A stretch of 35,216 bases of DNA, from the NCBI RefSeq assembly GCF_004104075.1, contig NZ_QOVK01000034.1, forward strand, positions 1-35,216, in the 5' to 3' direction. The translations under genes and the position numbers were made by a program. A model generated the notes under the pieces. That model worked only from the letters and a program-made list of their open reading frames with translations. It did no database searches and was not told where the DNA came from. Positions within the stretch are counted from its first letter, which is position 1. Each line of letters opens with the position of its first letter. Positions 1 to 35,216 of this stretch are shown here, piece after piece. Origin of the DNA: Leeuwenhoekiella polynyae. GTDB lineage: Bacteria; Bacteroidota; Bacteroidia; Flavobacteriales; Flavobacteriaceae.

Positions 1-295
1 GTTTTTCCAAAATATTATCATTTCCATCCGTGTAGATTATCTCAGCTTCGTAGCCCGTAAAATCCTGTTTGTCCTCGGACAATCTCTTGAAGTCGATAGT
101 AATAAATTCGCTTCGGTTCATTAGGCTTTTTGCGATTATAGAAGTGTCCGTAATGAGCCAAAAACATTCGGCAGCTTCCGCCAAATATTTCAGTCCGTTT
201 GTGTAACGGGTTCTTAATAATGGGATTTGAAATATGGTTTCTGAACCGTGAAAATGTTGCAATCCCTCTTTGATTTCGTTAACTTGTGTTTTCAT
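1..295 (-). CDS. DUF6876-like protein, 3' end cut by window edge
   Basis: This open frame starts at the ATG whose complement is at 293-295 and runs without a stop to the left edge, giving 98 visible codons. The protein begins MKTQVNEIKEGLQHFHGSE and contains TRYTNGLKYLAEAAECFWLI at about residues 29-48. That pattern (aromatic, T/N-G-x-K-Y-L-A-E, then W-L-I) resembles the DUF6876 family common in Bacteroidetes conjugative elements. The biochemical role is unknown. It lies downstream of ssb on the same strand, separated from it by a terminator hairpin. The family call is from memory of the motif; the coding call is firmer. Confidence 0.6.
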   Translation of the reverse strand, partial: MKTQVNEIKEGLQHFHGSETIFQIPLLRTRYTNGLKYLAEAAECFWLITDTSIIAKSLMNRSEFITIDFKRLSEDKQDFTGYEAEIIYTDGNDNILEK

Positions 296-326
296 TGTTA
301 TCTAATTTTAATTAATGGATAATGAA

Positions 327-362
327 AAAGAGGGCGCAACTTTAGACGGAAACGCCCTCTTT
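327..362 (-). terminator. Rho-independent terminator after ssb
   Basis: A perfect 10-base inverted repeat (AAAGAGGGCG at 327-336 with CGCCCTCTTT at 353-362) has a 16-base loop. Read on the minus strand it follows the ssb stop within about 10 bases and is followed by a short T run. It separates ssb from the DUF6876-like gene. Confidence 0.7.
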
Positions 363-371
363 ATTTTTAAA

Positions 372-728
372 TTAATCGGCTGAATTATTGCCGTTCTTAG
401 TTCCCAACAAAAGGATTTCATTGGCTTCCACTTCGGTAACATATCTTTTGATACCGTCCTTGTCCTCGTAGCTTCGGGATTTCAGTTTTCCCGTTACCCC
501 GATTTCTTTGCCCTTTCCGGCATATTTCTCGATGATTTCGGCAGTTTTGCCCCAGGCTACTATCGTGTGCCATTCGGTATTTTGGATTTTTTCGCCCTCG
601 CTGTTTTTGTAATACTCATTTGTGGCGAGTGAAAGACGGGCTACCTTTTTACCGCTTTCAAGGTTCGTGATTTGTGGCTCTTGGCCAACGTTTCCGATTA
701 ACTGTACGTGATTTTTTAAAGTACTCAT
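372..728 (-). CDS. ssb: Single-stranded DNA-binding protein, short mobile-element form
   Basis: SSB coats single-stranded DNA during replication and conjugative transfer. The 118-aa product is a single OB-fold domain (about residues 5-108) with the usual opening HVQLIGNVGQEPQ, the core ATNEYYKNSEGEKIQNTEWH and the strand IGVTGKLKSRSYED. It ends KNGNNSAD. The flexible linker and acidic DDDIPF-type tip that recruits partner proteins in housekeeping SSBs are absent. Short SSBs of this kind are common on Bacteroidetes conjugative elements, which fits the DUF6876 and DUF932 neighbours. It is probably element-borne rather than the chromosomal copy. Confidence 0.9.
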   Translation of the reverse strand: MSTLKNHVQLIGNVGQEPQITNLESGKKVARLSLATNEYYKNSEGEKIQNTEWHTIVAWGKTAEIIEKYAGKGKEIGVTGKLKSRSYEDKDGIKRYVTEVEANEILLLGTKNGNNSAD

Positions 729-744
729 AATAAAAGAATTAAGA

Positions 745-954
745 TTAATTAAGGCTACCCGAACCCTTCGGATAGTTTGCGTTTATGTTTTTTTGAAGTG
801 ATTTACTTATTATATCCAGAGCGTTTTCCTTTTTTGTTTTTTTTAGTCCCGCTTCCTTTTTGATGTTTTTGTAAGATTTCATAAGTTTCGATTTTGATTT
901 ACTTCCCATAGAGCCGTCCGCTGTTACCTTTTTTTGTTGCTGATACATTTTCAA
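745..954 (-). CDS. Small lysine-rich hypothetical protein
   Basis: A 69-aa very basic protein (runs such as GSKSKSKLMKSYKNIKKEAG) lies 16 bases upstream of ssb on the same strand, so co-transcription is likely. It has no membrane segment or recognised domain. The second codon pair (MKMYQQQ) allows a start two residues later. Its position in front of ssb and the Lys/Ser composition suggest a small nucleic-acid-associated protein of the element, but this is inference and it could be a chance frame. Confidence 0.45.
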   Translation of the reverse strand: MKMYQQQKKVTADGSMGSKSKSKLMKSYKNIKKEAGLKKTKKENALDIISKSLQKNINANYPKGSGSLN

Positions 955-1140
955 TATTTGGAATTAATAAGGAGTTATAAAAGGGAGGCACGACCGGTTA
1001 TGCACTCCGTTTAACTTCCAAATGTTGGTATTTTGCTTACAAAAAAGGGTAGGGACAGCGGCGGTGCGGGAGTAGTTCTAAATGCCTTTTGTGAAGTACA
1101 AAAACATAGGAAGCGGGACTAAATGATTAAATGGAATTCC

Positions 1141-1316
1141 TATGAAAAGCGGACTCCGTTACCTATTTCACCTTGGAATGGAGTGCGCTTCCCAGCAGGG
1201 CGGGAAGGGCAAGCGGAATGGAAAGCAGAAATCGGGGATGGTGTCCAAGACCTTAGTAGGAAAGCTCTTTGCCCGGAATGTAGCTTTTCGCGAAATGCAG
1301 CGGCAATGTGCTGACC
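1141..1316 (+). repeat. GGAATG repeat family, divergent copy 1
   Basis: This copy shares ordered blocks with the full copy that follows: AAAGCGGACT, TTGGAATGGAGTGCG (GGGAATGGAGCGTT in the full copy), CGGAATGGAAA, AAATCGGGG, GTGTCCAAGACCTT, GCCCGGAATGTAGC and TTTTCGCGAAATGCAG. Between the blocks it differs by substitutions and small insertions. It abuts the next copy head to tail. Confidence 0.65.
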
Positions 1317-1320
1317 GGGT

Positions 1321-1528
1321 TATGAAAACGGATTATCCTTTGAGTAGGATTAAAAGCGGACTTGACTTCAAAGGTGTAGATGGGAATGGAGCGTTCCTGC
1401 GTATTTCAGCAGGATTAGCGCAATGGAAATCGGAAGCTTTGGGGTCGTGTCCAAGACCTTTGGAATGAAGCGCTTTTCCCGGAATGAAGCTTTTTCAGCG
1501 GAATGTAGGGGAATGGGCTGAGTGGGAT
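1321..1528 (+). repeat. GGAATG repeat family, full copy 2
   Basis: This 208-base unit runs from TATGAAAACGGATTATCC to GGGCTGAGTGGGAT. By eye it is almost identical to 3890-4098. Within it are two short hairpins, ATCCT/AGGAT (about 1334-1350) and CCTGC/GCAGG (about 1396-1413), and several GGAATG or CGGAATG words. No conserved reading frame survives comparison with the other copies, so it is called non-coding. Confidence 0.85.
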
Positions 1529-1715
1529 AAAAACTATTATTTGTAATTCAACCATTAATTTTTCAGCATAAAATAAGGGGCGATAATAAGTTATATGACT
1601 TTTGTCTTTTGTCGGAATCCGGACTTATAAGTTTGTATATTGTAGGGATATAAATGAGTTGGTGGCTATGTAAACAATAAGCTAAAATGGCTCCAAAACT
1701 TTAAATTTTAAGGAA

Positions 1716-2711
1716 ATGGATAAAAAAACAATTTTAAATTTTTCTTTTTTGTTCCTTCTCTTGTTTAATGGGTGTAAGGCACAAAATCAAAGCAATTCAC
1801 TTCAATTAATTGCAACAGTTCCCTTGTCCGAAGTAAGAGGGCGAATTGACCATTTAAGTTATAACAACGGGCAACAAATACTTTATGTAGCTGCATTGGG
1901 CAACAATACCATTGAAGTGGTTGATTTAAAAAGCAAAAAAATCATCCATACTATAGAGAATTTAAACGAACCCCAAGGTGTCGTTTACCTTCCTGAAAGC
2001 AACTCCATTTTTGTTGCAAATGGCGGTAACGGGGTTTGCGAGGTTTTCAATGCAACCACTTTTGATAAAAAGACTTCAATAAAACTACCGGATGATGCCG
2101 ATAATGTTCGTTACGATCCTACAGATAAAAAAATTTATGTGGGTTATGGCAACGGCGGCATTGCCATAATTGATGCCACTACCTTTAATCTTATTGCCAA
2201 AATACAACTTTCAGGACATCCGGAATCTTTTCAAATAGACGAAGCTGCAAAAAAAATGTATGTAAATGTTCCCGGTAAAAAGCTTGTTGAGATTATCGAT
2301 TTAAATAAAAATAGGGTGGTTGATAAATGGAAAGTGACAAAAGCAAAGTCAAATTTCCCAATGAGCCTAGATGCAGTGCACCATCGTTTATTTATAGGAT
2401 GTTGGCACGCCCCAATGCTCTTAATATTGGACACACAAACGGGAAATAAAATTTCTTCTTTGGATATTGACAGGGATGTGGATGATATTTTTTACAGCCC
2501 CCAAAACGAACAGTTATATTTGAGCTGTGGCGCTGGTTATATCGATGTATTTAATCAAATTAATGCCGACACCTATACAACCGAAGGAAAAATTTCGACT
2601 GGTTCGGGTGCGAGGACATCCCTTTTTATTCCAGAACTAAACCAATTAATGGTTGCATCTCCTTCGGATTTTAATAGTGAAGCTTCAATATTGATTTATA
2701 TGGTGAAATAA
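1716..2711 (+). CDS. YncE-like beta-propeller lipoprotein
   Basis: The 331-aa product starts with a lipoprotein signal peptide: a hydrophobic stretch at residues 9-17 and the lipobox LFNGC with Cys at about residue 20. The rest repeats the YVTN/NHL-type blade pattern (YVAALGNNTIEVVDLKSKK, IFVANGGNGVCEVFNA, IYVGYGNGGIAIIDATT, MYVNVPGKKLVEIIDLNK), consistent with a seven-blade propeller as in YncE. Such proteins are exported binding or scaffold proteins; no catalytic residues are seen. It lies between two near-identical direct repeats together with the convergent DUF1259 lipoprotein, so the two look like an inserted cargo pair. Substrate unknown. Confidence 0.8.
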   Translation: MDKKTILNFSFLFLLLFNGCKAQNQSNSLQLIATVPLSEVRGRIDHLSYNNGQQILYVAALGNNTIEVVDLKSKKIIHTIENLNEPQGVVYLPESNSIFVANGGNGVCEVFNATTFDKKTSIKLPDDADNVRYDPTDKKIYVGYGNGGIAIIDATTFNLIAKIQLSGHPESFQIDEAAKKMYVNVPGKKLVEIIDLNKNRVVDKWKVTKAKSNFPMSLDAVHHRLFIGCWHAPMLLILDTQTGNKISSLDIDRDVDDIFYSPQNEQLYLSCGAGYIDVFNQINADTYTTEGKISTGSGARTSLFIPELNQLMVASPSDFNSEASILIYMVK

Positions 2712-2802
2712 AAATAACACACCATCAATAAAACAACAAAAAGTTTAAATGTTTGATCGAACTTTGGCGGTAATTTTTAACGGTCATTTTGGGTTTTCTA
2801 AA

Positions 2803-3753
2803 TTATTGAATTGAGGAAGTTTGTTCTAATGCAGCCTTAAATCCTTCTGCAAGTTCTTCCGGGTTTCCCTTGGCCCAAAAATGCATATAAAACAATCGGG
2901 GTTCCTCAAAAAGCATATGATTATGTAGTGCTGCAACTTCAATATTGTTTTTCACCAATTCTGTAATGACCGCATTCACTTCGTCGGCTCTCATTACAAA
3001 GTCGCCTGTTATAATAGCCTCATTTTTATTGATGGCCTGAAAGCCAATTGCGGTTGCAATGCCAAAAGTTGAGGGCATTGTTTCGCCATTCATAGTAATT
3101 GACCCTTTTCTGGGAAAACCAAATTTCAATAAATTTCCACTTTCTTTGCCATTCGAACCCAAGATTTTCTTTACCGGAGCCCAATCCATTTCTTTTTTCT
3201 CACTTTCACTTTTGGTTTCGGTCAATGGTGTAGCGGTAAGCGCATAAGCACCTTTCATAATTTTAGATAATTCCAGAGCGTCCCCGTTCCCCGCAATGTG
3301 CATATAAATCAGTCGGGGCTGTTCACGTAACAAATGATTATGAATAGCGGTTATTACAATGCCGTTTTCCTTCAAATAAGGTAGAACCCTAGGGATTTCG
3401 GTGTCCAGCATTACCATATCCCCCATAATTTGTGTTTTGTTCCCCATCGGGCGGTATGCTATCCAAGAAGTGTATGCCAAACCGGCCTCCACAGGCGCTC
3501 CATCAATTTTTAGGTGAATATCAGTACGGGGAAAGGTCACTTTGTAAAATTCCTTATTGTCCGCTAGTTTCTTGTTCCAGAAACTGTCTATTTCCTCAAC
3601 CCTAAATGAATTTTGTTGGACTAAATCCGTTGAATCCTGAGAAACGGATTTTTCCAGATTTGATGTGTTCTTATCTTCTTTAGGTTTTTCATTGCGATTA
3701 TTACAGGCAGTTAATAATCCAAAAAGACTTAATAAAATCAGTATTTTTTTCAT
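2803..3753 (-). CDS. DUF1259 (LppY/LpqO-type) lipoprotein, duplicated domain
   Basis: The 316-aa protein has a lipoprotein signal (lipobox LLTAC, Cys 17), a charged linker to about residue 45, then two homologous halves. Each half carries HNH followed by a conserved E-x-P-R-L-x-Y-M-H segment: HNH 138-140 with EQPRLIYMH 144-152, and HNH 277-279 with EEPRLFYMH 283-291. This matches DUF1259, a family annotated LppY/LpqO whose activity is not established. The histidine clusters would suit a metal site (inference). It converges with the beta-propeller lipoprotein gene, leaving 91 bases between the two stops. Confidence 0.8.
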   Translation of the reverse strand: MKKILILLSLFGLLTACNNRNEKPKEDKNTSNLEKSVSQDSTDLVQQNSFRVEEIDSFWNKKLADNKEFYKVTFPRTDIHLKIDGAPVEAGLAYTSWIAYRPMGNKTQIMGDMVMLDTEIPRVLPYLKENGIVITAIHNHLLREQPRLIYMHIAGNGDALELSKIMKGAYALTATPLTETKSESEKKEMDWAPVKKILGSNGKESGNLLKFGFPRKGSITMNGETMPSTFGIATAIGFQAINKNEAIITGDFVMRADEVNAVITELVKNNIEVAALHNHMLFEEPRLFYMHFWAKGNPEELAEGFKAALEQTSSIQ

Positions 3754-4181
3754 CTTAAGTATTATTTTTATTTAGACTTACTTTTTGTAAAGTTAAGAAA
3801 AGCTATGAGTGAATTGAATTAAAAATTGAAGTAAGTTAAAAAAGAGTTTTACCAATTTATTTATGCACACACATTGACCCGACCTGAAATATGAAAATGG
3901 ATTATCCTCTTGAAGTAGGATTTAAAGCGGACTTAACTTTTAAGGTGTAGATGGGAATGGAGCGTTCCTGCGTATTTCAGCAGGATTAGCGCAATGGGAA
4001 TCGGAAGCTTTGGAGTCGAGTCCAAGACCTTTGGTAATGAAGCGCTTTTCCCGGAATGGAGCTTTTCGCGGAATGCAGGGGAATGGGCTGAGTGGGATTG
4101 CAAAGCCAACTTTCCAATTAAATCCTTTTGCTGAAAATAGGAAAAATCCAGTTTGAGGTACTGGATGAACCTTTAATAGCA
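3754..4181. other. Gene-free stretch holding the third repeat copy
   Basis: Apart from the repeat at 3890-4098, the stretch holds the upstream region of the DUF1259 gene (about 3754-3880, AT-rich). The minus-strand frame at 3940-4182 lies mostly within repeat sequence and has no counterpart in the other copies, so it is not called as a gene. Confidence 0.6.
3890..4098 (+). repeat. GGAATG repeat family, full copy 3
   Basis: This 209-base unit runs from TATGAAAATGGATTATCC to GGGCTGAGTGGGAT in the same orientation as 1321-1528. The stretch GATGGGAATGGAGCGTTCCT through CAGCAGGATTAGCGCAATGG is identical in both. The short hairpins are preserved. With copy 2 it brackets about 2.36 kb containing the two lipoprotein genes. 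Confidence 0.85.
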
Positions 4182-5018
4182 TTAAGCCATTTCATAAACG
4201 GCATCGAACAGTTTTTTGTCCAAGCGTTCTTGTTGTGAAAAGCTTTTCTTCAATGTATTGTGAAGCATTTGATTAAAAGCATTATAGCCTATCCATAAAT
4301 TGGGAACTTCATTGAGCAGCAACGCTTCATTATCAAGAATTTCAAGGACTTCCCGGGATTTCTTTGAAGGATCATTGTTCCTATCACTACATTCATACCG
4401 GAACAATCTCGTGCTTTCCAGAATTTCTTTTACAAATTCCTTGGTGTCGATAATTTCAAATTCCCTCATTCTGTCGAACTTCTTGGTAATGCTATAAAAT
4501 TCATTATCCACGAACTTATCGAACAAATTGTTCAACCTTGGCATTATCAAGTCGGTATTGTTCTTACTGTGCTTGATGGAAAACTCGATTTCCGCCTGTG
4601 AAACGTGAAGGCCATTGGAGCATACTTGCCGGTAAAAGCCAAAATGCCCCGATGTTTTTTCGCTACCATCATAGGAATTCTTAAACCGCAGCATCGGCAG
4701 TATCAGGTCTTTTTCGTTCTTTACCGAAAACTGGCTTTTATCGTCGATGATAAAGTCGGTAATGAAAGACCTATCATTCCTGTTGATCGTCCGTTTCTGA
4801 TAATTCAGTCCGGCATCAGTCAACATTTCCTCTGCTTTCTTAAAGAATAGTTCGTTCGGTACGTGGCCGTAGCTGTTCGATACCACGTTGACAATTTTGC
4901 CATTTGAAATTATGGTATTTTCAAGTCCCCTTCGGGATTCCATCTGGGTCAGGCTTTTCAAGGATTTCATTTCTGATGGAACGAAGATTTCATCCTGCTG
5001 TAAATTTGATAAATACAT
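4182..5018 (-). CDS. DUF932 domain protein of mobile elements
   Basis: The 278-aa protein carries the DUF932 hallmark FGFYRQVCSNGLHVS at about residues 127-141, preceded by a beta-rich N-terminal half (ILPMLRFKNSYDGSEK) and followed by a helical half with LWIGYNAFNQMLHNT. DUF932 proteins (phage/plasmid-like, TIGR03299-related) occur on plasmids, phages and conjugative elements, often near antirestriction genes. Their biochemical role is not established. The gene stands alone between two copies of the GGAATG repeat. Confidence 0.85.
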   Translation of the reverse strand: MYLSNLQQDEIFVPSEMKSLKSLTQMESRRGLENTIISNGKIVNVVSNSYGHVPNELFFKKAEEMLTDAGLNYQKRTINRNDRSFITDFIIDDKSQFSVKNEKDLILPMLRFKNSYDGSEKTSGHFGFYRQVCSNGLHVSQAEIEFSIKHSKNNTDLIMPRLNNLFDKFVDNEFYSITKKFDRMREFEIIDTKEFVKEILESTRLFRYECSDRNNDPSKKSREVLEILDNEALLLNEVPNLWIGYNAFNQMLHNTLKKSFSQQERLDKKLFDAVYEMA

Positions 5019-5386
5019 AACATTTGATTTTAGTTAAACAATTAATATTTAAGCTAGAACCAAACGGAAGATAAAATCTCAGCTCAAAAGGAAACGGAAT
5101 AAAAGGAGTGAGAAACGAGCCCGATTATGCCGTAGTCTTTTGATGGGAGTATTTTACGAGTTTACCTTTGCGCATATATTGATTGAATACTCTCTCTTTT
5201 TAACCGGAATTGACATCAAAGATGTAAATGGGAATGGAGTTTGGCTGCTTCCCTACTTTTCTCGGGAATAGGCGGGCAAGTGGAATGGGAATCGGAAGCG
5301 TTTGGTCGTACTACTCCCATTATAAAAACTATAAGATTTTTGATGGAGATAACTGAAATAATAATTATCGTTAAAACGACTATTAA
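5019..5386. other. Gene-free stretch holding the fourth repeat copy
   Basis: No open frame of note is present. The first 180 bases, upstream of the DUF932 gene, are a plausible promoter region. The shortened GGAATG repeat lies at 5204-5309. The rest is AT-rich sequence leading to the stop of the metalloprotease gene. Confidence 0.55.
5204..5309 (+). repeat. GGAATG repeat family, shortened copy 4
   Basis: The order of blocks follows the full copies: CCGGAATTGACATCAAAG, TGTAAATGGGAATGGAG, GGCTGCTTCCC, GGAATGGGAATCGGAAGCG and TTTGGTCGT. It stops where the full copies continue with GTCCAAGACCTT, so it is truncated at its 3' end and diverged in the middle. Confidence 0.65.
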
Positions 5387-6193
5387 TTAAGCTTCCCATA
5401 TGACACTTATAAGTGTTTTATATTTTTTCGTAGGAATACAATATTCATTAAACTCAATATCCTCTTCCCAGTCATTTAATTTAAACCACGTAGACTTGTC
5501 AATAGATTGAGTTTTTTCAGATCCCTCATAGACAAACGCATAATCTTCATCTATGTATTCTTTAGCAACTGAAAATTCTGGTGGCGGAATCTTGGTGATA
5601 TCGTTTGTATAGCATTTAAAATCTTCTGTTTTTCGCCAATATCGAACAATACCATCCGTGATGAAGACAACAAAAAAAGGTGTTATTTCCAGCGTTAACA
5701 TTCTGAAGATTACTGAGGTTAAACTGGTATTGAAATGCTCACTCACTTCTTTTATTAAATCTGGGCTAAATGGCTTTCTTAAAATAAAGTTTCTAAAAAC
5801 TTGTTCAGGCATTAAAAGCTCGCCTGCAAAATCGTTTGCTTCTATTTCTTGAATACCTCTTTTGTGAACTTCTTCTAATCTATTCCAGCTCAAAGTTTTC
5901 TCATCATCCAAATGAAATTCCAATCTATCGTGAAGAAAGAAGTGCCCTAATTCGTGTGCTGCAACAAATCGTTTGCGTTGGGGGGTAGAAATATTTACAT
6001 CTACCTTAATTATTGTTTTTGATCTACCTCTAATAATTACACCATCTGAGCCATTTAATTGTTCTTCTATATAGATAATATCAAACCCAGCCAATAAATT
6101 CTTTATAGGAAGTTCGGTGACCTCATCAAACCCGATTAGTTCTAATATTTCTTTTGCTTTATTACTTCCCTTCAGACTTTTCCTCATCTTCAA
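5387..6193 (-). CDS. ImmA/IrrE family metallopeptidase
   Basis: The 268-aa protein has the gluzincin motif HELGH at residues 80-84 and the third-ligand segment EIEANDFAGELLMP with Glu 118, the signature of ImmA/IrrE (Pfam Peptidase_M78). Family members cleave a repressor or sensor to release transcription, as in ICEBs1 ImmA, Deinococcus IrrE and CapP of CBASS. The C-terminal 100 residues (YWRKTEDFKCY onward) resemble a substrate or signal-sensing extension. Its start overlaps the end of the preceding small gene by 32 bases, and that gene overlaps the sigma-like gene, so all three are one transcription unit. The likely substrate is one of those two partners (inference). Confidence 0.85.
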   Translation of the reverse strand: MKMRKSLKGSNKAKEILELIGFDEVTELPIKNLLAGFDIIYIEEQLNGSDGVIIRGRSKTIIKVDVNISTPQRKRFVAAHELGHFFLHDRLEFHLDDEKTLSWNRLEEVHKRGIQEIEANDFAGELLMPEQVFRNFILRKPFSPDLIKEVSEHFNTSLTSVIFRMLTLEITPFFVVFITDGIVRYWRKTEDFKCYTNDITKIPPPEFSVAKEYIDEDYAFVYEGSEKTQSIDKSTWFKLNDWEEDIEFNEYCIPTKKYKTLISVIWEA

Positions 6194-6575
6194 GCATTTC
6201 TAATATTTCTATCAGATTTTGGTCTTTAATTATATCTTTGATTTGTTCTTCTGACAGTTTATCTAACCTATTGAATTGTGTTTGTAAATTATTTGTTCTC
6301 ATCAATTCATTCATATAGGCAATTGGTTTATCCAAACCTTTGGTTAAAGCATCTTTAAAATAATTTGATGCTTTTTCAAGCATACGGTCATACTTTACAG
6401 TAGTACTTTTTGACCTTAATTTAAATGTCAATTGCTTGATAAATTTATCTTGTGATAACGATTGTTCATCCAAATTGACACCTTCTGCCTCGAGCTGCTT
6501 CCTAACTAAATCATCAGGAATCGCCTTGTCAAAATTGTTAAGACTTTCCTTTATTGTTTTTTTAAGCTTGTCCAC
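6162..6575 (-). CDS. Small acidic helical protein between sigma-like and ImmA genes
   Basis: The 137-aa product is charged and predicted helical throughout (FDKAIPDDLVRKQLEAEG, YDRMLEKASNYFKDALTKG, IEILEMLEDEEKSEGK). It has no signal peptide, membrane segment, HTH or cysteine pair. I do not recognise a family. It overlaps the upstream sigma-like gene by 25 bases and the downstream metallopeptidase by 32 bases. That position suggests a regulator bridging the two, for example an anti-sigma-like inhibitor that the protease destroys. This is inference only. Confidence 0.7.
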   Translation of the reverse strand: MDKLKKTIKESLNNFDKAIPDDLVRKQLEAEGVNLDEQSLSQDKFIKQLTFKLRSKSTTVKYDRMLEKASNYFKDALTKGLDKPIAYMNELMRTNNLQTQFNRLDKLSEEQIKDIIKDQNLIEILEMLEDEEKSEGK

Positions 6576-7153
6576 TTCTCGTTGAATTTAATTTTTTTTC
6601 TTCTTAATCTTCTTGATATTGTATAGATTACGTCGATTGGCTTATCCAGCAAATCCGCTATGTCTTTTGGTTTATCGATTCCATTTGCCAAACATTCGAA
6701 CATTTCAATTTCATCCTTGTCGGCTCCTTGGTCTTTCAACTGTTTTAGCCATTGTTGCAGCCTAACTTCATCATCAATTTTTTCTAAACTGAAATCTTTT
6801 GCGGGTTCTTCATCAAAATAATTGGGAATATTGATTATATATTCTGATTGTGGATTTTCATCAGAATTATCACTTGCTCTTTTCAACTGTTTGAAAAAGC
6901 TATCTAAATCACTTTGTAAAGCCCAAAACAGGAATTTTTCAAAAGAGCAGTTATCTGGTTTCCATTTTCTTGTTCCATCGCAGACTTTTGTTAATGTTTG
7001 CTGACAGAAGTCCTGAAACTGAAAACCTTTTTTGTTTCTGTCACTCTTGTCATAAAAGCGGTCACGAGTATAAAGTTCCATCCTATTCAAGAGGTTTTTT
7101 ACGTCAATTGCGTTAAGCTGTTCTATTATTTCTTCAGTTGTCGCTATCCTCAT
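6551..7153 (-). CDS. Sigma-70-like transcription factor (regions 2 and 4)
   Basis: The 200-aa protein has an ECF-like layout. A region-2-like helix pair spans about residues 46-92 (FQDFCQQTLTKVCDG, then W-K-P-D-N-C-S-F-E-K-F-L-F-W-A-L and the basic FKQLKR). An acidic linker follows. A region-4-like HTH spans about 147-186 (EIEMFECLANGIDKPKDIA, then IYTISRRLRRK). Such proteins recruit RNA polymerase to a few promoters. It is the first gene of the three-gene minus operon and diverges from the Pycsar-like cluster with only 42 bases between start codons, so it may control that cluster. The remote similarity leaves room for a non-sigma HTH protein. Confidence 0.65.
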   Translation of the reverse strand: MRIATTEEIIEQLNAIDVKNLLNRMELYTRDRFYDKSDRNKKGFQFQDFCQQTLTKVCDGTRKWKPDNCSFEKFLFWALQSDLDSFFKQLKRASDNSDENPQSEYIINIPNYFDEEPAKDFSLEKIDDEVRLQQWLKQLKDQGADKDEIEMFECLANGIDKPKDIADLLDKPIDVIYTISRRLRRKKIKFNEKWTSLKKQ

Positions 7154-7195
7154 TCATTAAATATATGCTTCAATTTCGTAAAAATTTACCAAACG

Positions 7196-7273
7196 ATGGC
7201 AAAAAAAATTAAAACACAAGCATATAAGAGTGTAGAACTTTTAGAACAATACAAATGGCAACAAATGGAATAA
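7196..7273 (+). CDS. Possible 25-aa leader peptide
   Basis: An ATG at 7196 opens 25 codons (MAKKIKTQAYKSVELLEQYK and five more) and overlaps the next micro-gene by 19 bases. It is the first start codon after the divergent promoter region. It may be a leader that couples translation to the 58-aa gene, or just the untranslated leader of the operon. Nothing else supports it. Confidence 0.25.
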   Translation: MAKKIKTQAYKSVELLEQYKWQQME

Positions 7274-7431
7274 GTGGTGATAATCGCAGAAACGGTGCGA
7301 TAAAAAGCAGAACACAAGTCAAAAACCCTAAAACTGGTCTTTATGTTAAAAGAAATTCCGATTCCGGAAGATTTATGGATGTAAAGACCAGCGGTGGAAA
7401 ATTTAAAGGTGTTACCGATAAAAGTAAGTAA
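7255..7431 (+). CDS. Conserved micro-protein (KNPKTG / KRNSDSGRF type)
   Basis: The 58-aa product reads MATNGISGDNRRNGAIKSRT and continues with QVKNPKTGLYVKRNSDSGRF, then a KTSGGKFKGV ending. I recognise this pattern (R-x-G-A-x-x-x-R-[ST]-Q, N-P-x-T-G, K-R-x-x-x-[ST]-G-[RK]-F, F-K-G-V) from small uncharacterised proteins that recur in variable regions of many bacteria. An in-frame stop at 7225 makes the ATG at 7255 the only plausible start. Function is unknown; basic composition and abundant Gly suggest a disordered or nucleic-acid-binding peptide. It is the first solid gene of the plus-strand defence cluster. Confidence 0.6.
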   Translation: MATNGISGDNRRNGAIKSRTQVKNPKTGLYVKRNSDSGRFMDVKTSGGKFKGVTDKSK

Positions 7432-7483
7432 CACTTCAGCGAAACCCAATTGCTGCGAATTTGGGATAACTAAAATTTTGATT

Positions 7484-7636
7484 ATGAATTATTCATTTCA
7501 GAATGACAAGTTGAGTCTTTGCGAAAAGGACACTTGTCTACATTTAAATGGTAATAGCGCGAGAGTTATTTCAACAATTTTTACTGTGGTAACATTTGTG
7601 GCAGCTATAACAGCTATCACAAAGGCTATCAAGTAA
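7484..7636 (+). CDS. Micro-protein with one C-terminal membrane helix
   Basis: From the ATG at 7484 the product is 50 aa: a polar N-terminal part with two cysteines (SLCEKDTCLHLNG), then one hydrophobic helix of about 20 residues (RVISTIFTVVTFVAAITAIT) and a short KAIK tail. The longer frame opening at 7394 overlaps the 58-aa gene and adds a non-conserved-looking leader, so the internal start is preferred. Membrane micro-proteins in defence clusters can be effector partners, inhibitors or toxins; which applies here cannot be read from sequence. Confidence 0.5.
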   Translation: MNYSFQNDKLSLCEKDTCLHLNGNSARVISTIFTVVTFVAAITAITKAIK

Positions 7637-7638
7637 TC

Positions 7639-7670
7639 AACTAGGCTGGCTCTTTGGAATCAGCCTAGTT
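7639..7670 (+). promoter_or_regulatory. Stem-loop between micro-genes and effector gene
   Basis: A perfect 10-base inverted repeat, AACTAGGCTG (7639-7648) and CAGCCTAGTT (7661-7670), has a 12-base loop. It begins three bases after the stop of the 50-aa gene and ends 15 bases before the effector start. No T run follows, so it is more likely an mRNA processing, stability or attenuation element than a full terminator. Confidence 0.6.
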
Positions 7671-7685
7671 AATAAATTGAACTCT

Positions 7686-8180
7686 ATGGAAAAAGAAAGA
7701 TTGGAATACACAGTAAACCGCTTAGACCATTATTACGATAGCGTCAATAACAAAACGGCGGTATATATCGCCATAAATACATTTATAACAGGTGGGGCGA
7801 TTACGCTCTTAACTCAAATACAAAAACTTTTATACAAAGAAAACTGGTTGTTATTGTCTTTGGCTTCTATTATAGTTCTTGGTGTTATTAGCTTAATACT
7901 GTTGGCCTTAGCTAGTATGCCCTATTTTTCGCCAAAATCCGATATAGAATCTTTGTATTATTTCGCTAGCATAGGGCAAAAAAGGCCTGAAGAATTCTTT
8001 GAACTTTCAAAAAATCAAAGTAAAAAAGATGATTTAAATGATTTAAGAAATCAAGTCTTTATCCTTTCAAAAGGTTTGAAATCAAAATTCAAAAAGCTCA
8101 AATGGGCTTGTGGCTTATTAATCATACAATTTGTGCTATTAGCACCCTTAACCTACATATTAATTAAAATAACCTCATAA
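7686..8180 (+). CDS. pycTM: Pycsar-type transmembrane effector (PycTM-like)
   Basis: The protein is 164 aa from the second ATG (three codons inside the longest frame). The N-terminal motif RLDHYYDSVNNKTAVYIAIN runs straight into membrane helix 1 and matches the start of the PycTM effector family as I remember it (helix, Y-Y-x-S-x-N-x-K, then a long hydrophobic helix). Helix 2 (WLLLSLASIIVLGVISLILL) and helix 3 (WACGLLIIQFVLLAPLTYIL) flank a cytosolic loop of about 60 residues. In Pycsar the effector senses cCMP or cUMP and damages the inner membrane, aborting phage growth. Its stop lies one base before the cyclase start, so the two are co-translated. Confidence 0.75.
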   Translation: MEKERLEYTVNRLDHYYDSVNNKTAVYIAINTFITGGAITLLTQIQKLLYKENWLLLSLASIIVLGVISLILLALASMPYFSPKSDIESLYYFASIGQKRPEEFFELSKNQSKKDDLNDLRNQVFILSKGLKSKFKKLKWACGLLIIQFVLLAPLTYILIKITS

Positions 8181-8181
8181 A

Positions 8182-9168
8182 ATGAACTTATTCGAAAATT
8201 ACAAAAACGTAATAAAGAAAGCGGTCGAGAACGACCCAACAAAATCAAACAAAATTTATGGCCTTAGTGAACCGCTTCTCGAAAGCAACCGTGATTTTCT
8301 TAAATCGCTAAGAAATGAACTTCCTGGTAGAGAATTATCGCCCGAAATGAAATTATTTGCGAAAGGAATGGGTGTACAAGACACTTTTGACTACCAACCA
8401 TTGGGGAGCCATCCAGATTTTGCACGCTTAAAAGGCACAGACTTGGTTGAAGAGCATTGGATAATATCAGGATTCATAGATGTGAAGAAAAGTACAAGGC
8501 TTTTTAATAATTTTACAAAAGGTACGGTACGGTTAATAACAGAAAGTATCATCCGGGCTTCAATATTTGCGGTAAATCTTTGTGGCGGTTACGTACATCG
8601 TATACAGGGTGACGGCTTAATGGTATACTTCGGTGGAAAAAACATCGAAAAACTGAAAGCAGTTGAGGATGCTTTAAAATCCTTTTCAATGATATCTTAC
8701 TTCGTTAAAAATGACCTAAAAGACTTTTTTGAGGATAATGGTGTTCAGGATATTCACACAAGAGCCGGACTGGATCTGGGTCATTCAAAACAGGTAGATT
8801 GGTTTTATTCAGGGATCGGTGAATCAGGTGAAGTTACCACTTGTAGTCTGCATACAAGCCTTGCTCCAAAAATGCAAAGCAATGCTAAAAACAGCGGAAT
8901 AGTAGTGGGTCATAATGTAACGACCCAGCTAAGGAAAGACAAATATTTTGAGCAGCGAAGTAAAGAAATCCACGATTATGAGGATGGAAGAAGATACCAT
9001 CAATACAATTTTAATTGGGAGCGATATTTAGTAGACAATAACCTAGCAGTCCAAAACGATACGGGTGTTTTGGTGTTAACTATAAGTGCATTACCAGACC
9101 CAAAAAAGAATAGCCGTGATTTATACCCTATTGCCTCTAAAAGCAAACCTTATTTCAATTATGATTAA
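8182..9168 (+). CDS. pycC: Pycsar-type class III nucleotide cyclase (PycC-like)
   Basis: The 328-aa soluble protein has a helical N-terminal part (1-90), a class III cyclase domain (about 91-275) and a C-terminal tail of about 50 residues. The two metal-binding aspartates are visible: Asp 100 in SGFIDVKKSTRLF and Asp 144 in HRIQGDGLMVYFGG. TRAGLDLGHSK (193-203) is the usual R-x-G-x-x-x-G strand. Where ordinary adenylate cyclases read N-x-A-x-R, this protein reads SLHTSLAPKMQ (222-232), a divergence expected of the PycC group. Such enzymes make cCMP or cUMP upon phage infection. Placement directly after a PycTM-like gene strongly supports this over a housekeeping cAMP role. Base specificity cannot be told. 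Confidence 0.8.
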   Translation: MNLFENYKNVIKKAVENDPTKSNKIYGLSEPLLESNRDFLKSLRNELPGRELSPEMKLFAKGMGVQDTFDYQPLGSHPDFARLKGTDLVEEHWIISGFIDVKKSTRLFNNFTKGTVRLITESIIRASIFAVNLCGGYVHRIQGDGLMVYFGGKNIEKLKAVEDALKSFSMISYFVKNDLKDFFEDNGVQDIHTRAGLDLGHSKQVDWFYSGIGESGEVTTCSLHTSLAPKMQSNAKNSGIVVGHNVTTQLRKDKYFEQRSKEIHDYEDGRRYHQYNFNWERYLVDNNLAVQNDTGVLVLTISALPDPKKNSRDLYPIASKSKPYFNYD

Positions 9169-9835
9169 AAAAAGGCTCAATCAAGATATTGAAAGCTTTC
9201 TAAGCAGATATTTTTCCTTCGAAAAAGTCCAAAGTCCAAAATTTGGATATTTAGCTCTTGAAGGTAAAATAAGTATTGTAGACGATAGAAATAAACTTTG
9301 GGGACATTTCGAAATTCTCGTTCTAATAAATAAAAGTGAATACCCACACACAACACCTGTTGTAATTGAGAAAACCAATATCATAAATAGAGACTGGAAT
9401 TTTCATATTTCAAAGGATGGTGAATGCTGTTTGGACATCCCACATAAACTGTTGAAACTAAAAAAGAGGGGTATTTTATTTGAAGAGTTTTATAGGGAAG
9501 TTATCTATCCATTTTTTGCTAATTATCATTTCAAGAAATCAACAGGTTACTATGCCAACGGTGAGTACGACCATCATTTTGCTGGAATAGTCCAATATTA
9601 CCGCGAAGAATATGGGCTTAAAGATTTCAAAAACATCATTGCTATTTTGGAAACAGCCTTATACCGTATAAAATATCAACCAAATAAAGAATGTCCTTTG
9701 TGTGGTGGTCATAAATATAAAAAATGTTGCCGAAAAAAGGTTTACAAATTAAAGGGATACGGGCAACCACAGTTAATGATTGATCTGGAATTATTTAAAC
9801 AACAACACTTCAGAAGAACCAAAGGTTTAGAGTGA
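9161..9835 (+). CDS. E2-like protein with C-terminal SEC-C zinc motif
   Basis: The preferred ATG at 9161 overlaps the cyclase stop by 8 bases and gives 224 aa; an upstream frame start at 9086 would only read through the cyclase gene. Residues 1-125 look like a prokaryotic E2 (ubiquitin-conjugating) fold: a beta meander (GYLALEGKISI, GHFEILVLINK), the proline strand YPHTTPVVIE (61-70) and WNFHISKDGECCLDIP (79-94), where Cys 89 or 90 sits at the catalytic position. Residues 178-190, CPLCGGHKYKKCC, are a SEC-C zinc knuckle with one extra residue in the first cysteine pair. E2 proteins of CBASS conjugate or prime the cyclase; the same partner role for the neighbouring PycC is inference. Confidence 0.75.
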   Translation: MIKKRLNQDIESFLSRYFSFEKVQSPKFGYLALEGKISIVDDRNKLWGHFEILVLINKSEYPHTTPVVIEKTNIINRDWNFHISKDGECCLDIPHKLLKLKKRGILFEEFYREVIYPFFANYHFKKSTGYYANGEYDHHFAGIVQYYREEYGLKDFKNIIAILETALYRIKYQPNKECPLCGGHKYKKCCRKKVYKLKGYGQPQLMIDLELFKQQHFRRTKGLE

Positions 9836-9912
9836 AATGATATAAAAATAAAATATAATAGCAAATGATGCCAATATATATCAAAGAATATTCTTTAAAG
9901 GAAAACATCAAA

Positions 9913-9933
9913 ATGTTGTACCTATGTTGTACC
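9913..9933. repeat. Tandem 11-base repeat at island edge
   Basis: ATGTTGTACC occurs twice, at 9913-9922 and 9924-9933, in an 11-base period. It lies between the last island gene and the tRNA terminator. Short direct repeats near a tRNA 3' end can be arm-type sites for a tyrosine recombinase; that role is inferred from position only. Confidence 0.45.
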
Positions 9934-9940
9934 CATTGCC

Positions 9941-9972
9941 AAAAAAAAGCCCACACATTGCTGTGAGGGCTT
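9941..9972 (-). terminator. Terminator of tRNA-fMet
   Basis: An 11-pair stem with one mismatch (9947-9957 with 9962-9972, loop TTGC) is followed on the minus strand by eight Ts (complement of 9941-9948). It lies 12 bases after the tRNA 3' end. Confidence 0.85.
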
Positions 9973-9983
9973 GATTTTGCTAG

Positions 9984-10056
<73 letters not shown>

Positions 10057-10067
10057 ATATTGGACGG

Positions 10068-10098
10068 CAAATATACAACACTTCTTAAGTTCTCACAA
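10068..10098 (-). promoter_or_regulatory. Bacteroidetes-type promoter of tRNA-fMet
   Basis: Read on the minus strand, TTGT (complement of 10095-10098) is followed by 19 bases and TATATTTG (complement of 10068-10075), a full match to the -7 consensus TAnnTTTG. It ends 11 bases upstream of the tRNA 5' end. Confidence 0.7.
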
Positions 10099-10183
10099 GA
10101 CCTTTTGAAATAAATTTTTATAAAATCCTAATATTATCATTTCGCTAACACTAACGAGCCTGAGTATTAGATATCTTAGAGCA

Positions 10184-11752
10184 ATGAAGAAATTTCTAAT
10201 TGGGCTTTTTATCTTTTTTGTACTACTGGGAGCCGCAGCACTTTACCTCAATACCTACCTTAAAAATCAACTTCAGGAGATTATTCAAAATGATTTACCA
10301 GAGTCACTTTCGCTTGATTATGAAGATATCACGATAGACAGCTGGGGAGGCAATGCGAGTATGGCTCATGCCACCGTTCGTATCAAAGCAAACGACTCGA
10401 CTCCCCGAAGTGAAGTTAAAAATGCCAGTGTACAGCTTAAAGGACTTGATCATTGGGATTATTTTAAAAACAAAAATATTCACTTTAAAAACATCCGCAT
10501 TCACGCCGACAGTCTTACACACTATAAACACTCCAATAACCAAAAAGAACAAAATTCAAAAAAGAAAGATAGCACGACAGAAAATCCTATACAGGCTCAA
10601 AATTTAGACAGGCATTTTCAGATAGATAAATTTGATCTGGTAACAGACTACATTCAAATAATAAATCCTAAAACGGATTCGGTTACTTTAAAAACAGCGC
10701 ACTTTAACCTGAAACTTGAGAATATTACTCCTACCATAACTGCAGCGATCACACGCCCATTTGATTATGAAGAAATTTTTATGAGTTACGATTCGTTGTA
10801 TTATCAGACCAATCGTTTTGATGTACTAACTGTAAGTCACGTGGAATGGGATGGCACTGATCTCGTTATGAATGACCTGAGACTCAAAACTCAATACTCC
10901 CGAAGCCAACTCAGTAATATGATCAAGAAAGAACGGGATCATATAGATTTTTCTATTAAAAATATAAAATTTCACAACCTCAGATATGGTGAAGAATCTG
11001 GCGAATTTTACCTCAATACACCTTTACTAGAATTAGAAAAACCTTATCTAAACATATACAGAGATAAGCGAATTGCAGATGATCTGACTAAAAAGCCTTT
11101 GTATTCTAAAATGCTGCGTGATCTTAATTTTGAGATGATGATAGATACTATCAAAATAAAGAATGGCGGAATTGTATATCACGAAAAAGTAAACAGCAAC
11201 ACAGCAGCTGGGATGCTTGATTTCAGCAATCTTAATGCCTCACTATATAATGTTGGCAATACGTATAATTTAGGAGAAAAAAAGACCAGCATTGCAATTA
11301 AGGCCGTATTTATGAAAAGTAGCCCTATGAGCTTGGATTGGAATTTTGACATCAATGACCCTCAAGATAAATTTTATGTAAAAGGAAGCCTATCTAAACT
11401 TCCTGTAGCTAATCTTGAATCATTTACATCTCCCAATTTAGGCGTAGAAATGAGCGGGGATTTAGAGCATACCTACTTTACCATTTACGGGGATAATTAC
11501 AGTTCGCATATAGACATGCAAATGACTTATGATGAGTTTAAAGTCAACATCATGAATCAAGAGAAAAAGAAGAAAAAATGGTTTGCCTCTACCATTGCCA
11601 ATATATTTATCGCTAAAACCAGTAAAAACGAAGATGGCGGGTTTAAAGAAGGAGCTGGTGAAGTAAACAGAAATCAAACCAAATCGTTTTTCAACTACCT
11701 GTGGATTAATCTAAAAGAAGGAATGCTTAAAACCGTTACAGCTTTAGATTAG
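10184..11752 (+). CDS. AsmA/DUF748-like envelope protein
   Basis: The 522-aa protein has one N-terminal membrane anchor (FLIGLFIFFVLLGAAALYL, residues 4-22) and a long periplasmic beta-rich region with repeats of the form I-x-I-K-N-x-x-x-x-Y (IDFSIKNIKFHNLRYGEESG, IDTIKIKNGGIVYHEK). This architecture is typical of AsmA/DUF748 relatives, thought to bridge the envelope or act in lipid or outer-membrane homeostasis. A lysine-rich segment (QEKKKKKWFASTIANIFIAK) lies near residue 460. It is the first chromosomal gene beyond the tRNA. Its stop overlaps the stop of the convergent SpoIIAA-like gene by 4 bases. Precise function unknown. Confidence 0.65.
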   Translation: MKKFLIGLFIFFVLLGAAALYLNTYLKNQLQEIIQNDLPESLSLDYEDITIDSWGGNASMAHATVRIKANDSTPRSEVKNASVQLKGLDHWDYFKNKNIHFKNIRIHADSLTHYKHSNNQKEQNSKKKDSTTENPIQAQNLDRHFQIDKFDLVTDYIQIINPKTDSVTLKTAHFNLKLENITPTITAAITRPFDYEEIFMSYDSLYYQTNRFDVLTVSHVEWDGTDLVMNDLRLKTQYSRSQLSNMIKKERDHIDFSIKNIKFHNLRYGEESGEFYLNTPLLELEKPYLNIYRDKRIADDLTKKPLYSKMLRDLNFEMMIDTIKIKNGGIVYHEKVNSNTAAGMLDFSNLNASLYNVGNTYNLGEKKTSIAIKAVFMKSSPMSLDWNFDINDPQDKFYVKGSLSKLPVANLESFTSPNLGVEMSGDLEHTYFTIYGDNYSSHIDMQMTYDEFKVNIMNQEKKKKKWFASTIANIFIAKTSKNEDGGFKEGAGEVNRNQTKSFFNYLWINLKEGMLKTVTALD

Positions 11753-12156
11753 TCTGAAGCTATCCAGGAAATCGCATCAAGACGCTTATCTACCGTAAAA
11801 TTACGCATATCCTTACCTATAAGTACTTTATTGAAATTTGCTATCGCGTGTATCCACTTTCGGTTAGTGACCATCGCAATTTTATTGAGACGATTTGAAT
11901 GTTGCATGGGGAAAATACTCGCAATAAAAACAGCGTCTAGCGTAAAGCGCTCAATATTATTATCTTCTAAATATAAGTTAATGGTATCATGCTCTTCAAA
12001 TTTTTTAAGTATAGCTGTTTTAAGCTCTGTGATGGCTTTATAGTCCATTTTACCTTCTACAATGTAGCCGATAGCATTTTCCGAAAAACTAAAATTTAGA
12101 AGCACAATTAGGGGTATTAAGCAACAAATATAGGTTTTATTGCTCAATACTAGCAA
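11749..12156 (-). CDS. SpoIIAA-like (STAS) domain protein
   Basis: The core, ENAIGYIVEGKMDYKAITEL through HDTINLYLEDNN and NRLNKIAMVTNRKWIHAIAN to DKRLDAISWI, matches the SpoIIAA-like STAS fold (PF11964). The first 20 residues (MLVLSNKTYICCLIPLIVLL) look like a weak signal sequence, but family members usually begin right before the L-x-N-F segment. The ATG at 12156 overlaps the upstream gene by 20 bases, so a non-ATG start near 12105 is also possible. It closes the efflux operon. Function unknown. Confidence 0.7.
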   Translation of the reverse strand: MLVLSNKTYICCLIPLIVLLNFSFSENAIGYIVEGKMDYKAITELKTAILKKFEEHDTINLYLEDNNIERFTLDAVFIASIFPMQHSNRLNKIAMVTNRKWIHAIANFNKVLIGKDMRNFTVDKRLDAISWIASD

Positions 12157-12319
12157 CTTGGAATTCTGTCAGCACAGCATCCTCATAACTCACCGTAAGC
12201 TCTATAGGATTGCAACAAACCTCACAGTCTTCAACATAAACCTGATGCCTCACTGAAGTATCAAGCAGCATGGATATTTCTTCCCAGCAATATGGACATT
12301 GAAAAAAATGCTCTTCCAT
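12137..12319 (-). CDS. CPXCG-motif cysteine-rich small protein
   Basis: The 60-aa product has two cysteine pairs, CPYC (8-11) and CEVCCNPI (33-40), the zinc-ribbon layout of the CPXCG family. C-terminal half: IELTVSYEDAVLTEFQVAS. Such proteins are widespread, small and of unknown function. Its start lies three bases after the TolC-family gene's stop, so it belongs to the efflux transcription unit. Confidence 0.8.
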   Translation of the reverse strand: MEEHFFQCPYCWEEISMLLDTSVRHQVYVEDCEVCCNPIELTVSYEDAVLTEFQVASIEQ

Positions 12320-12322
12320 CTT

Positions 12323-13660
12323 TTAAAATTCAACATTAAGCAATTGCCCTACTTGCTGTAAAAGCTGGAGCTCTGCAAACTTAGCTTCGTACTTAGCTAA
12401 ATTCTTGTTAGTCGCTGCATTGATTAAATTGATCTGTGCCTGTCTAAATTCAATCGAAGTGATTTGTCCTAGGTTGAAACGTTCACGAGAACGTTCAAAG
12501 TTATTTTTATTGGTAATTACGTTTTGTTCCTGAATCTCATAAACCTCAATCAGGTTTTCATAATTACCCAAAGCATTTGCTATGTCCCGATCAACTTCAA
12601 GGTTTATTTGTTCTTTCAGTAACAGCTGATTTTCCTTAGCAATTTTTGCATTTTTTAGCTGAATAATACTGGCTCCGCCGTCAAAAAGATTCCATCTTAA
12701 ATTCAATCCGCCCTGAAACCCGGTGTTCTGTCGTGTACTTCCTCCAAAAAAGGCCGAGGCAGGTGTTATAGACTCATTCCAGCCATAGGAGCCGGTAAGC
12801 CCCACCGTAGGTAAAAAACGAGCTTTAGAAGTCTTAATATCGTATTCACTCAGCGTTATTGAAGATTCCGTTTGCAATAAACGCACATTGTTTTCTTTAG
12901 CCAGATCCAGGTATGATTCTAATGCTATCTTCGGGATAAAAATCACATTTGTATCTACAGCAAAAGTCTGCTGAAGTTCGCGCGCCAAAACAAGGTTGAG
13001 ATCGCGTTTGGTATTTTTCAATAGTTGACGCGTATTCATCAAGTTGATGCTGTCGTTGGTCACATCTACCTCAGCATTTAAAACTTCGAGTTTCGTATTT
13101 TGACCATAATCAAATTGGTAACCGGCTCGTTTCACCCGATTTTTTGAAATCTCTAAAGTTTGCTCTAAAATCTCAACATTCTCTGTCAGACGAGCCACCT
13201 CATAATAAACCGAAAACAATTGTAATACTGTATTTTCAATAGTTTCACGAGTTTCTAACTTCGTTAAATTATAAGTCTCTTTTAGACTCTTGTAATTATA
13301 CAACCTACCCAAGCCGTCAAACAAGGTATATTCTAAATTCACCGAAGCATTATAACTCTCAGACTTTGCATTATTGACCTCAAAAGGTGGGCGATCATCA
13401 GGATTGAATTTTTGATCTTGGAGGCTGTAGGACATTCCGACCTGACCAAAAACCGTAGGTAAGTAATTAGAATTCAATATATCTGAATTGTTCTCTGCAA
13501 TTAAGACCGAATTATCAGCAACTGCAATATTGTAGTTATTCTCTAAGGTTAAAGCGATCGCTTCAGACTTAGAAAGCACTTGCTCTTGGGCAAAATTTGA
13601 AAAACTTTGGCCTAAAGCAAAAACACTTAAAACTGCTATTTTTAGCCTAATGCTCTTCAT
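12323..13660 (-). CDS. TolC-family outer membrane efflux channel
   Basis: This 445-aa protein has a cleavable signal peptide (residues 1-24, ending NFAQE). Two OEP domains of long helices and beta strands follow. Typical landmarks are EAIALTLENNYNIAVADNSV near the start, YTLFDGLGR (about 112-120) and LRWNLFDGG in the second repeat, and NLGQITSIEFRQAQINLINA near the end. It forms the outer-membrane duct of a tripartite pump. Its start overlaps the stop of the RND pump by 14 bases, in the order adaptor, pump, duct. Confidence 0.93.
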   Translation of the reverse strand: MKSIRLKIAVLSVFALGQSFSNFAQEQVLSKSEAIALTLENNYNIAVADNSVLIAENNSDILNSNYLPTVFGQVGMSYSLQDQKFNPDDRPPFEVNNAKSESYNASVNLEYTLFDGLGRLYNYKSLKETYNLTKLETRETIENTVLQLFSVYYEVARLTENVEILEQTLEISKNRVKRAGYQFDYGQNTKLEVLNAEVDVTNDSINLMNTRQLLKNTKRDLNLVLARELQQTFAVDTNVIFIPKIALESYLDLAKENNVRLLQTESSITLSEYDIKTSKARFLPTVGLTGSYGWNESITPASAFFGGSTRQNTGFQGGLNLRWNLFDGGASIIQLKNAKIAKENQLLLKEQINLEVDRDIANALGNYENLIEVYEIQEQNVITNKNNFERSRERFNLGQITSIEFRQAQINLINAATNKNLAKYEAKFAELQLLQQVGQLLNVEF

Positions 13661-16600
13661 TCTGTTCTTTTAATTCTTTAATAGCCCGCTCTACATCTTC
13701 GCGTGCAGGTTCTTTTCCTGTTTTTACCCAGGCAGCTTTCGTTTTAATTTGATTAGAAATAGAAAGCAACAACGGCAGCATCAATAAAGTTAGCAAGGTT
13801 GCAATTCCTATTCCGTAAGAAATAGAAATCGCCATAGGTTTTAAAAACTGCGCTTGTCTACTTTTCTCTAAAAGTAGCGGAGCCAGACCTGCAATAGTTG
13901 TAATACTGGTTAGAAAAATAGCTCGGAAACGAGATCTTCCCGCCTCAAAAAGTGCTTCTTCAAACTTTACTCCGGCCTTTAGTGAGGCATTTAATTTACC
14001 TATAAGCACCAGACCATCGTTAACCATAATACCGATCAACGCAATTATACCTAATGCTGAAAGTACATTTATAGGAAACCCGTGAATATAATGTCCCCAG
14101 GCAACACCTATAATACTAAAAGGGATCATAAGTAACAATATAAACGGCTGACTATAACTGCGGAAGGTAAATGCTATAGTCGCATAGATCAAAAACAAAA
14201 TGACCCACACAACCTTATTAGCAGAACTGCTTAATTTTTCAGCTTCCCGGTTTTGACCTTCATACGAAACAGAAAGTGTAGGATATTTTGATAAAATATC
14301 TGGCATTACATTTTGTTGAATATCCGTCATTATATCGGTAACGCTTCCATTAGGATCAGCCATATCTGCATTTACCTGTATCTCTCGCTGCCCCTCTAAG
14401 TGACTGATAGATTCATCACCTCTAGAAATGGTATATGTTGCTATTTCACGCAACGGAATGCGATCACCAGCCGGAGTAACAATACGCATATCATCAAGGT
14501 CATTTAAGCTGCTACGATCACTGCGATCGTAACGCACCCAAACTCTAATCTCGTCCTGACCGCGTTGAAAACGCTGTGCCTGTGTCCCAAAAAAACCACT
14601 ACGCACCTGGGTCATCACGCTATTAAGGTTTAAACCTAAAGAATATGCAGTCTCTCTCAACTCTATCTGAATCTCTTTGATCCCTTCAGGATCTGTATCT
14701 ACCACATCGCGCAACAAAGCATTGTCTTCTAACTGAGAGCGCAACTCTTCTTTTGCCGCTTCTAACTCTTCGGTATTATTTCCTAATAAAGAAATAGAAA
14801 TCGGACTTCCCCCAAAGTTACCTCCAGATCCAAATGTGAGTCGCTCAACCCCGTAAATCGGCCCCACTTCATCCCGGATAGAATTGGTTATTTCCGGAGA
14901 GGAAAAGTCTCTAAACTCTCCAGGCAACAAATTAATGCGCAAAGAAGCTTTATTATTACCCGGCCCCACACGCTTGATTATATTTTCAACAACCTGCATA
15001 TTATCCGTTTGTTTAGCAGTATAATTATCATTTACACGCCACGCAGCTTTTTCTACTAAAGTAATAATACTGTCTGTACGCTCCGGGTTTGTTCCTTCAG
15101 GCATTAACAGTTCTATAGAAACCGTATCACTGGCAACATTTGGAAACAACGTCACACCTACGACACTCCCCATTATTGAACTAATCGTCAATATGAGTAA
15201 GGCCAATATAACAGAACATGAAAGCAATTTATTTTTTAGGGTATATCGCAAAACAGGTGTATAGATTCTGTCACGCATATAACTCATAAACTGATCGCCT
15301 TTTTCATTAAAAAAACGCAGTTTGTACATAAATTTACTTATCCCTTTTTTTGAAGCTATATCTGAGTCTGACTCCCGAACCAGCGCTTTACTGTGCGCAA
15401 TGTGAGCGGGCAAAATGATAAGAGCCTCTACAAGAGAAACCACAAGCGTTAGAATAACCACAGTAGAAACTTCACCAAAGAACTCCCCTATTCTACTGTC
15501 TAAGAATAAGAAGGTTGAAAAAGCCAGAACCGTTGTGATAATTGCTGAAATAATAGGAGGAATCACTTCCATCGTACCATCTATTGCAGCACGAATAGGT
15601 GTTTTTCCCATCTCATAATGCTGATAGATATTTTCTGAAATCACAATACCATCATCAACCAGAATACCTATCACGATAATCATCCCAAATAAGGAGAGCA
15701 CGTTTATTGTCACACCAAAACCACCGGCGAAAATAAACATTCCTAAAAAGGCTACAGGAATCCCGGCAGCTACCCAAAATGCTAATCGTGTGTTCAGGAA
15801 AAAGGATAAAAATAAAAGCACCAGCAAAATACCTTCTGCACCGTTAACTACTAACAGATTTGTACGCTGCTCTAAACGTATAGAAGAATCTGAAGTAATA
15901 TCGATATGAACTGAGTCGTATTTTGCATTAAACTCCTCTATATATTCTTTTACTTGTTCTGCAGTAGGTAATAAATCTTCATTATTTGTATTGCTTATTT
16001 CAATATTTACAGCAAGGTTTCCATTGAAATAAGATGCATTTGGTGTTTCAGAGAAGCGATCTCTCAAAACCGCCACATCACTCAAACGAACCAGCGACCC
16101 GTCTGGATTAGCCCGAACAATAAGATTAGTCAATTCATCTCCATAATAGGCACGGTTATTCGCTCTGATTAAATAATCTTCTGTTTCGGTTTTTATATTT
16201 CCGCCGGTCGTTAAAATATTTGCTCTCGAAACGGCTTGAGCAACTTCCTGAAATGTTAGTCCGTAGGCTAAAAGGTCATTTTCGCGAACGGCGATTTCAA
16301 TTTCTTCTTCAGGAAAACCGCTAATCTCTATTTGAGAAATACCGTCCATTGCCCTTAAATCATATTCAATAGAACGCGCGATTTGTTTCAGCGTAGCGAG
16401 ATCTAAGGTTTCTCCGCTAATCGCAAAACTTATGGTCTGCCGAATCGCTTCTTGCTTTGCTACAACCAGTGGTTCCATCCCGGTAGGAAAACTAGGGACG
16501 CGATCTACTGCGTTTTTAACCTCGGCAAGAATGACATTTATATCTTCTCCCTGTTCTATTTCAATAGTTACATTACCTCCGTTCTCTCTGGAAACAGACG

Positions 16601-16844
16601 TCACTCTATCAATACCTACAAGTCCTTTTAGATTGTCTTCAATTTTGAGGATCACACCTTCTTCAATCTCTTGCGGAGCTGCTCCCGGGTACGCAACACT
16701 TATTGTAATAATCTGTGAATCTATAAGTGGAAAGAATGAAGATTTCATTCTAAATATGCCTATAACACCAAAAATCACAAAAGCCAATATAACCACATTT
16801 ACGGCTACACTGTATTTGATGAAATAGCTTATAATTTTTCTCAT
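13647..16844 (-). CDS. RND efflux permease, AcrB/HAE-type
   Basis: The 1065-aa inner-membrane pump shows the standard twofold RND layout: helix 1, a large periplasmic porter domain, helices 2-6, a second porter domain and helices 8-12. The proton-relay aspartates are in GILVDDGIVISENIYQ in helix 4 at about residue 400. The matching GIMVNDGLVLIGKLN occupies the second half. The first loop has PLIDSQIITISVAYPGA with APQEIEEGV. The sequence is of the HAE type seen in Bacteroidetes rather than the CusA metal type. Substrate cannot be predicted. The gene starts 4 bases after the adaptor gene. Confidence 0.93.
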   Translation of the reverse strand: MRKIISYFIKYSVAVNVVILAFVIFGVIGIFRMKSSFFPLIDSQIITISVAYPGAAPQEIEEGVILKIEDNLKGLVGIDRVTSVSRENGGNVTIEIEQGEDINVILAEVKNAVDRVPSFPTGMEPLVVAKQEAIRQTISFAISGETLDLATLKQIARSIEYDLRAMDGISQIEISGFPEEEIEIAVRENDLLAYGLTFQEVAQAVSRANILTTGGNIKTETEDYLIRANNRAYYGDELTNLIVRANPDGSLVRLSDVAVLRDRFSETPNASYFNGNLAVNIEISNTNNEDLLPTAEQVKEYIEEFNAKYDSVHIDITSDSSIRLEQRTNLLVVNGAEGILLVLLFLSFFLNTRLAFWVAAGIPVAFLGMFIFAGGFGVTINVLSLFGMIIVIGILVDDGIVISENIYQHYEMGKTPIRAAIDGTMEVIPPIISAIITTVLAFSTFLFLDSRIGEFFGEVSTVVILTLVVSLVEALIILPAHIAHSKALVRESDSDIASKKGISKFMYKLRFFNEKGDQFMSYMRDRIYTPVLRYTLKNKLLSCSVILALLILTISSIMGSVVGVTLFPNVASDTVSIELLMPEGTNPERTDSIITLVEKAAWRVNDNYTAKQTDNMQVVENIIKRVGPGNNKASLRINLLPGEFRDFSSPEITNSIRDEVGPIYGVERLTFGSGGNFGGSPISISLLGNNTEELEAAKEELRSQLEDNALLRDVVDTDPEGIKEIQIELRETAYSLGLNLNSVMTQVRSGFFGTQAQRFQRGQDEIRVWVRYDRSDRSSLNDLDDMRIVTPAGDRIPLREIATYTISRGDESISHLEGQREIQVNADMADPNGSVTDIMTDIQQNVMPDILSKYPTLSVSYEGQNREAEKLSSSANKVVWVILFLIYATIAFTFRSYSQPFILLLMIPFSIIGVAWGHYIHGFPINVLSALGIIALIGIMVNDGLVLIGKLNASLKAGVKFEEALFEAGRSRFRAIFLTSITTIAGLAPLLLEKSRQAQFLKPMAISISYGIGIATLLTLLMLPLLLSISNQIKTKAAWVKTGKEPAREDVERAIKELKEQNEEH

Positions 16845-16848
16845 AATG

Positions 16849-17988
16849 CTATTGCGTTGAAGTTGGTTTATTCTGCGTATTTTCTAAAACCTTAACGCGC
16901 ATACCGGCGTAAGCACCGGGGACTGATTTTGAAATATAGCGTGTACCGTCATCAAGCCCTTTAACCACTACTTCTTTATCTGAAAAATAAACAGGCTGTA
17001 TCTCTACAAGATCTAAAACACTATCACGAACAACATAAAGTTGAGCGTTGTCCACCAGTAATTGACGCGGAATACTTATCGCATCCTGTTCATCTCTAGC
17101 TTCTAGGTTTGCTTGCAAAAACATCCCTTCTTTTAGCGTTTCTGATCCCTGAACTTCGATAAAAACTTTTATAGTTTGAGTGGTCTGGTCTACGCGACCA
17201 TTAACGCGAACAACTTTACCTTGATAGGTTCTCATCCCATTGCCATCAGTTAGCGTAACGCGCTCTCCTATTTCCAGCAAATCACTGAACCGCTTACTCA
17301 CAGAAACCTCCAGCTCATAAACTGAAGTATCAATAAATTCACCTAATTTTTGTCCCGAACGCACTAACGAACCTTTGTTGACTAAAGCTTCTGTCAATAT
17401 ACCTGAAAATGGAGCGACGATTCGATACTTACTCAGACGTTGCTCCAAGTTTTTTACATTATAATACGATGAAAAAATACCGCGACCTGTTATGAAGTAG
17501 CGCTCTTTATCTGAGGACGTTTGTGGAAGTTCAGGTGTGGATTTATTGATATCAAAACTGTCTAAATAGTTTTGCCATTTTTCAAAATATTCCGGGTAAT
17601 CTAATCTAAGATCCGGCATTATTGAAGTAATCAAATTGTATAGCTCACTTTTAGCAGCCTGTACCGAAGCATAGTACTCTGAAGAATCCAAATTCAGTAA
17701 GGTTTGCCCTTTGCTGTAAGCTTGCCCAGGTTTAAAATCATTAGAACTGCTTCTAAAAACCCCCTGAACTTCTGCGTAAAGTTCTAATTTATTTTTTGCA
17801 GCGAGATTACCATTTGCCGGAATAACAATAGGGATGGTACTGTTTTTTGCAGTTTCAACAAAAACGGTCTTAACCTCTTTAGTAATTTCTGTTGGCATAT
17901 CTTTATCACGCGTAGCAATAAAATAACCTACAAGAATAGCAATACCCACAATGAGAATTGCTATAATAGAACGTACAGCTTTAAGCAT
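16849..17988 (-). CDS. RND periplasmic adaptor (membrane fusion protein)
   Basis: The 379-aa protein has an N-terminal membrane anchor (IIAILIVGIAILVGYFIA) without a lipobox. The first half of a lipoyl domain (LELYAEVQGVF, GQTLLNLDSSEYYA) leads to a short helical hairpin with an unusual Pro/Asp-rich insert (IMPDLRLDYPEYFEKW). The second lipoyl half is YRIVAPFSGILTEALVNKG, then beta-barrel and membrane-proximal domains (GKVVRVNGRVDQTTQTIKVF). It links the pump to the TolC duct. It is the promoter-proximal gene of the efflux operon; no repressor gene is adjacent. Confidence 0.92.
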   Translation of the reverse strand: MLKAVRSIIAILIVGIAILVGYFIATRDKDMPTEITKEVKTVFVETAKNSTIPIVIPANGNLAAKNKLELYAEVQGVFRSSSNDFKPGQAYSKGQTLLNLDSSEYYASVQAAKSELYNLITSIMPDLRLDYPEYFEKWQNYLDSFDINKSTPELPQTSSDKERYFITGRGIFSSYYNVKNLEQRLSKYRIVAPFSGILTEALVNKGSLVRSGQKLGEFIDTSVYELEVSVSKRFSDLLEIGERVTLTDGNGMRTYQGKVVRVNGRVDQTTQTIKVFIEVQGSETLKEGMFLQANLEARDEQDAISIPRQLLVDNAQLYVVRDSVLDLVEIQPVYFSDKEVVVKGLDDGTRYISKSVPGAYAGMRVKVLENTQNKPTSTQ

Positions 17989-18022
17989 TCAGAATACTTT
18001 TATGAAAAAATTAACTTTGTCA

Positions 18023-18030
18023 CAAAAATA
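18023..18030 (-). promoter_or_regulatory. Candidate -7 box of the efflux operon
   Basis: The minus strand reads TATTTTTG here, a full match to TAnnTTTG, 35 bases upstream of the adaptor start. No good -33 TTTG lies at 19 bases, so the call is tentative. Confidence 0.4.
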
Positions 18031-18076
18031 CCCGTCTCACTGACTCAAACAGTTAAAAAAAACATAAAAGAAACGA

Positions 18077-19984
18077 CTAGCTATACCGCTCAAGCTCTTC
18101 AGACACTTCTTCCCATTTACTCATAAGCTCTTCTACCTTTTTCTTTTTGGATTGATACCTGTCAAAAAAGTCTGGCTTAGCGCTTGTTTTCTCATAGTCA
18201 GCAGCGAGCTCAGCATCCATCTCTTTCATCTGACGCTCTAGCTTATTCACTTCAGACTCTATATTACTCAATTGATTGCTGAGTGATTTAAATTTCTTCT
18301 GATCTTTATACGTATCTTTTGTTGCAGCAGGTTTTGCCTTTACTTTGGGATCTTTCTTTTCTATTTCACGCAGATTTTCAACAGCGCGCTTCTCTAGATA
18401 ATAATCAATATCTCCTAAATACTCTTTAATCTTATGATCTCTGAATTCATATACCGTACTGGTTAAGCCTTGCAAGAAATCCCGGTCGTGAGACACTAAA
18501 AGAAGCGTACCTTCAAAACGTTTTAAAGCCTCCTTCAAGACATTCTTAGACTTGATATCCAAATGGTTTGTAGGCTCATCCATCACGAGCACGTTAAAAG
18601 GCTGTAACATCAGCTTTGCAAGCGCCAGACGATTTCGTTCCCCTCCGGAAAGTACTCGCACATATTTATCAGCCTCTTCTCCTCTAAACAAAAAAGAACC
18701 TAAAATATCACGAACTTTACTTCGGTTTTTTTCATTTGCCGCATCAATCATCGTGTCGAGAACGGTTTTATTTCCGTCTAAATGATCTGCCTGATTTTGT
18801 GCGAAATACCCAATCTGCACGTTGTGCCCTAATTTGAGTCTACCATCATAGCTGATTTCATCTACAATAATTTTTGCCAACGTAGATTTTCCTTGTCCGT
18901 TTTGGCCAACAAAAGCCGTTTTACTATCGCGCTCAATAAGAAGATCTATTCCGTTAAGAACGCTTTTCTCTCCGTATGATTTTTTAACATTTTCTGCCTC
19001 AACAACCACTTTACCCGGAACCACTGACACCGGAAAATTTAAAGTCATTACGCTGTTATCATCTTCATCAACCTCGATCACATCCATACGATTCAGCTTC
19101 TTGACCAGAGATTGCGCCATAGTCGCTTTTGAAGCTTTTGCCTTAAACTTTGAGATCAGTTTTTCGGTATGCTCAATTTCTTTCTGCTGATTCTTTTGCG
19201 CCGCCATTTGCTGTTCGCGCATTTCTTGACGCAGCACCAGATATTCTGAATAAGGTTTTGGGTAATCGTAGATCTTTCCTAAGGAAATCTCGATCGTTCG
19301 ATTGGTCACGTTATCTAAGAACATTCTATCGTGAGATACAATTACCACAGCGCCGGTATAATTACGCAAAAAACTTTCTAACCAGATTATAGATTCAATA
19401 TCCAAGTGGTTTGTAGGCTCATCCAGCAAAAGCACATCATTATTCTGAAGTAACAGTTTTGCGAGCTCGATACGCATACGCCAACCACCAGAAAACGTAT
19501 CTGTAATTCGATTAAAATCTGCACGAGTAAAACCAAGACCCATCAAAATTCGCTCTGTTTCACCTTGGTAGTTATACCCACCATGAATCTCGTATTGATG
19601 CTGCACTTCGTTAAGCTCAACCATAAGATCGTGATAATAATCACTCTCATAATCTGTACGCTCAGCTAACTCAGTGTTAATTTCTTCTAGACGCTTCTCA
19701 AGTTTTTTTATCAACTCAAAAGCTTCATAAGATTCTTCTAAAACCGTGCGTCCTTCTACAAAATCAATATCCTGCTTTAAAAACCCAATCTGAATGTCTT
19801 TATCTGTGGCTATCTGACCGGTATCATACTCTTGCTCACGAGAAATTATGCGCAACATTGTAGATTTACCAGCTCCATTTTTCCCCACCAGTCCTACACG
19901 GTCACCTTCTCCTAATCTAAAAGTGACTTCTTCAAATAAATACTCTCCCTGAAAGGAAACAGAAAGGTTGTGAATGTTAAGCAT
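18077..19984 (-). CDS. ABC-F family ATPase (Uup/YdiF-like)
   Basis: The 635-aa soluble protein has two ABC domains on one chain and no membrane segment. Walker A motifs are GLVGKNGAGKST (31-42) and GQNGQGKST in the second half. Signature motifs are FSGGWRMR and LSGGERNR. Walker B motifs are LLLDEPTNHLD and LVMDEPTNHLD. The domains are joined by a basic interdomain linker (about 250-300). A C-terminal coiled coil (SNIESEVNKLERQMKEMDAE) resembles the Uup C-terminal domain. ABC-F proteins act on ribosomes, in rescue or factor-like roles; some give antibiotic protection. The standard core position favours a housekeeping role. Confidence 0.9.
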   Translation of the reverse strand: MLNIHNLSVSFQGEYLFEEVTFRLGEGDRVGLVGKNGAGKSTMLRIISREQEYDTGQIATDKDIQIGFLKQDIDFVEGRTVLEESYEAFELIKKLEKRLEEINTELAERTDYESDYYHDLMVELNEVQHQYEIHGGYNYQGETERILMGLGFTRADFNRITDTFSGGWRMRIELAKLLLQNNDVLLLDEPTNHLDIESIIWLESFLRNYTGAVVIVSHDRMFLDNVTNRTIEISLGKIYDYPKPYSEYLVLRQEMREQQMAAQKNQQKEIEHTEKLISKFKAKASKATMAQSLVKKLNRMDVIEVDEDDNSVMTLNFPVSVVPGKVVVEAENVKKSYGEKSVLNGIDLLIERDSKTAFVGQNGQGKSTLAKIIVDEISYDGRLKLGHNVQIGYFAQNQADHLDGNKTVLDTMIDAANEKNRSKVRDILGSFLFRGEEADKYVRVLSGGERNRLALAKLMLQPFNVLVMDEPTNHLDIKSKNVLKEALKRFEGTLLLVSHDRDFLQGLTSTVYEFRDHKIKEYLGDIDYYLEKRAVENLREIEKKDPKVKAKPAATKDTYKDQKKFKSLSNQLSNIESEVNKLERQMKEMDAELAADYEKTSAKPDFFDRYQSKKKKVEELMSKWEEVSEELERYS

Positions 19985-20004
19985 GTTCTAAAAATTTTAA
20001 GGCG

Positions 20005-20012
20005 CAAAGTTA
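20005..20012 (-). promoter_or_regulatory. Candidate -7 box of the ABC-F gene
   Basis: The minus strand reads TAACTTTG, a full TAnnTTTG match about 20 bases upstream of the start codon. No clear TTTG lies at the expected distance. Confidence 0.4.
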
Positions 20013-20055
20013 TTATTAAATGACGGACTTTTAGCATTTAAATAAAATCCATTTG

Positions 20056-20069
20056 GTAACACGTGTTAC
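20056..20069. promoter_or_regulatory. Perfect 14-base palindrome GTAACACGTGTTAC
   Basis: GTAACACGTGTTAC is a perfect palindrome in the divergent region between the ABC-F and DUF983 genes. It sits about where the -33 box of a DUF983 promoter would fall (candidate TATTTTTA at 20092-20099). A dimeric regulator could bind here; none is identified. Confidence 0.4.
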
Positions 20070-20103
20070 TTATTCTTTCTTAAGAAACTCGTATTTTTAC
20101 ATT

Positions 20104-20508
20104 ATGAAAAAACTTCTCCAAGGAAATCCATTATACAGCATTTTTACAGGCACTTGTCCAGTATGCCAAAAAGCGAGTATGTATGAGACAAAAAATCCAT
20201 ATAAACTGTCTGAAACTTTAAAGATGCACGAACGTTGTCCACATTGTGATACCAAGTTTAAAATTGAACCTTCATTTTTTTACGGCGCGATGTATGTAAG
20301 CTATGGCGTAGGTATTGCTTTTGCTGTTGCTGCCTTTGTGATCACACACTTTTTTATAGGAGGTGGGCTTGTAGCAGGGTTTCTAGCAATTATAGGTACA
20401 GTTCTTATTTTCGCACCTATTATTATGCGGTTGAGCCGTAATATTTGGATCAATTTTTTCTTTGATTACAATTCTAAAAAAGCAGAAAGTCCATCTAAAA
20501 CTTCTTAG
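20104..20508 (+). CDS. DUF983 zinc-ribbon membrane protein
   Basis: The 134-aa protein from the ATG at 20104 (a longer frame opens at 20053 inside the promoter) has two cysteine pairs, CPVC (residues 18-21) and CPHC, typical of DUF983. Two membrane helices follow (YVSYGVGIAFAVAAFVIT and LVAGFLAIIGTVLIFAPIIM) and then a basic tail. DUF983 proteins are common in Bacteroidota and Alphaproteobacteria and have no settled function. The end overlaps the convergent FAD oxidoreductase gene by 14 bases. Confidence 0.85.
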   Translation: MKKLLQGNPLYSIFTGTCPVCQKASMYETKNPYKLSETLKMHERCPHCDTKFKIEPSFFYGAMYVSYGVGIAFAVAAFVITHFFIGGGLVAGFLAIIGTVLIFAPIIMRLSRNIWINFFFDYNSKKAESPSKTS

Positions 20509-21550
20509 GAAAACGCATTATTGAAATTTCATCTTCTAATGGTTCTCCATGTTCAAGATGACAATATAACTTATCTGCAAGATAGCCTCCCATCATCGTT
20601 CCTCGAGTTCCTAAGCCATTTAAGATCGCTAATTGTGGGTGTTTCGGGTGGACACCAAGTAATGGTCGCCTATCACCTGTTGTAGGCCGCACCGCAGCCT
20701 CTTGCTTAACTACCTCAAACTCACAATTAATCACTTGCTTTAATTTAGCTACAAGCTCTTCACGCGCTTCTAATGTTGTTTTGCAGTCTTTATCATTCCA
20801 GTTGAATGTAGCTCCTACTTTGTAAACTGAATCTCCTAGCGGAATTATGAAAAAAGTAGATTTTAGCGCTTGAGTTAATTGGAGTTCAGGGGCATAAATA
20901 TCTATATACTCCCCTTTATTACCCACTAACGGAAGCTTATTAAAATAAGGATTGGCTTTAATACCAAAGCCTTCGGAGAAAACGATTCTCTTTGCTCGAA
21001 TATTTTGATATTCAATTTCACTTTCTGAATTGAATTCGATTTTATCATAATAAAAAGTCTCTTGCTTGTAAGAGTCATTTTCAATTAGATAATCCTTATA
21101 AGAATTCAAGAGCTTTGAAATATCTATGCGCACCGTCTCTTTTACTTCTCCTGCCTGAAGTTTAGCATTGACCTTTTTAGAAAAATCTAATTTCAATTCT
21201 GGCTTTAAAAATCGGTCTAATCCAGGTTTATCTGAAGCTTCAAACCAGTTGTTCTGGTCTTCTGCTGAAGAAAAGATTTTATAGACAGGTATGTCTGTTA
21301 CCGTATTTAATCCAAATTTCACATCCAGTCTTTTAAAATATGACTTAGCCAAGTCAAATTGCTCTTCACCCTGCCAAGGAAGTGTATAGCGTTTTAAAAT
21401 CACGGGATTGATCAAACCTACTGCTACTCTGCTGGCAGCTTCAACCTGCTTATCTATAACAAAAAACGATTTTTGATGCTGTTCTAACTTATCACAAAAA
21501 GCCATCCCGGCCAAGCCAAAACCTACTACTAAATAATCAACCTCTTTCAT
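20495..21550 (-). CDS. FAD-dependent oxidoreductase, DAO/MnmC-C-like
   Basis: The 351-aa protein has the FAD-binding GxGxxG motif YLVVGFGLAGMAF at residues 6-18 and a DAO-fold C-terminus with AAVRPTTGDRRPLLGVHP and LNGLGTRGTMMGGYLADKL. The R-P-T-T-G-D-R-x-P segment resembles the oxidoreductase half of MnmC and glycine/sarcosine oxidase relatives. There is no methyltransferase domain, so a full MnmC role is unlikely; the amine or amino-acid substrate is unknown. It is separated from gldN by a terminator. Confidence 0.8.
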   Translation of the reverse strand: MKEVDYLVVGFGLAGMAFCDKLEQHQKSFFVIDKQVEAASRVAVGLINPVILKRYTLPWQGEEQFDLAKSYFKRLDVKFGLNTVTDIPVYKIFSSAEDQNNWFEASDKPGLDRFLKPELKLDFSKKVNAKLQAGEVKETVRIDISKLLNSYKDYLIENDSYKQETFYYDKIEFNSESEIEYQNIRAKRIVFSEGFGIKANPYFNKLPLVGNKGEYIDIYAPELQLTQALKSTFFIIPLGDSVYKVGATFNWNDKDCKTTLEAREELVAKLKQVINCEFEVVKQEAAVRPTTGDRRPLLGVHPKHPQLAILNGLGTRGTMMGGYLADKLYCHLEHGEPLEDEISIMRFPKKF

Positions 21551-21571
21551 TTCGTAAAAATAGCGTATAAA

Positions 21572-21595
21572 AAAACGCCTTAAAAAAGGCGTTTT
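21572..21595 (-). terminator. Terminator after gldN
   Basis: A perfect 10-base stem (AAAACGCCTT at 21572-21581, AAGGCGTTTT at 21586-21595) has a 4-base loop. T runs follow on the minus strand, and the plus strand has a weaker one. It ends the gldKLMN unit. Confidence 0.8.
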
Positions 21596-21618
21596 AGTTT
21601 TATTCTAAATGAAATCTT

Positions 21619-22506
21619 TTAATAATTCCACATATCGATTTCAAAATTACGAATTTGCTCTTTTATGCGCTGCGATTCTAACAACTGCATCATAGCATTA
21701 TCTGCAATATATTCTTTAACCTCCCGATCACCTTGTATATTATCTACCTGATAAATAACACCGTTGAATCTTCTCGAATTCAACAAGTGATCAAAAGATA
21801 AGGGTTGCGCAGAATTCTGTGGGTTAAACACCTTAGCTTCGTGCAAAATATCACGAGCTGTAGGGTACCACACCCAGAATAAAGGAACCATAACCGGGTC
21901 TTCATCATCTATAAAGTTAACATCAGGAGCAACAGGAGCTATACCTATTAAACGATATTTTAATTCGCCCTGACGTTTATCAAAGTACCAGTAACCACGA
22001 ATCCAATACTGCTCAATGTCTGCAGCAGAAATATCTCTTCTGTCAATATATTGCTCATCTACTTCATAACCCGCATTGATTTGCTCAATACCTAAATCTG
22101 TTGTATCTACACGAGACATTGCAGCAGAAATATCTTCTAAAGCTATTTTATCATTGAAGTATGAATCTGCATAAATATCAAGTTTACCCTCCTTTATGTT
22201 TTTAACTAAAACATCATACAAAGGTTTTCGATCTGAACCTATATTAGGATCTACCGGGTAATATAGCGGAAAATTAACACGCTCATCAAGATCTATGATT
22301 TCCCAGGTGTTTTTACCCCAAAGTACATCACGGCTATCTACATAGCCATAAGGAAGCGGCTTATCATTATCAAGCTCAATCTGCTCTTCCGTCTTTTCAT
22401 ACATTTCATCTGGCATTTTTGCATTTAGAATATTAGTTTGAGCACATGCAGTCAAACCTATAATCATTATACAAAAAACACTAAACGTTTGCTTCTGGCT
22501 TTTCAT
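21619..22506 (-). CDS. gldN: Gliding motility / T9SS protein GldN
   Basis: The 295-aa exported protein has a signal peptide ending in a possible lipobox (IIGLTAC, Cys about 21). The body carries the GldN/PorN hallmarks DVLWGKNTWEIIDLDERVN and FPLYYPVDPNIGSDRKPL, and IDRRDISAADIEQYWIRGYW further on. GldN binds GldK to form the outer-membrane-associated ring of the type IX secretion system. It is the last gene of gldKLMN, starting 11 bases after gldM. Confidence 0.95.
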   Translation of the reverse strand: MKSQKQTFSVFCIMIIGLTACAQTNILNAKMPDEMYEKTEEQIELDNDKPLPYGYVDSRDVLWGKNTWEIIDLDERVNFPLYYPVDPNIGSDRKPLYDVLVKNIKEGKLDIYADSYFNDKIALEDISAAMSRVDTTDLGIEQINAGYEVDEQYIDRRDISAADIEQYWIRGYWYFDKRQGELKYRLIGIAPVAPDVNFIDDEDPVMVPLFWVWYPTARDILHEAKVFNPQNSAQPLSFDHLLNSRRFNGVIYQVDNIQGDREVKEYIADNAMMQLLESQRIKEQIRNFEIDMWNY

Positions 22507-22517
22507 ACTTCATTTAT

Positions 22518-24050
22518 TTAATTAGTAAGCTCAATAAGAACAGGAGAGACTTTCTTAAGTCTATAACTGCTATTACCGGCTATACTCGCACTGATATCAA
22601 ATATCTGTACTGTAGATCCTCGTTGCGCTCTTTTTAAAACATCTTTAGCACGTGAGTCTAATTTGTTTCCACTCACCTGTACAGTAGGTTGACCAGGCAC
22701 ATTGAATTTAAAACCTGTAACTCTAAGATCCAGATCAAAATCAAAATCTGGTAAATCTGCTCCTACAGTAGATATCTCTAACGAATTGCGTTGCATTTTT
22801 AGTATACCATCTTCTCCACGAACTGTACCTGTAGGACTTGGTATATCTTTAATCCGGAATTGCTTAGAGTCACTAACCTTAGAACCATCTGCTAAAGTAC
22901 CTGATACACTAATAGTAACCTCACGCCCTGTCCCCGGATTCATGGTATAACTACTTCCTGATCCTTTTGACAAGCCGGGAGCACTAGCATTAACATTATT
23001 ATCAGCTACTCCTGCAAAACTAATGGTCATTGGATTTGCAACACCGCGGTAAACAACATTCATTTTATCTGCTGAAATAGTAGCCGAGTTCGGTTTGTTG
23101 ATTACAGCATATTCACTATTAATAGGAATAGACTTAGGCTCACCATCTTCTGTGTAAACTAACTCTCCTGTAATTTTACGCGTACCTACATTACCAGCAG
23201 GAAAGTCTAAAACTACCTGACCAGCTTGTAAATTATCCACTTCAGTACCGTTGATAATTACTTTATCAAAATTTAATGAGTTATCAAAACGACCTAAAAC
23301 TACTTTTCCTTTAAAGCTTTCACCTGAGAAAAATGCAGTTTTTTCAGGTATCACAATAGCCTCGTAATTACTCAACGAAACATCTTTACTCAACTGACCC
23401 TGTAATAATGATGAGTAAACTTCAGACTCAGCTGTTCTTACATCATTTTGCATCTGTGTAAAACGCGTAATTGAAGCTGCAAGTGGATACCCTTCAAAAT
23501 TATAACGCAGCCAAGCAATTTCTTTACCATCTTTATTAGTTTGTGGCTCTACTGCAAATGTACGTTCTATAATAGCACTTACTTCGCTAAATTCTGGACC
23601 TAACGCTTCTTTCATCTCAGCTTTATAGGTTTCAATTTCACCTAAAAAAGCTTCCCCTTTTTTAGTGTAGCGATCGCCAGTAAACCAACGCTCATCTAGA
23701 ACTGCAGTTTTATCAAGGTTCGCATAGCTACTGGTATCTACTCCTTCAGTTAAGGTATCTTTGATGCTTGCTAAATACTGATAAAATTCATCAGAAATTT
23801 TCTTTACACGCTCAGCTTTACCTAATAAAGGCTCATATTTCGCCGGCTGCTCTAAAGCTTTAGCTTCTAAGCCTGCCATTGCTAATTGATTTTCATCAGC
23901 TAATCGTGAATTAGAACTTGTAAACTTAAGGTCAAATATTTTAAATGCATTTAAAATCTCTTTATCTACGTTCATTGCAATCATTGCAATAAAAACCAGA
24001 TACATAAGATTAATCATTTTCTGTCTTGGGGACTGTGTTCCTCCTGCCAT
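22518..24050 (-). CDS. gldM: Gliding motility / T9SS motor protein GldM
   Basis: The 510-aa protein has a short cytoplasmic start (MAGGTQSPRQK), one membrane helix (INLMYLVFIAMIAMNV, 13-28) and a long periplasmic part of GldM domains D1-D4. Recognisable stretches are ILNAFKIFDLKFTSSNSRLA just after the helix, the beta-domain FSGESFKGKVVLGRF and the C-terminal VRGEDGILKMQRNSLEIS. GldM dimers span the periplasm around the GldL pentamer and transmit proton-driven motion to the GldK-GldN ring. It lies between gldL and gldN. Confidence 0.95.
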   Translation of the reverse strand: MAGGTQSPRQKMINLMYLVFIAMIAMNVDKEILNAFKIFDLKFTSSNSRLADENQLAMAGLEAKALEQPAKYEPLLGKAERVKKISDEFYQYLASIKDTLTEGVDTSSYANLDKTAVLDERWFTGDRYTKKGEAFLGEIETYKAEMKEALGPEFSEVSAIIERTFAVEPQTNKDGKEIAWLRYNFEGYPLAASITRFTQMQNDVRTAESEVYSSLLQGQLSKDVSLSNYEAIVIPEKTAFFSGESFKGKVVLGRFDNSLNFDKVIINGTEVDNLQAGQVVLDFPAGNVGTRKITGELVYTEDGEPKSIPINSEYAVINKPNSATISADKMNVVYRGVANPMTISFAGVADNNVNASAPGLSKGSGSSYTMNPGTGREVTISVSGTLADGSKVSDSKQFRIKDIPSPTGTVRGEDGILKMQRNSLEISTVGADLPDFDFDLDLRVTGFKFNVPGQPTVQVSGNKLDSRAKDVLKRAQRGSTVQIFDISASIAGNSSYRLKKVSPVLIELTN

Positions 24051-24097
24051 AATGCTATTTTTTCTACTGAATTAAAAATTTGGGCTCTGTAATTCAG

Positions 24098-24739
24098 TTA
24101 GCGCTTATTCATTGCAGAAAGCATTCCACCATAAACACCGTTTAAAGAAGATAGGTTTGTTGCGAGACTCTCCATTTGTTCTTTAAGCTTACCAGCATTA
24201 CTCGCAACTTCATTATTTATTTCAGCTTGACGACCTGCAGTTTCCACCTGTACTTTGTAAAGGCTATTTAAAGATTCTAGTTGTGCTGCGGCAAGTGCCA
24301 TTTCCTGACTGTATTTTTTTGTAGAGTTCATTGCTTCAGCAGTTGGAGCCATCCCTTTTGCCGCACCCTCAAAACTGCGAATACTCGTACTTAAGCTACT
24401 CATTAATTCAGAATCAATACGTGCGTCTTTTAGCATTGCATCCAATTTTTCTGAAAGCAATCCTTTAGCTTCTGTTAATTCTTCTTGCTTTTTTGGTTTA
24501 GGAACCACTGCCGTAGTATCACCAGCTAATTCTGGATATACTAATGACCAATCTAATTCTTGTGAAGGTCTTTCAAAAGCTGAATAACCAAAAACTAAGG
24601 CTTCTACAACCATACCTAAGGTTAGAATTTCAGATCCATAAGGCCAGTGCTGAATTTTAAATAAAGCTCCAACAATTACTACTGCTGCTCCTAGACCGTA
24701 AATCATGTTAGTTACAGAAATGCTTCCTTTTTTTGCCAT
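24098..24739 (-). CDS. gldL: Gliding motility / T9SS motor protein GldL
   Basis: The 213-aa inner-membrane protein has two N-terminal helices (about 12-27 and 37-52) and a helical cytoplasmic domain. Lys 28, the following HWPYG segment and Glu 46 within helix 2 correspond to charged residues needed for proton flow in characterised GldL. The cytoplasmic part is Ala/Ser/Leu-rich coiled coil (SLATNLSSLNGVYGGMLSAM). With GldM it forms the rotary motor of gliding and type IX secretion. Confidence 0.95.
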   Translation of the reverse strand: MAKKGSISVTNMIYGLGAAVVIVGALFKIQHWPYGSEILTLGMVVEALVFGYSAFERPSQELDWSLVYPELAGDTTAVVPKPKKQEELTEAKGLLSEKLDAMLKDARIDSELMSSLSTSIRSFEGAAKGMAPTAEAMNSTKKYSQEMALAAAQLESLNSLYKVQVETAGRQAEINNEVASNAGKLKEQMESLATNLSSLNGVYGGMLSAMNKR

Positions 24740-24805
24740 TTTAATAGATTTTTTGTTTTGTGAAATTAGGTTAAGTATATATTTGGGGAAATATAGTAAG
24801 GGTAA

Positions 24806-26179
24806 TTAGCGACGCGAAGGTCCGTTTCTCATGTTGACATCCTGGTCTACACCAAGATAATCTTGCACAGTTCTAAAGCCGATATAACTACGAGCAGAAT
24901 CTGCATACTCATAATCTCTAGTACTTACCTGAATTAAGTAAGCAACATCTTTCCAGGAACCACCACGCACGACTTTTCGAGCATTTTTAGTATCGTTAAC
25001 GTTAGGGTTCATTGTTGAAACATATTCATATGCATTGGGATCATATGAAGACCCTACCCATTCTGCAACATTACCAGCCATATTATAAAGATCATAATCA
25101 TTAGGCTCATAAGAATCTGCTTCTACTGTATAAAGTGCTTGATCTGCGGCATAGTCACCACGCAAGGGCTTAAAGTTTGCCATAAAACAACCCCGGTCAT
25201 TTTTAGTATATGGCCCACCCCAGGGGTAGGTTGCACTTTCTAAACCACCGCGAGCAGCGTATTCCCATTCAGCCTCACTAGGAAGTCTAAAACGGTTAAC
25301 CAATTCTTGACCGCGTTCTTTTTTATAAGAGTTCTTATTGTCTGTACGCCATTGGCAAAAAGCTTTTGCCTGTTGCCAGCTAACACCTACAACCGGATAA
25401 TCATCATAAGCACTATGCCAGAAGTAATCATTATGCATAGGCTCATTATATGAGTACGCAAAGTCTTTAATCCACACCGTTGTATCTGGATAAATCTTAG
25501 TTTCTTCAGTAATTATAAAATCTTTACGAGAGCCTTTCTTCTGACGGGCAGCAGCTTCCATATCAAGATACTTATACTTAAACACAAGCTTTTCAACATC
25601 AACAGTTCGCTGACCATTATACGCTTCTTCTAACGGAATATACATCGTATCCATTACCGAAACATAATATTCGTCAGGGTAATCCATAGGATCTTCAATA
25701 AGGTCTATATCCCAATTGAGTTTGCGATCACTGTAATCATCACTTAGACTATAATAATTATCATACATGTACTGCTCGTAAGGAGTCATATTTTCTGGAT
25801 CATAATCCACAAAAGCATAATCACCTATACCCCCAGACCCAGGCGTTTCTCCCATTAGATCAGCTTCAATAGCAAGACGCGCACGTGTAACTGAATCCCG
25901 AACCCATTTCACAAATTGTCTATACTCTGAGTTGGTAATTTCGGTCTCGTCCATGTAGAAAGAGCGGACGGTGACAGTTTTTGTTGGGGCATTCTTGATG
26001 GCAGCGATGTCATCATCACTTTTACCCATTATAAAAGCCCCTCCAGAAACAAGTGTCATACCGTAGGGTTTTTCTGGATTCCATTTTTTGCCTTTTACTC
26101 CCACAAGTTCGCCACGATCATTGCGACCACAACTAACTAATAAGCTTACCATCGCAATAAATGCAATAAACTTCTTCAT
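24806..26179 (-). CDS. gldK: Gliding motility lipoprotein GldK
   Basis: The 457-aa lipoprotein (lipobox SLLVSC, Cys about 17) has an FGE-sulfatase (SUMF1-like) fold. MTLVSGGAFIMGKSDDD and FYMDETEITNSEYRQFVKW open the domain, DYPVVGVSWQQAKAFCQWR lies in the middle and LPSEAEWEYAARGG, NMAGNVAEWV and VVRGGSWKD close it. An insert of about 130 residues rich in Asp/Tyr (near 110-240) is typical of GldK. GldK anchors the GldN ring under the outer membrane; the enzymatic function of the fold is not used. It is the first gene of gldKLMN. Confidence 0.95.
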   Translation of the reverse strand: MKKFIAFIAMVSLLVSCGRNDRGELVGVKGKKWNPEKPYGMTLVSGGAFIMGKSDDDIAAIKNAPTKTVTVRSFYMDETEITNSEYRQFVKWVRDSVTRARLAIEADLMGETPGSGGIGDYAFVDYDPENMTPYEQYMYDNYYSLSDDYSDRKLNWDIDLIEDPMDYPDEYYVSVMDTMYIPLEEAYNGQRTVDVEKLVFKYKYLDMEAAARQKKGSRKDFIITEETKIYPDTTVWIKDFAYSYNEPMHNDYFWHSAYDDYPVVGVSWQQAKAFCQWRTDNKNSYKKERGQELVNRFRLPSEAEWEYAARGGLESATYPWGGPYTKNDRGCFMANFKPLRGDYAADQALYTVEADSYEPNDYDLYNMAGNVAEWVGSSYDPNAYEYVSTMNPNVNDTKNARKVVRGGSWKDVAYLIQVSTRDYEYADSARSYIGFRTVQDYLGVDQDVNMRNGPSRR

Positions 26180-26211
26180 AGGTAAATTAGGTTAAATCTA
26201 GATTTGAGACA

Positions 26212-26244
26212 GTAAACCTATCTATAAAAATGCTAAAAAGCAAT
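26212..26244 (-). promoter_or_regulatory. Candidate promoter of gldKLMN
   Basis: On the minus strand ATTG (complement of 26241-26244) is followed after 20 bases by TAGGTTTA (complement of 26213-26220), one mismatch from TAnnTTTG. It lies about 35 bases upstream of gldK. Confidence 0.45.
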
Positions 26245-26286
26245 TTTTTGATAAAAATAACATTCAAACCCAAAAAGTTTTGTTAA

Positions 26287-27453
26287 TTATATTTCATTCT
26301 TACGCTTTGCCTTATACCAACGCTCGGGAATCTCCTGATTACAAGCGTTTACGTAATCTGCTTGTGTGCAAGGTAATAACGTGTGTCGTTTTAATTTATT
26401 ATTAGCACCCTCCAAGAAAGGAATCTCAATCCACCATCTTTCAGACTTTGTACTCTTGTAAAAGCTTAAAAGCTCATCTTCAACAGGTACGCTATAGTGC
26501 AAAAATTCTGTATCCCGATCTGTAAGCGACTCTTTTATGCGGTAGTTTACCCCCTCAATAAAGTACCAAATAAGCTGCGCCACTAATGCAGCTGCAGTCT
26601 CGGTTCGGCCTGCCAAAACATATTCAAAAATCCCAAAAACACTCACACGATCACTCAATCCCGCATAACGTGTTATAGCGCATGCCTCCCTACCATTCAA
26701 ACCATTTACATGTTCAGGATGCATGTAACCCAAAACCTCAGCCTGTAAAGCAGAAAGATCTAAACTCACTACATCTGCATCTCGCATAACGGGCTCAACA
26801 CTACTCAAATCTGAAGTAATATTACCCAACCTAAATGAGTCAAAGAACAACTTTTCCATCAGGTCTATTTCCTCCTGACTGTTGTAATAGGTTTGATATG
26901 CTAAACTGGAATAATTAAAAAGATTATAAGGCTGGTCGACGATGATTTTTCCGACAAATGACTTATTTGTCATGGGCAAGCTACTATCTCCCAAGTCAAA
27001 ATCACCATCTACATTTACCAGGTTCACCATCTGATCCAATTCATCGTAAGCACGATACAGCGCATACGTTAAATCCTGAGTACCTCCTAAAATCACAGGG
27101 ATGATATCGTTTTTAACCAGTTGAGCAACTATAGACCTTAAAGCATATACGGTATCTGAAATACTTTCACCCGCATCTAAATCACCCAAATCACCAATTG
27201 TTGTATGCCAATTACCCGGAAATAATTTGTATAATGCTTTACGTACCGAAGTAAAATCTACAGGAATATCAATTTGATCTACCGCCCCTCGATTTTCCCG
27301 AACTCCAATAATGGCTATCTGCAGCTCTACCAGCTCCGGCAAACCATCTTGACGAGAGTGAATTTTAATCTGTGAAAACAAACTTTGTTCGTGCAATAAA
27401 GCGGCGTGAGCAATCACTGCGTCAGATACCGGAAGTAAATTTTCAAATGCCAT
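26287..27453 (-). CDS. Arginase/formimidoylglutamase-fold protein with degenerate metal site
   Basis: The 388-aa protein aligns in order with the ureohydrolase fold, but the metal-binding signatures are altered. GGxH is GGTQ (residues 123-126). DAHxD is DGDFD (149-153). SxDxDxxDP is SLDLSALQAE (230-239). Only some Asp ligands remain, so a normal binuclear manganese site looks impossible. Automatic annotation would say formimidoylglutamase or arginase. No hut gene is nearby; it sits three bases after topA and just upstream of gldK. A structural or regulatory role linked to gliding or T9SS is possible but unproven. Confidence 0.8.
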   Translation of the reverse strand: MAFENLLPVSDAVIAHAALLHEQSLFSQIKIHSRQDGLPELVELQIAIIGVRENRGAVDQIDIPVDFTSVRKALYKLFPGNWHTTIGDLGDLDAGESISDTVYALRSIVAQLVKNDIIPVILGGTQDLTYALYRAYDELDQMVNLVNVDGDFDLGDSSLPMTNKSFVGKIIVDQPYNLFNYSSLAYQTYYNSQEEIDLMEKLFFDSFRLGNITSDLSSVEPVMRDADVVSLDLSALQAEVLGYMHPEHVNGLNGREACAITRYAGLSDRVSVFGIFEYVLAGRTETAAALVAQLIWYFIEGVNYRIKESLTDRDTEFLHYSVPVEDELLSFYKSTKSERWWIEIPFLEGANNKLKRHTLLPCTQADYVNACNQEIPERWYKAKRKNEI

Positions 27454-27456
27454 GAA

Positions 27457-29979
27457 TTACTTCTTTTTTGCTGTTGTTTTTTTTCGAGTTGCTTTTTTGG
27501 CTGTAGTTTTTTTAGCCGCTTTTTTCTTAGGCTTCGGACCTTGTTTTTCTAAAATATCTTTCACCTCTTCTAAAGTGAGCTTTTGCGCATCTACCGTTTT
27601 AGGCAATTCTATTTTTACTTTCCCTTTTATAATATTAGAACGTCCCCAACGCGCTTTTTCAACACGTATTCCTTCTTCTTCAAAATTGTGAATAACCTTC
27701 TCGCGCTCTTTTTGCTTTTTATCTTCAATTAACTGAACAATATCTTCATCTGAAAGATTATCAAAGTCGTACTTTTTATTGACATTGATAAAAATACCGT
27801 TCCACTTTAGATAAGGACCAAAACGGCCCACTCCTTTTTGCACAGGTAAATCTTCATAATGATAGATAGGAGCATCTGCTTTTTGCTTCTCCTTAATATA
27901 TTCTACAGCTTCATCGTATTCTACTTCAAGAGGATCTCTTCCTTTAGGCAAAGAAACATAGGCTTTACCGAATTTCACATAAGGACCAAAACGCCCATTA
28001 TTTACCTGAACCTGCTCCCCTTCAAATTCTCCTAAATCACGAGGAAGCTTAAACAAATCCATTGCTTCTTCAAAAGTGATACTTTCCAATTGTTGATCTG
28101 GTAATAACCCTGCAAACTGAGGCTTCTCCTCATCTTCTACGGAACCTATCTGCACCATTGCTCCGTATTTGCCTAAACGCACACTTACAGGCTTTCCTGT
28201 TTTAGGGTCTGTACCCAAAACACGCTCCCCCACTTCACGCTCAGCATTTTCAGCAACATCTTTTACTTGTGGATGAAAGTCTTTATAAAAATCTTTCATC
28301 ATCTTAGTCCACTCCTCATTCCCTTCAGCAATCTCATCAAAATTCTCTTCGACTTTTGCTGTAAAGTTGTAGTCTAAAATATTTTCAAAGTGATTGACCA
28401 AGAAGTCATTCACTACCATACCTACATCGGTAGGCACGAGTTTCCCTTTATCCGAGCCTACTTTTTCAGTAAGCTTTTCAGCTTTTACCGCTCCTTTTTT
28501 CAAAGTCAGCAAGTCGTATTCTCGCTCTACCCCGTCTACATTTCCTTTTTCAATATACTTTCTATTCTGAATAGTAGTAATTGTAGGCGCATATGTTGAC
28601 GGTCGTCCAATACCTAACTCTTCTAATTTCTTTACCAAAGATGCTTCAGTATACCGATAAGGCGCTCTTGTAAAACGCTCTGTTGCGGTTATCCAAAGAT
28701 TATCTAAAGCCTCTCCTTCTTTTAATGGAGGTAGAATTCCGCTTTCTTCCTGATCCTCATCATCAGTTCCTTCCAGATACACTTTTAAGAAACCATCAAA
28801 TTTGATCACCTCACCATTTGCCGTGAAATTAGAAGGATGCTTTGAAGAAGCAATCTGCACATTCGTTCGCTCTAGCTTAGCCTCACTCATTTGAGAAGCA
28901 ATCGCACGTTTCCAAATCAACTCGTATAAACGAGCCTGATCGCGATCTATATTTACACTATGTTTACTAAAATCTGTAGGCCTTATCGCTTCGTGAGCTT
29001 CCTGAGCCCCTTTACTCTTACCTTTATAATTACGCTCTTGATGGTATTTCTCTCCATACGCCGAAATAATCTCGTTTGCTGCTCCTTGTTTAGCATCCTG
29101 AGAAAGATTCACACTATCAGTTCTCATATAGGTAATAAGTCCCGCTTCATATAATCGCTGAGCCATATTCATGGTCTTGCTCACCGAAAAGTATAATTTA
29201 CGCGCTGCTTCCTGTTGTAAAGTTGAAGTCGTAAACGGCGGTGCCGGATTTTTCTTAGCAGGTTTAGTCGTTAAAGCTTCAACCTTAAAAGTTGCATCGG
29301 TATTAGCTTCTAGAAATTCCTCTGCCTCTTTCTTAGTATCTAAATTTTTCGGAAGCTTTGCTTTTAAGGTTTTACCCCCTGCATTAGCAAATTCAGCATC
29401 TACTCTAAAATAATCTTCTGTATTGAATGCTTGTATCTCCCGCTCACGCTCCACAATAAGCCTTACAGAAACCGACTGCACACGACCTGCAGAAAGACCT
29501 CCTTTAACTTTTCTCCAAAGAACCGGAGAAATCTCATACCCTACTAATCTATCTAAAACGCGACGCGCTTGCTGCGCATTAACCAAGTTGTAATCTATGT
29601 CACGCGGACTTTCAATAGCTTTTAAAATTGCCTTCTTTGTAATTTCAGAAAAAACAATTCTTTTTGTTTTAGACTTATCAAGCTTCAACTCTTCGGCTAA
29701 ATGCCAGGCAATTGCTTCTCCTTCCCGGTCCTCATCACTCGCAAGCCATACTGTCTCAGCTTTATTTGCTAAATCTCTCAGCTTTTTTACAACTGATTTC
29801 TTGTCTTTGTTAACTATATATTTGGGCGAAAAATCACCTTCTACATCTACTCCAAGTTCTTTTGTTGGTAAATCTGCAATGTGACCAAAACTACTTTCTA
29901 CCTTATAATCTTTCCCAAGAAATTTCTCTATAGTTTTTGCCTTTGCAGGTGACTCAACAATTACCAGATTTTTTGCCAT
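27457..29979 (-). CDS. topA: DNA topoisomerase I (type IA)
   Basis: The 840-aa enzyme relaxes negative supercoils. The Toprim domain shows KNLVIVESPAKAKTIEKFLG at the N-terminus and SDEDREGEAIAWH (81-93). The active-site tyrosine is Tyr 284 in GLITYMRTDS. EAHEAIRPTD and LGIGRPSTYAPTI belong to the catalytic core. C-terminal repeats (GRFGPYVKFGKAYVSLPKG, GRFGPYLKWNGIFINV) replace the four-cysteine zinc fingers of the E. coli enzyme. The last 30 residues are a Lys/Thr/Ala-rich basic tail, as often in Bacteroidota. It heads the transcription unit with the arginase-fold gene. Confidence 0.96.
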   Translation of the reverse strand: MAKNLVIVESPAKAKTIEKFLGKDYKVESSFGHIADLPTKELGVDVEGDFSPKYIVNKDKKSVVKKLRDLANKAETVWLASDEDREGEAIAWHLAEELKLDKSKTKRIVFSEITKKAILKAIESPRDIDYNLVNAQQARRVLDRLVGYEISPVLWRKVKGGLSAGRVQSVSVRLIVEREREIQAFNTEDYFRVDAEFANAGGKTLKAKLPKNLDTKKEAEEFLEANTDATFKVEALTTKPAKKNPAPPFTTSTLQQEAARKLYFSVSKTMNMAQRLYEAGLITYMRTDSVNLSQDAKQGAANEIISAYGEKYHQERNYKGKSKGAQEAHEAIRPTDFSKHSVNIDRDQARLYELIWKRAIASQMSEAKLERTNVQIASSKHPSNFTANGEVIKFDGFLKVYLEGTDDEDQEESGILPPLKEGEALDNLWITATERFTRAPYRYTEASLVKKLEELGIGRPSTYAPTITTIQNRKYIEKGNVDGVEREYDLLTLKKGAVKAEKLTEKVGSDKGKLVPTDVGMVVNDFLVNHFENILDYNFTAKVEENFDEIAEGNEEWTKMMKDFYKDFHPQVKDVAENAEREVGERVLGTDPKTGKPVSVRLGKYGAMVQIGSVEDEEKPQFAGLLPDQQLESITFEEAMDLFKLPRDLGEFEGEQVQVNNGRFGPYVKFGKAYVSLPKGRDPLEVEYDEAVEYIKEKQKADAPIYHYEDLPVQKGVGRFGPYLKWNGIFINVNKKYDFDNLSDEDIVQLIEDKKQKEREKVIHNFEEEGIRVEKARWGRSNIIKGKVKIELPKTVDAQKLTLEEVKDILEKQGPKPKKKAAKKTTAKKATRKKTTAKKK

Positions 29980-30046
29980 ATTGCTTTTTTGAAAATTTGC
30001 CCTAAATAGACCTCGACAAGTCTACGTTATTCTGACTTTAGATTCG

Positions 30047-30054
30047 CAAAAGTA
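30047..30054 (-). promoter_or_regulatory. Candidate -7 box of topA
   Basis: The minus strand reads TACTTTTG, a full match to TAnnTTTG, about 68 bases upstream of the topA start. A TTTG lies 25 bases further upstream, longer than the usual 19, so the call is weak. Confidence 0.35.
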
Positions 30055-30198
30055 GTAGAAAATTTATTATTGAGACCTACAAAGCTATAACGACCCTACA
30101 GAAATCCTGTTTAAAGCCCCCGCTCCTAGCGGTTTATTCTGTCATTAATTATATCTTAAAATTCGAAAAATCCTTTTTTAATTTCACCCTAATGACAC

Positions 30199-30229
30199 TT
30201 TGTCACAACATCTGTTAATCGTATCTTTG
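30199..30229 (+). promoter_or_regulatory. Bacteroidetes-type promoter of miaB operon
   Basis: TTTG (30199-30202), exactly 19 bases, then TATCTTTG (30222-30229) is a perfect match to the Bacteroidetes housekeeping consensus. It lies 30 bases upstream of the miaB start. The -33 box overlaps a small palindrome TGACA-CTT-TGTCA (30193-30205). Confidence 0.8.
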
Positions 30230-30258
30230 CGCACTATTTTTAGGTAGCAGTACGTATT

Positions 30259-31704
30259 ATGGAGAAGATAATTGACGAAAACAAGCAAGGAGAAGCTTTG
30301 GTTCTCGAACCACAAACTACAAACACTAAAAAGCTGTTTATAGAAAGTTATGGTTGCCAGATGAACTTTAGCGATAGCGAGATTGTAGCATCTATACTTG
30401 CCAATCAAGGATACAATACTACAACTTCACTTGAAGATGCAGATCTGGTTCTGGTAAACACCTGTTCTATCAGAGACAAAGCAGAACAAACAGTTCGCAA
30501 GCGTTTAGAGAAATACAATGCCGTTAAAAAAGATAACCCTAAAATGAAAGTGGGTGTTCTGGGCTGTATGGCAGAACGTTTAAAAAGTAAATTTCTAGAA
30601 GAAGAAAAAATCGTTGACCTTGTAGTTGGTCCTGACGCTTATAAAGACTTACCTAATTTATTAGACGAGGTCGAAGAAGGTCGCGACGCGATCAATGTGA
30701 TTCTATCTAAAGAAGAAACTTACGGTGATGTCTCACCAGTACGCCTACAAAGTAATGGGGTTACCGCATTTGTAAGCATTACCCGCGGTTGTGACAATAT
30801 GTGTACATTCTGCGTAGTACCTTTCACAAGAGGACGGGAACGCAGCAGAGATCCGCAAAGCATTGTAGAAGAGGTAAATGATCTAGCTGCAAAAGGTTTT
30901 AAAGAAATCACCCTTTTGGGTCAAAACGTTGACAGTTATTTATGGTATGGTGGCGGTCTCAAAAAAGATTTTGAGAAAGCCAGTGCTATGGCAAAAGCTA
31001 CTGCTGTAGATTTCTCACGATTGTTAAGTCTTGTTGCCGAAGCTCAACCTAAAATGCGTATTCGTTTTTCTACTTCTAATCCTCAGGATATGACGCTCGA
31101 TGTGATTAGAACAATGGCAAAGTATCCTAATATCTGCAAATACATTCACTTACCGGTGCAAAGCGGTAGCGATCGTATTCTTAAAGAAATGAATCGCCTG
31201 CACACGCGTCAGGAATATTTTGAATTGATAGATAATATTAGAGAGATTATGCCAGACTGTGCGATCTCTCAAGATATGATCACCGGCTTCCCAACCGAGA
31301 CCGAAGAAGATCATCAAGACACCTTGAGTTTAATGGAGTATGTGAAGTATGACTTTGGATTTATGTTTGCGTATAGTGAACGCCCGGGAACTATGGCTGC
31401 TCGAAAACTTGAGGATGACATCCCTCTAGATGTAAAAAAACGCCGTTTAGCAGAAGTGATCGCTCTTCAACTAGAACACTCTCATTACAACACGCAAAAA
31501 CAGGTGGGTAAAATTGTTGAAGTCCTTATCGAAAAAGAATCTAAGAAAAGTGACGCCGAATGGTCTGGTCGCACCTCTCAAAATACCGTAGCAGTCTTTC
31601 CAAAAGAAGATTATAAAGTAGGTGACTTTGTTAATGTAGAAATTAAAGACTGCACAAAATCTACCCTTTTAGGTAAAGCTATAGGTTATTCTGAAAATAA
31701 TTAA
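30259..31704 (+). CDS. miaB: tRNA-2-methylthio-N6-adenosine methylthiotransferase MiaB
   Basis: MiaB adds a methylthio group to i6A37 of tRNAs reading UNN codons. The 481-aa protein has the three domains in order. The N-terminal UPF0004 domain has cluster cysteines Cys 33 (ESYGCQMNFSDSE), Cys 69 (VNTCSIRDKA) and Cys 103 (LGCMAERL). The radical SAM domain has CDNMCTFC (Cys 178, 182, 185) followed by TRGRERSRDP. A C-terminal TRAM domain spans about 410-475 (VGDFVNVEIKDCTKSTLLGK). It is the first gene of the plus-strand unit that runs to lptE or beyond. Confidence 0.96.
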   Translation: MEKIIDENKQGEALVLEPQTTNTKKLFIESYGCQMNFSDSEIVASILANQGYNTTTSLEDADLVLVNTCSIRDKAEQTVRKRLEKYNAVKKDNPKMKVGVLGCMAERLKSKFLEEEKIVDLVVGPDAYKDLPNLLDEVEEGRDAINVILSKEETYGDVSPVRLQSNGVTAFVSITRGCDNMCTFCVVPFTRGRERSRDPQSIVEEVNDLAAKGFKEITLLGQNVDSYLWYGGGLKKDFEKASAMAKATAVDFSRLLSLVAEAQPKMRIRFSTSNPQDMTLDVIRTMAKYPNICKYIHLPVQSGSDRILKEMNRLHTRQEYFELIDNIREIMPDCAISQDMITGFPTETEEDHQDTLSLMEYVKYDFGFMFAYSERPGTMAARKLEDDIPLDVKKRRLAEVIALQLEHSHYNTQKQVGKIVEVLIEKESKKSDAEWSGRTSQNTVAVFPKEDYKVGDFVNVEIKDCTKSTLLGKAIGYSENN

Positions 31705-31713
31705 TCAATTAGA

Positions 31714-32973
31714 ATGGAATCAGTTCACGCTATTAAACAACGTTTTGGGATTATTGGAGACGATCCTAAACTCAACCGCTCTATTGAGAAAGCTATACAG
31801 GTTGCACCTACCGATATTTCTGTATTAGTTACCGGAGAAAGTGGTGTGGGTAAAGAGAGTATTCCGCGTATTATTCACTCCTTATCACACCGCAAACACA
31901 ATAAATATATTGCTGTTAACTGTGGTGCCATTCCTGAAGGAACAATAGACAGTGAGCTTTTTGGTCACGAAAAAGGTGCTTTTACCGGAGCAACATCAAC
32001 GCGAAGTGGTTATTTTGAAGAGGCTGATGGTGGAACCATTTTTTTGGATGAAGTTGGTGAATTGCCGCTACCCACTCAGGTTCGTTTACTGCGTGTATTA
32101 GAAAACGGCGAATTTTTAAAAGTAGGTTCGTCTAAAACACAAAAGACCGATGTTCGCATTGTGGCTGCAACAAACGTAAAAATGTTTGATGCCATCCAGA
32201 AAGAGCGCTTTAGAGAGGATCTGTATTACCGTTTAAGCACGGTAGAGATCAACCTTCCGCCCTTGCGCGATCGTAAAAATGATATTCATTTATTGTTTAG
32301 AAAATTTGCTTCAGACTTTGCCAATAAGTATAAAATGCCCACCATTCGCCTCGATGATGATGCAGTAAATGTTCTGTTGAAATTCCGCTGGTCTGGTAAC
32401 ATAAGACAGTTGCGTAACGTTGCTGAGCAAATTTCTGTACTCGAGCAAACGCGCCAGATTTCCGCAGAAAAATTAAGAGCTTATTTGCCGGATACCGGTT
32501 CTAATTTACCGGCTGTAGTAGGACAAACTAAAAAGAGCGAAAGCGATTTTAGCAGTGAGCGCGAAATTCTTTACAAAGTACTTTTTGACATGAAAAGTGA
32601 CTTGAACGACTTGAAGAAACTCACCCTTGAGTTGATGGAAAATGGCAATAATGCTTCAGTTAAGGAAGAAAATAAATCACTGATCAAGAAGATTTATAGC
32701 GAAGATGATTCTGATGCTTACGAAAGTGCAGAAGACATCACCGAGGTATTGCAATTACCAGAAGAGTCTGTGGTAAGCAACTCTCAGATGGCAGACAAAT
32801 ACCATTTTGCGGAAGATGTTGAGGAAGAAGAAACGCTCTCTTTACAAGAAAAAGAACTTGAATTGATCGAAAAATCTCTGGAGCGCCACAGTGGGAAACG
32901 CAAGGCAGCTGCTAAAGAATTAGGCATCAGCGAGCGCACCTTATATAGAAAAATCAAACAATACGATTTGTAA
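31714..32973 (+). CDS. Sigma-54 interacting transcriptional activator
   Basis: The 419-aa protein begins directly with the AAA+ domain, with no receiver or PAS domain in front. Walker A is GESGVGKE (41-48), the sigma-54 contact loop GAFTGA (88-93) and Walker B GTIFLDEVGEL (108-118). SGNIRQLRNVAEQI follows near 230. An acidic linker of about 120 residues leads to a Fis-type HTH (RHSGKRKAAAKELGISERTL). It would activate RpoN-dependent promoters; without a sensor domain, control may come from expression or a partner. It starts 9 bases after miaB and precedes lptE. Confidence 0.93.
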   Translation: MESVHAIKQRFGIIGDDPKLNRSIEKAIQVAPTDISVLVTGESGVGKESIPRIIHSLSHRKHNKYIAVNCGAIPEGTIDSELFGHEKGAFTGATSTRSGYFEEADGGTIFLDEVGELPLPTQVRLLRVLENGEFLKVGSSKTQKTDVRIVAATNVKMFDAIQKERFREDLYYRLSTVEINLPPLRDRKNDIHLLFRKFASDFANKYKMPTIRLDDDAVNVLLKFRWSGNIRQLRNVAEQISVLEQTRQISAEKLRAYLPDTGSNLPAVVGQTKKSESDFSSEREILYKVLFDMKSDLNDLKKLTLELMENGNNASVKEENKSLIKKIYSEDDSDAYESAEDITEVLQLPEESVVSNSQMADKYHFAEDVEEEETLSLQEKELELIEKSLERHSGKRKAAAKELGISERTLYRKIKQYDL

Positions 32974-33021
32974 CGCAATGCCAGACAGCTTGCTGCGTTT
33001 AAAAGACACCACTTATTCAAT

Positions 33022-33537
33022 ATGAAAAAACTTCAAATCGTACTTTTATTTTTTAGCTTTATATGCTTTAATAGTTGTGGCTTCTACTCGTTTACTGGCG
33101 CAGACATAGGTAGCGCTGAGTCGTATTACGTAAGCTATTTTCAGAATAACGCTCCTATTGTAGAGCCGGGGATTGACCGTAGATTTACATTTGCTCTATC
33201 TGATTTAATTCAGAATCAAACCAGCTTAAATCTGGCTACAAATGCTGCCAATGCAGATCTAATTTATGAGGGCGAAATTGTAGATTATTACATCGCTCCA
33301 CAAACCGCTACCTCTGATAACGTCGCTGCTCAGAACCGCATTACCATTGTAATTCTATGTCGATTTACAAACAAAACCATAACAGACGGTAGCGCAGATT
33401 TTGAAAAACGTTTTTCATTCTTTGTAGATATTGCGGGTACTGCGCAGCCTGTGGGAGCCGTTTTAGATGGTGCGATAGAAGAAATTTACGAGCGAATCAC
33501 ACAAGATATTTTTCAGGAATCTTTAGCTAACTGGTAA
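33022..33537 (+). CDS. lptE: LPS assembly lipoprotein LptE
   Basis: The 171-aa protein has a lipoprotein signal (lipobox CFNSC, Cys about 19) directly followed by GFYSFTGADIGSAESYYVSY, the usual LptE opening in Bacteroidota. The rest is an alpha/beta fold (IDRRFTFALSDLIQNQTSLN, ADLIYEGEIVDYYIAPQ). LptE plugs LptD and helps place lipopolysaccharide in the outer membrane. Its stop is followed without a gap by the next gene. Confidence 0.88.
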   Translation: MKKLQIVLLFFSFICFNSCGFYSFTGADIGSAESYYVSYFQNNAPIVEPGIDRRFTFALSDLIQNQTSLNLATNAANADLIYEGEIVDYYIAPQTATSDNVAAQNRITIVILCRFTNKTITDGSADFEKRFSFFVDIAGTAQPVGAVLDGAIEEIYERITQDIFQESLANW

Positions 33538-34470
33538 ATGAATACTAAGACGTTTACATCCCTTTTAGAACACCCGGATCGTGTTACACCAGAGCAGACA
33601 ACTCAGCTAAAAACGATTATAAAAGAGTTTCCTTTTTTTCAGGCAGCTCGGGCGCTCCAATTAAAAGGTTTGAAAAACGAAGACAGTTTTCTTTACAACA
33701 ACCAGCTCAAACAGACCGCAGCACACACACAAGACCGCACGGTTTTATTTGATTTTATTACTTCTGAAATATTCAATCAAAGCGACATCAGCCAGCAGAT
33801 AAAATCTCAAGAAGCTTACCTGCACAATATGCCGGTTTATGATGCCGTAGATGTTTCTGCTGATATGGAGGCCGAAGAGTTGGTAAAGGCCAATCAGGTT
33901 TTATCTAAAGACTTTTTTATACCAAAAGAAGCTTCAGAAGAACCTGAAACCACACCAGAAGCTAACGCAGAAGAGCAGTTACAAATCGGTAAACCTTTAG
34001 ATTTTAATCCAGCTGAAACACATTCATTTGGAGAATGGTTAAAACTAACTTCTTTCAATAAAATCAACAGAGTCGAAACCACTGAAGAAGTTGCAGAAAA
34101 AGAAAGCAACCATGAGGCTTTAAAACAACAGGAAATTGAACACAAACCACTTCCTGAACGCACTACTTACGAAACAGATGATGACCCGGAACGTACGCGT
34201 CGTTTGGAGCTTATTGATAAATTTATAGAGCGCAATCCCAAAATAAAAGTGAGTCCACCAGACTCTTCTTTTAAAAAGACCAACTTAGAAGATCGCTTTC
34301 AGCCCAACGACAGCCTGATGACAGAGACCTTAGCTCGGGTCTATGTAGAGCAAAAAAACTTTTCAAAAGCTAAACAAGCTTATCGGATTTTAAGTTTGAA
34401 ATATCCGGAAAAAAGTGGTTTCTTTGCAGACCAAATTCGGGCAATAGAGAAATTGCAAGAAAATAAATAA
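33538..34470 (+). CDS. TPR-containing hypothetical protein
   Basis: The 310-aa protein starts at the base after the lptE stop. The N-terminal part (PDRVTPEQTTQLKTIIKEFP, FFQAARALQLKGLKNED) is helical. The middle is acidic and low-complexity (EASEEPETTPEANAEEQ). The C-terminus holds a TPR-like pair (TETLARVYVEQKNFSKAKQA, YRILSLKYPEKSGFFADQI). No signal peptide is seen, so it is probably cytoplasmic. It is conserved between lptE and secG in related flavobacteria as I recall; function unknown. Confidence 0.75.
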   Translation: MNTKTFTSLLEHPDRVTPEQTTQLKTIIKEFPFFQAARALQLKGLKNEDSFLYNNQLKQTAAHTQDRTVLFDFITSEIFNQSDISQQIKSQEAYLHNMPVYDAVDVSADMEAEELVKANQVLSKDFFIPKEASEEPETTPEANAEEQLQIGKPLDFNPAETHSFGEWLKLTSFNKINRVETTEEVAEKESNHEALKQQEIEHKPLPERTTYETDDDPERTRRLELIDKFIERNPKIKVSPPDSSFKKTNLEDRFQPNDSLMTETLARVYVEQKNFSKAKQAYRILSLKYPEKSGFFADQIRAIEKLQENK

Positions 34471-34524
34471 AGTAAACAGCGGGAAAAGCCTAAACTCAAA
34501 ACCGCATTTTATAAAGTCAAAACT

Positions 34525-34872
34525 ATGTTTTTTATATTTTTAGTTTTAATCGTAATTGTAGCCTTTTTACTTATCGTTGTAATTATGGTTCAAAACCCTA
34601 AAGGTGGTGGTTTATCTTCTTCTTTTGGAGGTGGCGGTTCTCAACAAATAGGTGGTGTTAAAAAGACCGGTGATTTTCTAGATAAAAGTACCTGGGGTCT
34701 TGCAACTGCATTATTGGTTTTGATTTTAATTTCTAACGTAACTATTTTTGGCGGAGGTTCTTCAAATGAATCTAAAGTTATCGAAGGTGAAAATGTAGAA
34801 AATATTATGCCTGTTCAAGAAGCACCTGCTCCTGCAGCAACTGCCCCGGCGACAGACTCAACAGAAGAATAA
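34525..34872 (+). CDS. secG: Preprotein translocase subunit SecG
   Basis: The 115-aa inner-membrane protein has two helices (FFIFLVLIVIVAFLLIVVIM and LATALLVLILISNVTIFGG). They are joined by the typical loop VQNPKGGGLSSSFGGGGSQQ, with SecG's conserved N-P-K-G-G-G-L-S. The C-terminal tail is Ala/Pro/Glu-rich, an extension frequent in Bacteroidota. SecG assists SecYE in protein export. In many flavobacteria groES-groEL follow; here an insertion sequence follows. Confidence 0.93.
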   Translation: MFFIFLVLIVIVAFLLIVVIMVQNPKGGGLSSSFGGGGSQQIGGVKKTGDFLDKSTWGLATALLVLILISNVTIFGGGSSNESKVIEGENVENIMPVQEAPAPAATAPATDSTEE

Positions 34873-34902
34873 ATGACAATTTAGTCATACGCAATTTATA
34901 GG

Positions 34903-34930
34903 AGGCTGTCTAAAAAGGCAGCCTTTTTTT
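34903..34930 (+). terminator. Terminator after secG, possibly also the IS end
   Basis: An 8-pair stem (AGGCTGTC at 34903-34910 with GGCAGCCT at 34917-34924, one G-T pair) with loop TAAAAA is followed by seven Ts. It terminates secG transcription. The arm GGCTGTCTAAAAAG also resembles the ends of IS1182-type elements, so it may be the left terminal repeat of the following IS. Confidence 0.7.
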
Positions 34931-34966
34931 ATAGGATTTATTCTGAATATGTTTTAATTTCATGGA

Positions 34967-35216
34967 ATGAAAGCAAAACCTGTTTGGAAGACCGACCATC
35001 AGTCTCAGTTGAGCCTGCTTCCGCCTAGTTATGATGATTTTGTAGCGCAGAACCATCCCGTACGTATAGTAAATGCGATTGTCAACCAGATCGATATAAG
35101 TTCCATTGAGGTTACTTATAAAGGTGGAGGTACATCAAGTTACCATCCCCGTACATTGCTCAAAATACTGATCTATGCCTACCTTCGCAATCTGTATTCC
35201 TCCCGCAAGATAGAGC
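34967..35216 (+). mobile_element. IS1182-family transposase, 5' part (cut by window edge)
   Basis: An ATG at 34967 opens 83 codons that run off the window. The protein starts MKAKPVWKTDHQSQLSLLPP and continues with YDDFVAQNHPVRIVNAIVNQ and SYHPRTLLKILIYAYLRNLY. It then reads SSRKIE. This is the DUF772-type N-terminal domain of IS1182/IS5-like transposases (H-P-x-x-L-L-K-I-L-I-Y-x-Y and S-S-R-K-I-E). The left element end is probably near 34902; the right end is outside. The insertion lies behind the secG terminator and does not disrupt a gene seen here. Confidence 0.9.

What the first reader, a model, noticed from the sequence alone, without database searches (positions are those of the whole stretch)
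7686..9835. Pycsar-like system with a coupled E2-SEC-C third gene
The PycTM-like membrane protein and PycC-like cyclase form the known two-gene Pycsar layout. A third gene overlaps the cyclase stop by 8 bases and encodes an E2-like fold with a cysteine at the catalytic position (residues 89-90) and a SEC-C zinc motif. E2 proteins are known from CBASS, where they attach to or prime the cGAS-like cyclase; I do not know of an established E2 component in Pycsar. The gene may define a new subtype in which a pyrimidine cyclase is regulated by protein conjugation without an E1.
Basis: partly seen in the sequence, partly recalled or inferred. Interest (0 to 1): 0.85.

Follow-up and report, generated by a model that had tools for sequence, protein, structure and literature searches.

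The report
E2 enzyme coupled to Pycsar cyclase
A bacterial anti-phage alarm enzyme that makes cyclic pyrimidine nucleotides is regularly encoded together with a ubiquitin-type E2 enzyme, and it carries a short tail that matches that E2, just as unrelated alarm enzymes do in another defence system, which points to a shared, swappable control module.

Summary
Window 7686-9835 encodes PycTM, a clade-E-like PycC and an E2-SEC-C protein; the E2 start overlaps the PycC stop by 8 nt. The third gene is a regular part of this Pycsar lineage: of the 80 closest PycC loci in a species-wide scan, 70 have the SEC-C E2 next to PycC, 3 a second, smaller E2, and the other 7 PycCs carry an AGS_C sensor domain instead. 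The E2's Cys90 and His82 are invariant (69 of 69); Cys90 aligns with the active-site cysteine of UBE2L3.

New here: E2-linked PycCs end in a flexible tail with P[YWF] (67 of 68 distinct proteins; [KR]P[YWF] in 63). CD-NTases of CBASS loci with the same E2 class, which are unrelated to PycC, end the same way (16 and 15 of 16). Cyclases with no E2 hit or with the small E2 do not (0 of 42). The tail tracks the E2 class, not the cyclase fold. I read the E2 as a tail-directed, E1-independent regulator of PycC shared with CBASS. The chemistry is inferred. PADLOC already holds a model that fits this E2, filed as "E1-E2".

The parts
7686..8180 (+). PycTM-like membrane effector, 164 aa
   Evidence: Pfam PF18967 2.9e-9; PADLOC PDLC00700 4.4e-64; PycTM homologue upstream of PycC in 79 of 80 loci
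8182..9168 (+). PycC pyrimidine cyclase, 328 aa, clade-E-like (cytidylate cyclase)
   Evidence: PADLOC PDLC00767 3e-153; PDB 8jsf 8e-62. By my reading of the ungapped part of the alignment, with a one-residue offset between chain and paper numbering, EaPycC F100, R142, Q144, D102, D146 correspond to window F98, R140, Q142, D100, D144, all invariant in the 9 sequences of A1
9121..9165 (+). C-terminal tail of PycC, residues 314-328 (LYPIASKSKPYFNYD); K-P-Y codons 9145-9153
   Evidence: Island of conservation (Pro323 in 43 of 43) after a variable linker, with synonymous codon variation; last 28 residues have block pLDDT 54-65; pairs with E2 class
9161..9835 (+). E2 (UBC-like) protein with C-terminal SEC-C motif, 224 aa, overlapping the PycC stop by 8 nt
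   Evidence: PADLOC PDLC00833 1.8e-94; profile to PDB E2s; AlphaFold model pLDDT 93.1, Foldseek top matches E2s with weak E-values
9404..9430 (+). E2 active-site segment from His82 to Cys90 (HISKDGECC; counterpart of the HPN...C segment of eukaryotic E2s, recalled)
   Evidence: His82 and Cys90 in 69 of 69 E2s; Cys90 aligned with the active-site cysteine of UBE2L3
9683..9733 (+). SEC-C zinc motif (NKECPLCGGHKYKKCCR)
   Evidence: Cys178 and Cys189 in 69 of 69; profile matches SecA/YchJ SEC-C; sequence read
6551..7153 (-). diverged sigma-70/ECF-like gene, first gene of a divergent regulatory module
   Evidence: NCBIfam sigma70-ECF 4.3e-7, below its cut-off; three-gene layout in 29 of 80 PycC loci
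6162..6575 (-). 137-aa middle gene of the divergent module, no convincing family (anti-sigma or adaptor by position: inference)
   Evidence: homologue found in 12 of 80 loci; layout
5387..6193 (-). IrrE/CapP-like metallopeptidase, last gene of the divergent module
   Evidence: Peptidase_M78 1.1e-14; PADLOC capP 3.5e-57; IrrE homologue in 34 of 80 PycC loci, one of them a 68-aa fragment

Best explanation
This is a three-gene Pycsar system (PycTM, PycC, E2) in which the E2 controls the cyclase through the cyclase's own C-terminal tail. The PycC tail (LxPIAxxSKPYF...) enters the E2 active site or a groove next to it, and Cys90 acts on the tail without an E1: most likely it attacks a peptide bond in or near the tail, forms a PycC-E2 thioester and passes PycC to a lysine of another PycC or of a partner, so that the cyclase is primed or clustered for cCMP synthesis on infection; PycTM then damages the membrane. 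Shown here: gene linkage, E2-like fold with an invariant active-site-type Cys and His, a conserved flexible tail, pairing of tail type with E2 class across two unrelated cyclase families, and no E1 in the operon. Inferred: tail binding, thioester, ligation, the direction of regulation (activating), cCMP as product, and phage defence.
For: SEC-C E2 next to PycC in 70 of 80 loci, small E2 in 3, neither in 7. Those 7 PycCs and L014 carry AGS_C (8 of 9 scanned); 0 of 46 E2-linked PycCs do. His82 and Cys90 in 69 of 69 (65 distinct); UBE2L3 alignment; model. Last 16 residues: [KR]P[YWF] in 63 of 68 and P[YWF] in 67 of 68 distinct SEC-C-E2 PycCs; 15 and 16 of 16 SEC-C-E2 CD-NTases; both 0 of 11 other PycCs and 0 of 31 other CD-NTases; [KR]P[YWF] in 0.3% of internal 16-mers. 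BLASTP of the window PycC against those 16 CD-NTases finds nothing better than E 0.42. Switch inside PycC: L089 is 49-55% identical over the first 300 residues to L084/L085/L087/L091 (SEC-C E2; tails GYKPY, GYKPY, GYKPS, DYRPY) but has a small E2 and a DHRFHYE tail, like HRFHYGK of the small-E2 CD-NTase L165. PMC11153139 (passages) says cyclase-cyclase conjugation was proposed as activation for the type II short, E2-only CBASS.
Against: No biochemistry and no complex model: only single-chain prediction was possible. Foldseek support for the E2 fold is qualitative (no match at E<=0.001, low TM-scores). SEC-C-type tails have no conserved terminal glycine (12 of 78 SEC-C-linked PycCs end in G), unlike full Cap2 systems (PMC10097602 passages), so the scissile bond and acyl donor are unknown and the covalent step may be absent. 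Tail statistics ignore phylogeny: PycC-linked SEC-C E2s lie on one side of one branch (99/86), so most PycC cases may descend from one event; independence rests on the CD-NTase comparison and the small-E2 switches. The small-E2 tail is loose: H-x-[FY]-x-G in only 6 of 13 CD-NTases and 0 of 3 PycCs. Two PycCs outside Bacteroidota have neither E2 nor tail.
Confidence: 0.6

Rival explanations
1. The E2 binds the PycC tail non-covalently, as an inhibitor, chaperone or phage sensor that releases the cyclase on infection; the cysteine is structural or a relic.
For: Tail-E2 pairing needs only binding; tails lack a conserved terminal glycine; no E1 gene in the operon and none found nearby by a weak test.
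Against: Cys90 and His82 are invariant in 69 of 69 E2s while neighbouring Cys89 varies. An E2-only CBASS enzyme is reported as catalytic (recalled; PMC11153139 passages mention proposed cyclase conjugation for it).
Confidence: 0.25
2. The E2 conjugates another modifier, or PycC itself, to phage or host proteins as a direct effector (like the Bil system), using a housekeeping E1 in trans.
For: Own genome has two ThiF-family proteins on other contigs. In CBASS with Cap2, cGAS is conjugated to E. coli and T4 proteins (PMC10097602 passages).
Against: The three genes include no ubiquitin-like family match; among the ten largest clusters of genes downstream of the E2, only one is represented by a same-strand gene, in 4 loci; no Prok-JAB hit in the own genome; the tail motif marks PycC as the partner.
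Confidence: 0.1
3. The tail motif is conserved because its codons carry the translation-start region of the overlapping E2 gene, and the E2 is a coupled passenger.
For: PycC stop and E2 start overlap (most often by 8, 1 or 23 nt with starts chosen by script), so the tail codons lie just upstream of the E2 start.
Against: K, P and Y codons vary synonymously (AAA 37/AAG 14; CCT 27, CCA 13, CCC 9, CCG 2; TAT 37/TAC 14) and the distance from the P codon to the E2 ATG varies (13, 17, 7, 14, 20, 10 nt and others). The same motif ends CD-NTases in several phyla, and cyclases before small-E2 genes lack it.
Confidence: 0.03

Closest known systems
E2-only (type II-short) CBASS, SEC-C E2 class (PADLOC PDLC00872, 00865, 00871, 00859)
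   Same: Related E2-SEC-C protein (window E2 E=4e-37 to 3e-21 to these models), directly downstream of a cyclase, cyclase tail with P[YWF] (16 of 16) or [KR]P[YWF] (15 of 16)
   Different: The partner here is a class III-type PycC, not a CD-NTase; PycC-linked E2s form one side of a branch (99/86)
Pycsar (Tal et al. 2021, recalled; clade E EaPycC, PMC11224242)
   Same: PycC and PycTM homologues; nearest solved structure is 8jsf, whose chain also ends ..GYKPY plus 2 residues
   Different: Pycsar is described as a cyclase plus a receptor protein (start of abstract of PMC11224242); here a third, E2 gene is regular
Small-E2 CBASS (PADLOC PDLC00862, 00858 and relatives)
   Same: E2 gene directly after the cyclase; E2-like His and Cys (invariant H92 and C100 in alignment A3)
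   Different: ORFs of about 145-200 aa without SEC-C; cyclase tails with an aromatic or His before Gly ([FYH]G in 12 of 13) and never P[YWF]; with PycC in only 3 of 80 loci
CBASS type II with Cap2 (E1-E2) and Cap3
   Same: Cyclase C terminus as substrate of an E2
   Different: Needs active E1 and E2 domains and a C-terminal glycine of cGAS (PMC10097602 passages); the window operon has no E1 and its PycC ends in Asp

Membership tests
Pycsar | PycC-family pyrimidine cyclase | tested here: met
   PDLC00767 3e-153; 8jsf 8e-62; residues equivalent to EaPycC F100, R142, Q144, D102, D146 conserved
Pycsar | linked cyclic-pyrimidine effector | tested here: met
   PycTM at 7686-8180; homologue in 79 of 80 loci
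Pycsar | cCMP/cUMP synthesis and phage defence | not testable with these tools
   needs enzyme assay and phage challenge
CBASS type II-short | CD-NTase cyclase | tested here: not met
   The cyclase of the operon is PycC; SMODS (PF18144) finds nothing in the window's genome G000
CBASS type II-short | stand-alone E2 next to the cyclase, no E1 in the operon | tested here: met
   E2 overlaps PycC stop; the two ThiF hits of the own genome lie on other contigs
SEC-C E2s of CBASS | E2-like fold with active-site-type Cys and His, plus SEC-C | tested here: met
   7 of the 8 PADLOC models hit also match the CBASS SEC-C E2s L018 and L101
SEC-C E2s of CBASS | partner cyclase tail with P[YWF] | tested here: met
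   Window tail SKPYFNYD; counts
E2 conjugation enzyme (function) | thioester at Cys and transfer to lysine | not testable with these tools
   needs biochemistry

The most novel reading that the evidence does not exclude
Stand-alone bacterial E2s read short C-terminal codes on immune cyclases regardless of cyclase fold: SEC-C E2s read P[YWF], usually KP[YWF]; small E2s read a looser aromatic-glycine tail such as HRFYG. PycC and CD-NTase lineages plug into the same three control modules (SEC-C E2 plus tail, small E2 plus tail, or AGS_C sensor), so E2 plus tail is a portable, self-contained switch that moved between CBASS and Pycsar. (Probability lowered from 0.65 to 0.6 after one search showed how loose the small-E2 tail is.)
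Probability: 0.6. Interest if true: 0.87.

Novelty: new variant of a known kind. Interest (0 to 1): 0.78.

Why it matters
The Pycsar texts seen here describe two components; in this Bacteroidota lineage, to which the cyclase of the clade E crystal structure is related, a third gene is nearly constant and may be the missing activation or priming step. If the tail code is right, ubiquitin-like control is not tied to cGAS-like enzymes: it is a swappable module recognised by a few residues. That is directly testable by swapping tails.

Tried and rejected
Viral contigs gave nothing: scans with the window E2, PycC alignment A1, a CBASS SEC-C E2 and a small E2 found no relative. Phage records: two distant PycC matches. 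PADLOC model PDLC00872 'matched' 230 of 295 genomes, but only 8 of the listed places are near-full-length matches (E<=4.8e-36); L109 and L116 match only the E2 half inside 387-aa ORFs and were not followed up; most other listed places are short matches at the SEC-C end in long ORFs, probably SecA. Fourth operon member: none among the ten largest downstream clusters. E1 nearby: tested only with two ORFs of an own-genome ThiF locus as phmmer queries, a weak test, no hit. One small-E2 CBASS locus, L179, does have a ThiF gene close by. Outside Bacteroidota, I looked at 2 of the plasmid PycCs (Acinetobacter L019, Lactococcus L020): neither E2 class, no tail; most of the 32 plasmid records were not examined.

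Counts and dropped rows. Survey: 139 pattern matches, 104 relatives, best 80 kept; the other 24 were not seen. E2 conservation: 69 rows with the window; left out L031 (E2 ORF split in two), L091 (contig end), L089 and L090 (small E2). Tail table: distinct proteins; the 18 'no E2' CD-NTases are 18 of the 30 loci (four of them I marked E1-like by eye, not tested). Of its other 12 loci, 9 repeat loci of other calls and were counted there, L159 was counted with SEC-C, and L140 (same as L168, cyclase fused to a small E2) and L142 (gene call unclear) were left out. L175 (IS30 gene in place of a cyclase) was left out too. L092 was 'none' and re-classed as small E2. The 16 SEC-C CD-NTases hold near relatives (L004/L005/L006 at 68-73%, L105/L106 at 80%).

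Literature: search listings; passages only of PMC11153139, PMC11224242, PMC10952713, PMC10097602, PMC12657218, PMC12948488. Not held: Tal et al. 2021, Yan et al. 2024, a nucleotide-signalling review. I recall the abstract of Yan et al. (E2 processes the cGAS C terminus, thioester, ligation, poly-cGASylation activates); no call showed it, only its citation. That no paper ties an E2 to Pycsar is said only of these searches.
Full report
What is there. The window is contig C34 of a 4.8-Mb genome; its PycC is 100% identical to a protein of Leeuwenhoekiella marinoflava DSM 3653. On the plus strand lie PycTM (7686-8180), PycC (8182-9168) and an E2-SEC-C gene (9161-9835) whose ATG starts 8 nt before the end of the PycC stop codon. 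A tRNA-Met follows at 9983-10056. Divergently, on the minus strand, lie a sigma-70-like gene, a 137-aa gene and an IrrE/CapP-like peptidase.

The cyclase. The closest solved structure is 8jsf, 'cytidylate cyclase' (8e-62). The clade E paper (PMC11224242, passages) names F100, R142 and Q144 of EaPycC for cCMP production, with catalytic D102 and D146. From the ungapped part of the alignment, allowing one residue of numbering offset in the chain, these correspond by my count to F98, R140, Q142, D100 and D144 of the window protein, all invariant in the nine sequences of A1. cCMP is therefore the likely product (inference).

The third gene. The E2 assignment rests on PADLOC E2 models; an E2-domain profile that finds UBE2L3, UBE2K and other E2s (best 0.0028) and puts Cys90 on the active-site cysteine of UBE2L3; an AlphaFold model of pLDDT 93.1 whose 25 best Foldseek matches are E2 or UEV entries by title, though with weak E-values (best 0.015) and low TM-scores; and invariance of His82 and Cys90 in 69 of 69 homologues (65 distinct), while Cys89 is Cys in 66 of 69. 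The C-terminal SEC-C motif aligns with SecA and YchJ zinc motifs, with Cys178 and Cys189 in 69 of 69.

How constant it is. In 397 genomes of the family, 8 have a PycC match; 7 of these loci, the window among them, have PycTM, PycC and E2 in that order. A Chryseobacterium plasmid has the same three genes. In the scan of one genome per species, the 80 closest of 104 PycC relatives were kept, all Bacteroidota as far as the record titles tell. A SEC-C E2 lies next to PycC in 70 of 80 (split in L031, cut by the contig end in L091), a smaller E2 without SEC-C in 3 (L089, L090, L092), and no E2 in 7 (L094-L100). PycTM is found in 79 of 80. The 7 PycCs without E2, and L014, carry an AGS_C sensor domain (8 of 9 proteins scanned; the ninth is L092, which has a small E2). 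Of 46 E2-linked PycCs scanned, none has AGS_C. So AGS_C and E2 are alternatives in this set. Two PycCs from outside Bacteroidota have no E2, and most plasmid PycCs were not examined.

The tail. E2-linked PycCs typically end in LxPIAxx[SN]KPYF and a few more residues. Pro323 is the same in 43 of 43 aligned sequences, after a variable linker, and the last 28 residues of the model have block pLDDT 54-65. The codons for K, P and Y vary synonymously, so selection is on the protein. CD-NTases in front of SEC-C E2s, from Bacteroidota and from Vibrio, Roseivivax, Aliarcobacter, Cytobacillus, Ligilactobacillus and Enterococcus plasmids, end KPYGY, KPWFKQ, KPWCRS, KPWKNI, KPWRN, SPWSR and so on. In numbers, over the last 16 residues of distinct proteins: [KR]P[YWF] in 63 of 68 and P[YWF] in 67 of 68 SEC-C-linked PycCs; 15 and 16 of 16 SEC-C-linked CD-NTases; neither pattern in 13 small-E2 CD-NTases, 18 CD-NTases without E2 hit, 3 small-E2 PycCs and 8 AGS_C PycCs. 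[KR]P[YWF] occurs in 0.3% of internal 16-mers; Fisher p is 2e-11 within CD-NTases and 5e-10 within PycC, without correction for relatedness. PycC and these CD-NTases share no detectable similarity by BLASTP.

The second E2. Small-E2 CD-NTases have an aromatic residue or His just before a Gly in the tail ([FYH]G in 12 of 13, against 4 of 18 without E2 hit and 4 of 16 with SEC-C E2); the stricter H-x-[FY]-x-G is in 6 of 13 and in none of the other classes. This code is loose, and of the 3 small-E2 PycCs only L090 has [FYH]G and none the strict form. L089 ends DHRFHYE, close to HRFHYGK of CD-NTase L165, although its nearest PycC relatives (49-55% identity over the first 300 residues) have SEC-C E2s and tails GYKPY, GYKPY, GYKPS and DYRPY. 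L090 ends TPTKFYGYEQF, like ATKFHGIDQG of the small-E2 CD-NTase L179. So in L089 the E2 class and the tail changed together within PycC. The solved CD-NTases 7ljo and 8hsb (SmCdnG) end HRNYG and NTFYG plus one residue; their gene neighbourhoods were not examined.

Origin. On a tree of 80 E2s, the 65 PycC-linked SEC-C E2s form one side of a branch (99/86), with the CBASS E2s on the other; midpoint rooting nests them inside CBASS E2s, with long end branches among the latter. The simplest history is one transfer from CBASS to Pycsar, plus separate entries of small E2s; the direction depends on the root. On a quick PycC tree without tails, three changes of control module suffice (long branches make some placements unsure).

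Mechanism. The E2 most likely works on the PycC tail without an E1. Support: the pairing; the invariant Cys and His; no E1-type gene in the operon; two ThiF proteins elsewhere in the genome and no Prok-JAB hit. In full Cap2 systems the cyclase C-terminal glycine is required (PMC10097602, passages). Here the terminal residue varies (F, G, K, D, E and others), so the acyl donor would have to be made by internal cleavage, as recalled for the Serratia E2, or the interaction is non-covalent. PMC11153139 (passages) reports cyclase-cyclase conjugation as a proposed activation in E2-only CBASS. Binding, thioester, ligation and activation of cCMP synthesis are inferred, not shown.

Novelty. Within the searches listed I found no paper that ties an E2 to Pycsar, but I saw only listings and passages, and the founding Pycsar paper and the Serratia E2 paper are not held. 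PADLOC-DB already has a model (PDLC00833, labelled E1-E2) that fits the PycC-linked E2s best, so its curators had such proteins. What appears new is that the E2 is a near-constant partner of this PycC lineage and that a short tail motif links E2 class and cyclase across two unrelated cyclase families.

Noticed in passing
window 5387-7153 (-): Divergent module: diverged sigma-70/ECF-like gene, 102-149-aa gene, IrrE/CapP-like peptidase. Same layout, by ORF order and IrrE homology, in 29 of 80 PycC loci, though sequence homology to the window's sigma-like and 137-aa genes was found in only 10 and 12 and the first gene of L036 matched no family. Also on the Chryseobacterium plasmid L015 and beside an E2-type CBASS on a Roseivivax plasmid, L177. 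Four other loci have a shorter IrrE with a 113-120-aa partner (HTH in L083), as in CapH-CapP. It may be a sigma/anti-sigma version of CapH-CapP control.
   Followed up: partly
L094-L100, L014: PycCs without E2 carry the AGS_C sensor domain, also found on a CD-NTase (L131): a second control module shared by Pycsar and CBASS.
   Followed up: partly
L140/L168: A CD-NTase and a small E2 appear fused in one 492-aa ORF (PADLOC PDLC00816 is a 542-aa cyclase model whose end matches small E2s): a single-chain target for predicting a cyclase-tail-E2 arrangement.
   Followed up: no
L175 (Carnobacterium megaplasmid): SEC-C E2 next to an S-4TM effector with an IS30 transposase gene where a cyclase would be expected: a broken E2-CBASS locus.
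   Followed up: no
L031: E2 ORF split into two overlapping frames next to an intact PycC; the same MAG has a second PycC locus with an undivided E2 ORF (L035).
   Followed up: no
L179 (Nostoc plasmid): A CBASS locus with a small E2 that also has a ThiF-family gene and a DUF6527 gene just upstream of the CD-NTase, so this small-E2 system may not be E1-less.
   Followed up: no
window 1235-1528, 3909-4098 and 5279-5302: Families of direct repeats of 24-126 nt, 65-100% identical to their reference copies, many pairs about 2.57 kb apart, left of the defence genes.
   Followed up: no
window 9983-10056 (-): tRNA-Met right beside the three-gene operon, a possible integration site; no direct repeat of 20 nt or more involving it was found in 1-10200.
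   Followed up: partly
window 7394-7636 (+): 80-aa ORF between the divergent module and PycTM with no family match; the Chryseobacterium plasmid has an annotated small gene at the same place.
   Followed up: no
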